Shown here: one piece after another, positions 1 to 54,354 of the stretch
Layout of the letters: each line of letters begins with the position of its first letter
How positions within the stretch are numbered: the first letter of the stretch is position 1
From: Ferroacidibacillus organovorans
GTDB taxonomy: Bacteria > Bacillota > Bacilli > Alicyclobacillales > SLC66
Assembly: GCF_001642725.1 (NCBI RefSeq)
Contig: NZ_LSUQ01000014.1
Location: forward strand, 1 to 54,354
Direction of reading: 5' to 3'
Length of the DNA: 54,354 nt
Made by a program: the position numbers and the translations under genes
Notes under the pieces: generated by a model
What the model saw: the letters and a program-made list of their open reading frames with translations, nothing else
What the model was told of the DNA's origin: nothing
Database searches by the model: none

Positions 1-132
1 GTACAGTTCAAGCCCCACCTTCACACAGCGGCACGCGTCACCTAGCTTCTCGAGAAGTTCAAACGCCCGACGGCGATTCTCCACGTCGAGCGCGACGTAG
101 ATCGGCACATCGACAACATGCTGCTCGCTCAC
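1..132 (-). CDS. pyrF: Orotidine 5'-phosphate decarboxylase (N-terminal part; cut by window start)
   Basis: Only the first 44 codons lie in the window. The frame opens at a GTG (132-130) whose first bases overlap the pyrD stop as GTGA, the same junction used elsewhere in this operon. The visible residues include IYVALDVEN and CVKVGLELY, the first beta strand with its active-site Asp and the VKVG Lys motif of OMP decarboxylases. The enzyme converts OMP to UMP, the last step of the pathway. A weak GAAAGGG ribosome site precedes the GTG, so translation is probably coupled to pyrD. Identity is firm although most of the protein is missing. Confidence 0.9.
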
Positions 133-1058
133 AAAAATCGCCCTTTCGCGTGAGGTTTTGCCGCGCCAATCAGCGTGTTGATATCCTTAACGCCTGCCTC
201 GTCACAGTACGCGTGAAGCTCTTCGATGATCCGTTTGCATGCGAGCGGATCCGTGAAGTTGGCCGTCCCCACCTGGATCGCCTGTGCGCCTGCGAGCAAA
301 AATTCCACAACATCCTCACCCGTTGTGATTCCACCGATGCCAATGACCGGAATCTTTACATGTGAGGTAACCTCGTACACCATGCGCACGGCGATCGGCT
401 TGATCGCAGGACCTGAGAGACCGCCCTGGCCATTGGCCAAAAGGGGAGCGCGGCGGGCGATGTCGATTTTCATGCCGATCAACGTATTAATGAGGGAGAT
501 CGCATCGGCGCCTGCCTCCTCCACCGCGAGCGCCATTTCGGAGATGCTCGTCACATTGGGCGACAGTTTGACGATCACTGGCGTGCGCGACGCGCGCTTT
601 ACGGCGCGCACCATCGATGCGGCCATCTCCGGGTCTGTGCCAAACTGAATCCCACCACACTTGACGTTTGGACAGGAAATGTTCAGTTCGATCGCCGACA
701 CGTCAGGGCTGTCATTCAAACGCTCAACCACCTGCACGTAGTCTTCCATTGCATTGCCGGCGACGTTTACGATGATCGGGATCCCGTATTTGCGAAGCGG
801 TGGAAGTTCTGTCTCTATGACGCGCTCAACGCCCGGATTTTGTAGTCCAATGGCGTTTAACATCCCCGCCGCCGTCTCCGCCAGGCGCGGCGTCTTATTG
901 CCCTGCCGTTCATCAAGCGTCGTCGCCTTCACAACGATTGCACCAAGCACGCTTAGATCATAGAATGCGGCGACCTCTTTCCCGAAAGAAAAGCAGCCGG
1001 ATGCTGGCATCACCGGATTTTTGAGGTGAAGCGAACCCACCTTAACTGCGAGATTCAC
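129..1058 (-). CDS. pyrD: Dihydroorotate dehydrogenase, class 1B catalytic subunit
   Basis: This 309-residue protein oxidises dihydroorotate to orotate with FMN. The catalytic Cys is in [11 protein letters not shown] (C129), which marks class 1 enzymes that use Cys rather than Ser. The C-terminal FMN-phosphate motifs are GIGGI (240-244) and VGTANF (263-268). Adjacent pyrK makes this the NAD-linked 1B heterotetramer. It starts with GTG at 1058, preceded by GGAGGTGG and overlapping the pyrK stop as GTGA. The protein is soluble, with no signal or membrane segment. Confidence 0.97.
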
Positions 1059-1834
1059 GAAAAGACCACCTCCTCAGCCGGAAAGACGGGGCCTTCGACA
1101 CACGTCTTGACATACGACTCGCGCCCCTCGCGCCGCACCTTGTGCACACACCCCACACAGATGCCGATGCCACATCCCATGCGCTCTTCAAGCGAGAGAT
1201 AGCCCGGAATGTCGCGCTCACGCAACACCGTCTGCACCGCGCGCAGCATTGGCGTCGGCCCACACGCATAATAGCGCGTCACGCCTTCACACTGTTCGGG
1301 CGTGAGTACGTCTGTCACACGCCCACGCACACCTTCTGTCCCGTCATCCGTCACGAGATGGACCTGTCCATACGCTTTGAGCTCCTCGCGCAGGATGATT
1401 TGATCAGCCGTTTGAAAGCCGATGACGGAGACCACCTCACTGCCCTGCGCGTGAAGATGGCGCGCTAACTCGACGAGCGGCGGCACACCGATGCCCCCCC
1501 CGATGAGAAGCGCCCGACGATCCCCCGCGTGAAGCGGGAATCCCTTTCCGAGTGGCCCCAGCACATCAATCGCATCCCCGGCTCGCAAGCGCGCAAGCCG
1601 CCGCGTGCCCGCACCCTGCGCGCGATACATCACCGTAAGCGCGTTTCGCTCAACGTGCACCTGACAGAGTGAAAGCGGACGACGCAACACAAAATCGAAC
1701 GAGTCCGTGACGCGCAGATGCAAAAACTGTCCCGGCTCATAGCCTCCTTCGCTCAGTTTTAACGGCGCTGAAAACGTGAGTGCGTAAAGTTCAGGACCGA
1801 TGACACGCTGCTCAAGCACGCGCTGTACTGCCAT
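1055..1834 (-). CDS. pyrK: Dihydroorotate dehydrogenase electron-transfer subunit
   Basis: This 259-residue iron-sulfur flavoprotein passes electrons from PyrD FMN to NAD. Domain order is a ferredoxin-reductase beta barrel with the FAD motif RRPLSL (51-56), a nucleotide domain with GGGIGVPP (112-119) and ACGP (190-193), then a [2Fe-2S] cluster with Cys 221, 226, 229 and 245 in the C-x4-C-x2-C-x15-C pattern. The ATG at 1834 was chosen because GGGAGGTGG precedes it. Longer in-frame extensions run into carB coding sequence. The start lies 23 nt inside carB, so the two are translationally coupled. Confidence 0.96.
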
Positions 1835-4800
1835 TCGCGCCACCTCCCTGTATGGGGAGTGCCAACGGCTCTGTTTGAAAGCGAATGCTTGTGAGCACCT
1901 CATAGACGGCGCGCGCGGTGTCGAGAGACGTGAGACAAGGAATTGCGTTTTCCACTGCCTCACGCCGAATGCGAAACCCATCACGCTCAGGCGCCCGCCC
2001 GCGCGTCAGGGTATTGATGACCATTGTCGCCTCGCCGCTGCGAATCAAATCGAGCAGTGACGTTTCCTGCCCGGCTGACAGCTTGTTCACGAGTTGCGCG
2101 CGAATGCCATAGCGTTCCAGGAAGTTGGCTGTGCCTTCCGTCGCATAGATGAAAAATCCGAGCTTTGCAAAACCGCGCAGGATGGGAAGCGCCTCTTCTT
2201 TATCCTTGTCTGCAATCGTCGCGATCAGCGCCCCTTGCGTCGGCAGGCGAAACCCTGCCGCGAGCAACCCTTTGTAGAGTGCCTTTGGAAAACTCTGATC
2301 TGTCCCCATCACTTCACCGGTTGACTTCATCTCGGGACCAAGTTCCACATCGACATCGCGCAATTTAGCAAACGAGAAGACAGGAACCTTGACTGAAACC
2401 GTCTGCGCTTCGCGAACCAACCCTGTCTCATAGCCGATGTCTTTTAATTTGCCACCCATCACAGCGTGCATCGCGACATCCACCATCGGGATGCGTGTGA
2501 TCTTGCTTAAAAACGGGACCGTTCGCGATGAGCGAGGATTCACCTCAATCACATAGACGCGTTCATCCTGAATGACGAACTGTATGTTCACGAGACCCAA
2601 GACACCGAGTTCGCGCGCGATCTTGATCGTGATCAAAGCGATGCGCTCGCGCACGCCGCTTGACAGCGACTGTGCCGGATAGACTGCAATCGAGTCGCCT
2701 GAGTGAACGCCTGAGCGCTCGACATGCTCCATGATCCCCGGAATCACGACCGTCTCCCCGTCTGAGATCGCGTCGACTTCCACTTCTGTTCCAAGCATAT
2801 AGCGATCAATCAACACAGGTTGATCCTTTGACACGCTGACGGCCTCGCGCATATAGCGGGTGAGCTCTGCCACCGAGTCGACTATTTGCATGGCGCGACC
2901 GCCAAGCACGTAGGAGGGGCGCACGAGCAGCGGGAACGCCAGCTTCTCTGCCGCCACAATTGCCTCTTGCTCGCTCGTCACCGAAACGCCCTGCGGACGC
3001 TCGATCGAGAGTTTCGTAAGCATTTCGTCGAACCGTTCACGGTTCTCCGCGCGATCAATATCATCGACCGTTGTACCGAGAATGCGGATTCCGCGCTCTG
3101 TGAGCGGTTTGGCCAGATTGATTGCCGTTTGCCCACCGTATTGAACGATGACGCCAAGCGGCTTCTCCCGCTCAATCACGTGCATGACATCCTCAATATG
3201 AAGCGGTTCGAAATAGAGGCGATCGGACATGTTGAAATCCGTCGAGACCGTCTCCGGGTTATTGTTAATGACCACCGCGTCATACCCTTGTGCGCGCAAC
3301 GCGAGCGATGCGTGCACGGAACAGTAGTCAAACTCGATGCCTTGCCCGATGCGAATCGGACCTGACCCAAGAACGAGCACCGCGCGATTCTCACCGCGCG
3401 CCACCTCATCTTCCTGCTCATAGGTTGAGTAAAAATAGGGCGTCACCGCCTCAAACTCGGCGGCACACGTATCGACCATTTTATAGACAGGGCGCAGCTT
3501 TTGCGCCATGCGCAGCGCATAGATTTTCGTCTCATCCTGGCCTGTCAAGCGTGCGATCCACGCATCGGTAAAGCCGAGCCGCTTTGCTTCATAGAGCGTC
3601 TCATTATCCAACATTTTCGCGATGCGCTCCGCCATCTCGGCGATGTGCAACAGTTTATCAAGAAAGAAACAGTCGATCTTGGTGATCTCGTGAAGCGTTT
3701 GCGGAGTTTCCCCGCGCGTCAGAAGTTCATAGAGCACAAAGAGCCGCTCGTCATCCGCATGCGCGATGCGCGCGAGAAGATCTCCGGTCTTTGTCGCCGC
3801 ATACGCGCGTGAATCGAGGCCGTCCTGCCCGATCTCAAGCGAGCGCACCGCTTTTTGCAGCGACTCTTCAAACGAGCGCCCAAGCGCCATCACCTCACCC
3901 GTCGCCTTCATCTGCGTGCCCAAGCGACGGTTGGCCGACGCAAACTTGTCAAACGGCCAGCGCGGAATTTTCGTGACGACATAGTCGAGCGCCGGTTCAA
4001 AACTCGCGTACGTTTTTCCCGTGATCGGATTCATCAGTTCATTGAGCGTGTACCCGAGCGCAATCTTTGCCGCCATTTTGGCAATCGGATAACCTGTCGC
4101 CTTTGACGCGAGCGCGCTGCTGCGGCTGACGCGCGGGTTCACTTCGATCACATAGTACTGTAGGCTGTGCGGGTCCAGCGCAAACTGGATGTTACAGCCC
4201 CCCTCGATACCGAGCGCGCGAATGATGCGCAAGCTCGCCGAGCGCAGCATCTGATACTCTGTGTCAGAGAGTGTCTGGCTCGGCGCCACCACGATACTGT
4301 CGCCCGTGTGCACACCGACTGGGTCAAAGTTTTCCATGTTACAAATCACGATGCAGTTGTCTGCGCCGTCGCGCATCACTTCGTACTCTACTTCCTTGCA
4401 CCCCGCGATGCTTCGCTCAAGCAGCACCTGTGAGATCGGCGAGAGATTGAGTCCGAGTTCCGTGAGTGCACGAAATTCTTCGTACGTCGCTGCAATGCCT
4501 CCACCTGTCCCGCCAAGCGTGTACGCCGGACGAATGATGACAGGCAGTCCCACGCGTTCGACAAATGCACTTGCCTCGCCCATCGTCGTGACAATTTGGC
4601 TGTCCGGGATCGGTTCGCCGAGCTTTTGCATCAATGCCTTAAACTCCGCGCGATCTTCCGCCATTTTGATGGAAGGAAGCTTAGTGCCGAGCAGTTTAAC
4701 ACCCGTCTGCTCAAGCACGCCCGCTTCAGCGAGCGCGACGGCAAGGTTCAGTCCCGTCTGCCCGCCAAGCGTCGCCAGCACCCCATCTGGGCGCTCATAG

Positions 4801-5036
4801 CGGATAATCTGCGCCAAGAAATCAACGGTCAACGGCTCGACATAGACGCGATCCGCCATATCCGGATCGGTCATAATGGTTGCCGGGTTTGAGTTGACGA
4901 GAATCACGCGCACGCCTTCCTCGCGCAGCGCCTGACAAGCCTGCGTACCCGCATAGTCAAACTCAGCCGCCTGTCCAATGACAATCGGTCCTGAGCCGAT
5001 CACGAGAACGGTCTGAATCCCATCCAATTTAGGCAT
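1812..5036 (-). CDS. carB: Carbamoyl-phosphate synthase large subunit
   Basis: This 1074-residue protein makes carbamoyl phosphate from bicarbonate, two ATP and ammonia channelled from CarA. The sequence is internally duplicated: each half begins with a GSGPI-x-IGQ segment and carries an ATP-grasp domain with an EVNPR motif ([10 protein letters not shown] in the first, [10 protein letters not shown] in the second). A C-terminal MGS-like allosteric domain follows ([14 protein letters not shown]). The ATG at 5036 follows GGAGGTGCCGCAC and overlaps the carA stop by 8 nt. Length and operon position suit a pyrimidine-specific enzyme (PyrAB type); no arginine genes are nearby. Confidence 0.97.
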
Positions 5037-6120
5037 GTGCGGCACCTCCACGCTGCTCATCAATCATTTTCATAAACTCGTCAAAGAGATATTCACTGTC
5101 ATCCGGTCCGGGCTTTGCCTCAGGGTGAAACTGTACAGAAAACGCGCGCAGTTCACGGTGCGTGACACCTTCAATTGATCCGTCGTTTTGGTTCACGTGC
5201 GTGACATCAAGCGGCGAGTCGCCAAGCGATTCATCAGCGACAACGTAGCCGTGATTCTGTGATGTGATGTACACCCGCTGATCTCGCAAATCGCGCACGG
5301 GATGATTCACACCGCGATGGCCAAAGCGCAACTTCTCCGTCTTTGCGCCGCACGCCAGACTGAGTAACTGATGCCCCATACAAATTCCAAAAATTGGGAT
5401 GACACCAAGCAGTGAACGGATCGTCTCGACAATCACGCCCAGATCCGCCGGATCTCCCGGACCGTTTGACATCATGAGTCCCTCTGGCTGCCAGGCGAGG
5501 ATTTCCTCGCGCGAGCTGTACGCGGGCATGACGATCAAATCGCAACCGCGCGCAGTCAGCGAGCGCACTGTGTTCATCTTGACGCCAAGATCAAGCAGCA
5601 CGACGCGGCGCAAAGGGCCCGGGATACGATAGGGTGTGTCCGTTGTCACTTGCGCCACTTGGTCGCGCAACGTCGCCGTTTCACTCAATTGAAGCAGCAA
5701 GTCACGCGTAGACTCATCTGAGGTGGTGATCATACCGCGCATCGTCCCATGCTTGCGAAGCGTACGCGTAAGCTGTCGCGTATCGATGCCCTCGATGCCA
5801 ACGACGTGATGCTCCTTCAGATACGCATCAAGCGTCATCTGCATCTGATGATGACTCGGGTGGGTCGCCGCCTCGCGTACGACAAAGCCGCTCGCCCATG
5901 GACGCAGGGACTCGCTGTCATTGACGCTCACACCGTAGTTTCCAATGAGTGGATAGGTCATCGTCACGATCTGACCGCAGTAGGACGGATCCGTCAACAC
6001 TTCCTGGTACCCGGTCATGCCCGTATTAAAGACCACCTCACCGAGCGCCGTGCCTTCGCTGCCAACACTCTTTCCTACAAACTCTGTTCCGTCTTCAAGA
6101 ATCAACCGCGCTTTATTCAC
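5029..6120 (-). CDS. carA: Carbamoyl-phosphate synthase small (glutaminase) subunit
   Basis: This 363-residue class I glutamine amidotransferase releases ammonia for CarB. The N-terminal CPSase small domain includes [10 protein letters not shown]. The C-terminal glutaminase holds the nucleophile Cys in [10 protein letters not shown] and the catalytic His-Glu in [13 protein letters not shown]. It starts at GTG 6120 after GGAGGAGTCAATAAG and overlaps the pyrC stop as GTGA. It forms the CarAB complex with the overlapping downstream gene. Confidence 0.97.
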
Positions 6121-7412
6121 CTTATTGACTCCTCCTTCGCTGCACGCGTAAATACAATCTTACCGCGATGGATGGTAAGTGTCGGCCAACCAGTCAGTTC
6201 CCGTCCTGCAAACGGCGTCGCCCGCCCTTTTGAATAAAAGGTTTCCGGGTCGACACGCCGAAAAGCGTGAGGATCAATGAGCGTCAAGTCTGCATATCCG
6301 CCCACGTTAAGAATGCCCGCATGCAGCTTAAAACGCTCCGCCGGTATGCGCGCCATCGAATCAACCAATTTGCCAAGCGCCATAATTCCGCTGTGCACAA
6401 ACGCGGTATACATCAGCGGGAAACTGATCTCAAGGCCAACAAACCCAAAAGGGGACGCTTCAATCGGTCGCGCCTTCTCTTCCGCAGTATGCGGCGCGTG
6501 ATCGGTTGCGATCATCGAGAGTGTTCCGTCGATCAACCCTTCAACGCAGGCGGCGCGATCTGTCGCAGCGCGAAGTGGGGGATTCACCTTTCCCCACGCG
6601 CCAACGCGCAACGCTTCTTCTTGCGTGAGCAGGAGGTGGTGAGGCGTAACCTCTGCCGTGACAGGAATTCCCGCGCGAATCGCGTCGCGAATCACGCGGA
6701 CAGCACTTTTCGGGCTCACGTGGCAAAAATGAACCGCGCCGCCTGTCGCCTCGCTGAGCACAATGTCCCGCGCGATCATCACGGCTTCTGCCTCACTCGG
6801 AATTCCTTTGATTGAAAGCTCCTTTGCGACTTCTCCATCGTGCAAGTGTCCGTCGCGAGAAAGCGTCTCGTCTTCTGCGTGCACGACAATCGGCACAGCG
6901 AGTTCCTTTGCGCAAAGTAGCGCCTGGCGCATAACATCCGCGCGCTGTACACCTTTCCCGTCATCCGTAAATCCGACTGCGCCCGCCGCGATGAGCGCCG
7001 CAAAATCGGTCAGTGTCTCGCCGCGCAATCCATGCGTGATCGCCGCAATCGGATGAACCTTTGCATAGCCATAGGAATCCGCTTTTTCAATGATCGCTTC
7101 GACAATCTCTTTCGTGTCGATGACAGGGGAGGTGTTTGGCATACAACAGACATGGGCGAAACCACCCGCGGCTGCCGCCTTTGTGCCCGTCTCGATCGTT
7201 TCTTTGGCGGTCTGCCCCGGTTCTCTCAGGTGCACATGCGGATCGACCAACCCTGGTAAAACGATGCGATCACGCGCGTCGATCACCTGGCTGTCCGTCA
7301 AAGGCAAGTGTGCCCCCATTTCCACAATGCGATCTCCGTCAATGCGCAGATCGAGTTCCTCGAGTGAACCATCGGGACACAATACGCGTCCTCCGCGAAT
7401 CAAGTAACGCAT
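6117..7412 (-). CDS. pyrC: Dihydroorotase, class I
   Basis: This 431-residue zinc amidohydrolase cyclises carbamoyl aspartate to dihydroorotate. The metal motif DPHVHLREPG, a later HAEDE, and the signature IATDHAPHT are all visible and typical of the Bacillus/Aquifex class I enzyme. The ATG at 7412 (MRYLIRGGRV) is preceded by GAGGTG at nine bases. The 43-nt AT-rich gap to pyrB is the only non-overlapping junction in the operon and contains promoter-like hexamers. Confidence 0.96.
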   Translation of the reverse strand: MRYLIRGGRVLCPDGSLEELDLRIDGDRIVEMGAHLPLTDSQVIDARDRIVLPGLVDPHVHLREPGQTAKETIETGTKAAAAGGFAHVCCMPNTSPVIDTKEIVEAIIEKADSYGYAKVHPIAAITHGLRGETLTDFAALIAAGAVGFTDDGKGVQRADVMRQALLCAKELAVPIVVHAEDETLSRDGHLHDGEVAKELSIKGIPSEAEAVMIARDIVLSEATGGAVHFCHVSPKSAVRVIRDAIRAGIPVTAEVTPHHLLLTQEEALRVGAWGKVNPPLRAATDRAACVEGLIDGTLSMIATDHAPHTAEEKARPIEASPFGFVGLEISFPLMYTAFVHSGIMALGKLVDSMARIPAERFKLHAGILNVGGYADLTLIDPHAFRRVDPETFYSKGRATPFAGRELTGWPTLTIHRGKIVFTRAAKEESIR

Positions 7413-7430
7413 TCTACGACACACCTCACT

Positions 7431-7459
7431 TTTATACAATATAATGAATAAAAATTCAA
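7431..7459 (-). promoter_or_regulatory. Promoter-like AT-rich element between pyrB and pyrC
   Basis: The minus strand carries TTGAAT (7459-7454), a 17-bp spacer and TATAAA (7436-7431), close to sigma-A consensus. Transcription would start near 7424, inside the pyrC ribosome site, giving an almost leaderless message. That argues against a simple promoter reading; the AT-rich patch may only keep the pyrC start unfolded. Confidence 0.35.
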
Positions 7460-8373
7460 TCGGTTGTTAGGCATTCTTTTAAGACAGCCATGCGCACAGG
7501 GACACCATAGTGAGACTGACGGAAATACGCAGCGCGCGCATCGCGGTCGACCACTGGGTCGATCTCACCGGCGCGCGGAAGCGGGTGCATGATGATACTG
7601 CGCGCAGGAAGCTTGTCGAGTATGCGTGCGTCGATCACATACTTTGAGCGTAACGCTTCATAGTGTTCGACACTCGGAAAACGTTCTTTTTGCACGCGCG
7701 TCTGGTAAAGCACATCCGCCTTTGCGGCGGCGCGCGCCAAATCTGGCTCAAACGAGACGTGTACGCCGCGCGCCTCCGCGTATGCAATCACATCCGCCGG
7801 AAGCGGGATCGACTCTGGCGCCGTACAGACAATGCGCACGCCGCGAAACAAGCTGAGCAGATAGACCAGCGAGTGGACTGTACGTCCGTAGAGCAGATCG
7901 CCAACAAGCGTCACCGTGAGATCGTCGAGCCGTCCCACTTCTGTCAGAATCGTGAACATGTCAAGCAGCGCCTGGGTTGGGTGTTCGCCCGCCCCATCGC
8001 CCGCGGAAAGCACTGGGATCGAGCTCACATCTGCCGCGCGCGCGGCCGCTCCGATCTCCGGATGGCGCAAAACAATCACATCGGCGTATCCAGCGACGAC
8101 GCGAATCGTATCCTCAAGCGTTTCACCCTTTACGGCCGAGGAAAACTCCTTGGCGTTCTCTGTGCTGACAACACGCCCATTGAGGCGCAGCATCGCCGTC
8201 TCAAAAGAGAGTCGCGTCCGCGTAGACGGTTCAAAAAACAGCGCCGCCATGACCTTGCGAGAGAGCAAATCAGCCCCCCCGCGCGCTTGAATCAAGCGCA
8301 TCTCCCCCGCTACAGAAAGAAGAGATTCGAGCGCGTCACGCGAGAACGATTTTGCACTGATCACATGTTTCAT
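7456..8373 (-). CDS. pyrB: Aspartate carbamoyltransferase catalytic subunit (E. coli/archaeal class)
   Basis: This 305-residue protein condenses carbamoyl phosphate and aspartate. Carbamoyl-phosphate contacts are in FFEPSTRTRLSFE, and HPTQALLD and MHPLPR are also present. Several blocks match the E. coli/archaeal class rather than B. subtilis PyrB: RHPEIGAA, GDLLYGRTVHSL, TRVQKER and MHPLPRAGEID. B. subtilis has GDIKHSR, RIQNER and MHPAPVNRG at these places. No pyrI regulatory subunit is visible in the window. The ATG at 8373 overlaps the pyrR stop (ATGA), so the gene is well embedded in the operon. Confidence 0.96.
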   Translation of the reverse strand: MKHVISAKSFSRDALESLLSVAGEMRLIQARGGADLLSRKVMAALFFEPSTRTRLSFETAMLRLNGRVVSTENAKEFSSAVKGETLEDTIRVVAGYADVIVLRHPEIGAAARAADVSSIPVLSAGDGAGEHPTQALLDMFTILTEVGRLDDLTVTLVGDLLYGRTVHSLVYLLSLFRGVRIVCTAPESIPLPADVIAYAEARGVHVSFEPDLARAAAKADVLYQTRVQKERFPSVEHYEALRSKYVIDARILDKLPARSIIMHPLPRAGEIDPVVDRDARAAYFRQSHYGVPVRMAVLKECLTTD

Positions 8374-8969
8374 TTCATCACGCCTCCCGAAACTTCTGCA
8401 CGCGCATCCGTCTGTTTGAGAAGAATCACCTGTTCTTCGCTGTCGAATTCCCGAAGTCGGACAAGCACGCGCTCGCTTCTTGCCGTCGGAATATTTTTGC
8501 CGACATAGTCCGGTCGTATCGGAAGTTCACGATGACCGCGATCAATCAATACCGCCAGTTGAATGACGGGTGGCCGCGCATGGCTCAAAAGCGCGTCAAG
8601 CGCCGCGCGCACCGTGCGCCCCGTATAGAGGACGTCATCCACGAGCAGGACTCGGCTTCTCCCAAGCTCTGGTACCCCTGCGAGCGCCGAGGGCTCAAAC
8701 GAACCAGAGGCAGCGAATGCAGTCGCGCCTTCACGCTGCTTTTGATCATCGCGATACGCTGTCACGTCCAGTGAGTACACGTTCACCTTCCGTTTTTCGA
8801 TCGCTTCAATCCGCTCAGCGAGTCGTCTTGCCAAAGGTAGGCCTTTTCGCATGATGCCGACGATGGCGAGCGGCCAATCATCTTCTGTCTTTTCCACCAC
8901 TTCATGCGCGATGCGCGTAAGCGCCCGCCGAATCGCCTGCTCGTCCAAAAGCGAGACCGATTGCACCAC
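8370..8969 (-). CDS. pyrR: Pyr operon attenuation protein / uracil phosphoribosyltransferase
   Basis: This 199-residue protein binds the pyr leader RNA when UMP/UTP is high and promotes termination; it also has weak uracil phosphoribosyltransferase activity. LDEQAIRRALTRIAHE near the N-terminus, the PRPP loop VLLVDDVLYTGRT (107-119) and DRGHRELPIRPDYVGKN are diagnostic. The frame is open upstream through the attenuator hairpin, but GGAGAGG with 8-nt spacing selects the GTG at 8969 (or the next GTG, 8966). First gene of the operon, overlapping pyrB by 4 nt. Confidence 0.96.
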   Translation of the reverse strand: MVQSVSLLDEQAIRRALTRIAHEVVEKTEDDWPLAIVGIMRKGLPLARRLAERIEAIEKRKVNVYSLDVTAYRDDQKQREGATAFAASGSFEPSALAGVPELGRSRVLLVDDVLYTGRTVRAALDALLSHARPPVIQLAVLIDRGHRELPIRPDYVGKNIPTARSERVLVRLREFDSEEQVILLKQTDARAEVSGGVMK

Positions 8970-8987
8970 AGTGCTCACCCTCTCCAC

Positions 8988-9017
8988 AAAAAAATGCTCA
9001 CCTGCGGGCAGGTGAGC
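8988..9017 (-). terminator. Rho-independent attenuator in the pyr leader
   Basis: On the minus strand a perfect 10-bp stem (GCTCACCTGC / GCAGGTGAGC, 2-nt loop) is followed by A and seven T, ending about 20 nt before the pyrR start. It sits downstream of the PyrR-binding loop, as in known PyrR attenuators. A smaller inverted repeat (9022-9037, CGGCATG/CATGCCG) between the two could take part in antitermination. Confidence 0.9.
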
Positions 9018-9057
9018 ACATCGGCATGAGCATGCCGAATTCATTCGCTTCCTTACC

Positions 9058-9071
9058 AGCCTCACAGGACT
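9058..9071 (-). promoter_or_regulatory. PyrR-binding loop (anti-antiterminator)
   Basis: The minus strand reads AGTCCTGTGAGGCT, which fits the PyrR-loop consensus ARUCCNGNGAGGYU at every position. It lies about 25 nt into the predicted leader and 41 nt before the terminator stem. PyrR-UMP binding here should stabilise the anti-antiterminator and let the attenuator form. Confidence 0.92.
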
Positions 9072-9099
9072 GATTTAAAGGACTATTCAATTCCATCTC

Positions 9100-9129
9100 A
9101 GTGTACGTAAGTTTGCTGTCCGCTGTCAA
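9100..9129 (-). promoter_or_regulatory. Sigma-A promoter of the pyr operon
   Basis: TTGACA (9129-9124) and TACACT (9105-9100) are separated by 18 bp on the minus strand. The -35 box begins two bases after the rluD stop, and transcription would start near 9093. This gives a leader of about 125 nt containing the PyrR loop and the attenuator. Confidence 0.8.
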
Positions 9130-9130
9130 G

Positions 9131-10069
9131 CTAGAGCAGTGTTCGTCGCAGCGTCGCGAGCGTCTCTTCATAATAAGCGGGCGGATCGGCGTGAAACGTC
9201 AGCGCCTCCGTCGTGACGGGATGCATAAACGACAGCGATTTTGCGTGAAGCGCCTGCCCGTGAAGGCGAAGCGGATTTGAGCGCGCATAGAGCGGATCTC
9301 CTGCGACGGGACAGTGCATCGCTGCCATGTGAACGCGAATCTGATGTGTTCGTCCCGTTTCGAGTTGACACTCTACCCGTGTAAAACCACGAAAGGTTTC
9401 CAGTACCTTGAAATGCGTGACTGCCCGCTTCCCACCGCGGTAGGTCACTGCCATTTTTTTGCGATCATGAGGATCACGCCCAATCGGTGCGTCGATCGTT
9501 CCACTCGACGATTCCGGTTTCCCGTGGAGGATTGCGTCATAGACGCGGCGCACCGCGTGGGATTTCATCTGCTCGGAGAGCGCCTGGTGTGCGCGATCGG
9601 TCTTTGCAACAACCAAAAGCCCACTCGTATCCTTGTCGATGCGATGCACGATGCCGGGACGTTCTACACCGCCGATTCCAGAGAGTCCGCGCACATGAAA
9701 CAGGAGCGCCGACACAAGCGTTCCCCGCTCGTGTCCGGGCGCCGGGTGTACGACCATCCCTTGGGCTTTGTTGACAACGACGAGATCATCGTCTTCAAAG
9801 AGGATGTCAAGCGGAATGTTCTCCGGTTCTAATTGCAGTTCCCGGGGCTTTGGGGGATTCGCCGCAATGAGATCCCCCTCCCACACCTTCTTGCTGGCCT
9901 GGTCTGCAGTTTTACCGTTTATAGAAATAAACCCGGCTTCGATCCACTGCTGAATCTGCGTGCGCGAAACTTCGAGTCGCTCGCTAAGACAGCGGTCGAG
10001 GCGCTGCCCGCTTGAAGCTTGTAGAATCTCAAACTCTGACGTTTGGGACTGCACTTCATGTTCAGTCAC
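9131..10069 (-). CDS. rluD: Large-subunit rRNA pseudouridine synthase, RluA/RluD family
   Basis: This 312-residue protein corresponds to B. subtilis YlyB at the same locus. An N-terminal S4 RNA-binding domain (RLDRCLSERL...SRTQIQQWIEAG) is followed by the pseudouridine synthase domain with the catalytic Asp in HRIDKDTSG (D145), GRTHQIRVHM and GDPLYA. The GTG start at 10069 lies 8 nt inside lspA, preceded by AGAGGTG. Longer in-frame starts would lie wholly within lspA and are rejected. The exact uridine target cannot be read from sequence. Confidence 0.93.
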   Translation of the reverse strand: MTEHEVQSQTSEFEILQASSGQRLDRCLSERLEVSRTQIQQWIEAGFISINGKTADQASKKVWEGDLIAANPPKPRELQLEPENIPLDILFEDDDLVVVNKAQGMVVHPAPGHERGTLVSALLFHVRGLSGIGGVERPGIVHRIDKDTSGLLVVAKTDRAHQALSEQMKSHAVRRVYDAILHGKPESSSGTIDAPIGRDPHDRKKMAVTYRGGKRAVTHFKVLETFRGFTRVECQLETGRTHQIRVHMAAMHCPVAGDPLYARSNPLRLHGQALHAKSLSFMHPVTTEALTFHADPPAYYEETLATLRRTLL

Positions 10070-10544
10070 TGTGCACCTCTTCTGCATTTTCAGCGACGCT
10101 GCTTGTCGATTCTTTGCGAAACCACGCTCGCCACACCATATAGAACACGGAGAGAACGATCGCGCTGTCCGCGATATTAAACACAGGATAGTGAATGACC
10201 GACACATAGATATAATCGATGACATACCCGTGCAAAATGCGATCCAGCAAATTTCCCGTCGCCCCACCCATGAGACACCCAAGCGCGATTTGAAGCGACC
10301 GTTTTCCGCGTGCATAAGTGCGATTCGCATAGATGATCGCGGCGACGACGACCAGCGCAATGCCGATCAAGAGTGCGCGTTGATTCAGAAGCATGCTAAA
10401 CGCGGCGCCGCGATTCTGAATGTAGAGCCACTCCAATATCCCTGGAATGACGGGAATCGCCTGATTGACCGCCATATGTGTCACGACGATCCACTTTACA
10501 AATTGATCAAAAAAGACCACAAGGGCCGCAACAAGAAAGATCAC
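10062..10544 (-). CDS. lspA: Lipoprotein signal peptidase (signal peptidase II)
   Basis: This 160-residue polytopic membrane aspartyl protease cleaves prolipoprotein signal peptides. The two catalytic Asp are D110 (YVIDYI) and D126 (FNIADSA). NRGAAFSM and GGATGNLLDR are also conserved. An in-frame ATG exists at 10568, but AGGAGG lies between it and a GTG at 10544 with 7-nt spacing, so the GTG is preferred; it also matches the usual short N-terminus of the family. It overlaps rluD and follows the DksA-like gene. Confidence 0.95.
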   Translation of the reverse strand: MIFLVAALVVFFDQFVKWIVVTHMAVNQAIPVIPGILEWLYIQNRGAAFSMLLNQRALLIGIALVVVAAIIYANRTYARGKRSLQIALGCLMGGATGNLLDRILHGYVIDYIYVSVIHYPVFNIADSAIVLSVFYMVWRAWFRKESTSSVAENAEEVHSD

Positions 10545-10618
10545 AATCACGCCTCCTACGCATCTCATCGTACCACGATTTGCTGCGTAGAACCAAAACC
10601 ATCAAGAGCACCACGGAT

Positions 10619-11230
10619 TCAGTCTGGCAGTTGCGCCTTGTATTGCTGATTGGATACCTGATCCAGCGCATCAACGTATCCGTTGTTCTCGCGATGAAGG
10701 TGCTGGTCCTCACTCGCGCTACGATCGACGACATTGTTCATGCTGGCGAGCGCCTGCCAGGTGTCTTCACCGTCAAAAAAGGTTGCGTCAGCGTCATCCA
10801 TGTTGGTTCGCGCAAACGGCACTTCTAACACCTCTTCTTCGACAGGACGGCGCGCCAAAACATCACGAAGCGGTTCATCGATCGCTCGCTGGCACGCGAT
10901 GCAGTTGAGCGCCGCCGGTTCTGCCTCAAGCCGTGCCGCTTCGATTGGCTGTTGACAGCGCTCGCACGTGCCGTAGGTCCCGTCTGCAAAGTGGGAGAGT
11001 GCACGCTCCACTTGAAACAGACGGTTCATCTCGTGCTGTGACAGGCCCAGATCCTTCTCGCGCTCAAACAGTTCTGTCGCCTGATCCGCCGGGTGCTGAT
11101 CATAGCTGCTGAGCTCTCCCGTCATATTCATCATGCCCGTCTCTACGCCGAAGTGGCGCGTCTCCGTCATGATGTGCTGGATCTGATTTCGCTCTTTAAT
11201 CAGTTGCCTACGCTGTGCGTCAAACGCCAC
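10619..11230 (-). CDS. ylyA: TraR/DksA-type zinc-finger protein (YlyA/YteA-like)
   Basis: This 203-residue soluble protein has an N-terminal coiled-coil-like helical region, then a C4 zinc finger with Cys 89, 92, 110 and 113 (TCERCQQPIE ... NCIACQ). An acidic C-terminal tail follows. The locus between ileS and lspA is that of B. subtilis ylyA, a DksA-like modulator linked to sigma-G transcription in spores; the same role is inferred here by position only. GTG at 11230 was chosen because AGGAG precedes it by 8 nt; a GTG three codons earlier sits on the ribosome site. Confidence 0.82.
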   Translation of the reverse strand: MAFDAQRRQLIKERNQIQHIMTETRHFGVETGMMNMTGELSSYDQHPADQATELFEREKDLGLSQHEMNRLFQVERALSHFADGTYGTCERCQQPIEAARLEAEPAALNCIACQRAIDEPLRDVLARRPVEEEVLEVPFARTNMDDADATFFDGEDTWQALASMNNVVDRSASEDQHLHRENNGYVDALDQVSNQQYKAQLPD

Positions 11231-11251
11231 GTCGCTCACTCCTGTGTTCTC

Positions 11252-11551
11252 TCAGATGGTCGGCGTTCGCAGTTGAGCCTGTACGATGCGCACGATATCT
11301 GCGATGTACGCGCCGATGAAAGGGAGGTTCCAGACGGATATCTTTTGCAAAATGATCACCAACAGCGCCGCGAGCATCGTAAATCCAATGCCAATTCCGA
11401 CACCGCGTGCGAGACCGCCAATAAAATTAAGCCAGATCATATACCACGGCCGCTGTAAAAGCGTTACGTATGCGCCGTAATTGACGCGCTCGAAATAATT
11501 TTTGAGCCACGCGATGCCAGCCTCTTCCCGATCCTTTTTGGCGTCATCCAC
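11252..11551 (-). CDS. DUF5665 family small membrane protein
   Basis: This 99-residue protein has a charged N-terminus, then FERVNYGAYVTLLQRPWYMIWLN, two hydrophobic segments (roughly residues 38-72) and a C-terminal amphipathic stretch ending in PFIGAYIADIVRIVQ. This pattern matches the DUF5665 family of spore-forming Firmicutes. Function is unknown. The GTG at 11551 follows AAAGGAGGGG; the ATG seven codons earlier overlaps that ribosome site. It lies between ileS and ylyA in the same direction. Confidence 0.75.
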   Translation of the reverse strand: MDDAKKDREEAGIAWLKNYFERVNYGAYVTLLQRPWYMIWLNFIGGLARGVGIGIGFTMLAALLVIILQKISVWNLPFIGAYIADIVRIVQAQLRTPTI

Positions 11552-11657
11552 AAAAGACCCCCCTCCTTTCACCAGTATTCGCCAAGCGCAACGCGTTCAT
11601 CCAAAAGACAGAGGCGAGAGTGCCCGACGATTGCAGGCGATGAACGTGACGATGAAC

Positions 11658-14390
11658 TTACGCGATGGATTCGCGCACGATCGGCGCGCAACGCGCGCAC
11701 AGTTCCGGGTGATCTTCATCAAGCCCGACATCTTCGCGGTAGTGCCAGCAGCGCGCGCATTTTTCACCTGACGCGCGAGCAACAGCAGCGTGAATTGCGA
11801 CACCCTCTTGAAGCGACAACTTTGAGACGATGAACCACTCTTGCAATTCTGCCGCGTAGGGCAAAAAGCGAGCAATCGCTTCGCGCGGCAGTGTCAGTGT
11901 GACGTGCGCCTCGAGCGATTGTCCAATCTGCTTATCTTGGCGCGCAGCTTCAAGGGCGCTAAGCGTCACATCGCGTAACGCCATTGCTTCATCGAGGCGA
12001 GTGCGTGTCGGCGCGTCGAGCAAGTGCTCTGTGCGAAAGTTCCAATTTGACAATTGGGCGCTTGATTCAGAAACCGCAGGGATGTAAGACCACACCTCAT
12101 CTGCCGTGAACGTCAGAATGGGCGCAATCAATTGCGTCAACCCGCGCAGGATCTCGTAGAGCACCGTTTGCACCGCGCGTCTTCGCGGATCGTTTGCCCG
12201 TTCGACGTAGAGCACGTCTTTCGTCACGTCGAGATAGAAGCTGGACAATTGCACCGCGCAGAAGTTTTGAATCGCGTGAAACACAGTGTGAAACTCATAC
12301 GCTTCATAGGCTTCCTGACAGCGCACGCAAAGCTCTGCGAACTGATCGAGCACATACTGATCGAGTGGCCGCAGCGTTACAGCAGCGCCTGCATCCGGAT
12401 TAAAATCATACAAATTACCAAGCAGAAAGCGCAGTGTATTGCGGATCTTCCGGTAGACTTCGGCAACCTGTTTTAGAATCGCATCCGAAATCCGCACGTC
12501 GGCGCGATAATCGACCGATGAGACCCATAGACGCAGGATATCTGCGCCCAATTGTTGAATGACTTTGAGCGGATCGATCCCATTGCCGAGGCTCTTTGAC
12601 ATCTTGCGTCCTTCTCCGTCAAGCGTAAATCCGTGAGACAATACCTGACGATAAGGAGCTTGCCCCGTTACCGCGACGGCAGTTGAGAGTGACGAGTTAA
12701 ACCAACCGCGATACTGATCCGACCCTTCCACGTACAAATCAGCAGGCCACCTGAGCTCCGGCCTCGTCGCCAGCACTGCGAGATGACTCGAACCGGAGTC
12801 AAACCACACGTCCATGATGTCGGTCTCTTTGCGAAAACGCGAACTACCACAAGCACACACGGTTCCTTGGGGGAGCAATTCTGCCGCGTCACGTGCAAAC
12901 CACGCCTGTGACCCGTCTTTTGCGAACACGTCTGCAACGTGATCGATCGTCTCTTGCGTCATCAGCACCTCGCCACAGTCCTCACAATAAAACGCCGGAA
13001 TCGGAACGCCCCAGGAGCGTTGCCGCGAGATGCACCAATCCGTGCGATCCGCGACCATGTTGTGAAGTCTGATTTTACCCCAAGAGACGGCCCAATCCAC
13101 CTTGTCAATCTCTTCGAGCATTTGCTCGCGAAACGCGGCGATCGAAGCGAACCACTGTTCTGTTGCCCGATAGATGACTGGGTTTTTACAGCGCCAGCAG
13201 TGCGGGTATTGATGTTTGAAGCGACTTGTCGCAAGCAGTGCGCCCGCATCGCGCAGCGCGTCTACGATCACAGGGTTTGCCTTTTCGTAAAACATTCCTG
13301 TGAAGGGTGTAGCGTCTTCTGTAAAACGCGCCTTGTGGTCGAGCGGCGCAAAAATGGGGAGACCATACGTAAGTCCAACCAGATAGTCATCCATCCCGTG
13401 ACCGGGCGCCGTGTGGACGGCACCTGACCCAGAGTCAAGTGTGACATGATCGCCAAGGATCACAAGTGAATCTCGACCATAGAGCGGATGCTTTGCGACG
13501 AGTCGCTCAAGTTCGCGCCCCTTGTGTGTCGCGAGCACCTGATACGAACCTTTTTCCCAGTGAACGTCGCTCGCAACTTCAGCCAGACGATCAGACGCTA
13601 TCACGTATACCTGTCCATCGTGTGAAACGACGCTGTAGGAGAAGTCTGGTCCAACCGCGATGCCATAGTTAGCTGGGATCGTCCACGGCGTCGTCGTCCA
13701 GATGACCATTTGCGCGCCGTCGGGAATCACGCCGCGGCCGTCAGGTACAACAAAGCTGACATAGATGGAAAACGACTCTTTTTCTTCATACTCGATTTCC
13801 GCCTCGGCAAGCGCAGTCTCGCACGACGGACACCAGTAGACCGGTTTCAACCCTTTGTAGATATAGCCGCGCTCAACCATCGTGCCAAACACGCGGATTT
13901 GCGCCGCCTCGTAAGAAGGGTCAAGGGTGCGGTACGGGTGATCAAAATCGCCGCGTACGCCAAAGCGCTTAAACTGCTCAATCTGGAGCGCAATATATTT
14001 TTTTGCATACTCCGCGCACGCCTCGCGAAATGCAACCGCGCTGAACCCGTGCCGATCGAGCTTCTGCGCCTTGATGATCGCATTCTCGATCGGCAGTCCG
14101 TGTGTATCCCACCCTGGTACATAGGGCGCGTCGTATCCAGCCATCGTTTTTGACTTTACGATCATGTCCTTGAGCATTTTATTGAGCGCGTGACCAAGAT
14201 GCGTGTCGCCATTCGCATAAGGGGGCCCATCGTGAAGAATAAACTTTGGCTTACCTGCCTGATTCGCTTGAACCTTTTCATAAAGATCCATGTCTTCCCA
14301 CTGACGCAAGATCTCAGGTTCTCGTTTGGGGAGGTTTCCCCGCATCGGAAAGTCTGTTTTCATTAAATTGAGGGTTTGATCGTAATCCAT
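11658..14390 (-). CDS. ileS: Isoleucyl-tRNA synthetase
   Basis: This 910-residue class I synthetase charges tRNA-Ile. HIGH appears as HLGH (64-67) after GPPYANGD, and KMSKS as GRKMSKSLGNGIDP. The CP1 editing domain includes WTTTPWTIP and VHTAPGHG. A C-terminal zinc finger has CARCWHYREDVG and CARC. The ATG at 14390 is supported by AAGGAG at 9 nt and by alignment with the usual MDY-x-TLxLxKTDFPMRG start. In-frame codons farther upstream run through the T-box leader and are not coding. Confidence 0.97.
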   Translation of the reverse strand: MDYDQTLNLMKTDFPMRGNLPKREPEILRQWEDMDLYEKVQANQAGKPKFILHDGPPYANGDTHLGHALNKMLKDMIVKSKTMAGYDAPYVPGWDTHGLPIENAIIKAQKLDRHGFSAVAFREACAEYAKKYIALQIEQFKRFGVRGDFDHPYRTLDPSYEAAQIRVFGTMVERGYIYKGLKPVYWCPSCETALAEAEIEYEEKESFSIYVSFVVPDGRGVIPDGAQMVIWTTTPWTIPANYGIAVGPDFSYSVVSHDGQVYVIASDRLAEVASDVHWEKGSYQVLATHKGRELERLVAKHPLYGRDSLVILGDHVTLDSGSGAVHTAPGHGMDDYLVGLTYGLPIFAPLDHKARFTEDATPFTGMFYEKANPVIVDALRDAGALLATSRFKHQYPHCWRCKNPVIYRATEQWFASIAAFREQMLEEIDKVDWAVSWGKIRLHNMVADRTDWCISRQRSWGVPIPAFYCEDCGEVLMTQETIDHVADVFAKDGSQAWFARDAAELLPQGTVCACGSSRFRKETDIMDVWFDSGSSHLAVLATRPELRWPADLYVEGSDQYRGWFNSSLSTAVAVTGQAPYRQVLSHGFTLDGEGRKMSKSLGNGIDPLKVIQQLGADILRLWVSSVDYRADVRISDAILKQVAEVYRKIRNTLRFLLGNLYDFNPDAGAAVTLRPLDQYVLDQFAELCVRCQEAYEAYEFHTVFHAIQNFCAVQLSSFYLDVTKDVLYVERANDPRRRAVQTVLYEILRGLTQLIAPILTFTADEVWSYIPAVSESSAQLSNWNFRTEHLLDAPTRTRLDEAMALRDVTLSALEAARQDKQIGQSLEAHVTLTLPREAIARFLPYAAELQEWFIVSKLSLQEGVAIHAAVARASGEKCARCWHYREDVGLDEDHPELCARCAPIVRESIA

Positions 14391-14418
14391 CTTATCCATC
14401 TCCTTCTTTAAATACGAC

Positions 14419-14448
14419 AAAAAATCCACATCCCACAGGGACGCAGAT
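14419..14448 (-). terminator. T-box-controlled terminator of ileS
   Basis: An 11-bp stem with several G-U pairs (ATCTGCGTCCC / GGGATGTGGAT, loop TGT) is followed by a T run on the minus strand, ending about 30 nt before the ileS start. It lies directly downstream of the T-box sequence, with which its 5' side can compete. Confidence 0.85.
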
Positions 14449-14672
14449 CGTTTTGCGCGGTACCACCCTTGTTGATTGTGGCGACAAAAGCGCGCCACAA
14501 TCCTCTCAAAGCGCAGATAACGGCTGCGCACCGGCTACGCTACTCAGGCTTTCGCCCTTCACATCGCCTCTATAAGGGGATTCTCCTGCCATTTGCCACA
14601 CCCCACTTTCAGCGCGTCAGAAACGACGGCAGGGCTCTCTTTGAGGCGCATCGGCAAGACGGTCCTTGTCAA
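14449..14672 (-). ncRNA. T-box riboswitch leader of ileS
   Basis: The minus strand contains the invariant T-box AGGGTGGTACCGCG (14469-14456) that pairs with the uncharged tRNA acceptor end. Upstream are stem I signatures: GACAAGGACCGTC (14670-14658), an AGAGAG bulge, CTGAAAGTGGGG and TGAGTAGCGTAGCCGG. A probable specifier AUC (Ile) lies at 14581-14579 in GGAGAATCCCC. Uncharged tRNA-Ile should stabilise the antiterminator and allow ileS readthrough. In the remaining bases to divIVA (14673-14761) I see only a -10-like TATAGA near 14705 and no gene. Confidence 0.9.
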
Positions 14673-14761
14673 TGAGTTTATTGATTTACATGCCATTTCT
14701 CTATACTGTACGTGAAATAAAGCGAGAATGCGATCCCACCACGAAAGTCACACTCGAGTCA

Positions 14762-15241
14762 TCAGAACTCTTCGATCGGTTCAGGCGCAATTTTATCCCA
14801 CTCTGTTGACTCAAGCATCTCGGTTTGCGCCTGCATCAGCGAGCGAAAACGCGCGCGAAAGACGGCCGCCTGCTTCTTTACCTCATCAAGCTCAAGCGCC
14901 GTTCGCCGCGCTTTGTTCAATGCGTCCTGAACGATGCGATCCGCGTTCTTCTCAGCTTCGCGAATCACCAGTTGCGCCTCTTTGCGGGCGTTTACTTTCA
15001 AATCTTCCGCGGTTTCTTGCGCGAGCATGATGGATTTACTGAGCGATTCTTCCATCGACTTAAAGTGGCGAACCTGTTCTTCCATTTGCGAGCAGCGCTC
15101 TTCGAGCTCCTTGTTTTGACGAATCAGCGCTTCATAGTCTTTTATGACGCGATCCAAAAAATCATTGACCTCATCTTCGTTATATCCACGCAAGGAACGT
15201 TTAAACTCTTTATTGTGAATATCCAGTGGGGTAAGCGGCAT
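14762..15241 (-). CDS. divIVA: Cell-division/polarity protein DivIVA
   Basis: This 159-residue coiled-coil protein recognises negatively curved membrane at poles and septa. The N-terminal lipid-binding domain begins MPLTPLDIHNKEF and continues GYNEDEVNDFLDRV, followed by long heptad-rich helices with many Glu, Lys and Arg. The ATG at 15241 is preceded by AGGAGG at 7 nt. It lies between ylmH and the ileS leader, as in B. subtilis. Confidence 0.95.
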   Translation of the reverse strand: MPLTPLDIHNKEFKRSLRGYNEDEVNDFLDRVIKDYEALIRQNKELEERCSQMEEQVRHFKSMEESLSKSIMLAQETAEDLKVNARKEAQLVIREAEKNADRIVQDALNKARRTALELDEVKKQAAVFRARFRSLMQAQTEMLESTEWDKIAPEPIEEF

Positions 15242-15334
15242 CGATAATCCTCCTATCACGTCAAAGCACTGACAACTCTTCTTTTTTCTAATGATCAAAT
15301 CGCTCCATAAAGCACGCGGAGCAAAAAAATCCGA

Positions 15335-16111
15335 TCAGTTCGACCGCAATCGACCCGCCCGAATCACGAGACGCCCCTTTTTCGACGTTCCCGCGAGTTC
15401 GATCACCTTCGCTCGACCAAACCCGCGTAGCGAGATTACATCCCCCTCGCGAAGCGTGAAGGCCGGATCAACCCTTACGCGATGATTCACTTGAACCAAA
15501 CCCGCGTGAATCGGTTCCACTGCCTTACTTCTCGACATCGAAAACGCATGCGCGAGAAACGCGTCAAGACGCAGGGACGAAACGGTAAACTGATGTTCCT
15601 CCCAATTTTCAAAAGTGCCTTGAAGCACAAGCGATTCGCGCGCCTCTACCACATGCACCGCGTGCGGCCCCACGCGAGAAAGCGTTGAAAGAAGAAATGG
15701 CTTGATCGCTTCAGTACAAAAAACATGCGCCGTATTGCCCGTCACCAAAAGATCGCCAAGAACATCGCGGTTGAGTCCCAGCCCAAGGATAGAGCCGAGA
15801 ACCTGTCCGTGCGTCATGTGATCCTGAACACTACACGTGACGGTAAGACACGCGATCTCATACGCGTCGTGCGCCACGTCCGGCGCGTCTGCAAACAGTA
15901 CACGCACGCGTTCTGCGCCGGGAAATCCGCCATACGCGTGTACCGACATCGACTCGCGTTTTGCCGCAATTCGCGCGAGTTCTGTTTCGCGCGGCGAACC
16001 AAAAGCGGAGAGTGTCCAAATGCCTTTTTGCGATGCGCGTCGAGCCAAATCGGCCATCCGTTTTAAAAACACCTGTTCATCGGCCGCAAGACCCTGTCCA
16101 TTTTGTTGCAT
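15335..16111 (-). CDS. ylmH: YlmH family RNA-binding protein (S4 domain)
   Basis: This 258-residue protein carries a C-terminal S4 RNA-binding domain (LRLDAFLAHAFSMSRSKAVE ... VNHRVRVDPAFTLREGDVISLRGFGR) after an N-terminal YlmH domain (FGSPRETELARIA, AYGGFPGAERVRVLF). Family members bind the ribosome or rRNA and act in ribosome quality control in Bacillus. The ATG at 16111 follows GGGGAG with 8-nt spacing. It sits between yggT and divIVA in the conserved ylm series. Confidence 0.9.
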   Translation of the reverse strand: MQQNGQGLAADEQVFLKRMADLARRASQKGIWTLSAFGSPRETELARIAAKRESMSVHAYGGFPGAERVRVLFADAPDVAHDAYEIACLTVTCSVQDHMTHGQVLGSILGLGLNRDVLGDLLVTGNTAHVFCTEAIKPFLLSTLSRVGPHAVHVVEARESLVLQGTFENWEEHQFTVSSLRLDAFLAHAFSMSRSKAVEPIHAGLVQVNHRVRVDPAFTLREGDVISLRGFGRAKVIELAGTSKKGRLVIRAGRLRSN

Positions 16112-16124
16112 CTGACAGTCTCCC

Positions 16125-16421
16125 CTAGCCAAGCCCTATGGCATTAAACAGCCATATCACCACGGCAAGCAACCCGCTTCGGATAAAAGTATACGCAATC
16201 AGCGCGACAATAGAGGAAAGATCAATATACGCGCCGCCGAGCGAGACCATAGGGATCATGCGGCGGAACAGTCCGAAGTAAGGTTCTGTGATCGTATACA
16301 GATAGCGACCAAAAGATGATCGTTGTGCATCAGGAAAGTAACTCAGGATGATACGCGCGAGCAGCACGTACCAGTACACTTCAAGGATCCAACTCAAGAG
16401 ATTTAAAATCGTAACCGCCAC
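16125..16421 (-). CDS. ylmG: YggT family membrane protein (YlmG)
   Basis: This 98-residue protein has two predicted membrane spans (about residues 4-26 and 65-95) around the family motif ARIILSYFP and EPYFGLFRRMIP. YggT/YlmG proteins are linked to division-cluster genes and membrane-protein assembly; the molecular role is not settled. The GTG start at 16421 follows TTGAGGTG. The gene lies 4 nt downstream of sepF. Confidence 0.9.
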   Translation of the reverse strand: MAVTILNLLSWILEVYWYVLLARIILSYFPDAQRSSFGRYLYTITEPYFGLFRRMIPMVSLGGAYIDLSSIVALIAYTFIRSGLLAVVIWLFNAIGLG

Positions 16422-16425
16422 ATAC

Positions 16426-16851
16426 TCACCTCAACTGTGCTCGACTCTCATTCGCCAAATACTCACTGATCGTTCCTTGCACGTCTACATTGTCCGGCGC
16501 GCACAGAAAAATGAGGTGCCCCAACTTTTGCATTATGCCGCCAACCGCATAGACACATCCACTCATAAAGTCTACCACACGCGCCGATTGATCATACGGA
16601 CAGCGGTGAAGATTAATGATCACGGAGCGGTGCGCTTTTAAATGATCGGCAATTCCCTGCGAATCTTCATAGTTCGTCGGTTCTACGAGTACAACGCGCA
16701 CTTGTTTTTGCGTGTGAAGACTCACAACGGTCGCGCGTTTCCCCTGGGTCAACGGCTCAATCTCCGGTTCGGGAGCATGTTCTTCAAACAAGCTCTCATC
16801 CTCCTCTTCTTCGTCGGCGAGTCCGAGAAATTGCCACATTCTGCGCAACAC
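16426..16851 (-). CDS. sepF: Cell division protein SepF
   Basis: This 141-residue protein has an N-terminal amphipathic membrane-binding helix (LRRMWQFLGLA), a very acidic linker (EEEEDESLFEEHAPEPEIEP), and a C-terminal SepF domain including VVLVEPTNYEDSQGIADHL, VIINLHR and DFMSGCVYAVGG. It anchors and bundles FtsZ at the membrane. The start is GTG, with AAAGGA upstream at 9 nt. Confidence 0.95.
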   Translation of the reverse strand: MLRRMWQFLGLADEEEEDESLFEEHAPEPEIEPLTQGKRATVVSLHTQKQVRVVLVEPTNYEDSQGIADHLKAHRSVIINLHRCPYDQSARVVDFMSGCVYAVGGIMQKLGHLIFLCAPDNVDVQGTISEYLANESRAQLR

Positions 16852-16943
16852 GATCTCACGTCCTTTTATCCTTATGATAGCTCATCTTCTAAGATACACC
16901 ATCTCGTAGAATTGTTCGAGAGGAAAACGCGATTTATGGGAAA

Positions 16944-17666
16944 TCAAATCGAATCCTGCAGGTTTTTGCCATCTCCCGTGAGTTCGCGTCCCACGCGCAC
17001 CATGGTGGCTCCCTCTTCAATCGCCCACAAAAAATCGGCTGACATCCCCATCGACAGTTCGGGTAGCTTTATGTCAAAGCGCGCCTCTACGCGGTCGCGC
17101 AGAGCGCGTAGTCGTGCGAATGTGGATCGCGCAGCGTGTTCGTCCGCGCCTTGTACACCGATGGTCATAAGCCCTGCAACTTCGATTTCGCCTTGTTTAA
17201 GCACATGTTCGAGTAGCCCGTCAATCTGCTCTGGCGCTATGCCTGATTTTTGCGACTCTCTGGTCACATTGACTTGGATCAACACGCGCACCGAAATTCC
17301 AGCATTCTGCGCCTCACTTGCAAGCGCGTCAGCCAGCTTCACGCGATCCAAAGAGTGTACATAGGAGACGTGACGCAGAACCTCTTTAACCTTATTGGTT
17401 TGCAGCGGTCCAATAAAATGCCACGATACAGGAAGGTCAGCGACAAGCTTTTGCTTTAATACTTGCCAGCGATTCTCGCCCATATCCCGCAGTCCCTGCT
17501 TATAGAGTTCCGCCGTTTCCTCTTTTGAAACATATTTTGTCACCGCGATCAATCGCACAGAATCGGTTGGCCTACCTGCGCGCGCGCACGCCTGTTCAAT
17601 GCGCTCTCGCACGCGCAAAACGCGCGCCGTGCGCAGAATTGCCTGTACGTCCATTTCATCGCTCAT
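16944..17666 (-). CDS. ylmE: PLP homeostasis protein, YggS/YlmE family
   Basis: This 240-residue alanine-racemase-fold protein binds PLP without known catalysis. Visible family motifs are LIAVTKYVSKEE with the PLP Lys, MGENRWQ, WHFIGPLQTNKVK, LMTIGV and LSMGMSADFLWAIEEGATMVRVG. The ATG at 17666 overlaps the ylmD stop (ATGA) and is preceded by GGGGGAG. Frames extending farther upstream lie inside ylmD. Confidence 0.94.
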   Translation of the reverse strand: MSDEMDVQAILRTARVLRVRERIEQACARAGRPTDSVRLIAVTKYVSKEETAELYKQGLRDMGENRWQVLKQKLVADLPVSWHFIGPLQTNKVKEVLRHVSYVHSLDRVKLADALASEAQNAGISVRVLIQVNVTRESQKSGIAPEQIDGLLEHVLKQGEIEVAGLMTIGVQGADEHAARSTFARLRALRDRVEARFDIKLPELSMGMSADFLWAIEEGATMVRVGRELTGDGKNLQDSI

Positions 17667-18493
17667 CGCATTCTCCCCCGAAGCGACAATCGACGCGGCT
17701 TTATCGCGATGAACCCCGCGTGCCGTCCCGCTTTGCCACGAAGCTTTCGATGCGAAAAAAAACCGGGCATACAGTGTGTGCAAATGCTGGTATCAATCAC
17801 TTGCCCATGCGGAACACCGAGCTGTTCTGCCTGCAACCGCGCAAGCGTCGGCAAATCAACCATCGTCCGTTCTGCCGCACGCTCCGACACGCGAAACGGG
17901 ATTGGCTCTCGCGTCGCCAGCTTGCGATACATGTCTTCAAGCGCGTCAGTGACCGGCTGGTCGACCTCATAGCAGCAGCCGCGGATCGCCGGTCCCAGCG
18001 CGACGAGCATGTCCTCTGGGTTTGCCCCCAGTTTTTTCATCTCTTTAATCGTCTCCATCACCACACCTTGCGCAGTGCCTTTCCAACCTGCATGCGCCGC
18101 TCCGATCACACCCGCGTATGGATCATAGAAGAGAACCGGCGTGCAATCCGCCGCGAGAATGGCGAGCAAAAGTCCGCGCGCCGTCGAGACGAGCCCATCC
18201 ACCCCTTTGATCGCATCCGCCGTGTCAAAAGCGCCGCGCCCCGCGTCATCCGCGTGAACCACCGCAACGCGCGCGCCGTGAACCTGCTCGGCATACACGA
18301 TGCGCGTTTCTGAAATCCCTGCAATGTCCGCCGCGATTCGTCGGTTTTTCTGAACCACTTCTGGATCGTCCCCGACATGAAGCCCCAAATTGAGCGAGGA
18401 AAACGAGTCACAACTCGCACCCGGCGCGTCCGAACGCGTAAACTGCGCGATCGCGCCATACTCTTCAAACTGCAATAGGCGTAGCGCGTCCAT
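17663..18493 (-). CDS. ylmD: Polyphenol-oxidase-like purine nucleosidase, YfiH/YlmD family
   Basis: This 276-residue protein has the Cu/Zn ligand set of the family: His in YAEQVHGARV, Cys in AADCTPVLFYDP and His in GAAHAGWKGTAQGV. CCYEV and ICTHCMPGFFSHRK follow. Family members act on inosine/adenosine (nucleoside phosphorylase or deaminase activity) and show laccase activity in vitro; the substrate here is not shown. The ATG at 18493 follows TGGAGGG; a TTG-ATG pair 4-5 codons upstream is possible but overlaps that site. Confidence 0.92.
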   Translation of the reverse strand: MDALRLLQFEEYGAIAQFTRSDAPGASCDSFSSLNLGLHVGDDPEVVQKNRRIAADIAGISETRIVYAEQVHGARVAVVHADDAGRGAFDTADAIKGVDGLVSTARGLLLAILAADCTPVLFYDPYAGVIGAAHAGWKGTAQGVVMETIKEMKKLGANPEDMLVALGPAIRGCCYEVDQPVTDALEDMYRKLATREPIPFRVSERAAERTMVDLPTLARLQAEQLGVPHGQVIDTSICTHCMPGFFSHRKLRGKAGRHAGFIAIKPRRLSLRGRMR

Positions 18494-18531
18494 AAATCCC
18501 TCCATCAAAGATTACCCTTCCTGATGGTATC

Positions 18532-18569
18532 AAAAAAACGCAGATGGGTCACCCCTCTCCCATCTGCGT
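18532..18569 (-). terminator. Rho-independent terminator after ymxH
   Basis: An 11-bp stem (ACGCAGATGGG / CCCATCTGCGT) with a 10-nt loop is followed by seven T on the minus strand. It separates the ymxH transcript from ylmD downstream. Confidence 0.9.
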
Positions 18570-18584
18570 AATGGATGCAGTGCG

Positions 18585-18872
18585 TCAATATCCGTTTGAT
18601 GTGTGTGAAGTGTGGGAAGAGAGCAGTGGGGACTCACGCTGCGCGCGCAGATCCACCAAAACCACATCTGATCCAATCTTTACGATTTGTGTAAAGGAGA
18701 TCACCACCTCTTCGCCGCTTGCAAACATGCCAAAAAATTTTCCAGCAGGAGGGATGATCAGCGTTTTAATCATTCCCGAATCGAGATCGATATCGAGATC
18801 CCCAATCGATCCGAGTCGCCTTCCATCCCCAATATTAATCACATCTTTCGCTTGCAGTTCCGAAGCCCTCAT
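18585..18872 (-). CDS. ymxH: YlmC/YmxH family PRC-barrel sporulation protein
   Basis: This 95-residue PRC-barrel protein contains MRASELQAKDVINI, GRRLGSIGDLDIDLDSG and IIPPAGKFFGMFASGEEVVI. These features match the YlmC/YmxH family of spore formers, made in sporulating cells and of unclear function. The ATG at 18872 follows a G-rich ribosome site (GGGGGGCGC). It is followed at once by a strong terminator. Seen in 18873-19026 upstream: no gene. Confidence 0.88.
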   Translation of the reverse strand: MRASELQAKDVINIGDGRRLGSIGDLDIDLDSGMIKTLIIPPAGKFFGMFASGEEVVISFTQIVKIGSDVVLVDLRAQRESPLLSSHTSHTSNGY

Positions 18873-19026
18873 CAAAGCGCCCCCCGGTCCCGCCATCTGA
18901 GCCGTGCAACGACCGCTTGTCGCTGTGTTGGCGCTGGTCCACTACAAGCCTATGTACGTCCTGCCTTATTCTTTCCACCTTTCTGACACCTGGACGCACG
19001 CGTTTTATATTTCTGTCGACTGCCCA

Positions 19027-19803
19027 CTACGTAATGAACTTTTGCATATGCGAAATGGCCGCCTTTTCTAATCGAGAAACTTGCGCCTGCGAGATGCCTA
19101 TCTCATCCGCAACTTCCATTTGCGTCTTTCCCTCAAAAAATCGCATGGACAAAATCCGTTTTTCCCGCATCGAGAGTCGACGCATCGCTTCGCGGATTGC
19201 GATCCCTTCCACCCACGTGACATCCTGTTGTTTGTCATCGCTGATCTGATCCATCACAAAAATGGGATCGCCGCCATCGTGGTAAATCGGCTCAAACAGC
19301 GAGACCGGATCCTGGATCGCATCGAGCGCGAAGACCACATCTTCTTTGGGCACTTCCATGGCCGAAGAGATCTCGGCGATCGTAGGCTCACGCAGATTCC
19401 GATTTGTGAGCTGATCGCGAATTTGAAGCGCGCGATACGCAATATCGCGCAGCGATCGACTTACGCGTATGGGATTGTTATCACGAAGATAGCGTCTGAT
19501 TTCACCAATAATCATGGGGACAGCATAGGTCGAGAATTTTACATTTTGACCGAGATCAAAATTGTCGATCGCCTTCATGAGACCAATGCATCCAACTTGA
19601 AAGAGATCATCTACATACTCACCGCGATTGTTAAAGCGCTGAATCACGGAGAGCACGAGACGAAGATTACCGCTGACCAGTTTTTCGCGCGCGGGTCGCT
19701 CCCCCGCTTGCATGCGGGCAAACAGATCGCGCATCTCAGCGTTTGTGAGCACGGGAAGTTGCGAAGTGTTGACACCGCAAATCTCGACTTTGTTGCGCTT
19801 CAA
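19027..19803 (-). CDS. sigG: RNA polymerase sporulation sigma factor SigG
   Basis: This 258-residue late forespore sigma factor begins KRNKVEICGVNTSQLPVL, nearly the SigG signature. Region 2 has GNLRLVLSVIQRF, DDLFQVGCIGLMKAIDNFD and KFSTYAVPMIIGEIRRYLRD; region 4.2 has GKTQMEVADEIGISQAQVSRLEKAAI. The start is TTG at 19803 after GGAGGGACAGCC. It is separated from sigE by 81 bp that carry a sigma-F/G-type promoter, so it can be read in the forespore apart from the spoIIGA operon. Confidence 0.97.
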   Translation of the reverse strand: MKRNKVEICGVNTSQLPVLTNAEMRDLFARMQAGERPAREKLVSGNLRLVLSVIQRFNNRGEYVDDLFQVGCIGLMKAIDNFDLGQNVKFSTYAVPMIIGEIRRYLRDNNPIRVSRSLRDIAYRALQIRDQLTNRNLREPTIAEISSAMEVPKEDVVFALDAIQDPVSLFEPIYHDGGDPIFVMDQISDDKQQDVTWVEGIAIREAMRRLSMREKRILSMRFFEGKTQMEVADEIGISQAQVSRLEKAAISHMQKFIT

Positions 19804-19844
19804 GGCTGTCCCTCCAGACGAGCATTCCGGTACAACTTGAGTAC

Positions 19845-19873
19845 CAGTATGTCCCGGCGGAGGGGAAATATGC
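19845..19873 (-). promoter_or_regulatory. Sigma-F/sigma-G-type promoter of sigG
   Basis: On the minus strand GCATA (19873-19869) and CATACTG (19851-19845) are 17 bp apart, matching forespore consensus GNATR and CATNNTA except the last base. Transcription would start near 19838, 35 nt before sigG. B. subtilis sigG is transcribed by sigma-F and then by its own product, so the match in content and place is convincing. Confidence 0.7.
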
Positions 19874-19884
19874 AGACCGGTCGC

Positions 19885-20613
19885 CTATGTCAGCTTGTGA
19901 AACTCTTTACGCAAACGTTTGATAATTCGCTTTTCCAGGCGAGAGATATAGGACTGTGAAATTCCCAGAAGATCGGCCACGTCTTTTTGTGTCATATCCT
20001 TTTCACCCGTCAAGCCAAAACGCATTTCCATGATCTTTCTCTCGCGCTCCGTCAATTTCTCAAGCGCGCTATAGAGTAGGTTGCGATCCACTTGGTCTTC
20101 GATATCTCTGTAGATGGTGTCGCTCTCTGTCCCGAGAACATCAGACAAGAGGAGTTCGTTTCCATCCCAATCCACATTGAGTGGTTCATCAAAGGATACT
20201 TCGATTCGAATCTTGCTGTTCCTGCGCAGGAACATGAGAATCTCATTCTCAATGCAGCGAGAGGCGTACGTTGCCAGTTTAATCTTTTTCTCTACATCAA
20301 ACGTATTTACCGCTTTGATGAGTCCGATCGTTCCAATGGAAACGAGATCTTCAATATGAATTCCCGTATTCTCAAACTTTCTCGCAATGTAGACGACGAG
20401 CCGCAAATTGCGTTCAATGAGCATGGCGCGCACCGCTTCGTCGCCGCTTGGCAAGCGAGAGAGAAGATATTCTTCCTCATCGCGCGAGAGCGGAGGCGGT
20501 AGTGCCTCACTTCCTCCAACGTACCAAATGGACTCCGGGGCGCGCCCGATGCTAAGCAGGATGCGAAGGACGAAGAGGCGCGTCTGCATTCGGACGCGGA
20601 TGGGAATGTTCAT
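19885..20613 (-). CDS. sigE: RNA polymerase sporulation sigma factor SigE (pro-sigma-E)
   Basis: This 242-residue early mother-cell sigma factor has a basic, hydrophobic propeptide ([20 protein letters not shown]) followed by [19 protein letters not shown]. The expected SpoIIGA cut lies about residue 30/31, just before YVGGSEAL. Region 2 ([37 protein letters not shown]) and region 4 ([23 protein letters not shown]) are complete. The ATG at 20613 follows AAAGGAG and lies 62 nt inside spoIIGA, so translation is probably coupled to its protease. Confidence 0.97.
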
Positions 20614-21562
20614 GCTGTGCGCTCCTTTCCCCAAACGCTGTTGCGGGCAATATACCATCATAGTGATCTTTGTCTGACATCGGCTGAATCCGCAGTGCGA
20701 TGACCAGCGGCATGAGCGACATGTTGCCCTGGCGCGCCTGATACGTCACATCGGTCGGCCGAAACGCCAGGAGCATCCCTTGCTCTGCGCCAATGCCGCG
20801 ATAAGGCACCATCGTGAAATGCATGTTGCCTTCTCCTAACCCGATCGGCGCTTTGTAGAGTGCTTTGACAGGATCCTCCCCGCGCGCCACCACCTCACAA
20901 AGCCATGGGGGCAAGAGGCTCTTTATGCTCTGCGCTGTGACGACGGCAACAGGCGCATGCGTGATTGGATCGATCAAGGCGTTACCTGTATCGACAAGAC
21001 AAAGCGCTTCAACCGACTCTTCATGTACGGTGATGGTCACGCGCACCGTCTCGCGATTCATCTGCTGTCGCCGTTTTACCGTCGATGTTGCATAGCGCAC
21101 ACTAAAGAGTACGATTGGGGCAAGCGCCACCGTGAGCCAAGCCGGAATGCTAGTCCACCAGGCAATGCGGCCACGCACGAGTTCAAGCCCAGGCATTACG
21201 CTTGTCTTACCAAAAAAACTGTAGCTTCCATACACGGCGCCAGCCAGACAGAACGCTGTGAGATAAAAAACGGCGAGCGTTCGCGCGAGTGACCCCCCAT
21301 AGCGAAGCCGCCCTAATTGAAAGGAGCCGCGCGGTTGCAAAAAGGCGAGAAACAATACAGAAAATACGGTTTTGCACCACGCTGCGTTTAGCTCTGTACC
21401 CCACGGAAAGAGCGACAAAACTGAGTAGAGCGAACCGAGACTCGCCGCCAATCCTATCCTGCTTGGTCGCGCACGCAATCTCAAGAGATATGACGTCAAC
21501 CAAAGAAGCATCGAATCAACCAACAAATTCACGAGGAAGGTGAGATCGAGATAGACAACCAC
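20552..21562 (-). CDS. spoIIGA: Sporulation sigma-E factor processing peptidase SpoIIGA
   Basis: This 336-residue protein has an N-terminal half with five hydrophobic segments (within residues 1-155) and a C-terminal aspartic-protease-like domain with the catalytic Asp in [13 protein letters not shown] (D191). It cleaves the pro-sigma-E propeptide at the sporulation septum. It starts with GTG at 21562 after GGGAGGTGCGCTA. The C-terminal tail from about residue 316 is Pro/His/Arg-rich and is encoded over the sigE start, which makes the protein longer than the ~309 residues of B. subtilis. Confidence 0.95.
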
Positions 21563-21591
21563 TAGCGCACCTCCCTCGGGAATGTGCCCAA

Positions 21592-21659
21592 AGTATAGTA
21601 CATATGTATTGCAAAGGTTGTCGATTTAGCCCGCTTGCAAGAGGATTTTTCCTGTCGAA
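21592..21659 (-). promoter_or_regulatory. Spo0A-dependent sigma-A promoter of spoIIGA
   Basis: Two 0A boxes are present, read on the plus strand: TGTCGAA (21653-21659, perfect) and TGTCGAT (21619-21625, one mismatch), 34 bp apart. On the minus strand TATACT (21597-21592) serves as -10. TCGACA (21624-21619), inside the proximal box, stands in for -35 with a 21-bp spacer. A long spacer with Spo0A over the -35 is the known spoIIG layout. The start site would be near 21585. Confidence 0.75.
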
Positions 21660-21729
21660 AACCCGCGATAAACACGGATGTCCCCAAAGCGCCGCGCTTT
21701 CTGCACTTAAACGTGAGGGGTGGGATCAG

Positions 21730-21810
21730 ATGGTTCTTTGGCTTCGCATCGTGCGGGACATCGCGGCCCTCATCCTCGCCTTCGCGGATCGCCTTTTGCT
21801 GCGAAGGTAA
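21730..21810 (+). CDS. Possible 26-residue hydrophobic peptide
   Basis: An ATG with GAGGGG nine bases upstream opens 26 codons: MVLWLRIVRD then IAALILAFADRLLLRR. This gives one amphipathic or membrane helix with a basic C-terminus. It lies on the strand opposite all neighbours, in the 358-bp gap between ftsZ and spoIIGA, and is followed by a plus-strand hairpin with T run. It resembles small membrane peptides in general layout, but I recognise no family and it may be chance. Confidence 0.3.
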   Translation: MVLWLRIVRDIAALILAFADRLLLRR

Positions 21811-21813
21811 CGC

Positions 21814-21842
21814 AAAAAACCGTCAAGGTTCACCTTGACGGC
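21814..21842 (-). terminator. Rho-independent terminator of ftsZ
   Basis: On the minus strand an 11-bp-class stem (CCGTCAAGGT / ACCTTGACGG) is followed by six T, about 80 nt after the ftsZ stop. It ends the division cluster transcript before the spoIIGA promoter region. Confidence 0.88.
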
Positions 21843-21844
21843 GT

Positions 21845-21873
21845 GAGGACCTCCCTGCGGGGTCCTCCTTTTC
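21845..21873 (+). terminator. Second hairpin, T run on plus strand
   Basis: GAGGACC and GGTCCTC pair around a 9-nt loop and are followed on the plus strand by CTTTTC. It could end the short plus-strand peptide transcript; on the minus strand it forms a first hairpin before the main ftsZ terminator. Confidence 0.5.
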
Positions 21874-21920
21874 ACATCGCACGTGATCGCATCACGTGTT
21901 TTCAAACCTCAGGGGAAAGA

Positions 21921-22997
21921 TCAAACGCGGCCCGAAGGGCGATTACGCAAAAATGCAGGAATTTCCAAGTTATCTGTTCCAGATACAGTAGCAGGGCGCG
22001 GATCAACACGCTGCGCAATCGGTCGCGGTGTAGACGTCCCCGCCCGGTGCTCAAAACCAGTCGCGATTACCGTGACAATGAGTTCGTCTTTTAGTTCCGG
22101 TTTGATCACCGCACCAAAGATAAAGTTCACTTCCGGATCTGCCGCCTCTGCGACAATATTTGCCGCCTCGTTAACTTCAAACAAGCTGAGGTTCTCGCCA
22201 CCCGCGACATGAATCAATACGCCGCGCGCACCATCGATCGGCGTATCGAGAAGGGGGCTGCGGATCGCCTTTTGCGCAGCTTCTGCCGCACGCTTTTCGC
22301 CACTCGCGACGCCAATCCCCATAAGCGCTGACCCGCGCTCCGTCATGATCGCCTTCACGTCTGCAAAGTCGACGTTGATCAGTCCCGTTTCTGCGATCAA
22401 GTCAGAAATGCCGGATACGCCTTGACGAAGCACATTGTCCGCTTCGCGAAACGCCTCAAGCATCGGTGTATTCTTCTCGACAATCTCAAGTAATCGATCG
22501 TTCGGGATGACAATCAGCGTATCCACTTTTTCTTTGAGCGCGGTGATGCCGCTCTCTGCCTGGTTAAGGCGGCGTCTTCCCTCAAAGGTAAACGGTTTTG
22601 TAACGACACCAACCGTTAGAGCGCCGAGTTCCTTTGCAATTTCGGCAACGACCGGCGCGGCGCCCGTTCCGGTGCCGCCCCCCATTCCAGCCGTGACAAA
22701 CACCATATCGGCGCCTTTTAGCGCCATCATGATCTGCTCGCGACTCTCTTCTGCCGCGCGTTTTCCGATATCTGGATTCGCGCCCGCACCCAAACCGCGC
22801 GTCAATTTTTCGCCAATCTGAATTCGTTCGCGCGCTTTAGAGAGATGTAACGCCTGCGCATCCGTATTGACCGTGATAAAATCGACGCCTTGAATGCCGC
22901 CTTCAATCATACGGTTCACTGCGTTGCATCCGCCGCCGCCGACACCAATCACTTTGATGTGTGCGAGCGAATCCATTTCATAATCAAACTCGAGCAT
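21921..22997 (-). CDS. ftsZ: Cell division protein FtsZ
   Basis: This 358-residue tubulin-like GTPase forms the Z ring. The GTP signature [10 protein letters not shown] is at 106-115, preceded by [13 protein letters not shown]; the T7 loop is [11 protein letters not shown]. The C-terminal peptide [10 protein letters not shown] (344-353) binds FtsA and SepF. The linker before it is short (about 25 residues), so the protein is shorter than the 382 residues of B. subtilis. ATG at 22997 follows GGAGGACATGAA. It is the last gene of the division cluster. Confidence 0.98.
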
Positions 22998-23030
22998 TTC
23001 ATGTCCTCCTTGACGAAATCGACGCTACAA

Positions 23031-24254
23031 TCAAATAAAATCCTGAAGCCAATTTTTTAGGCGTGAAAATGCCGATCCTGACGATTTGCGTTTGATACTA
23101 GAGGATGCGGCAACCATTTGTTTGCCAAACATGCGCGAAACGTACTGCACCATACTGACACAGCTCACATAGGACGGATCGCGAACACCGACAAAGTCAG
23201 GAACTGCGATGCGCACTTGCGCATCCAATTCTTTTGCCGCCAAGCGATCAGCCCCGCGCAAAAGCATCCCACCGCCAGTCAATACATAACCGCCTGGCAA
23301 CCCTTTTGGGTAGCCTTGGCGTTCCAATTCAAGTTTTACCAGCGCATAAATCTCTTGCATGCGAGATTCGATAATATATTCGAGCTTTTGTACCGTAAAT
23401 TCTTGCTCTTCCTGACTACCTATTCGATGCGCCTTAAACTTTTCCTCTTCTTTCACAAGAGAAATATCGGCGATTCCGTAGCGCAGTTTGACCATCTCCG
23501 CCGTGTCATACCCGAGTTCCAGTCCGACAGAGATGTCATTCGTGACACTGTCGCTGCCAATCGGGATGATCGCGTACCGCTCAAGGAGTCCATTTTCAAA
23601 AACGGACACGGTCGTCGAGCCTGCGCCCACATCGACAAGCGTAACGCCAAGACGGCGCTCATCCGGCGATAAGATCATTCCAGCCGCCGCAAGCGGTGTG
23701 AACACCGTCCCCGCCACTTCCAGTCCCGCGCGCTCGACACAGCGCAGCAGGTTATGAAGCACCGTGCGCGAACCGGTCACCACATAAACGTCAACTTCAA
23801 GTCGAACGCCAATCATGCCGCGCGGATCAGAAACTTCGGAAAGGCCATCCACCGTGTATTCGCGCGGTACCACATCGACAATCTCACGATCAGGCGGAAG
23901 GTTGATCACGCGCGTCGCCGCGATGACGCGCTCTACATCTTCGTCGCCAATTTCCCGATCTTCCGATGAGACGGCGACAATTCCGTGACTCGGTTGCAAT
24001 GCGATGTGATTCCCAGACACGGAAATATAAGCCGATTGAATATCAATGCCCACCATTCGCTCTGCGTGATTCACTGCCTCACGAATCGCGACAACTGTTT
24101 TATCGATATCAACAATCGCACCTTTTTTAATTCCGTCACTTTTGGCAGTTCCCACACCAATGACACTAATCCCTGAATGTTCGACTTCCCCAATGATCGC
24201 CCGGATAATTGACGTGCCAATATCCAAGCCAACGATAATATCTCCTTTGGTCAA
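23031..24254 (-). CDS. ftsA: Cell division protein FtsA
   Basis: This 407-residue actin-like protein tethers FtsZ to the membrane. Nucleotide motifs include VGLDIGTS near the start, LVDVGAGSTTVSVF and GYVLTGGGMLL; SHS2/1C content includes KKGAIVDIDKTV. The C-terminus ends in an amphipathic membrane-targeting helix (SRLKNWLQDFI). The start is TTG at 24254, selected by AGAAGGGAG with 9-nt spacing and by family alignment; the ATG nine codons upstream lacks a site. Confidence 0.96.
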   Translation of the reverse strand: MTKGDIIVGLDIGTSIIRAIIGEVEHSGISVIGVGTAKSDGIKKGAIVDIDKTVVAIREAVNHAERMVGIDIQSAYISVSGNHIALQPSHGIVAVSSEDREIGDEDVERVIAATRVINLPPDREIVDVVPREYTVDGLSEVSDPRGMIGVRLEVDVYVVTGSRTVLHNLLRCVERAGLEVAGTVFTPLAAAGMILSPDERRLGVTLVDVGAGSTTVSVFENGLLERYAIIPIGSDSVTNDISVGLELGYDTAEMVKLRYGIADISLVKEEEKFKAHRIGSQEEQEFTVQKLEYIIESRMQEIYALVKLELERQGYPKGLPGGYVLTGGGMLLRGADRLAAKELDAQVRIAVPDFVGVRDPSYVSCVSMVQYVSRMFGKQMVAASSSIKRKSSGSAFSRLKNWLQDFI

Positions 24255-24319
24255 GGAGCGGCACTCCCTTCTGTTGCACACCCGTTGCTATTCTAACAAA
24301 ATCGTAATTATTCCCGAAT

Positions 24320-24328
24320 ATCTTAGCA
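24320..24328 (-). promoter_or_regulatory. Possible extended -10 upstream of ftsA
   Basis: The minus strand reads TGCTAAGAT (24328-24320), an extended -10 form, in an AT-rich 82-bp gap between sbp and ftsA. No good -35 is visible. Extra promoters before ftsAZ are common in Bacilli, but the support here is limited to this one element. Confidence 0.35.
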
Positions 24329-24336
24329 TGAAAAGA

Positions 24337-24693
24337 CTAGTTTGGGGATGCAATTTTTGTTTTTCCTAAGATTTGGTGACGAATCGCGGCAAGATTGTTA
24401 AAGATCCTCACGCCAAACGCGACAACCGCGGCGAGCGCGAGATCAAGACCGAGGTAAGAACCGACAAAAGCGAGCGCGGCGGAAAGCACTGCATTAAAGA
24501 AAAATCCAGTCAAAAAGACACGCGCGTCAAATTGTCGGAGTAGAGACGATTTGATGCCGCCAAAAACGGTATCGACCGCGGCGAGAATCGCAACGGAAAG
24601 ATAGGATGCATACTGCAAAGAAAGATGAATCGGAATGGCCAACCCAAGCGCAATTCCGACAAGCAATCCGACAAGTGGCAATGTACGCCTCAT
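24337..24693 (-). CDS. sbp: Small basic protein Sbp (DUF1290)
   Basis: This 118-residue membrane protein has hydrophobic segments at about 5-50 and 58-95. Family features include PLVGLLVGIALGL, YLSVAILAAVDTVFGGIKS and GVRIFNNLAAIRHQIL. The DUF1290 family always accompanies division genes; its role is unknown. ATG at 24693 overlaps the preceding DUF881 gene by 4 nt. Confidence 0.92.
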   Translation of the reverse strand: MRRTLPLVGLLVGIALGLAIPIHLSLQYASYLSVAILAAVDTVFGGIKSSLLRQFDARVFLTGFFFNAVLSAALAFVGSYLGLDLALAAVVAFGVRIFNNLAAIRHQILGKTKIASPN

Positions 24694-25430
24694 GCGTTTA
24701 ATGACTCCTTTGCGTATGCACCTGGGAGTGGACCCGTGTACGCGGGCAACGTGAGGAGATGCGGTGCGCGAAACAGCGTGACGCGAAACGCTTGATCAAG
24801 AATGCGAAACTGGTCGGCAAATCCTTCTGCAGAGAGCACACTTGCTAACTGCGTCGGGTTACCTGCAGCCTGAATCACATAAGGCGCGTCAACCGGTTGC
24901 TCATTGATTTGAACGGCTGACGAAAATGGCCCTTGCGCCGCGTTCAGCCCCATCACCGAGCGGATGCTCGACGTGGTTACCAGGCGCTGTCCGTTGATCG
25001 CAATCGCTTGCGCGCCTGCCGATTCAAGAATGTTCACAACCATGCGCAACTGGGTCGCCTCGTCGACAAAGCGCAAACCTGGAATCACAGGAAGGTTCGG
25101 ATCATAGGCAATTTGAATCGCTATGCCTGATCCCACCCACGACGTCAACCCAGACTGTTTCTCAACGCTTCTTAATTCGCTTTGCAGCTTCAAATATCCT
25201 TTCGCGGTATGCTCCGATGCGTCTTCCAATGTTTTCAATTGCGCGCGCGCCGCCGCGAGTTGCCGAGATACGATCGGCGTTCGTTGGATCGCTTGGGAGA
25301 GCGCATCTGTCGCGTTTAGATAGCTGCTGTAAGCGATCGCTGGACTCGTTCGGTTCATGTGAAATTCAAGTCCAATCATCACGCCGAGCAGGACTGCGAC
25401 GCCTGTCACGGAATACCTTTGAAACGGCAT
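24690..25430 (-). CDS. ylxX: DUF881 family protein (YlxX-like, by position)
   Basis: This 246-residue protein has one N-terminal membrane segment (residues 8-22), a helical coiled-coil-like stretch (about 50-90) and an extracellular DUF881 domain with GSGIAIQIAYDP, LRMVVNILESAGAQAIAINGQR and PYVIQAAG. The function is unknown; it is linked to division clusters. It starts at ATG 25430, sharing one base with the stop of a paralogous gene. It is the second of two tandem DUF881 genes, matching ylxW-ylxX in B. subtilis. Confidence 0.85.
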   Translation of the reverse strand: MPFQRYSVTGVAVLLGVMIGLEFHMNRTSPAIAYSSYLNATDALSQAIQRTPIVSRQLAAARAQLKTLEDASEHTAKGYLKLQSELRSVEKQSGLTSWVGSGIAIQIAYDPNLPVIPGLRFVDEATQLRMVVNILESAGAQAIAINGQRLVTTSSIRSVMGLNAAQGPFSSAVQINEQPVDAPYVIQAAGNPTQLASVLSAEGFADQFRILDQAFRVTLFRAPHLLTLPAYTGPLPGAYAKESLNA

Positions 25431-26125
25431 CAGCCCACCCCTCCCGCAGCCAGGATCTGCACATCGCTGTGGGCGACCGGCTTTGACACCTGTAACCCGC
25501 GATTCGCCGCACGCAATGCGTCGAGCACCCCACCGGGTAGATTAAGCGCATCCGTCAAGAGCGTTTTGTTGCCAATCGCGCGAATGACAAATGGCGGTCC
25601 GAGTTTTGCACTGCCGACGCGGATCAGCGGCCCGATGCAAAAGATCCCCGTCTGCATCGTGATTCGCACTTGATTGATCGAGACGGCGTCCGCCCCTGCG
25701 AGGAATAGTTCATTGACTACAGACCGCAAATCCCAGTCGTGCGTCAAAAACTGTTCATAGGCAAAGCCTGTCAGATGCCCGTCGCGAATTGTCAGGGTCA
25801 CTCCGGGTCCGTGCACGTTCGTCGAACCGTTCAAGAGCGCAGCCGAACGCATGAGGAGCAGCGCTTGCGAGGAAGCCCCCCCCTCTTGAATCATTTGCGA
25901 TTCCAGTTTATTGATTTTTTGCTCTGTCACGCGCGTCTGTTCAAGAAGCCGATGATTCTCAGCATCCACCGCATCAAGTCGCGATACTGCCCCTGATATA
26001 TCAGGCATCGTCGAAAAAAGGGCGGCGCCGCCAAGGGTTACGTCGCGATATTGAACGGCGAGCATCATTCCGAGCACAGAGAGCACGACCGTAAACGCCG
26101 CAATCTGGCGAGACGCTGATTCCAT
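25430..26125 (-). CDS. ylxW: DUF881 family protein (YlxW-like, by position)
   Basis: This 231-residue paralogue of the next gene has an N-terminal membrane segment (IAAFTVVLSVLGMMLAVQY), a coiled-coil-like region with repeated Leu and Glu (EQTRVTEQKINKLESQM), and a DUF881 domain (GPGVTLTIRDGH, VNELFLAGADAVSINQVRIT, PFVIRAIGNK). The ATG at 26125 has a GAGGTG nine bases upstream; an in-frame extension of 11 codons reaches the divIB end but has no site of its own. Confidence 0.83.
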   Translation of the reverse strand: MESASRQIAAFTVVLSVLGMMLAVQYRDVTLGGAALFSTMPDISGAVSRLDAVDAENHRLLEQTRVTEQKINKLESQMIQEGGASSQALLLMRSAALLNGSTNVHGPGVTLTIRDGHLTGFAYEQFLTHDWDLRSVVNELFLAGADAVSINQVRITMQTGIFCIGPLIRVGSAKLGPPFVIRAIGNKTLLTDALNLPGGVLDALRAANRGLQVSKPVAHSDVQILAAGGVG

Positions 26126-26154
26126 TGCTTCAAACACCTCACCACGAGCAAAAA

Positions 26155-26916
26155 TCAATATGGTTTATATACGCCTTCTTGACTTGAGATCAGATCGACA
26201 AGACCAGGTGCCACTCTTGAACTGAGCAGCTTCGCGTGAATCGCTTCGAACATTTGCAGCGCTACTGCCAGGCGGTCGATCGGGAGAAGGACCTCAAAGC
26301 GATCCTTGGTATACCCGACAATCGCCAGCTTTCCTTGATACGGCTCGACGTTAAACTCAGAAAAAGGCGAGATCAACCCCGCAGGAACGTTCCCAATCGT
26401 GTGACAGAGCGCGAGCAGACCGGGATTTGTCACGCGCGTCCCAGGACTGACACTGAGGTTCCCTGTCACCGAGAGAATCGGAGCATTCGCGCCAATTCCC
26501 GTTGGATCCTGTGTTAATACCGTACCGTCTGAGAGGATCTGATAGAACGAGTGATTCGCGTCAAGGATGCCAACGAGACGCTTTTGCGTGATCGTCACGC
26601 GCACTGTCTGTGTCACAAAGCTGCGTGTCACATCGACCGACTGCACAATCGGAAAATCAGACAAAATCCGGTGCTCCGCCGCTGTGGCAGAGATTTGCCA
26701 CAGGTTGTCCCCCACTTGAATGCCAAGATCGCGCGCGACAAGGGAAGCAGGAACATCGATTGTTCCGTTAATCTGTATCGACTTGACGACCGAAAGTGGA
26801 GATTTTAAGTAGGTGACAACCGCAGCAGATAAAAGGAATAGAAAAATAAAGAAGAGATAAAAAAACCTATGGCTCCGTTTCGGAGACGCCACCTCGACTG
26901 CCAACGCGTACTCCAT
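26155..26916 (-). CDS. divIB: Cell division protein DivIB/FtsQ
   Basis: This 253-residue bitopic protein has one membrane span (FFYLFFIFLFLLSAAVVTYL), then an extracellular POTRA domain (VKSIQINGTIDVPASLVARDLGIQ, VDVTRSFVTQTVRVTITQKR) and a beta domain. It stabilises the FtsL-DivIC subcomplex. The start is uncertain: ATG 26916 directly abuts AAGGGAG, while TTG at 26904 has a GGAG six bases upstream and may be the true start. Confidence 0.9.
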   Translation of the reverse strand: MEYALAVEVASPKRSHRFFYLFFIFLFLLSAAVVTYLKSPLSVVKSIQINGTIDVPASLVARDLGIQVGDNLWQISATAAEHRILSDFPIVQSVDVTRSFVTQTVRVTITQKRLVGILDANHSFYQILSDGTVLTQDPTGIGANAPILSVTGNLSVSPGTRVTNPGLLALCHTIGNVPAGLISPFSEFNVEPYQGKLAIVGYTKDRFEVLLPIDRLAVALQMFEAIHAKLLSSRVAPGLVDLISSQEGVYKPY

Positions 26917-27012
26917 CTCCCTTGATCTCATCCATTTAGCGTGCGGTGTGGCGTGTGCCGCGCCTCTCCTCTCGGATGTGGTGCGCGACACACGCTCGTG
27001 ACTGTCACCGCG

Positions 27013-28305
27013 TTACGCGTGTGCAGTAAGTCCCTGCGCCCGCCGTTCTGGTTCACGGACGCGAATGATCTCGGCCCCAAGCGCGCGCAACTGCAACTCG
27101 ATGCTCTCATATCCACGATCAATGTGAAAGACGCGGTCAATCACTGTACTTCCGCTTGCAGCGAGTCCTGCCACGACAAGCGCCGCGCCCGCCCGCAAGT
27201 CAGTCGCAGAGACAGGCGCACCTGACAACTCTTTGACACCGCGCACAAACGCTGTGCGCAGATCCACCTTGATTGACGCACCCATGCGCAGCAGTTCGGG
27301 CACGTGTCGGAAGCGATCTTCAAAAACGGTCTCCGATACGATGCTCGTGCCTTTCGCCATGGAGAGAAGCGCCATCAACGGTGCCTGGAGATCTGTTGGA
27401 AACCCTGGGAAGGGCGCCGTTTGAACGCGGTCGATCGCCCGCAACTCGCTCGATTCTCTGACTTCCAGTATATCACGGGAAGCAGAAATCTGAACACCGG
27501 CTTCACGCAGTTTCATGATGACAGCCGTAGAGTCACTCGGGCGCACGTTCGTTAATACAACATGGCCACCTGTCACCGCACCGGCGATCAGGAGCGTCCC
27601 TGTGACGATTCGATCAGGTGACACGTCAAACTGTCCGCCGTGTAGCCTACGGACACCTTCGATGACAATCGTGTCATCTCCGGCACCGCTGATGCGTGCC
27701 CCAAGTGTTGTCAAAAATGCGGCGAGATCGCGAATTTCAGGCTCGCGCGCGGCATTCCCGATCACCGTCTCCCCTTCTGCAAGGCACGCGGCCATCATCA
27801 GGTTTTCCGTCGCGCCGACACTCGGAAAATCTAGAAAAATAGCGCCGCCGCGCAGACGATTTGCTCGACACTCAATATAACCGTGGCGATCAATGACCTC
27901 TGCACCCAATTGTTCGAGCCCTTTTAAATGAAAATCAATAGGCCGACTGCCAATGGAGCACCCCCCTGGTTTACTGATTCGCACCATACCAAAGCGGGCG
28001 AGCAGCGGGCCCATAAGAAAAATGCTCGACCGCATCTGACTCATCAGATGGTCAGGAATGACGGTGGTCTCAATGCTCGTCGGATCAATGTACACTTGAT
28101 GATCGACATAGCGCACTTTTGCGCCCACCGAGCGAAGAATATCGAGCATGACATGAATGTCTTCCAGATTGGGGACATCGCGAATGAGTGTCTCTTCATC
28201 CGCCATCGTCACTGCGGCGAGAATTGGCAATGCCGCATTTTTAGAACCATGCACACGAAGTGAGCCTGCTAAACGGCGTCCACCTTCGATCACTAAACGC
28301 TCCAC
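27013..28305 (-). CDS. murA: UDP-N-acetylglucosamine 1-carboxyvinyltransferase
   Basis: This 430-residue EPSP-synthase-fold enzyme transfers enolpyruvate to UDP-GlcNAc, the first committed step of peptidoglycan synthesis. Lys22-Asn23 (SKNAALP) and the catalytic, fosfomycin-sensitive Cys116 (KPGGCSIGSRPID) are intact. The GTG at 28305 follows CAGGGGTG and gives the usual MERLVIEGG start; a GTG three codons earlier overlaps the murB stop. Placement between murB and divIB differs from B. subtilis. Confidence 0.96.
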   Translation of the reverse strand: MERLVIEGGRRLAGSLRVHGSKNAALPILAAVTMADEETLIRDVPNLEDIHVMLDILRSVGAKVRYVDHQVYIDPTSIETTVIPDHLMSQMRSSIFLMGPLLARFGMVRISKPGGCSIGSRPIDFHLKGLEQLGAEVIDRHGYIECRANRLRGGAIFLDFPSVGATENLMMAACLAEGETVIGNAAREPEIRDLAAFLTTLGARISGAGDDTIVIEGVRRLHGGQFDVSPDRIVTGTLLIAGAVTGGHVVLTNVRPSDSTAVIMKLREAGVQISASRDILEVRESSELRAIDRVQTAPFPGFPTDLQAPLMALLSMAKGTSIVSETVFEDRFRHVPELLRMGASIKVDLRTAFVRGVKELSGAPVSATDLRAGAALVVAGLAASGSTVIDRVFHIDRGYESIELQLRALGAEIIRVREPERRAQGLTAHA

Positions 28306-28310
28306 ATCGT

Positions 28311-29234
28311 TCACCCCTGCGTCTTCGCCTCACCGACAACACGCACCTCTGGGATGAGTTCCACGGCAAAGCGAGTTTGAATCGCTTCTTGCGCGCGCGA
28401 CATCAATTCCAGTACGTCCTCTGCCGTTGCTGCTCCTAAATTCACAATAAAATTCGCGTGTACATCAGAGATCATCGCATCCCCGACCCGCGTATTTTTG
28501 AGCCCTGCCGCCTCGATTAGACGCGCCGAGTAATCGCCCGGCGGATTGCGAAAAACACTTCCGCAGTTCGGTTGAGACAAAGGTTGCGTCAAACGTCGAC
28601 GCTGACTCCAAGCGCCCGTCCGCTCGCGCATTTCCATCACATCGCCTGCGCGCAGTGAGAAGGTGGCGCGCACGACCGTCCACGCATTTTCTGGCACCGC
28701 GCTGTGTCGGTAAGAGAACGCGAGATCCTGTGATGAGACATGTTTTAACGCTCCTTCGCGCGTCAAAACGAGCGCATCTTTCAAGACATCCTTGATTTCT
28801 CCGCCGTGCGCCCCCGCGTTCATCGTGACAGCGCCACCGACGGAGCCTGGAATTCCTGTTGCAAATTCCAATCCGGACAGACCCTCGCGCATGGATCGGT
28901 TCGCCGCCGAGACAATCGAGCGTCCCGCGAGCGCCGTCAGTGTTTGCCCCTCAATCCTAAGCTCTGAAAATGCATCGCCTAATTTGATGACAAGCCCGCG
29001 AATCCCTCCGTCGCGTATGAGCAGGTTACTCCCGCGCCCCAAAATAAAATAGGGGATTCCCGCGTCATAGGCGCACGCGATACACGCTTGCAGCGACTCA
29101 AGATCGCGCGGCGCGACGAGGACGTCTGCCGGTCCGCCAATCCGCCACGAGGTGTGCCGTTTTAAGGGTTCATCGATTCGCACATCGTCTGCCAGTGGCG
29201 CAAACAGAGCGTAGAGAGCTTGAGGATTCAACAC
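28311..29234 (-). CDS. murB: UDP-N-acetylenolpyruvoylglucosamine reductase
   Basis: This 307-residue FAD enzyme reduces the enolpyruvyl product of MurA to UDP-MurNAc. The FAD domain holds TSWRIGGPADVLVAP, LGRGSNLLIRDGG and TGIPGSVGGAVTMNAGAHGGE. The catalytic Ser is in QPNCGSVFRNP, and the C-terminal Glu lies in ELIPEVRVVG. This is the type II short form usual in Firmicutes. The start is GTG at 29234 after AAAAAAGGAG. Confidence 0.96.
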   Translation of the reverse strand: MLNPQALYALFAPLADDVRIDEPLKRHTSWRIGGPADVLVAPRDLESLQACIACAYDAGIPYFILGRGSNLLIRDGGIRGLVIKLGDAFSELRIEGQTLTALAGRSIVSAANRSMREGLSGLEFATGIPGSVGGAVTMNAGAHGGEIKDVLKDALVLTREGALKHVSSQDLAFSYRHSAVPENAWTVVRATFSLRAGDVMEMRERTGAWSQRRRLTQPLSQPNCGSVFRNPPGDYSARLIEAAGLKNTRVGDAMISDVHANFIVNLGAATAEDVLELMSRAQEAIQTRFAVELIPEVRVVGEAKTQG

Positions 29235-29327
29235 AAACGACTCCTTTTTTAGGAAACGCACCGATCAGGGGCAGGTCTTGTTCGGTAACCTATCTTATGG
29301 CGATCCGCCCTCTCGCGTGACAATCGC

Positions 29328-30431
29328 CTACGCGAGCAAGCGTTCGATCTCATCGGCAATGCGCGTGAGAGCATCCGGTTTTCCCATGCGCTGGCTCGCC
29401 TTATGCATCCCTTCAAGGCGGATAGGATTCGCGAGCAGTGCGCTTAATTGGGTGGCAAGCATACCTTGCGCCAAACTCGCCTCAGAGAGCACGACGGCCG
29501 CGCCCTGCGCTTCCAGCGCCTGCGCATTATAGTCCTGATGGTGATGCGTCACATAGGGAGAAGGTATGAGTATCGCCGGAACACCGAGCGCGGTCAGCTC
29601 TGCAAGGATGGTCGCCCCCGCACGGCTAATCAAGACGGTCGTCGCCGAAAGCAGTGCCGGCATCTCATCCATGTAAGGAAGAATAAAGACATCTTTTTGC
29701 ACAGGCATCGTAGAGCGTCGCTGACAGATCGCTTCATAGTGCACCTGTCCTGTGATCCACACAATCTGTTCGCGATGAGCGCGCGGCTTTTCAAGCAGTT
29801 CAAACACCGCATCATTGATCGGCCGCGCGCCGCGGCTACCTCCGAGAATCGTGACAATCGGACGGCTGCGATCGAGCCCGAGCGTGCGACATACGCGCGC
29901 AATTTCATCTTCGCAGACAGCGAGAACTTCTGTCGCGCGTGGATTGCCGGTCACCACGACGCGTGGCGCCTTTTGGAAAAAAGCCTTTCCCGCCTCCATG
30001 CCGAGTAGTACAGTGTTTACAAACCGGCCTGAGAGGCGGTTTGAGAGACCTGCAAACGCGTCCAATTCAAGAACGGCTGAAGGAACGCCAAGCGTTCGCG
30101 CCGCAAGCAAAACCGGGAGTACCACATAGCCGCCTGTCCCGATGACTACATCGGGGCGAAACCGTTTCAAGATGCGTCGCGCTGAAAAAAAACTTGTTCC
30201 GGCGAGAAACATTGTCTTGAATGCGCGCGCGGAGACGCGTCGCTGCAAGCCCTCTACACGCAAAAAGGCACACGGAACGCCCGACTTTGGCGCGAGTTCG
30301 CGCTCCAGCCCGCGCTCTGTCCCTATGTATAACACTTCAGCCGAAGGATGGCGCTCTTTCATGCGTTTGATAATTGAGAACGCTGGATAGATATGCCCAC
30401 CTGTCCCTCCACCTGTTACGACAATGCGCAC
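29328..30431 (-). CDS. murG: UDP-GlcNAc:lipid I N-acetylglucosaminyltransferase
   Basis: This 367-residue GT-B enzyme makes lipid II on the inner face of the membrane. The N-terminal G loop is TGGGTGGHIYPA, the second is GTGGYV, and the C-terminal domain has GGSRGARPIND and SRAGATILAELTALGVPAILIPSP followed by HHHQDYNA. The usual HEQN block near residue 121 reads LELD. The GTG at 30431 follows AGGAGGG; codons farther upstream lie in spoVE. Confidence 0.95.
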   Translation of the reverse strand: MRIVVTGGGTGGHIYPAFSIIKRMKERHPSAEVLYIGTERGLERELAPKSGVPCAFLRVEGLQRRVSARAFKTMFLAGTSFFSARRILKRFRPDVVIGTGGYVVLPVLLAARTLGVPSAVLELDAFAGLSNRLSGRFVNTVLLGMEAGKAFFQKAPRVVVTGNPRATEVLAVCEDEIARVCRTLGLDRSRPIVTILGGSRGARPINDAVFELLEKPRAHREQIVWITGQVHYEAICQRRSTMPVQKDVFILPYMDEMPALLSATTVLISRAGATILAELTALGVPAILIPSPYVTHHHQDYNAQALEAQGAAVVLSEASLAQGMLATQLSALLANPIRLEGMHKASQRMGKPDALTRIADEIERLLA

Positions 30432-30471
30432 GTTATCCCTCCTGAAGGTTCGCACGACGCAAAGATTTGCT

Positions 30472-31563
30472 CTACGTCGTGCGGGAAATGGACATGAGAA
30501 TTCCGACGGCCGAAAGCAAGAGCATGAGTGATGATCCGCCATAGCTGATAAACGGGAGAGTGATCCCAGTCACAGGAAGAATTCCTGTCACAACCCCGAT
30601 ATTTATAAACACTTGGATGCCGATAACGCCTGTGAATGCGGCCGCGAGATACGCCCCAAATCGGTCGCGCGCCTGCATCGCAACGCGCAGTCCCCGCCAA
30701 ATCAAAACGCCAAACAGGAAAAGCGTCAACAGTGCGCCGAGGAATCCTAACTCCTCTGTGAGAATCGCAAAAATAAAATCGGTTTGTGGCTCTGGCAGAT
30801 ACAAAAACTTTTGCGTGCTGTTGCCAAGCCCTTGCCCTAAAAAAGAACCCCGACCGACAGCAATGAGCGACATGATAATATGATAGCCGATTCCGCGCGG
30901 ATATTTCCACGGATCGAGAAAAGAAAGAATGCGCATGAGGCGATAAGGCGCCGCCGCGATCAACCCGGCAAACAGCACCAGGCCAACTGCGAGAAGGCTT
31001 AAAAGGTGTCGCGCGCGCGCGCCTGCCACGAAAACGAGCAGGAGTGTCGCACCCGCGATGACTGCGCTCTGCCCGAGGTCAGGCTCAAGCATGATCAGTC
31101 CGATAAACAGCGTCATGATGAGCAGCGGAGGAACGAGTCCTCTTTTAAAAGAGAGCATACGATCAGGCTCATCGCTCAAGTATGCGCTAAGAAAAATCAA
31201 CAAACCAAACTTCGCAAACTCTGACGGCTGAATGCCAAAGGTTCCGATGCCGAGCCACGCGCGCGACCCACCGCGCACCTGACCAACGTGTGGAACGAGC
31301 ACGAGCGCCAGAAAGACGAGACAAAAAAAGAGGATCGAGCGCGCATACTTCAAAAAAATCCGATAATCAACGCGACTCAGGCCAAACATGAAAAGCAAGC
31401 CGATGCCCGCCCACATCAACTGTCGCTTAAAATAATAGAATGCGTCCGCGTGCCGCTCGGCTGATAGGTACGTGCTGGCGCTGTGCACCATGAGCAGTCC
31501 GATCACCAGTAGACTGATGGTGGTGATCGGAATCATCCAGTCTGTCGTTTTTGCGCTTTGCAC
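30472..31563 (-). CDS. spoVE: SEDS family peptidoglycan polymerase SpoVE/FtsW
   Basis: This 363-residue polytopic membrane protein has about ten hydrophobic segments and SEDS signatures: GGSRAWLGIGTFGIQPSEFAK, LEPDLGQS (catalytic Asp), YLPEPQTDFIFAI and LPFISYGGSSL. Its position between murD and murG is that of spoVE, the cortex polymerase working with SpoVD; whether it also serves as FtsW cannot be told from this window. The start is GTG at 31563 after GGGAGGG. Confidence 0.93.
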   Translation of the reverse strand: MQSAKTTDWMIPITTISLLVIGLLMVHSASTYLSAERHADAFYYFKRQLMWAGIGLLFMFGLSRVDYRIFLKYARSILFFCLVFLALVLVPHVGQVRGGSRAWLGIGTFGIQPSEFAKFGLLIFLSAYLSDEPDRMLSFKRGLVPPLLIMTLFIGLIMLEPDLGQSAVIAGATLLLVFVAGARARHLLSLLAVGLVLFAGLIAAAPYRLMRILSFLDPWKYPRGIGYHIIMSLIAVGRGSFLGQGLGNSTQKFLYLPEPQTDFIFAILTEELGFLGALLTLFLFGVLIWRGLRVAMQARDRFGAYLAAAFTGVIGIQVFINIGVVTGILPVTGITLPFISYGGSSLMLLLSAVGILMSISRTT

Positions 31564-31593
31564 AAACAGCCCTCCCGGGAGAACTCGTCCATG

Positions 31594-32952
31594 CTACAGC
31601 TTATTCACCAGCTCCTTAAAGATGCTCCCGCGCTCTTCAAACGACTTGAATTGATCCCAACTCGCCGCGGCAGGCGATAATAGAACCGCATCTCCGCGCT
31701 GTGCCGCACCAGCGGCAAGCGCGACCGCCTCGGCAAACGATGCCGCGATGTGTACGTTTGGCACACTGGCCTGACGCGCCGCGTCCGCCATCCGCTCGCG
31801 CGATTGCCCAAGCGCAATGACGGCTTTGACGCATCCGCGCATACCGTCGCTCAATTCCTTCAGATCATCACCGCGTTCAAGCCCGCCTAACAGCACAACA
31901 AGCGGTTTGTCGAGCGCGCGGATTGCCGAGAGCGCCGCTTTTGGATTCGTCGCTTTCGAGTCGTTATAATAGTCGACGCCATTTACGCTTCGGACGTACT
32001 CAAGGCGATGTTCGACGCCGCGAAACGTCTGCAGAGTCGCCGTGATCGCATCGATGGGAACCCCTGCATAGAAGGCCGTGGCCGTCGCTGCGAGTATATT
32101 TTCAAGATTATGGGAACCAGGAAGCTGAATTTTATCTATGGATAAGAGGCAGATTGGCTCCACCCCTTCTGCCTCACGCACATAAATGTGATTTTCATAC
32201 GCATAAACGCCGCACGGCACGGGAGCAAGACGGCTGAACCAGGCCACCTTTGCACGCGAATGATCTGCGAAGTGGCGAACATGCTCATTGTCCATGTTCA
32301 AGATCAATCGATCCATCGGGCCCTGACGCGTGCAAATGTTTTCTTTTGCGCGCGCGTACGCCTCAAAGCTTCCGTGGTAATCGAGATGTGCCGGATACAG
32401 ATTGAGGACCGTCGCGATGCGCGGACGGAATTCGCTCGTGCCTTGCAGCTGAAAACTCGATAATTCGACAATCAGCACCGTTTCATCCTGCGCCGTCAGC
32501 ACTGCCTCACTCAGTGGCAGTCCGATATTGCCAGCCACGCGCGCGGGTATGTCCGCCTCTAAAAACATAGCGCCGACGAGCGTCGTGGTCGTCGTCTTGC
32601 CATTTGAACCTGTGATCCCGATGATCGGCGCAGTGGTCGATTGAAAGGCGAGTTCTACCTCTGTAATAATCGGGATGCTACGCGCAAGCGCTTCTGCGAT
32701 CAGCGGCATGTGATAAGGGATGCCTGGGTTTTTAACGATGAGTGACACGCTGTCAAGCAGCGTGAAAGGGTGTCCATCCGAAACCACCGGTATCCCCAAA
32801 GGCTGAAGCGTTTCGATCGCAGAACGAAGCGATTCACGGGGAGAAGCGTCATTGGCGACTACCTGCGCCCCCTTTTTGTGGAGCAATTTTGCCGCAGCTA
32901 CGCCGCTGCGCGCAAGTCCCACCACAAGGACGCGCTGATTCTTTAGGTCCAT
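31594..32952 (-). CDS. murD: UDP-N-acetylmuramoylalanine--D-glutamate ligase
   Basis: This 452-residue Mur ligase adds D-Glu. An N-terminal Rossmann domain (RVLVVGLARSGVAAAKLL) is followed by the ATP site ITGSNGKTTTTT and the central-domain motif YPAHLDYHGSFEAYARAK with its Lys. The C-terminal domain has YNDSKATNPKAALSA. The ATG at 32952 has AAAGG nine bases upstream. Confidence 0.95.
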   Translation of the reverse strand: MDLKNQRVLVVGLARSGVAAAKLLHKKGAQVVANDASPRESLRSAIETLQPLGIPVVSDGHPFTLLDSVSLIVKNPGIPYHMPLIAEALARSIPIITEVELAFQSTTAPIIGITGSNGKTTTTTLVGAMFLEADIPARVAGNIGLPLSEAVLTAQDETVLIVELSSFQLQGTSEFRPRIATVLNLYPAHLDYHGSFEAYARAKENICTRQGPMDRLILNMDNEHVRHFADHSRAKVAWFSRLAPVPCGVYAYENHIYVREAEGVEPICLLSIDKIQLPGSHNLENILAATATAFYAGVPIDAITATLQTFRGVEHRLEYVRSVNGVDYYNDSKATNPKAALSAIRALDKPLVVLLGGLERGDDLKELSDGMRGCVKAVIALGQSRERMADAARQASVPNVHIAASFAEAVALAAGAAQRGDAVLLSPAAASWDQFKSFEERGSIFKELVNKL

Positions 32953-32987
32953 GCCGTTCAACCTTTCCGTCATGTCGAATCAAGCTG

Positions 32988-33953
32988 TTAGGGGCGAATC
33001 ACAAAGTACAATGCAGTCAGACTACACAGAATGCCAGCCAGCCAAAAGACGGTGACCACCTTCCACTCTGACCAGCCGACAAGCTCAAAATGATGATGAA
33101 GCGGACTCATTTTGAAAATTCGCTTGCCTGTCGATTGAAACGAAATTACCTGGAGGATGACGGAGAGTGTCTCTACGACGAACACGCCGCCAATCAGGAT
33201 GAGCCACACTTCTGAGCGAGAGAGTACGGCGACTGCGGCGAGCGCGCCGCCAAGCGCCAGAGACCCCGTATCCCCCATGAACAGTCGCGCGGGATGACGA
33301 TTATAGTATAAGAAGCCAAGCAGGGATCCAACCACTGCGGTTGAAAAAGCGGATACGTTCCACTGACTATTCCACCACGCTAGCACAGCAAATGCCGCGA
33401 ATGCAACCAAGCTTGTCCCCGCAGCCAATCCGTCGAGTCCATCCGTAAGATTGACCGCGTTAGCCGTCCCGATCATAAAGAGAGCGAGGAAAGGGAGATA
33501 AAAAATGCCGAGGGTTAATGGATGTGCAAGCCCCGGCAGATTCAACTCAAAATGCCAACCGCGCGCATAGAGAACGAGATAGAATATCACCGCAACCGTG
33601 ACTTGACCCAGCAGTTTTTGGCGCGCCGTAAGTCCGAGATTGCGTTTGCGCACAATTTTCAGCGCATCGTCTAGCATGCCCACAAATCCAAATCCTAGCA
33701 TCGCAAGAAGCAGAATCCATGTGGTGGGGGAGTTTGAAAAGCGCCAGGCGGTAAACGTCGTGGCAAGGACAAAGAGGATGCCCCCCATCGTCGGCGTGCC
33801 TGATTTTGCCTGGTGACGAGCCGGCCCCTCTGAGCGGATCGATTGGCCGAATTTAAAGCGGTGAAGGAGTGGAATCGCAAGCGGTCCCAGAAACATGACG
33901 ATTAAAAATGAAACCACCAGAATGAAGGTGAGTGATTTTGCGTCCAATGTCAT
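32988..33953 (-). CDS. mraY: Phospho-N-acetylmuramoyl-pentapeptide-transferase
   Basis: This 321-residue integral membrane enzyme makes lipid I from UDP-MurNAc-pentapeptide and undecaprenyl phosphate. The Asp-rich site is GMLDDALK; other motifs are NAVNLTDGLDGLA, FMGDTGSLALGG and the MraY signature PLHHHFE. About ten membrane segments are apparent. It overlaps murF at the ATG (33953). Confidence 0.97.
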   Translation of the reverse strand: MTLDAKSLTFILVVSFLIVMFLGPLAIPLLHRFKFGQSIRSEGPARHQAKSGTPTMGGILFVLATTFTAWRFSNSPTTWILLLAMLGFGFVGMLDDALKIVRKRNLGLTARQKLLGQVTVAVIFYLVLYARGWHFELNLPGLAHPLTLGIFYLPFLALFMIGTANAVNLTDGLDGLAAGTSLVAFAAFAVLAWWNSQWNVSAFSTAVVGSLLGFLYYNRHPARLFMGDTGSLALGGALAAVAVLSRSEVWLILIGGVFVVETLSVILQVISFQSTGKRIFKMSPLHHHFELVGWSEWKVVTVFWLAGILCSLTALYFVIRP

Positions 33954-35353
33954 TCCCCCTTAAGCGCGGCAAACGCTTCTCGCAACGCTGTTGACACGCA
34001 CTCAAGACCTACCGCGCGCGACGCTTTGACCAAAATGACGATGTCACTGCGCGCTGCGTGTGCGCACTGTACGTTTTGCACGACGCGTTCCACCGCTTCC
34101 TGCGCAGATGCAAAAATCTCCACATCCGCAATCTTCGCCTGACGCGCGCCACGCTCCATCGCGGCGCTGTGGCAACCGATTGCCATCAACTGCGTGACGC
34201 CAAACGCGGCGAGCGATTCCCCAAGCGCAACATGCTTTTCAGCTTCCGGTTCGCCAATCTCGCGCATGTCCCCGAGCACGGCAAGCTTCTTTTTGTGTGG
34301 CATGTCGCGCAAAACTTCGAGTGCGCGCGCCATGGAGGTAGGGGATGCATTGTACGCATCATCGATCAAGAGAACGCCTGGGGCGAGTTCCTCCAACGCT
34401 TGACGTCCCGCCGAACTGACATACGACCCGAGCGCCTCTACAATCACCTCGTCAGCCATGCCGAGTTCTCGCGCGATCGCATAAACGAGCGCGCCGTTTC
34501 TCGCCAAGTGAATACCTGGCGCGGCGAGTTGCACGACACACCCTGGTGGGTCGAGGACAAACTGCGCACCGCCGACGCCGCGACTCTCATACGCCGACAC
34601 ACGCACATCCGCCTGTTCTGACTCACCGAACGTAATGACGCGAACACCCGTTGGCGGCGCACGTTTTAAGAGCGGCTCATCATCCGGAAGAACTGCGAAG
34701 CTCCCTTTTGGGAGCGCCTCGACCAATTCCCATTTGGCGTCCGCAATCGCGCTACGCGAGCCAAGGAGTTCCAGATGTGCCTCGCCGATCAGCGTAATTG
34801 CTCCGATGTCAGGCTGTGCGATGCGACACAGTGCCGCGATCTGGCCTGGTCCGCGCATCCCCATTTCAAGAATCGCCACCTCTGTATTCTTCGACCACGC
34901 AAGGATCGAGAGAGGTAAGCCAAACTCATTGTTCAAATTTCCAACGGTGGCAGCCGTCTTGAAACGTTTTTGCAAAACGGTCGCCAACATGTCCTTTGTC
35001 GTCGTTTTTCCATTGCTACCGGTGACTCCAATGACACGCGCGTTACACTGCACGCGATACGCCGTCGCAAGCGCCTGCAGCGCATCGACACCACTCTCGA
35101 CGAGTACGTGCGGATCATCGCGCAGCGCAGCCGGAAGTGGTCTGTGCCGTTCCCACAAAAAAGCGACACAACCGCGCGCAAGCGCGTCTTTCACAAACGC
35201 GTGACCGTCAAACGTCTCGCCGGCAATCGGAATGAAGAGTTGTCGGTTTCCCGCCGTACGCGAATCGATGGAGACGCCTGAAATTAGAACATCCGCGCCG
35301 GAGCGTTCACCACCTACAGCTTCTGCCACAAACGAGAGTTGCGCTTCAATCAT
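33950..35353 (-). CDS. murF: UDP-N-acetylmuramoyl-tripeptide--D-alanyl-D-alanine ligase
   Basis: This 467-residue Mur ligase adds D-Ala-D-Ala. ATP site GVTGSNGKTTTKDM, central motif ILEMGMRGPGQIAALCRIAQPD, and C-terminal DDAYNASPTSMARAL are all family-specific. ATG 35353 overlaps the murE stop (ATGA) and follows GAGGAACAG. Its presence between murE and mraY is like the Gram-negative dcw order; B. subtilis keeps murF elsewhere. Confidence 0.96.
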   Translation of the reverse strand: MIEAQLSFVAEAVGGERSGADVLISGVSIDSRTAGNRQLFIPIAGETFDGHAFVKDALARGCVAFLWERHRPLPAALRDDPHVLVESGVDALQALATAYRVQCNARVIGVTGSNGKTTTKDMLATVLQKRFKTAATVGNLNNEFGLPLSILAWSKNTEVAILEMGMRGPGQIAALCRIAQPDIGAITLIGEAHLELLGSRSAIADAKWELVEALPKGSFAVLPDDEPLLKRAPPTGVRVITFGESEQADVRVSAYESRGVGGAQFVLDPPGCVVQLAAPGIHLARNGALVYAIARELGMADEVIVEALGSYVSSAGRQALEELAPGVLLIDDAYNASPTSMARALEVLRDMPHKKKLAVLGDMREIGEPEAEKHVALGESLAAFGVTQLMAIGCHSAAMERGARQAKIADVEIFASAQEAVERVVQNVQCAHAARSDIVILVKASRAVGLECVSTALREAFAALKGE

Positions 35354-36840
35354 CGCATCTGTTCCTCCACGATCTTTTTCGCGACCTGTCGATCATCAAA
35401 GTCGTGATATGTCGTCCCAAGGATCTGATAGGTCTCGTGCCCTTTTCCCGCAATCAGCACAACGTCGCCCGGCTTTGCTTCACGCAAGGCGGCGCGGATC
35501 CCTTCCTCGCGAAGGGTGATCCGCGCATAGCGCTCATCCGCTACATCGCGAATCCCAGCTTCCATATCGTCGAGAATCTTTTCAGGATCTTCTGTGCGCG
35601 GATTATCTGATGTGAGCACAAAAAAGTCGCTGCGCTGCGCCGCGACACGCGCCATGATAGGCCGTTTGGTGCGATCGCGATCGCCGCCACAGCCAACGAC
35701 TGTGATCACTCGTCCACTGCAAAACTCGTGTATCGTTTCGAGCGCATTTTGCAGGCTGTCCGGCGTGTGTGAGTAGTCGACGAGAATCGCATACGGTTGG
35801 CCGGCGCGCACGGGCTCAAAGCGACCTGCCACACCGGGAAGCGCTGAGAGCGTGCGCGCGATGTCTTGTAGCGAGAGCCCTAGTGCGAGACAACTCGCCG
35901 TCGCGCAAAGCGCATTGTAGGCGCTAAAGCGACCCGGAGTCGCTAAATGCACTTCTGCGCTGCCAGCCCATGAATCGATGACAAACTGTGTTCCTTCCGC
36001 GCGAATCACGACATCGCGACCACGCACGTCCGCCGGATGGTCGATGCCATACGTGACGACTTGCTGAACGGTGTCGGCCGCGTAGGTGATCGCTTGCGCG
36101 TCATCCACATTCAACACCGCGACTGGCAAACCGCCGTCTGCGAGCGTGTTGAAGCGATTGCCTAGCCGAGAGAACAGCTTCCCTTTGGCACGCGCATACG
36201 CATCCATCGTTTTGTGAAAGTCCAGATGATCCTGCGTTAAATTGGTAAATGCGGCGACGCGATACGAGAGCCCGGCCACCCGCGCCAGTTCCATCGCGTG
36301 CGATGACGCTTCCATTACGACATACCGCGTCCCGAGATCACGCATCTCGCGCAAGACGTTGGCCAGTTCTACTGCTTCAGGCGTGGTCATCCCCGACTCT
36401 CGCACAACGCCGCCACTGCAACGCTGTGCAATCGTGCCAATCAGGCCAGTCGGATGCCCCGCCGCGAGCAGAATTTGCTCAATGAGCGTTGCGGTTGTCG
36501 TCTTCCCATTCGTGCCCGTCACAGCGATCATGACCATATCATCGGCAGGATCGCCGAGTACCCACTGCGCCGCAATCGGCGCGATGCGTCTCGTCGATGG
36601 CACGACCAACTGCGGGACTGAAACGGAACACGCCTCTTCGACCAGGAGTGCAACCGCGCCACGCGCAACCGCCTGTTCTGCATAAGCGTGCCCATCCACT
36701 CGATTGCCGCGAATCGCGACAAACAGCCCGCCCGGTTTCACTTTTCGCGAGTCATCCGCAATGCTGCTGATCTGTACGTCAAGCGATCCGGTCGTTTTGA
36801 CAAGAACGAGACGATCTGCCAATTGCCGTAGTTGTTTCAC
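35350..36840 (-). CDS. murE: UDP-MurNAc-tripeptide synthetase (meso-DAP-adding)
   Basis: This 496-residue Mur ligase has ATP site TGTNGKTTT (108-116), central motif NLTQDHLDFHKTMDAYARAK, and C-terminal TSDNPRTEDPE. The DNPR motif selects meso-diaminopimelate over lysine, so the wall should be mDAP type. The start is GTG at 36840 after GGGGGAT. The 116-bp gap upstream holds an imperfect inverted repeat (36916-36954, TTGACAACC arms) without a clear T run. Confidence 0.96.
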   Translation of the reverse strand: MKQLRQLADRLVLVKTTGSLDVQISSIADDSRKVKPGGLFVAIRGNRVDGHAYAEQAVARGAVALLVEEACSVSVPQLVVPSTRRIAPIAAQWVLGDPADDMVMIAVTGTNGKTTTATLIEQILLAAGHPTGLIGTIAQRCSGGVVRESGMTTPEAVELANVLREMRDLGTRYVVMEASSHAMELARVAGLSYRVAAFTNLTQDHLDFHKTMDAYARAKGKLFSRLGNRFNTLADGGLPVAVLNVDDAQAITYAADTVQQVVTYGIDHPADVRGRDVVIRAEGTQFVIDSWAGSAEVHLATPGRFSAYNALCATASCLALGLSLQDIARTLSALPGVAGRFEPVRAGQPYAILVDYSHTPDSLQNALETIHEFCSGRVITVVGCGGDRDRTKRPIMARVAAQRSDFFVLTSDNPRTEDPEKILDDMEAGIRDVADERYARITLREEGIRAALREAKPGDVVLIAGKGHETYQILGTTYHDFDDRQVAKKIVEEQMR

Positions 36841-36915
36841 GAGCGATCCCCCACTTGGTCTATATCCTAAATTTCTACGCTTTGTCTCCGTGAATGTGTA
36901 TGCTTTCTATCGGTT

Positions 36916-36954
36916 TTGACAACCCAGTTTGAACCGCCCTCAAGCGGTTGTCAA
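36916..36954. repeat. Inverted repeat between spoVD and murE
   Basis: Nine-base arms TTGACAACC and GGTTGTCAA flank 21 bases that hold a smaller AACCGC/GCGGTT stem. There is no T run on either strand, so it is a poor terminator. TTGTCA on the minus strand could serve as -35 for murE, but a matching -10 is weak. Confidence 0.45.
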
Positions 36955-36956
36955 CT

Positions 36957-38924
36957 CTATGAACCACCGGTCGCCTTGCCGTCCGTCTGCGGTCCTGGAC
37001 CTAACATCAGACGGACTGTCGCGCCCTGTTCAAGTTTTGTACCCGCCGCTGGAGCTTGACCGATCACATACGGCCCGCTCCCCGTGACTGCAATACGCAG
37101 AATGGAGCCGCTTTGCGTGATCGCCTGCACCGCGCTCTGATAGGTCTGACCGGCAAGACTTGGGACGACCGTAAGCACAGGATCGATGCCATAGCGATAC
37201 TTTTTGGGGATCCCCGTCACTTGTGGTTTAACGCCAAGCGCCTGCAGACTGTCTGCCAGCACACGCCCAACGACCGGGGCTGCGATCACGCCGCCAAAGA
37301 CAGGCGAACCTTTTGGCCGCGGATAGTCGATCGCAACATAGGCCACGAGCGATGGGTTGTTCGCCGGGGCCATCCCGATAAAAGAGACGATGTAGTGAGT
37401 GCCTGAATAGCGACCATGCTCGACCACCTGTGCCGTCCCCGTTTTGCCAGCGATTCGATAGCCTTCATGATACGCGTTTGCGCCCGTACCCTGCGCGACT
37501 ACGCTCTCAAGTGCGCTTCTCACTTCGCTCGCGGTCTGCGTACTGATGACACGGCGAACCGCTACCGGATTCACCATCTGAACATGGCCGTTTGTCGGGT
37601 CGAGAAACTCTTTAACGATCTGCGGTTTCATCAAAACGCCACCGTTAGCCACAGCGCCAACCGCCATCACCTGCTGAATCGGGGTCACCGAAACACCTTG
37701 GCCAAACGCAGTCGTCGCCAGTTCCAACGGACCGACGCGCGCTGGTGAAAAGAGAATCCCTTTTCCTTCCCCCGGAAGCGCAATGCCCGTTTTCTTTCCA
37801 AAACCAAATGCGCGAATAAACGAAAAGAGCGACTGCTTTCCCAATCGCTCGCCCAGTTGAACGAACCCTGGATTGCATGAGTTTTCCACGACATTTAAAT
37901 AGGCTTGACTGCCGTGGCCGCCTGCTTTCCAACAGCGAATCTTGTGACCTGCCACTTCATAGTAACCCGGATCGTAAAACTTTTCTTTAAGGTTTACCTT
38001 TTTTTCTTGAAGCGCCGCGGCGAGTGTCACAATTTTAAAGGTTGATCCAGGTTCAAATGTCTGCCAAATCGCCAGATTGCGATTATAGACGTCTGGCGGA
38101 ACATGCCGCCAGTTGTTCGGTTGAAACGATGGGTAATTTCCCATTGCGAGAATTTGTCCCGTCTTTGGATCTTCAACGATCATCGTCACGTGATCAGGGC
38201 TGTACGTCGCCACGACACGCTCAATCTCCCGATCGACAAACTGTTGAATCTGACGATCAAGCGTAAGCTCTACATCGAGTCCAGGGACAGGCGGGACATA
38301 ATTGTCATTCGTATTCGGAATCTCTTGTCCGCGGGCATTCGCGATAAATTGAAGCGCGCCTTTACGACCTTCGAGCTCTTTGTTGAACTGCTTTTCGATT
38401 CCGCTAAGCCCTTGACCGTCGCCACCCGTAAAACCGAGGACTTGCGCCGCCATACTACCGAACGGGTATGTGCGCGTCCCTTCTTCAACGAGATAGATGC
38501 CCGGCATGCGAAGTGCGCGCACGGCGCGCGCTTTCGCCTCGGACAGTCGCATCCCGTATGGCTTAATGTAGCGCGTCAGTTTTCCAGGGAGTAGTCCCTT
38601 TTCAATCGATTTCAGGGGACCGCCTAAAATTGCGTGAAGGCGCAGCGCCGTCTCTTTTGGATTCTTGATTTGACGTGGCACCACAATGATCGTCGCAGCG
38701 GTGGCCGTATAGACGAGCGGCGTGCCGTTGCGGTCAAGAATTTCACCGCGCACCGCTGAGATGGGTAAATCTCGCACAAGCACAGCGTTTCCTCTCGTGC
38801 GATAAAACTCGTTAGCGGCAATCGTGATGTGAAATACACGGCCGAGCAGCAATCCGATTGCGGCCAATAGACCGATCAGCGCAAAAAAGATTCTGCGGCG
38901 AATTTTTGACTGTGTGATGCGCAT
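36957..38924 (-). CDS. spoVD: SpoVD-type class B penicillin-binding protein
   Basis: This 655-residue transpeptidase has one N-terminal span (FFALIGLLAAIGLLLGRVF), a PBP dimerisation domain (RGEILDRNGTPL), and a transpeptidase domain with Ser294-x-x-Lys (PGSTFK), SCN (ENSCNPG) and KTG (AGKTGTAQ). A single C-terminal PASTA domain follows (VVPSLAGQTYQSAVQAI). The PASTA count and place after pbpB fit SpoVD, which makes spore cortex with SpoVE. ATG 38924 follows GAGGGGAACGTC. Confidence 0.94.
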   Translation of the reverse strand: MRITQSKIRRRIFFALIGLLAAIGLLLGRVFHITIAANEFYRTRGNAVLVRDLPISAVRGEILDRNGTPLVYTATAATIIVVPRQIKNPKETALRLHAILGGPLKSIEKGLLPGKLTRYIKPYGMRLSEAKARAVRALRMPGIYLVEEGTRTYPFGSMAAQVLGFTGGDGQGLSGIEKQFNKELEGRKGALQFIANARGQEIPNTNDNYVPPVPGLDVELTLDRQIQQFVDREIERVVATYSPDHVTMIVEDPKTGQILAMGNYPSFQPNNWRHVPPDVYNRNLAIWQTFEPGSTFKIVTLAAALQEKKVNLKEKFYDPGYYEVAGHKIRCWKAGGHGSQAYLNVVENSCNPGFVQLGERLGKQSLFSFIRAFGFGKKTGIALPGEGKGILFSPARVGPLELATTAFGQGVSVTPIQQVMAVGAVANGGVLMKPQIVKEFLDPTNGHVQMVNPVAVRRVISTQTASEVRSALESVVAQGTGANAYHEGYRIAGKTGTAQVVEHGRYSGTHYIVSFIGMAPANNPSLVAYVAIDYPRPKGSPVFGGVIAAPVVGRVLADSLQALGVKPQVTGIPKKYRYGIDPVLTVVPSLAGQTYQSAVQAITQSGSILRIAVTGSGPYVIGQAPAAGTKLEQGATVRLMLGPGPQTDGKATGGS

Positions 38925-38962
38925 GACGTTCCCCTCGAATCGCTGGACTGTCTGTCCACACG

Positions 38963-38990
38963 ATTCTATGCAGGAAATCATCGTTTAGAC
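38963..38990 (-). promoter_or_regulatory. Possible sigma-E promoter of spoVD
   Basis: On the minus strand CATAGAAT (38970-38963) matches the sigma-E -10 CATACAAT at seven of eight bases. GTCTAAA (38990-38984) lies 13 bp upstream as a weak -35. SpoVD is mother-cell specific in B. subtilis, which makes the position sensible, but the -35 is poor. Confidence 0.38.
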
Positions 38991-39000
38991 CGCTCCGCCA

Positions 39001-41154
39001 CTAGTTGCCACCTAGCGCAAGTGCCGGAGTAAACTTGACCGTGATCACAGAACCAATCGGTGTGACTGTCCCTGCCTTGATCGATTGCGCACTCGCGTAC
39101 CCAGATCCGCTCGGTTCGAGCGTAAGCCCGAGAATCGCGCAGAGATTCACCGCTTCTTGCATGGGCACCCCACTAAAGTTGGGGACGCGCACACTCCCTG
39201 CTTTGGCGATCGATTGATTACTTGCGAAGGCGACAGCTGAACCGCTGGCGACGCGCTGACCAGCGGCCGGCCACTGGCGAACCACCCGACCTGCGCTGTC
39301 AATCACATCCGGATGCAGGCCGAGCTTTTGTAGCGTCGACGCTGCGGCAGTAACGGTCATCCCTTGCAGATCGGGCACTGCGCGAAAGGAGGTAAGAGAG
39401 ACTTGTGCGAACGGAGTACTCGGGTTCGCACCGACCTGCGGAACGCGCAAAGCGCGCAGAGCCTGTCCAATAATAATCTTAGCCTGCGGTGATGATACAT
39501 CGTTTCCGTACTGAATCGCATGGTGCGGCTCGCTGACCGTGACATAGATGTCAAGTGCCGGGTGATTGGCGGGCGCAAATCCGATAAAAGAAAGGTTGTA
39601 CTTATTCGCATAGTATCCGCCTTGTGGGCTCGGAATTTGCGCGGTTCCCGTCTTACCGGCAACGTCATAGCCTGGCACGTAGGCGGAAAGCGTCGGATCT
39701 TGACTCACATCCTGCACCATGATGTTGGTGATCGTCTTCATGATGCTCTGTGGCGCAACCCTGCGCACGACATCCGGTTTGCGATAATACACCACGCGTC
39801 CATCTGGCGCGACAATTTTTTGAACCACATACGGTTTCATCAAAAGGCCGCCGTTTGCCACAGCACCGACTTCTGCAACCTGCTGAATCGGCGTCACCGC
39901 GAGTCCCTGACCGAACGTCGTCGTCGCAAAATCGACTGCGTTGATATGTTTAGGGTCAAAGAGGATCGAGGTGCCTTCCCCTGGCAGATCAATACCCGTC
40001 GGCTTGTTCATGCCATAGAGTGCAATGTAGCGAGCGAGCGTTATCGGACCTTCCGCCTGTCCGATGTGAATAAACCCGGTATTACTCGAAACGATCATCG
40101 CCTGCCGATACGTGATGCGGCCCCAGCCCCAAAGATTCCAATCGCGAATCGGCACGCCGTTTACATAGTCAACCCCTGACATATACGTTTGATTGAGATT
40201 GATCGCGTGCGTTGCAAGCGCACCGGTCAACGTCACAATTTTAAAAGTTGATCCCGGTTCAAACGGATCAGAAATCGCCCAGTTTGTGTCAAGCGTGGAG
40301 GCTGGATACTTCCAGTACGTATTCGGATTAAACGTTGGCAAGGCGCCCATGCCAAGAATTGCGCCTGTTGTAGGGTCAGCGACAATAATTGCCGCGTGCG
40401 CCGGATGAAACCGTTTCTGAATGCGAACAAGCGCCTGATCAACCGATTGCTGAATGGAGGCATTAAGCGTGAGATACACGCTGTCCCCGTTTTGAACAGG
40501 TTTGGTCACGACCGGCTTAAACGGAATCGGATTTCCTGACGCATCCGAGACAAAGGTGCTCATCCCTGGTTTCCCGGCGAGGTAGCTGTTGTATTCAAGC
40601 TCTGTTCCGGCGACGCCCGTCCCGGTCTGATCGACAAATCCGAGCACGTGCGACGCGAATGTGCCTGCCGGATACTCGCGCAGGTACGTTTTGTTCGGAT
40701 TGACATCTTGGCTTACGCTCAACGCTTGAAATACGTTTACAACCGCATTCTTTTTCGTCAGCGTGAGATTGACCATTGTTGGATACCAACGCAGCCAAGT
40801 GACACCTTTGCGTTCGATTTGCGCGGTGATCGCGCTCGCTGAGACACCGAGAATCGGACTTAGGCGATTGGCGATTTTTGCGACAAACGCAGGCCCGCGC
40901 GACGCGAGATCTTGAATGTCCATATCGAGGTTGTAAGCGGGGACGTCAAACGCGAGCTGATCGCCATTGCTGTCATAGATCGACCCGCGCATCGGTTTAA
41001 TAATCGAATGAGAATACCATTCACTTTGTGACCATTGTTTAAAACGTGCGTACGCGTGCTGAACAGCAAACAAACGCACGAGAAACAATGTAAAAATTAA
41101 CGAAAAAAAGATCCGCAAGAGCATCGAGCGACGGTTCGTTGTTCGCTCATTCAA
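39001..41154 (-). CDS. pbpB: Division-specific class B penicillin-binding protein (PbpB/FtsI)
   Basis: This 717-residue transpeptidase cross-links septal peptidoglycan. It has one N-terminal span (LLRIFFSLIFTLFLVRLF), MRGSIYDSNGDQLAFD, the active-site PGSTFK with Ser302 and Lys305, VSSNTGF and AGKTGTAQ, then two PASTA repeats (VPDLQGMTVTAAASTL and VPNFSGVPMQEAVNL). The start is TTG at 41154, overlapping the ftsL stop as TTGA; GGAG lies ten bases upstream. Confidence 0.95.
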   Translation of the reverse strand: MNERTTNRRSMLLRIFFSLIFTLFLVRLFAVQHAYARFKQWSQSEWYSHSIIKPMRGSIYDSNGDQLAFDVPAYNLDMDIQDLASRGPAFVAKIANRLSPILGVSASAITAQIERKGVTWLRWYPTMVNLTLTKKNAVVNVFQALSVSQDVNPNKTYLREYPAGTFASHVLGFVDQTGTGVAGTELEYNSYLAGKPGMSTFVSDASGNPIPFKPVVTKPVQNGDSVYLTLNASIQQSVDQALVRIQKRFHPAHAAIIVADPTTGAILGMGALPTFNPNTYWKYPASTLDTNWAISDPFEPGSTFKIVTLTGALATHAINLNQTYMSGVDYVNGVPIRDWNLWGWGRITYRQAMIVSSNTGFIHIGQAEGPITLARYIALYGMNKPTGIDLPGEGTSILFDPKHINAVDFATTTFGQGLAVTPIQQVAEVGAVANGGLLMKPYVVQKIVAPDGRVVYYRKPDVVRRVAPQSIMKTITNIMVQDVSQDPTLSAYVPGYDVAGKTGTAQIPSPQGGYYANKYNLSFIGFAPANHPALDIYVTVSEPHHAIQYGNDVSSPQAKIIIGQALRALRVPQVGANPSTPFAQVSLTSFRAVPDLQGMTVTAAASTLQKLGLHPDVIDSAGRVVRQWPAAGQRVASGSAVAFASNQSIAKAGSVRVPNFSGVPMQEAVNLCAILGLTLEPSGSGYASAQSIKAGTVTPIGSVITVKFTPALALGGN

Positions 41155-41528
41155 GGGTGTGCCGCTCCAATCACAACTGGCGTCGCAGCCTTCATGTGAA
41201 GTGATTTTTCTGCGATTGTAAGAATGCGCTCTGGGGACGACAGTTGAAGAACCTGTCCCTGTAGCGATGCGTCAAGCGCATTTTGCTGTGTGAGTGTCTG
41301 CTTGATCTGATTGATGTCCTCGCTTTGCGTGACGAGCGTCGCATAGCGGCTCACTAAAAAAACACCGACCAAGGCGCATAAGAGTAAGCTTCCAATAAGC
41401 CCGAGGCGATCCTTTACCTCGCGCTTTGCGTGCAGATCGGGCCTCTTTGGTTGCAGGGGCTGCTCGATTGCTTTAGAACGTGGAATCGGCGCATAAGCCG
41501 AGTGATTCGATAATGGTTCAATCGCCAT
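41151..41528 (-). CDS. ftsL: Cell division protein FtsL
   Basis: This 125-residue bitopic protein has a cytoplasmic basic N-terminus, one span (LIGSLLLCALVGVFLVSRY) and an extracellular heptad-rich coiled coil (QSEDINQIKQTLTQQNALDAS) ending in the SPERILTIAEKSLHM segment typical of FtsL. It recruits the septal synthase with DivIB and DivIC. ATG 41528 follows GAGGAG. Confidence 0.92.
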   Translation of the reverse strand: MAIEPLSNHSAYAPIPRSKAIEQPLQPKRPDLHAKREVKDRLGLIGSLLLCALVGVFLVSRYATLVTQSEDINQIKQTLTQQNALDASLQGQVLQLSSPERILTIAEKSLHMKAATPVVIGAAHP

Positions 41529-41563
41529 TTATGCTAGCTCCTCATGATCCATCGATCTATGGT

Positions 41564-42517
41564 TTAGGGCGCACTTTCTATTCGCTCAATGATCCGCAAT
41601 CGCGCCGAACGCGAGCGCGGATTCTCTTCTTGCTCGCGTTCGGACGGAACAATTCCCTTTTTCGTAATGACGCGAAACTGCGCCACCCTGCCGCAGACAC
41701 ATTGTGGAAACTGTGGCGGACAGACACATCCTTTTGCCGCCTCTAAAAATTGTTGTTTAATGATGCGGTCCTCAAGTGAGTGAAATGAGATCAGCGCGAG
41801 CCGCCCGCCTTCAGACAGGCGCGCGAGCGCCATAGGAATCAGTCGCTCCAAGGAACCCAACTCATCATTGATCGCGATGCGCAGTGCCTGAAAAACGCGT
41901 TTTGCCGGATGCGGCCCTGTTCTGCGCGTCGACGCCGGAATCGCTTCCTTGATAATTTCTGCCAGTTGTCCTGTCGTGCGAATCGGCGTCTGTTGACGCG
42001 TTGTGACAATTCGCTCAGCGATGCGGCGAGAAAACCGCTCTTCACCATAGGTAAAAAAAATGTGCATTAGTTCTTGCAAAGAACGCGTTGCGATCCATTC
42101 TTCTGCCGTTTCCCCACGCGTTTGATCCATACGCATGTCAAGTGGTGCGTCAGATTGATAGGAAAAACCCCGCTCGCGACGATCGAGCTGTACAGAAGAG
42201 ACGCCGAGATCACAGAGGATTCCAGCGACGCGCTCGATGCCTAGCTGTGTCAAGTGATCATCTAAATTCGAAAAATTGTCGTGTACAAGGGTCACGCGAT
42301 TTGGGTACGCCTGAGCCCACTGCGCCGCGTATTGAAGTGCGGTTTGATCGCGGTCAAAACCGATCAGTCTCCCGGTTGGATTTGACGCGTCAAGTATTGC
42401 GCGGGCGTGACCACCGCCGCCAAGTGTCCCGTCAACATAGAGTCCACCCGGATGAACAGCGAGCAATGTGACCGCTTCTTCACATAACACCGTGCGGTGA
42501 ACAAACGTGCTTTCCAT
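41564..42517 (-). CDS. rsmH: 16S rRNA (cytosine-1402 N4)-methyltransferase
   Basis: This 317-residue SAM enzyme begins MESTFVHRTVLCEEAV. The SAM loop is VDGTLGGGGHARAIL, followed by GFDRDQTAL, and the C-terminal motifs are AKRVFQALRIAINDEL and LISFHSLEDRIIKQ. It methylates C1402 in the decoding centre with RsmI. ATG 42517 has AGGAG ten bases upstream. It is the second gene after mraZ, the usual dcw start. Confidence 0.97.
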   Translation of the reverse strand: MESTFVHRTVLCEEAVTLLAVHPGGLYVDGTLGGGGHARAILDASNPTGRLIGFDRDQTALQYAAQWAQAYPNRVTLVHDNFSNLDDHLTQLGIERVAGILCDLGVSSVQLDRRERGFSYQSDAPLDMRMDQTRGETAEEWIATRSLQELMHIFFTYGEERFSRRIAERIVTTRQQTPIRTTGQLAEIIKEAIPASTRRTGPHPAKRVFQALRIAINDELGSLERLIPMALARLSEGGRLALISFHSLEDRIIKQQFLEAAKGCVCPPQFPQCVCGRVAQFRVITKKGIVPSEREQEENPRSRSARLRIIERIESAP

Positions 42518-42533
42518 GCGTGACCATCTCCTG

Positions 42534-42965
42534 TTAAAGATTGAGATCCATAAGGCTCTCCGCCAATTCGTTAAAGGACGATTCCGCCCCTTCGCTATAG
42601 GCTTTCCAGCGCTCACCGCTCCAAATCTCCACACGAGGCCCCACGCCTACCACAAAACAATCTTGCTTCAGGGAAGCATACTCTCGTAAATTGGCCGGAA
42701 TGAGGACTCGCCCCTGTTTATCAAGGTCACACTCCGTCGCTCCACTGAAGAGAAAACGAACAAACTGCCTTGCATCACCGCGCGAGAGTGGCATCGCTCG
42801 GAGCCTTTCTTCAAGCGCCTCAAAGTCCGCTCGGGGAAAAACAAAAAGACACTGATCGAGCCCCCGTGTAAGAATAAATGAGCCGCCGAGACCGTCGCGA
42901 AACTTTGCAGGAATCGTTAAGCGTGCTTTATCATCCAGGCTGTGTTGAAACTCACCTAGAAACAT
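42534..42965 (-). CDS. mraZ: Transcriptional regulator MraZ
   Basis: This 143-residue protein has two SpoVT/AbrB-like swapped-hairpin repeats, each with a DxxxR motif: EFQHSLDDKARLTIPAKFRD and ATECDLDKQGRVLIPANLREY. MraZ binds direct repeats upstream of its own gene and controls the division cluster. ATG 42965 follows GAGGGTG. The expected repeats are visible about 30-54 nt upstream of the start. Confidence 0.97.
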   Translation of the reverse strand: MFLGEFQHSLDDKARLTIPAKFRDGLGGSFILTRGLDQCLFVFPRADFEALEERLRAMPLSRGDARQFVRFLFSGATECDLDKQGRVLIPANLREYASLKQDCFVVGVGPRVEIWSGERWKAYSEGAESSFNELAESLMDLNL

Positions 42966-42994
42966 ATCAGCACACCCTCTTCCTCACAAAGTAA

Positions 42995-43019
42995 CCCACA
43001 ACGCCCCACTTTTCACCAC
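42995..43019 (-). promoter_or_regulatory. MraZ-binding direct repeats
   Basis: Three pentamers on the minus strand, GTGGT (43019-43015), GTGGG (43009-43005) and GTGGG (42999-42995), are spaced exactly 10 bp apart. This matches known MraZ operators of TGGG-type repeats with 5-bp spacers. A fourth, weaker GTGAG lies 12 bp farther on. Feedback control of the division cluster is inferred. Confidence 0.8.
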
Positions 43020-43045
43020 TTTCTTTTGAATTCGTGACGTAAATT

Positions 43046-43085
43046 AAAAATCCTGCCTCCATTTGTCATGGGGACAGGATTTTTT
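43046..43085 (-). terminator. Bidirectional-looking terminator between bshC and mraZ
   Basis: An imperfect hairpin (AAAAATCCTG ... CAGGATTTTT arms, with CCCCAT/ATGGAGG inside) has T runs on both strands. On the minus strand it ends the bshC message about 35 nt after the stop and insulates mraZ. Confidence 0.8.
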
Positions 43086-43120
43086 ATCATTCTAACAAGC
43101 TTTATTCCATTTCTGATCGT

Positions 43121-44737
43121 TTAAATTTCGAGATAGATCATGTCGTTCATATCCGTCGCGTCCAAGTCAGCGAGGCTATGCATCCACGATGTTCCAAAGT
43201 GTGCAATAACAGACAGTGGAGAAAGGAGACGCTCTTGCTCTCCTCCCTTTGGTTCGAGCCACGATATCATCCGCTCACTGAGCGCTGCGTGTTCCACATG
43301 TTTTTTTCGAAGCACTCGCTCCGAACGCAGCGCCAGGCGCTCCATCTCGCGTATAAACGAATCCTGCGCTTTGTGCAGATCGCGTCTGGCGCGCCCACCC
43401 ACTTTTTCAAAATAAGATTCGCGACCGCCGAGCAAATCACGGATCTCCTGTTTCATCTCTTCCACCACGCGACGAAGCGGCGGATCCATACTTTGCGCCA
43501 CTTTTTCCTGCAGTGCCGCGTGCACATCATCACGCCACGATAGCCCTAGTTTTTTTGCAGACCGCACAATCGACGGTGGTACGAGTGTCACCCGCTGACG
43601 CAAAAAAAGAGGTGGTATGGTCCTCCCTGCTTCGTGGAAAATACCTCCCATCATGGCGTGATATGAAACCTCCGCCGCGCCGCCCACATAGGCGAGAACT
43701 GGCAACAGATAATCCTGAACAACTGGCCTGTAGAGTACACCCGCCGAAAAAGCTTCCGGTTCATCGCGCAACCGTTTTTTTAACGTATCGATCGAAATCG
43801 ATTCACCAGAGTCACGCAGTTTTAGCGCATCTTCTCGCTCGCACAAATCAAGCGGTGAGCGGACACGATCCTGAATGAAATAGAGCAGCGAGTGTTCCGC
43901 ACTAACGTCCACTTGCGCTTTAAAAGAGGCGTCGCGCAACCGCTTTGCGCCCGCAAGCGCCGCATCGCGAAAAACGCGCGGGCGATCCAGAACCTGTGCG
44001 AATGCGGCGGCCGCCGCCCGTCTCATCGCGCGCGTTGTAGGATCAATCACGAGGATCGGAAACTCTCCCAGCCATGCTTGCAACGTCTTTTGAAAAAGTG
44101 TCCCCATTCGCGAATGCGCCGCATGAAGCGTGTTCAGCTCTGCGACGAGATCTGCCGTATAGAGCCCATCGCGCAAATCTGCAGAGATCTGCTCAAGCAT
44201 TCCTCTCATTTCGCGCGCGGGCACGTCGTGAATTCCTACAGGCGTACGCGGAACGGGTCGGGTCTTTAGCGAAACGCGCCGCAGCGTCCCTTCATCCGAA
44301 ACATAGTGCGCGCTAGCCACTTCGTCAAAATCGTGATCTTCAGCCGCAACCCAGAACACCGGGATAACGGGGACATTCATCTCCTGTTCCATTTGTCTTG
44401 CCAGCGCCACGGTCGAGAGCGCCTTGTGAATCGTATAGAGCGGTCCTGTAAATAGTCCTGCTTGTTGGCCTGTGACAACGACGAGCGCGCGTGGATCGCG
44501 CAATCGCTCCCACTGCGCACGCTGAATCTCTGTCGCATTGCTGAGTTGTTCGCGAATTGCCTCAAGCAAGAGGTCACGCTGCGTCTCATCGTAGTGCTGA
44601 GCGACATCGAACGATCTACGTTTTAAGCTCGCTTGATCAAACCCATAGTCATAAAATGCGCGGATGCGCGCGTCTCCCTCAAGATAAGCGTCAGTCACAT
44701 CGTTGCCGGTTCTACATCGAAGTCGGGACAGTTTCAT
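43121..44737 (-). CDS. bshC: Bacillithiol biosynthesis cysteine-adding enzyme BshC
   Basis: This 538-residue protein adds cysteine to glucosaminyl-malate, the last step of bacillithiol synthesis. Family blocks seen: VVVTGQQAGLFTGPLYTIHKALS, VPVIPVFWVAAEDHDFDEV, FPILVIDPTTRAMRR and VSYHAMMGGIF. A long C-terminal coiled coil is present (residues ~400-490). ATG 44737 follows GAGGAGATCG. Adjacent bshC-mraZ order is the B. subtilis one. Confidence 0.95.
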   Translation of the reverse strand: MKLSRLRCRTGNDVTDAYLEGDARIRAFYDYGFDQASLKRRSFDVAQHYDETQRDLLLEAIREQLSNATEIQRAQWERLRDPRALVVVTGQQAGLFTGPLYTIHKALSTVALARQMEQEMNVPVIPVFWVAAEDHDFDEVASAHYVSDEGTLRRVSLKTRPVPRTPVGIHDVPAREMRGMLEQISADLRDGLYTADLVAELNTLHAAHSRMGTLFQKTLQAWLGEFPILVIDPTTRAMRRAAAAAFAQVLDRPRVFRDAALAGAKRLRDASFKAQVDVSAEHSLLYFIQDRVRSPLDLCEREDALKLRDSGESISIDTLKKRLRDEPEAFSAGVLYRPVVQDYLLPVLAYVGGAAEVSYHAMMGGIFHEAGRTIPPLFLRQRVTLVPPSIVRSAKKLGLSWRDDVHAALQEKVAQSMDPPLRRVVEEMKQEIRDLLGGRESYFEKVGGRARRDLHKAQDSFIREMERLALRSERVLRKKHVEHAALSERMISWLEPKGGEQERLLSPLSVIAHFGTSWMHSLADLDATDMNDMIYLEI

Positions 44738-44776
44738 AACGTTACGATCTCCTCGCCAATCTGGACAAATCAAAGA

Positions 44777-44814
44777 GTAAGGGTCATCGACTTCACAGCG
44801 ACGATGAGCCTTAC
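44777..44814 (-). terminator. Hairpin between comFB and bshC, possible terminator
   Basis: Arms GTAAGGGTCATCG and CGATGAGCCTTAC pair except for one central G-G mismatch, with a 12-nt loop. The minus-strand flank CTCTTTGATTTG is only moderately T-rich. It may end comFB or lie in the bshC leader. Confidence 0.45.
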
Positions 44815-44872
44815 TTATTGTACATGAACTCACTCACTAAGGAAAGTAAAGCGTCTATACGTATCGTTTAAG

Positions 44873-45148
44873 TCACGCGTGCTTGCAATTCTCATGAACA
44901 ATCCAAATCGCCTTTGTCAACTCGCGAATCAAATCGACACGCGCCTGATCAAACTGCATACCTGCCTTTGAATACGCCTGTCCATCTGGTCGCGAACTGT
45001 AGTGTGGCGTCAAATGGTTGAGCGCAATCGCCAACATGTCCGTTTTACAAATATCACACGCACACACGTCGTCCATGCGTGTCAGCATGTCATCAAGCGT
45101 AAAGCGCGCAACTTCTTCTACAACATTGACAAGCAACTCATCCACCAC
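44873..45148 (-). CDS. comFB: Late competence development protein ComFB family
   Basis: This 91-residue protein has a Cys cluster C29, C31 and C34 (DVCACDICKTDMLAIALNHLTPHY) followed by a helical C-terminus (RVDLIRELTKAIWIVHENC). The CxC-xx-C-x-x-D motif with ALNxLxPxY is diagnostic of ComFB. In B. subtilis the gene is in the comF operon and its role is unclear; a related family binds c-di-nucleotides in cyanobacteria. Here it stands alone, not beside comFA/comFC. GTG start at 45148; the next codon is also GTG. Confidence 0.82.
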   Translation of the reverse strand: MVDELLVNVVEEVARFTLDDMLTRMDDVCACDICKTDMLAIALNHLTPHYSSRPDGQAYSKAGMQFDQARVDLIRELTKAIWIVHENCKHA

Positions 45149-45268
45149 ACTTTCCGATCATCAACACCTTGTTTCACCCTATCACACAAGTTTAGCCGAT
45201 TCAATCCTCGCTTTGGACATACTGTAAGTAAAATCGACTGCGCAAAGGTTTGAAGGAGGAACCCATTT

Positions 45269-46624
45269 GTGACACAAACGTGTAACCAACGCATGCGCGT
45301 GAAAATGAGCGGACTCGGAGATCCTGACGCACGCGCGCAGATCGAAGCGCTGCTCAGCATGGTCGAAGGCATTTTATCTGCCAAGGGAAACCCACACACA
45401 GGCAGAATGCTTATCCAATACGACGATCGATTTTTGCGCGCCTGGCAAATCAGCGCACTTTGTGGTCGGCTGGATCGCTCTAACAAAGACATCCGTCGCG
45501 CCGCAACCTATGTGATGTCGGCGCAAAAAGTCGCCGTTGCACTGCCCCTTCTGACGATCGCGGGAACCCTTTTGCGCAGGGTCATCTTTGGCCGAAGCAA
45601 TGCGGCAGACAGTCTGATCGCATTCGAACTCTCCACCGCCGTCTCTGTGGCGAGCGGATACACGCCCGTGCGCAGGCGCATCCATCTACTCGGACAGCGT
45701 CTTCATGTCAGCGACGACGCACTGCTCACTGCGGCGGCGCTCTTTGTCGCAGCACTGCGCGAATCTTACATCGTTCTTGCGGCGCTCTTTTTACTTAACT
45801 TTAGCGGCTATGTTCGCCGCCACCATACACTCTCTGCCGCCGCCAAAGCGGGTGAGGCAATTGTACGCATCGACCAAGAGAACGTCGAGCCGCTCGCTTT
45901 GACTGCAATCTCTGACCGATTGTCAAAAACCGCGCTTTTCTCCGCGCTCACCTACGCTGTCGTCACGCGTCACCCACTGCGCGCGCAAGGGTTATTAATC
46001 GCTCTTAACCCGCGCATTCTACTTTTGTGTTCGCGCTATCTCTTCAATATCGCTGAGCGCGTAACCCATGAAAACTGCCTGATGATTCCAATGTATACAG
46101 GGATGGATCTCTATGAGATGACGCAGGCAAAGACGATTGTCTGCGCGTGGAATTCTGAGGATGATCTCGCCGCCTATGCGCGGCTATGCCATTTTGCAGA
46201 CACGCGAAACCTACGGGTTTCCTGCAACGCAACCATTTCTCGCGTCAAATTGCTTGAAACGGTGACACGCGATGCGACAATCCATACGATCGTTCTACTG
46301 AAAAAAGAGGATGAACCACTGGAAATGCATCAGCGCCACGGAACTCATCTCTTTTTACAAGGTACGCCAGATCAATTCATCGAGACATACATCCTCGCTG
46401 AGCACACCGCAACGCGCATCACGTGGATTACTTGGATGGGACCACTCTTAAACGGGGTCCAACTTGCCCAGTTCTTCTTCGGAGTGCCCCTGACACGCCT
46501 GAATCGGACAAACGACTATGCAACCTTCTTTTTGCTCGCCGCGTGTGACCACGCGATGAAAGCAGTCCAGCCCCCACCGCATTTCGGAAAGAAGGAGCAT
46601 CGAAGTGATGAACTTAGACTTTGA
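45269..46624 (+). CDS. Degenerate P-type-ATPase-like membrane protein with HMA-like N-terminus
   Basis: This 451-residue protein opens with a ferredoxin-like HMA-type domain (about 8-55: RMRVKMSGLGDPDARAQIE then ILSAKGNPHTGRMLIQYD) that lacks the CxxC metal site. Paired hydrophobic segments follow at roughly 84-130, 148-182 and 222-258, in the spacing of P1B ATPases. Where CPC should be, the sequence is LNPRILL (246-252). Where DKTGTLT should be, it is VCAWNSEDD (291-299), and no GDGxND is visible. The protein is about 300 residues shorter than active pumps. Catalysis is therefore unlikely; a scaffold or sensor role is a guess. GTG start at 45269 after AAGGAGGAACCC; CATACTGTA 47 bp upstream resembles a sporulation -10. 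Confidence 0.6.
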   Translation: MTQTCNQRMRVKMSGLGDPDARAQIEALLSMVEGILSAKGNPHTGRMLIQYDDRFLRAWQISALCGRLDRSNKDIRRAATYVMSAQKVAVALPLLTIAGTLLRRVIFGRSNAADSLIAFELSTAVSVASGYTPVRRRIHLLGQRLHVSDDALLTAAALFVAALRESYIVLAALFLLNFSGYVRRHHTLSAAAKAGEAIVRIDQENVEPLALTAISDRLSKTALFSALTYAVVTRHPLRAQGLLIALNPRILLLCSRYLFNIAERVTHENCLMIPMYTGMDLYEMTQAKTIVCAWNSEDDLAAYARLCHFADTRNLRVSCNATISRVKLLETVTRDATIHTIVLLKKEDEPLEMHQRHGTHLFLQGTPDQFIETYILAEHTATRITWITWMGPLLNGVQLAQFFFGVPLTRLNRTNDYATFFLLAACDHAMKAVQPPPHFGKKEHRSDELRL

Positions 46625-46643
46625 CTTCTGGTCAAATGCCATC

Positions 46644-46682
46644 AAAAACGGCGTGTGAATGGGACCCCATTCACACGCCGTT
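46644..46682 (-). terminator. Strong Rho-independent terminator
   Basis: Arms of about 17 bp (AACGGCGTGTGAATGGG and its complement) with a minimal loop are followed by TTTTT on the minus strand. It lies 105 nt after the stop of the 221-residue gene and 20 nt after the convergent ATPase-like gene, so it mainly serves the former. Confidence 0.88.
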
Positions 46683-46786
46683 CCTCGTGTCATCGCCGAG
46701 TTACTACCCGACCCATCACGTGTTACAAAAAGGCAGATCTCCTAGTCTTGCAAGCTGCATACCGTTGCCGTTCGCCAAGCGCTCAC

Positions 46787-47452
46787 TCAGTGCTGAGGTT
46801 CATTACCTTGGAGCAAATTGCGATACTGCGGCATGAGCGATGCTCCCACGTCACGCACATCCTCTTGAAACGCTTTTAATTGATCCTGATTGCGCAGCGC
46901 AAAATCACTCGGCACCCCGCCGCTCGCGCGCGGAGGTTCCTGATAAGCGCTCTGTGGCGGATTCTCCTGACTCGTCAGGGTGGACGCTTCCGGTTTTTGC
47001 TCAGCAACCGTATACGAATCCGCAACCGCCTGGCTCGACCATTCATTCGCGGCGCGCTGCGTCTTGTCATCCACAACTGGCATGCCGATCGCTCCCGTTT
47101 CAACGTCTACTTCTCGCTGATTAAGGACGGAGCGCACGCCGCGCGCAACCGAATCAGCCGCGTCAATCGTCGTCGCCACACCGTGTACAACCTTATCTCG
47201 CAGCCACGACCGCGGATCAATTGTTTCGTGTCGCATCGTTTCTCGCTCTGTCGACGCGTCTTCAAAAATTCGACGCGTTTCCGTCGTGACGCGTTGCCCC
47301 GCTGTGCGAACCGTGTCGCCAATGCGCATCGCGCCTACCACCGCGCTTACGGTTGCTGTTCGCAGTGCCCGACGTACAGGCGGAAGCGCGACGAGCGTCG
47401 CCACGCCAAGCGCAATCCAAGCCGTTGACGAACCCGAAAAAGGACGTCTCAT
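46787..47452 (-). CDS. Single-span membrane protein of unknown function, 221 residues
   Basis: I do not recognise a family with confidence. The N-terminus has one hydrophobic segment (TAWIALGVATLVALPPVRRAL, within residues 10-31) and then a small-residue helix, loosely like YtxH or DUF5132 proteins. A charged helical region (50-110) and a low-complexity middle rich in Gln, Ser, Pro and Glu (120-190) follow, then a final helix (QDQLKAFQEDVRDVGASLM). ATG 47452 has GGGGGAG six bases upstream. It is divergent from an 89-residue membrane protein and convergent with the ATPase-like gene. Confidence 0.6.
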   Translation of the reverse strand: MRRPFSGSSTAWIALGVATLVALPPVRRALRTATVSAVVGAMRIGDTVRTAGQRVTTETRRIFEDASTERETMRHETIDPRSWLRDKVVHGVATTIDAADSVARGVRSVLNQREVDVETGAIGMPVVDDKTQRAANEWSSQAVADSYTVAEQKPEASTLTSQENPPQSAYQEPPRASGGVPSDFALRNQDQLKAFQEDVRDVGASLMPQYRNLLQGNEPQH

Positions 47453-47590
47453 GCAGTTCTCCCCCTCTAGACCATGTTCCTCCCAAGCGAACGTTACGCG
47501 TGAGTTGCACAGCGTAGGGTTCCCGAAAACTGGGATGCGCATGCAGGGAAAGAGACTGACGCACACTAAGCGCACACGGGACAAAAATGC

Positions 47591-47605
47591 CGCTCGAAAC
47601 GAGCG
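47591..47605. repeat. Perfect small palindrome in a divergent intergenic region
   Basis: CGCTCG-AAA-CGAGCG lies 27 bp before the start of the 89-residue gene, in the 179-bp region between two divergent genes. It could be an operator half-site pair or an RNA hairpin near the ribosome site; nothing else supports either. Confidence 0.35.
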
Positions 47606-47631
47606 CGACCTCTGCGAAAGGACGTGACCGC

Positions 47632-47901
47632 GTGAATCAACGGGTATCGACAGAAGGCATCCTCTTAGGCGCTGGAATTGCACTCTTTGCGACCGCCGTG
47701 CTGCCAACGCTTCGCGCGCACAGAGGCGACGTCTTTCAAGCCATCGGGCACACCTTCAGGCGCGCCACACGCATTCCAAGGCGACTGACCGCGACAGTGC
47801 GTGAAGATCTTGAAGATCTTCTTTTTGACATCCAGATGGAGCGCATGAAGCGATCTCTCGACCGCGAATTACAGGTCCATCCGCACGGAAACGCCCATTA
47901 A
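47632..47901 (+). CDS. Small single-span membrane protein, 89 residues
   Basis: GTG 47632 follows GAAAGGACG. Residues 8-27 (EGILLGAGIALFATAVLPTL) form one hydrophobic segment, followed by a basic stretch with many Arg and an acidic helix (VREDLEDLLFDIQMERMKRSL). The layout resembles DUF5132-type accessory proteins found near HMA/P-type ATPase genes, but this is a loose resemblance. It ends 10 nt before the convergent carboxyltransferase gene. Confidence 0.6.
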   Translation: MNQRVSTEGILLGAGIALFATAVLPTLRAHRGDVFQAIGHTFRRATRIPRRLTATVREDLEDLLFDIQMERMKRSLDRELQVHPHGNAH

Positions 47902-47911
47902 AGCACATCAC

Positions 47912-49432
47912 TCAAACAGGGTACACGGCGTGTTTGCGCGTTGAGAAAACTTCATCTTTCGTCGCCAGCGCCGCAAAGCGAAGGATGAGTTCATCGCGCA
48001 ACTGTTCGGGTTGCACAATGTGATCGACAATCAGTTCTGAGGCGAGGCGTACAATCTCAATATCCTGACGGTACGCCTCACGCTTCTCTTCGACAAACGT
48101 TTGGCGCTCTTCACCCGAAAGCGTCTCGATCGTGTTACTGTACACCGCGTTAACAGCCGCTTCCGGTCCCATCACCGCGATTTGCGCAGTGGGCAGCGCA
48201 ATCACCACATCCGTCTCAAACGCGGGGCCCGCCATCGCATAAAGGCCTGCGCCATACGCCTTGCGCACAATGACAGAGATCTTCGGAACCACCGCCTCCG
48301 CCATTGCGGCGATCATCTTGGCGCCGTGACGAATAATGCCCGCCCTCTCAACTTTGGTTCCGATCATAAAGCCGGGGACATCGGCGAGAAACAATAGTGG
48401 AATCGAGAACGCATCGCAAAGGGTCATGAAACGTGCCGCTTTGTCAGCGCTATCGACAAACAGCACACCGCCTTTGACGCGCGGTTGGTTCGCGACGATG
48501 CCGACAACTCCCCCAGCGAGACGAGCAAATCCCGTGATGATCTCCTGTGCAAAACTTGCCTTGATCGGAAAAAAGCTGTCTTCATCCACCAGTTTCTCAA
48601 TCAATTCGTGCATGTCAAACGGCGTATTTTGCTGCTCAGGAATGATTTGTTCAAGCGTTTTTTCAAGCGGTTTCGGCGCTGCCGATTTTTTTGCGACTGG
48701 TTTGAGGCGAAAATTCTGTGGCATGTAGGAGAGGTACGCTTTTGCCACGCGCAATCCTTCCTGTTCTGTTTTAACAAGAATATCGCCACATCCACTCACA
48801 GAGCAGTGCATAAGCGCCCCGCCCATCTCTTCAAGCGTCACTTTTTCACCGATGACCATCTCTGCCATGCGCGGCGAGCCTAAGTACATACTGGCGTTAC
48901 CTTCTACCATGATGACCACGTCACAAAAAGCGGGTATGTATGCGCCGCCTGCCGCCGATGGCCCAAACAGGACGCAGATCTGTGGAATCATGCCGGACAT
49001 GCGCACCTGATGATAAAAAATGCGTCCTGCACCCCGCCGACCGGGAAACACCTCCAATTGATCCGTGATTCGCGCGCCTGCAGAATCGACGAGATAAATC
49101 ATGGGAACCTGTAACTTCATCGCCTGCTCCTGGATGCGCAAGATTTTTTCGACCGTTCGCATACCAAATGACCCAGCCTTAACCGTCGAGTCGTTCGCCA
49201 TGATACAAACGGTTCGCCCATCCATTTGCCCGAGTCCAGTAATGACACCGTCGGCTGGCAAATCTTCTTGTTTCGCATTCGCAAAAAGACCATCTTCCAC
49301 AAACGATCCCTGATCCACGAGAAGAGCAATTCGCTCACGGGCGAAAAGTTTTCCGGCTTCTTGATTCTTTACGTGATAACGAGGGTGCCCACCCTGCTCG
49401 ATCCGCGCGCGGATTGCTCGCACATCCTTCAT
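47912..49432 (-). CDS. Acyl-CoA carboxylase / decarboxylase carboxyltransferase subunit
   Basis: This 506-residue crotonase-fold protein of the PccB/MmdA type has two carboxyltransferase domains. Seen are ARERIALLVDQGSFVE, DSAGARITDQLEVFPGRRGAGRIFYHQ, FGPSAAGGAYIPAFCD, LFLADVPGFMIGTKVERAGIIRHGAKM and GPAFETDVVIALPTAQIAVMGPEAAVNAVY. It moves carboxyl between biotin carrier and an acyl-CoA; propionyl-, methylcrotonyl- or another acyl-CoA cannot be separated by eye. The gene follows the biotin carrier by 11 nt; no biotin carboxylase gene is in the window. ATG 49432 follows AAGGGGAATGGTT. Confidence 0.88.
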   Translation of the reverse strand: MKDVRAIRARIEQGGHPRYHVKNQEAGKLFARERIALLVDQGSFVEDGLFANAKQEDLPADGVITGLGQMDGRTVCIMANDSTVKAGSFGMRTVEKILRIQEQAMKLQVPMIYLVDSAGARITDQLEVFPGRRGAGRIFYHQVRMSGMIPQICVLFGPSAAGGAYIPAFCDVVIMVEGNASMYLGSPRMAEMVIGEKVTLEEMGGALMHCSVSGCGDILVKTEQEGLRVAKAYLSYMPQNFRLKPVAKKSAAPKPLEKTLEQIIPEQQNTPFDMHELIEKLVDEDSFFPIKASFAQEIITGFARLAGGVVGIVANQPRVKGGVLFVDSADKAARFMTLCDAFSIPLLFLADVPGFMIGTKVERAGIIRHGAKMIAAMAEAVVPKISVIVRKAYGAGLYAMAGPAFETDVVIALPTAQIAVMGPEAAVNAVYSNTIETLSGEERQTFVEEKREAYRQDIEIVRLASELIVDHIVQPEQLRDELILRFAALATKDEVFSTRKHAVYPV

Positions 49433-49443
49433 AACCATTCCCC

Positions 49444-49665
49444 TTATCTCAGTGGCTCTAGCGTCAGGATGGGATCTCCCTCATTGACAAAATCACCTGG
49501 ATTTTTATGAATCGTTGCGACACGACCTGCGACAGGCGATGAAAAAGGGACTTCCATTTTCATCGATTCGAGTATGTACAGATCTTCACCCGCGGAAACG
49601 GTCTGCCCTACAGTCACCAGAACCTGATACAATGTCCCCGCCATTTCGGCTGTAAACGCCTGCAT
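49444..49665 (-). CDS. Biotin carboxyl carrier protein, stand-alone 73-residue domain
   Basis: This protein is a bare biotinyl/lipoyl domain. The biotinylated Lys is K36 in ESMKMEVP, followed by SPVAGRVATIHKNPGDFVNEGDPIL. Length and setting match the small YngHB-type carriers next to acyl-CoA carboxylase genes. ATG 49665 follows GGGAGGTATTTCG. It heads a two-gene unit with the carboxyltransferase. Confidence 0.92.
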   Translation of the reverse strand: MQAFTAEMAGTLYQVLVTVGQTVSAGEDLYILESMKMEVPFSSPVAGRVATIHKNPGDFVNEGDPILTLEPLR

Positions 49666-49762
49666 CGAAATACCTCCCTCGCCATCTTTTTTCTCCCGAC
49701 CGTTTGTTTGATACTCCCACCACGAGCAACGACGCAGCTTGCCCGGGGAATGACATCTTCAC

Positions 49763-49792
49763 TTGGAGTGTAGCGAACCTTTGGTGTATTGT
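49763..49792 (+). promoter_or_regulatory. Likely sigma-A promoter of the SDR gene
   Basis: TTGGAG (49763-49768) and TATTGT (49787-49792) are 18 bp apart, in the divergent region between the biotin carrier and the SDR. Transcription would begin near 49800, next to an AGGAGGT sequence. Confidence 0.5.
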
Positions 49793-49820
49793 ACAGGAGG
49801 TAACCATTGGGAGTGATGAA

Positions 49821-50588
49821 ATGAGTCAGACCCTGTCAACAACGAGACCCTTGTTCGGTCAGACCGCCATCGTCACAGGCGCATCGCGAGGCATCGGTCG
49901 CGCCATCGCGCTCGCGCTCGCCAAAGCAGGCGCGAATGTAGCCGTGAATTACTTGACACGCGAAAAAAACGCGCGCGAAGTGGTACTGCACTGCCGCAGT
50001 TACGGCAGTAATGCCTTAGCGATTCAGGGAAATGTGACCCTAAAGCCGGATGTTACTCGCTTGTTTGAGGAGGCGTCAATGGAACTCGGCCCCGTGACGA
50101 TCCTCATCAACAATGCGGGTATTGCACAATCACAACTGTTTCTTGACACGACAGAAACCGATTGGGATCAACTGATGAACGCGAATTTAAAAGCACCATT
50201 TTATTGCATTCAGGCGGCGCTCCCCACGATGCTTCGCAAACAATACGGACGCATCATCAACATCAGTTCGATTTGGGGCATTGCAGGCGGCTCCTGTGAA
50301 GTCGCCTATTCAGCCTCAAAAGGCGGATTGATCGCGCTGACCAAGGCGCTCGCAAAGGAACTCGGCACAACCGGAATTACGGTCAACGCGGTCGCACCTG
50401 GCGCGATTGACACAGAGATGATCCAGGCGCTCACAGAGGAGGACCGCGCGCGAATCAGCGCAGATACACCTGTAGGGCGTCTCGGTACGCCTGACGACAT
50501 TGCAAACACGGTGCTCTTTCTGGCAAGCCCACAGACGTCCTTTTTGACAGGACAAATTATCAGCCCAAACGGCGGTCTGCTCACCTAG
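49821..50588 (+). CDS. Short-chain dehydrogenase/reductase, FabG-like
   Basis: This 255-residue classical SDR has TGASRGIG (19-26, NADP-type with Arg), NNAG (97-100), catalytic Ser near 149 (INISS) and YSASK (Tyr163, Lys167), then the usual PGAIDTEM and C-terminal GQIISPNGGLLT. Close to 3-oxoacyl-ACP reductases but the substrate is not determined. ATG 49821 follows GGGAGTG; an AGGAGGT farther upstream opens a 5-codon frame that overlaps this ATG. Confidence 0.9.
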   Translation: MSQTLSTTRPLFGQTAIVTGASRGIGRAIALALAKAGANVAVNYLTREKNAREVVLHCRSYGSNALAIQGNVTLKPDVTRLFEEASMELGPVTILINNAGIAQSQLFLDTTETDWDQLMNANLKAPFYCIQAALPTMLRKQYGRIINISSIWGIAGGSCEVAYSASKGGLIALTKALAKELGTTGITVNAVAPGAIDTEMIQALTEEDRARISADTPVGRLGTPDDIANTVLFLASPQTSFLTGQIISPNGGLLT

Positions 50589-50595
50589 ACATGAC

Positions 50596-50635
50596 AAAAC
50601 GGCTCCCCGCACCATGTGACGGAGAGCCGTTTTCT
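50596..50635. terminator. Terminator shared by convergent SDR and typA genes
   Basis: Arms AAAACGGCTC and GAGCCGTTTT pair around an 18-nt loop; T runs follow on both strands. It lies 8 nt after the SDR stop and 28 nt after the typA stop. Confidence 0.8.
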
Positions 50636-50662
50636 GCCTTTTTCAAAGCTGTAACCTGCGCG

Positions 50663-52483
50663 TTAGACGCGCTGTGAGGACATCTTCTGCGCCTTTTCAC
50701 GATCTGATTTCTTAAGCACACGCTTGCGAATTCGCACAAAGTGCGGCGTAATTTCACACAATTCGTCCTCCGCGAGATACTCAAGCGCTTCTTCGAGTGA
50801 CAGGGTGCGCGGTGTCTTGAGTCGCACGGTGTCATCTTTTGTCGCTGAGCGAACGTTTGACATGTGCTTCTCCCGACAGACGTTGACGACCAAATCCTGA
50901 TCACGCGAATTCTCGCCAATAACCATACCTTCATAGATCTCGGCGCCAGGTCCGATAAAAAGAGTACCGCGCTCTTCGGCTGAACTAATCGCATACGCCG
51001 TTGAGGTGCCCGCCTCACTCGCAACCAGAACCCCATTTTGTCGCTCTGGAATGTCTCCGCGATACGGCTCGTGCCCGTGGTACGTGTGATGCATGATCCC
51101 GTAGCCGCGCGTCGCTGAGAGAAGCTCGTTGCGAAACCCGATCAAACCACGCGCCGGAACATAGAACTCAAGTCGCGTGTTCGAATCGCTCGGCACCATC
51201 TGCACCATCTCCGCGCGCCGCGAACCGAGTTTCTCCATCACGGTACCCACGTACTCTTCCGGTACATCAATGACCAAGTGTTCAATCGGCTCGAGCAGTT
51301 CGCCCGCCTCATTGCGTCGGAAAATCACGCGCGGTTTGGAAACTTGCATCTCGTAGCCCTCGCGACGCATCGTTTCAATGAGAATCGAGAGATGCAACTC
51401 ACCGCGCCCCGAAACGAGCAGCGAATCAGGGCTCTCTGTATCCTCGACGCGGAGGCTGACATCTCGCTCAAGTTCCGCGTAAAGACGACTGCGCAATTTG
51501 CGGGATGTGACATGTTGACCATCCTGCCCGATAAATGGGCTGTCATTCACCGAGAACGTCATTTGCAGCGATGGTTCCTCAATCGAAAGACTCGGCAGCG
51601 CCTCCGGAAAGTTGACGTCCGCCACCGTGTCACCCACCATCAAATCGCCGAGACCCGCGATCGCGACGATGTCTCCCGCCTCAGCTTCCGCCCACTCCAC
51701 TCTGCGCAATCCTTGAAACCCATACAACTTGCTGATGCGCTGATTGACAGACGTTCCATCTGCTTTGAGAACAACCACCGTTTGCCCAGACTGCACCTTA
51801 CCTCGAGCAATGCGCCCAATCCCAATGCGTCCCATAAATTCGTTATAGTCAAGGATGCTCGCCTGCCACTGAAGAGGAGCGAACTCATCCACATTTGGCG
51901 CTGGAATCGTTTCAAGAATGGTGTCAAACAGCGGGCGAAAATCCGTTCCCTCAACTTCCGTATCGAGCGTTGAGATGCCGCGAATCGCCGATGCGAATAC
52001 GACAGGAAAATTAATCTGTTCGTCGTTTGCGCCGAGTTCCATAAAGAGTTCGAGCACCTCGTCGACCACTTCAAGCGGGCGCGCCATTGGACGGTCGATC
52101 TTGTTGACGACGACGACCGGCTTTAGCTCCTGTTCAAGCGCTTTACGCAAAACAAACTTCGTCTGGGGCATACAGCCTTCAAACGCGTCGACGACCAGCA
52201 ACACGCCGTCTACCATCTTCAAGATGCGTTCAACTTCACCGCTAAAGTCAGCGTGTCCAGGCGTATCGACAATGTTTAGAAGCGTGTCTTGATACGTGAT
52301 GGCCGTGTTTTTTGCAAGAATCGTGATCCCGCGTTCGCGCTCTAGATCATTCGAATCCATCACGCGCTCAACCAGATGCTCATTGTCGCGAAAAACACCG
52401 GACTGCCGCAACATTTGGTCGACGAGTGTTGTTTTTCCGTGGTCTACGTGTGCAATAATGGCCAAATTTCTCATCAATTTCAA
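50663..52483 (-). CDS. typA: Ribosome-associated translational GTPase TypA/BipA
   Basis: This 606-residue translation-factor GTPase has G1 [10 protein letters not shown] (11-20), switch region [12 protein letters not shown]3 DTPGHADF and G4 NKID, then EF-G-like domains and a C-terminal BipA domain ([21 protein letters not shown]). It binds 70S ribosomes and aids assembly or stress responses. The start is taken as TTG at 52483 (TTG AAA TTG ATG) with GAAGGTGG upstream; the ATG three codons later is possible. Confidence 0.95.
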
Positions 52484-52530
52484 CGGAAGATTCCACCTTC
52501 ATTAAAGTTGCCAATGGAGATTGACACTTC

Positions 52531-52539
52531 ATTGTATCA
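52531..52539 (-). promoter_or_regulatory. Extended -10 promoter element of typA
   Basis: The minus strand reads TGATACAAT (52539-52531): TGn plus TACAAT, with no strong -35. A start near 52524 would give a leader of about 40 nt before typA. Confidence 0.5.
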
Positions 52540-52552
52540 TAGAATTCTCAAA

Positions 52553-52657
52553 TTAACGAGCCCCTGAACCAAATTTAAACCCATACCATATGCTGATGGA
52601 AAGGAGCAGTACCGCAAGGGTGTAGACGATGACGCGCAAGCGTTGATTCGTTCTCAT
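52553..52657 (-). CDS. 34-residue single-span membrane peptide
   Basis: The reading is MRTNQRLRVI, then a hydrophobic span VYTLAVLLLSISIWYGF and a short tail. The basic N-terminus and single span suggest an inner-membrane peptide with N-in topology. ATG 52657 abuts GGAG with no spacing, so it is poorly placed by itself. It overlaps, as ATGA, the stop of a 25-codon frame whose first 13 residues are the same. No family recognised. Confidence 0.45.
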   Translation of the reverse strand: MRTNQRLRVIVYTLAVLLLSISIWYGFKFGSGAR

Positions 52658-52731
52658 CTCCTTGCGCTCGTCGAGCTTGCTGGAATACACCACGTGTAGA
52701 CGATGACGCGCAAGCGTTGATTCGTTCTCAT
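52620..52731 (-). repeat. 38-bp perfect direct repeat over a small gene start
   Basis: Copies at 52620-52657 and 52694-52731 are identical over 38 bp and are separated by 36 unique bases (period 74, not a multiple of three). Each copy contains ATG and the next 12 codons of the small membrane peptide, so the upstream copy is out of frame with the downstream one. Confidence 0.95.
52654..52731 (-). CDS. 25-residue frame starting in the upstream repeat copy
   Basis: ATG 52731 has a good G-rich ribosome site (ATGGGGGG at 8 nt). It encodes MRTNQRLRVIVYT, then 12 unrelated residues (WCIPASSTSARR), and stops at TGA overlapping the downstream ATG. It may be a by-product of the duplication that now drives the downstream peptide by coupling. 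Confidence 0.4.
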   Translation of the reverse strand: MRTNQRLRVIVYTWCIPASSTSARR

Positions 52732-52799
52732 ACTTTATGCCCCCCATCATAACGTAACATCACGTATCCACGGTGCATACCGCGGGCTTGAGGTGTCGA

Positions 52800-53273
52800 A
52801 TGAAAACAAACGTACGAAAGAAAAAAAAACAACCCGCCGCACTGTCCCATACTGCTCGAAAGCGACTCGTCTCAGAGAGTCGCGCGCTCGGGCTCACGCA
52901 GCGCGAGTATCTCGAACTGATCACCCAGTTGGCTGCCACGCTGCGCCAAAATGTATGGCCCAAACCGATTAAAAACAGTGAAATTTTGCGCACAATCGTT
53001 GAGAATCCTGCCCTGTTACAGATGATGGTGTCACTCGCTGGAACCCTTTATCGTTCAACGAGAGACGATGAGGAAACGAAGATTGAAGCCACTTCTGACA
53101 AACCAGATGCGGGAACCAGCACAGAGCGCGATGCAACTGCTGAGCGCGCGCATTCTCTCAATACGGTGCGTTCGGCGGCGCCCGCACCCTCACCCGAACG
53201 CGCTCGCTATGTTCGTGATCCCTTGACAGGAAGACCTATCGCCATTCACGCTCCAACCCATTCTCCACAGTAA
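52800..53273 (+). CDS. Hypothetical basic protein, 157 residues
   Basis: No family recognised. The N-terminus is strongly basic (KTNVRKKKKQ), followed by a helical region with GLTQREYLELITQLAATLRQN and ILRTIVENPALLQMMVSLAGTLY (about 36-86). The C-terminal half is low in complexity, rich in Ala, Glu, Thr and Pro. No membrane span is seen. ATG 52800 follows TTGAGGTG. It is convergent with the Ger(x)C gene and divergent from the small membrane peptide. Confidence 0.6.
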   Translation: MKTNVRKKKKQPAALSHTARKRLVSESRALGLTQREYLELITQLAATLRQNVWPKPIKNSEILRTIVENPALLQMMVSLAGTLYRSTRDDEETKIEATSDKPDAGTSTERDATAERAHSLNTVRSAAPAPSPERARYVRDPLTGRPIAIHAPTHSPQ

Positions 53274-53317
53274 CAGGATGTTCAAAACGGGAGTAAAGCA
53301 TTTGTGCGTTCGCTGCG

Positions 53318-54354
53318 TCACGGAATGGAAGGCGGCGCAAGCTGGGTGCCCAGCCTGCGCACATTGGTCTCGACGCTTAATCGAATCTTCACAGTAGGGA
53401 GTTGCTTATGCCAATCATAGGCCAGAAGTGCCTGATTGGTCGGAAACTGTGCGCGCGCATAGCGGAAAAAGCGAAATGGATCTGCGCGATCACGAGCGAA
53501 CACGCGCTGCATCAGAAGCATTTCTCTCGAATGGATCATGGCACTCATCGCGCTCGCCAGTTTGCGACGATTGGCCGGCGGGACAAAATTTCCGTTTGAC
53601 TCATCGCCAAGCAATTCCGCCTCGAAAGACTGTTTGATCGATAGCACGGGATGCGGACGAAGTGTCAGGCTCACATGCATAGGTTTCGCATAGCGAATCG
53701 CAAGCGCAACATACCCGCCTTTGCGAATCGGTGAAGGAACGCTCAATACCAAACGCTTTATCGAACCAGATAACAACTGGAGACTGCGCGTTTGCTCTCC
53801 TGTCAATAAATCCACCATCTTGTCGCCGCGAAAGACCGCGGTTCCCACATCTTCGACAGGATTGCCGCCGCTTCGATTCACCCCCCCCGGCGTGTCACCA
53901 ATCTCTCGACGAGACAAACCATTTGCTGACCCAGCCGTCTTCTTTTTTTGCGCAGCCACTCGCTCATTCACTGAGAGCACGGGTGCGACCGGATCTTCAT
54001 TCGGCGTTTCCATTTCCGTAAGAAACTGATGAACCTGCATCGACGGCGCAAGCCCTGTGCGTTTTGTCGTGGATTGAAAATCTTCAATCACACGCGTAGC
54101 GGACGTTTCCAAGACCGGTTTATCGTGTAAAAAGATATTAGAGATCGCACCTTTTGTAATAAAAAGAAACAGTGTTCTGCGAAATTCACGATACCGTGTA
54201 AGCGTGTTTAAATAAGGGAGCATCCCTTCACGCGCGACATTTTCGCTCACCATGACAGCGGCCAAATGAGAGAGGTTGATCGTTCGCTCCACCCCGGCGT
54301 TCATGACGTTTAGCGCTTCATTCAGCGTGTATCCACTCGCTGAGACAATCGGGG
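53318..54354 (-). CDS. Ger(x)C family spore germination lipoprotein (N-terminus beyond window)
   Basis: The coding frame enters from the window end; 344 codons (plus a partial one) are visible. The first visible residues, IVSASGYTLNEALNV, and then LSHLAAVMVSENVAREGMLPYLNTL and RRTLFLFITKGAISNIF match the Ger(x)C N-terminal domain. GTAVFRGDKMVDLLTGEQTRSLQLLSG marks the domain junction. The ATG at 54304 is internal, not the start. Between the two domains lies a roughly 60-residue Pro/Gly/Asn/Lys-rich insert. The protein would be a lipid-anchored subunit of a germinant receptor; the signal peptide is outside the window. Confidence 0.88.
   Translation of the reverse strand, partial: PIVSASGYTLNEALNVMNAGVERTINLSHLAAVMVSENVAREGMLPYLNTLTRYREFRRTLFLFITKGAISNIFLHDKPVLETSATRVIEDFQSTTKRTGLAPSMQVHQFLTEMETPNEDPVAPVLSVNERVAAQKKKTAGSANGLSRREIGDTPGGVNRSGGNPVEDVGTAVFRGDKMVDLLTGEQTRSLQLLSGSIKRLVLSVPSPIRKGGYVALAIRYAKPMHVSLTLRPHPVLSIKQSFEAELLGDESNGNFVPPANRRKLASAMSAMIHSREMLLMQRVFARDRADPFRFFRYARAQFPTNQALLAYDWHKQLPTVKIRLSVETNVRRLGTQLAPPSIP

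Follow-up and report, generated by a model that had tools for sequence, protein, structure and literature searches.

The frame at positions 45269–46624 of the window, the 54,354-nucleotide stretch of contig NZ_LSUQ01000014.1 of the acid-mine type bacterium Ferroacidibacillus organovorans analyzed here, is real, and our analysis confirmed that its product is related to P1B metal pumps but devoid of any catalytic motif. The protein is homologous to the front half of giant double pumps, has been retained under selection and is associated with small one-helix proteins. We consider it, with a probability of roughly 55%, to be a pseudo-pump of P1B descent that does not transport but serves a metal-pump platform as a scaffold or regulatory subunit. 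Its origin as a free-standing dead P1B-like half is well supported. The positions of the gene, its parts and its neighbors are listed in Table 1.

Table 1. The dead P1B-like gene, its domains and residues, and flanking genes (window coordinates).
Feature	Coordinates	Strand	Remarks
Divergently oriented gene of the ComFB family	44873–45148	−	PF10719, 9.7e-16
Shine-Dalgarno-like AAGGAGG	45253–45259	+	9 bases upstream of the GTG of the dead gene
Dead P1B-like protein	45269–46624	+	451 aa, GTG start
HMA_2-like ferredoxin-fold domain, residues 2–71, without CxxC	45272–45481	+	profile match below cut-off and predicted fold
Cys5	45281–45283	+	invariant in 13/13 host-family proteins
Helical membrane core, residues 76–268, A-domain absent	45494–46072	+	predicted structure and alignment
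Predicted core helices			residues 76–107, 116–145, 149–164, 167–194, 209–233, 236–268
N-P-R (247–249) at the CPx position	46007–46015	+	where the predicted M4 helix breaks
His267 and Cys270	46067–46078	+	each invariant in 13/13 host-family proteins
P-domain remnant, residues 278–364, no N-domain	46100–46360	+	fast-evolving
AWNSE (293–297) at the DKTGT position	46145–46159	+	not conserved; alignment
Last helix pair, M5–M6 position, residues 367–431	46367–46561	+	predicted structure
small1, 221 aa, one predicted TM helix	46787–47452	−	family-specific neighbor; ATG at 47452
small2, 104 aa, one predicted TM helix	47587–47901	+	EExEDxxxEAQFERMKRxIDRE-like tail; alternative GTG at 47632

The frame is intact over all 451 codons, as the initial annotation had stated. 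A motif scan of the 451-aa sequence detected no CxxC, DKTGT, TGE or GDGxND, in agreement with the annotated absence of the HMA CxxC and of GDGxND. In an alignment of 107 sequences, including four CopA-type pumps, LNP (residues 246–248) aligns with CPC and AWNSE with the DKTGT region, the two replacements that had been named. LNPR thus stands in place of the CPx ion site, and the A-domain falls in an alignment gap. Profile searches, recommended in the same annotation, gave a divided answer: Pfam HMA_2 (PF19991) matched at E 0.0013 with 19.1 bits, below its cut-off of 30, and the Pfam and NCBIfam scans yielded no E1-E2 ATPase match, NCBIfam returning nothing. Six host-family dead genes match HMA_2 at E ≤ 0.001, none of them above cut-off. 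The loss of CxxC is not peculiar to the dead protein, as the HMA_2 domains inspected in active relatives also lack it and start with forms of LPGRxR.

The predicted structure of the dead protein (mean pLDDT 80, pTM 0.77) aligned best to P1B pumps. VIA-align placed HMA4 (8q74) at the top with a Z-score of 16.9 and an rmsd of 4.7 over 300 residues, with further matches to CopA (7r0g, 16.6), KdpB (7zrh, 14.8), CadA (7qbz, 14.7) and ZntA (4umv, 12.8); isolated HMA domains (3cjk and 6a71, Z 10.4, 66 residues) ranked after the pumps. A second model, of the Sulfoacidibacillus thermotolerans protein (35% identity), which was built from identical alignment rows in a different order, again matched HMA4 best (Z 15.2, 300 residues). 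Because the models align best to P1B pumps, P-type topology is predicted, and the layout of an HMA domain plus membrane helices originally read from the sequence stands in both predicted structures. Like CopA, ZntA and HMA4, the dead protein has an HMA domain followed by P1B-arranged helices (Z 11.5–16.9 over 250–300 residues); unlike them, it has no A-domain, N-domain, ion-site CPx or phosphorylation motif, and its P-domain is a stub.

A search of 61 relatives with the dead protein gave matches in 19 genomes. Within the family of the host organism (the host family), the protein is free-standing, with 370–516 aa in the frames read and one frame open upstream to 582 aa, and bshC flanks the gene at 13 of 13 loci. 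Outside the host family, the matches sit within long frames. A survey of the class, with categories counted by hand from the result rows, found matches in 41 of 398 genomes: eight of the host family, 26 with frames of 1400–1661 residues, two with split forms only, one with a contig-end fragment and four whose sole match is short and HMA-like; two further genomes of the survey have split and giant forms together. In a search of the phylum, 172 of 398 genomes matched, mostly through short N-terminal matches that we read as probable HMA domains of other pumps, longer context having been examined for 17 of these genomes. A peptide-pattern scan of genome contigs returned the host family alone, in ten named records including S. 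thermotolerans Y002 (Alicyclobacillaceae according to NCBI); since two strict patterns were used, it says little about absence outside the host family. Plasmid tblastn with the N-terminal half of the giant L048 gave no match, and a viral contig scan with pattern A2 gave 33 pattern matches and no relative.

The giant L048 (1532 aa) combines HMA_2, a region homologous to the dead protein, Cation_ATPase_N, E1-E2_ATPase, Hydrolase and Cation_ATPase_C. Its front half carries ANPRP at CPx and SDENL at DKTGT, and its back half scores best against Ca-type P2A models, below the cut-offs of these models. In the giants read over their whole length, the back half is an active pump of the Ca type (P2). Split forms were found in four genomes (G107, G121, G147 and G091), where dead proteins of 616–678 aa lie near active HMA_2 pumps of 1019–1082 aa that have DKTGT and GDGxND. 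The 616-aa split form matches P1B models (ZntA-type, 1.6e-10; TIGR01525, 1.3e-8), showing that the dead half is P1B-like; across the 616–633-aa forms the values are 1.6e-10 and 9.7e-6, all of these matches lying below cut-offs. The relatives also include active HMA_2 P1B pumps that stand alone, with about 690–785 aa, and six of the eight inspected have LHN near the C-terminus, a feature tied to P1B6 (PMC9374683). Two loci, L144 (1258–6168) and L140 (980–5695), encode double pumps that retain DKTGT in the front half, with CPC and SPS, respectively, at its CPx site; judged by these motifs, they are possibly two-engine pumps. At L143 (262–6116), the front and back halves of a double pump are encoded in separate frames of 1099 aa and 982 aa that overlap, reflecting either a frameshift or a natural split.

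In a tree rooted on CopA-type pumps, the 13 host-family proteins form one clade (SH-aLRT 100) nested within a 40-row clade of dead halves (SH-aLRT 99) comprising 23 giants, four split forms and the 13 family members, with the active HMA_2 P1B pumps outside. This is a quick tree without bootstrap and with long-branch warnings, and it omits the fragments L098 and x_L092, L143, all x_L1xx rows and duplicates. The nesting implies that catalytic loss preceded the free-standing, reduced form and is thus older than the host family, which, together with the kinship to giant pumps and the small partner proteins, goes beyond the initial annotation.

The motif columns were examined in the rows without DKTGT. 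NPR occupies the CPx position in 37 of 47 distinct rows, the others having NPQ, NPS, NPM, SPR, VPA, APV, DPR or APG. An Asp remains at the first DKTGT position in seven of these 47, all giants and none with the full motif, and in no host-family protein. Counting all 56 rows, 53 show a gap at the TGE position of the A-domain; the three in which the column is still occupied come from two loci (L142 and L143/L112). Within the host family, N-P-R is found in 12 of the 13 proteins and S-P-R in one, so that the replacement at the CPx position proved conserved and that at DKTGT did not: AWN is shared with the congener alone, and AWNSE was ruled out as a conserved functional motif. The NPR Arg might sit where the cation once bound and thereby lock the dead protein.

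Selective retention, also put forward at the outset, was borne out. Compared with the congener G001, the dead gene has a dN of 0.073, a dS of 0.762 and an omega of 0.096, alongside 0.085 for bshC, 0.092 for rsmH, 0.139 for small1 and 0.019 for bipA. Omega in successive 75-codon blocks is 0.029, 0.027, 0.030, 0.057, 0.097 and 0.157, and purifying selection acts on the HMA domain and the helices. All 13 host-family matches are free of stops within the match; the progressive frameshifts expected of decaying homologues were thus not seen, and a pseudogene was rejected. The gene is intact in 13 of the 18 host-family genomes. In three of the others (G008, G009 and G017), the locus lies within a contig and lacks the dead gene, small1 and small2; comFB is missing at the same three loci, and the genes could thus have disappeared together in single deletions. 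The remaining two without the dead gene are G016, whose locus ends at a contig edge, and G014, which shows no bshC.

Two small proteins accompany the dead gene. The frame of small1 is open to 47707; it adjoins the dead gene at 13 of 13 host-family loci and was found in four of four dead-positive host-family genomes tested, and no small1 was found in the five dead-negative ones. Matches to small2 in a one-pass search are short frames beside dead halves outside the host family (L051, 6.2e-9; L141, 5.3e-8; L096, 1.5e-7; L095, 2.8e-7; L094, 3.7e-7; L048, 2.8e-6; L049, 8.8e-6; L097, 1e-5). Proteins of this type share a tail like REExEDxxAEAQFERMKRxIDRE. At the C-terminus, where PacL proteins carry a His metal-binding motif, the window small2 reads VHPHGNAH and that of the congener QPHGDAH, an ending not present in most others. 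A member of the small2 profile lies within 1.5 kb at 27 of 27 dead-module loci, a count that omits L098 (contig end), L143 (overlapping frames), and L140 and L144 (N-terminal half with DKTGT); because some of these loci contributed to the profile, only the one-pass matches are independent. Among 1653 control frames, the profile hit at E ≤ 1e-3 only the two window genes and frames beside host-family HMA_2-P2 pumps. Such frames stand beside seven of the eight host-family HMA_2-P2 pumps, plus the uncertain L163, and at none of 16 classical Ca-pump loci.

Hydropathy and alignment indicate that small1 and small2 fit one TM helix with a charged, helical cytosolic part. PacL proteins likewise have one TM helix, carry Glu/Ala repeats and cluster P-type pumps (PMC9374683, PMC13043812), and small1 and small2 resemble these scaffolds in layout and genomic context. 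Pfam scans of 28 small proteins gave DUF5132 in six (best 2.4e-5), DUF1490 in one (0.017) and DUF6110 in one (0.034), all below cut-off, with no small1- or small2-type match to the PacL families DUF1490 and DUF6110 above cut-off. Two other neighbors recur. The ComFB-family gene is present at several, though not all, host-family loci. By eye, we also noted a short helical protein of the pattern (H)LxxAL...LW..FL beside giant, split and host-family HMA_2 pumps (L191 8977–9192, L048 13098–13325, L096 16698–17033, L094 16393–16644); the three scanned gave no clear Pfam family.

A candidate partner is an HMA_2-P2 pump (E ≤ 1e-180) found in eight of the 18 host-family genomes, all eight of which carry the dead gene. 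In the P2 tree, likewise a quick tree with long-branch warnings, this pump forms its own clade, not allied with the back halves of the giants. The 942-aa L163 of G014 is a long branch among the host-family HMA_2 pumps and was left outside the count of eight. The pump of the present genome (1007 aa) lies on contig 1, another contig than the dead gene. There, at L189 (6472–12416), the HMA_2-P2 pump, a small2-like frame, Na_Ca_ex, VTT and TerC follow in a row, similar to the gene order in four other host-family genomes, and the Na/Ca exchanger, VTT protein and TerC around the pump suggest Ca or Mn as its substrate. As five of the 13 dead-positive genomes (G002, G003, G004, G010 and G013) have no clear HMA_2-P2 pump, there is no single fixed partner, and a fixed partnership with the contig 1 pump was rejected.

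These observations support the earlier interpretation (P1B layout, lost motifs, selective retention). The suggested non-transporting role, as a sensor, as a scaffold or as the partner of a pump encoded elsewhere, is strengthened because in relatives the dead half is fused to, or lies beside, an active pump, and because small partner proteins are present. We envisage that a metal pump of the P1B type, carrying an HMA_2 domain, lost its catalytic motifs; in relatives the dead half is the inert front of a P1B-P2 double pump, and in the host family it stands alone, reduced to the HMA domain, membrane helices and P-domain stub. Such a pseudo-pump cannot run the P-type ATP cycle. Together with the two one-helix PacL-like proteins, it would gather or tune pumps of the Ca, Mn or heavy-metal type, with the contig 1 HMA_2-P2 pump as a candidate. 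The HMA domain of the pseudo-pump, along with Cys5, His267 and Cys270, may sense metal. A broader proposal, held tentatively and at slightly less than even odds, is a pseudo-pump class in which P1B pumps without catalysis were recruited to serve P2-type pumps as dedicated scaffolds or sensors, initially as the fused front half and later as separate proteins, and were kept with their own PacL-like assembly proteins.

The same residues allow for a sensor or metallochaperone that acts independently of pumps. Among all Cys and His residues, only Cys5, His267 and Cys270 are invariant in 13 of 13 host-family proteins (His354 occurs in 11); the remaining 52 rows of the tree, for which the five commonest letters were listed, show no conservation of the three. 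A metal or thiol site may therefore have been gained after separation from the pump, and the protein might signal or hand over metal alone or with small1. The presence of the dead gene in five genomes that have no clear HMA_2-P2 pump agrees with such independence, but small2-type proteins also stand beside active HMA_2 pumps, which points to a pump context, and we regard this alternative as rather unlikely. The old pump helices might instead serve as a passive ion pathway or a new ATP-free transporter, in keeping with the strongest constraint (omega 0.027–0.057) lying on residues 1–300, which comprise the HMA domain and six predicted helices. However, the Arg of N-P-R now stands at the former ion site, where it would repel cations, and the A-domain and the energizing parts are gone, making this reading very improbable.

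Evolution is faster from residue 301 onward (omega 0.097–0.157), where the P-domain stub lies; the stub is absent in two host-family genomes (L046 and L047), and the gene has been lost from at least three. A decaying relic without function could account for these features, but intact frames in all 13 carriers despite 31–40% identity between genera, and an omega similar to that of bshC, largely refute it. It is equally hard to credit that a distant membrane protein resembles P-type pumps by helix packing alone. Foldseek gave no PDB match at E ≤ 0.001 for the model, its first row being ATP7B (7xuk) at 0.024 with GPCRs following at similar E, hydropathy flags just five of the predicted helices, and the E1-E2 ATPase profiles are silent. 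Against this explanation stand the continuous homology to the dead halves of the giants, the matches of the split forms to P1B models and the VIA-align results, in which all rows above Z 11, for both models, are P-type pumps.

We compared the pseudo-pump with known systems. CtpH/CtpI belong to FUPA24 (TC 3.A.3.24) and have a large N-terminal segment (PMC3573892). By its description, FUPA24 is alike, but these proteins are of double length with an active C-terminal half, whereas the dead protein has 451 aa and stands alone, and the passages on CtpH/CtpI do not present that segment as a catalytically inactive P1B pump. In a review (PMC10654040), CtpH/CtpI, like giant P-type ATPases whose N-terminal half lacks an explanation, remain uncharacterized. 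Our literature search found no description of this half as a dead pump, which is no proof of its absence in print. P1B6-like ATPases with PacL (DUF1490/DUF6110) in effluxosomes share with the present system an HMA domain, a P1B fold and a small one-helix neighbor; they differ in that the dead protein lacks CPx, DKTGT and TGE, and small1 and small2 fall below the DUF1490 and DUF6110 cut-offs. Ferrosome (Fez) loci likewise combine a P1B-6 pump with small membrane proteins.

If the front half of the giants is a dead P1B pump, the separate protein allows its function to be tested apart from an active pump. A pseudo-pump class, if true, would explain the purpose of the N-terminal half of giant bacterial P-type ATPases, and the clustering of pumps in effluxosomes (PMC13043812) would extend to a dead pump as a component. 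Elsewhere in the window, a PyrR binding-site RNA (Rfam RF00515, 59.8 bits) lies at 8987–9085 on the minus strand, upstream of pyrimidine genes.
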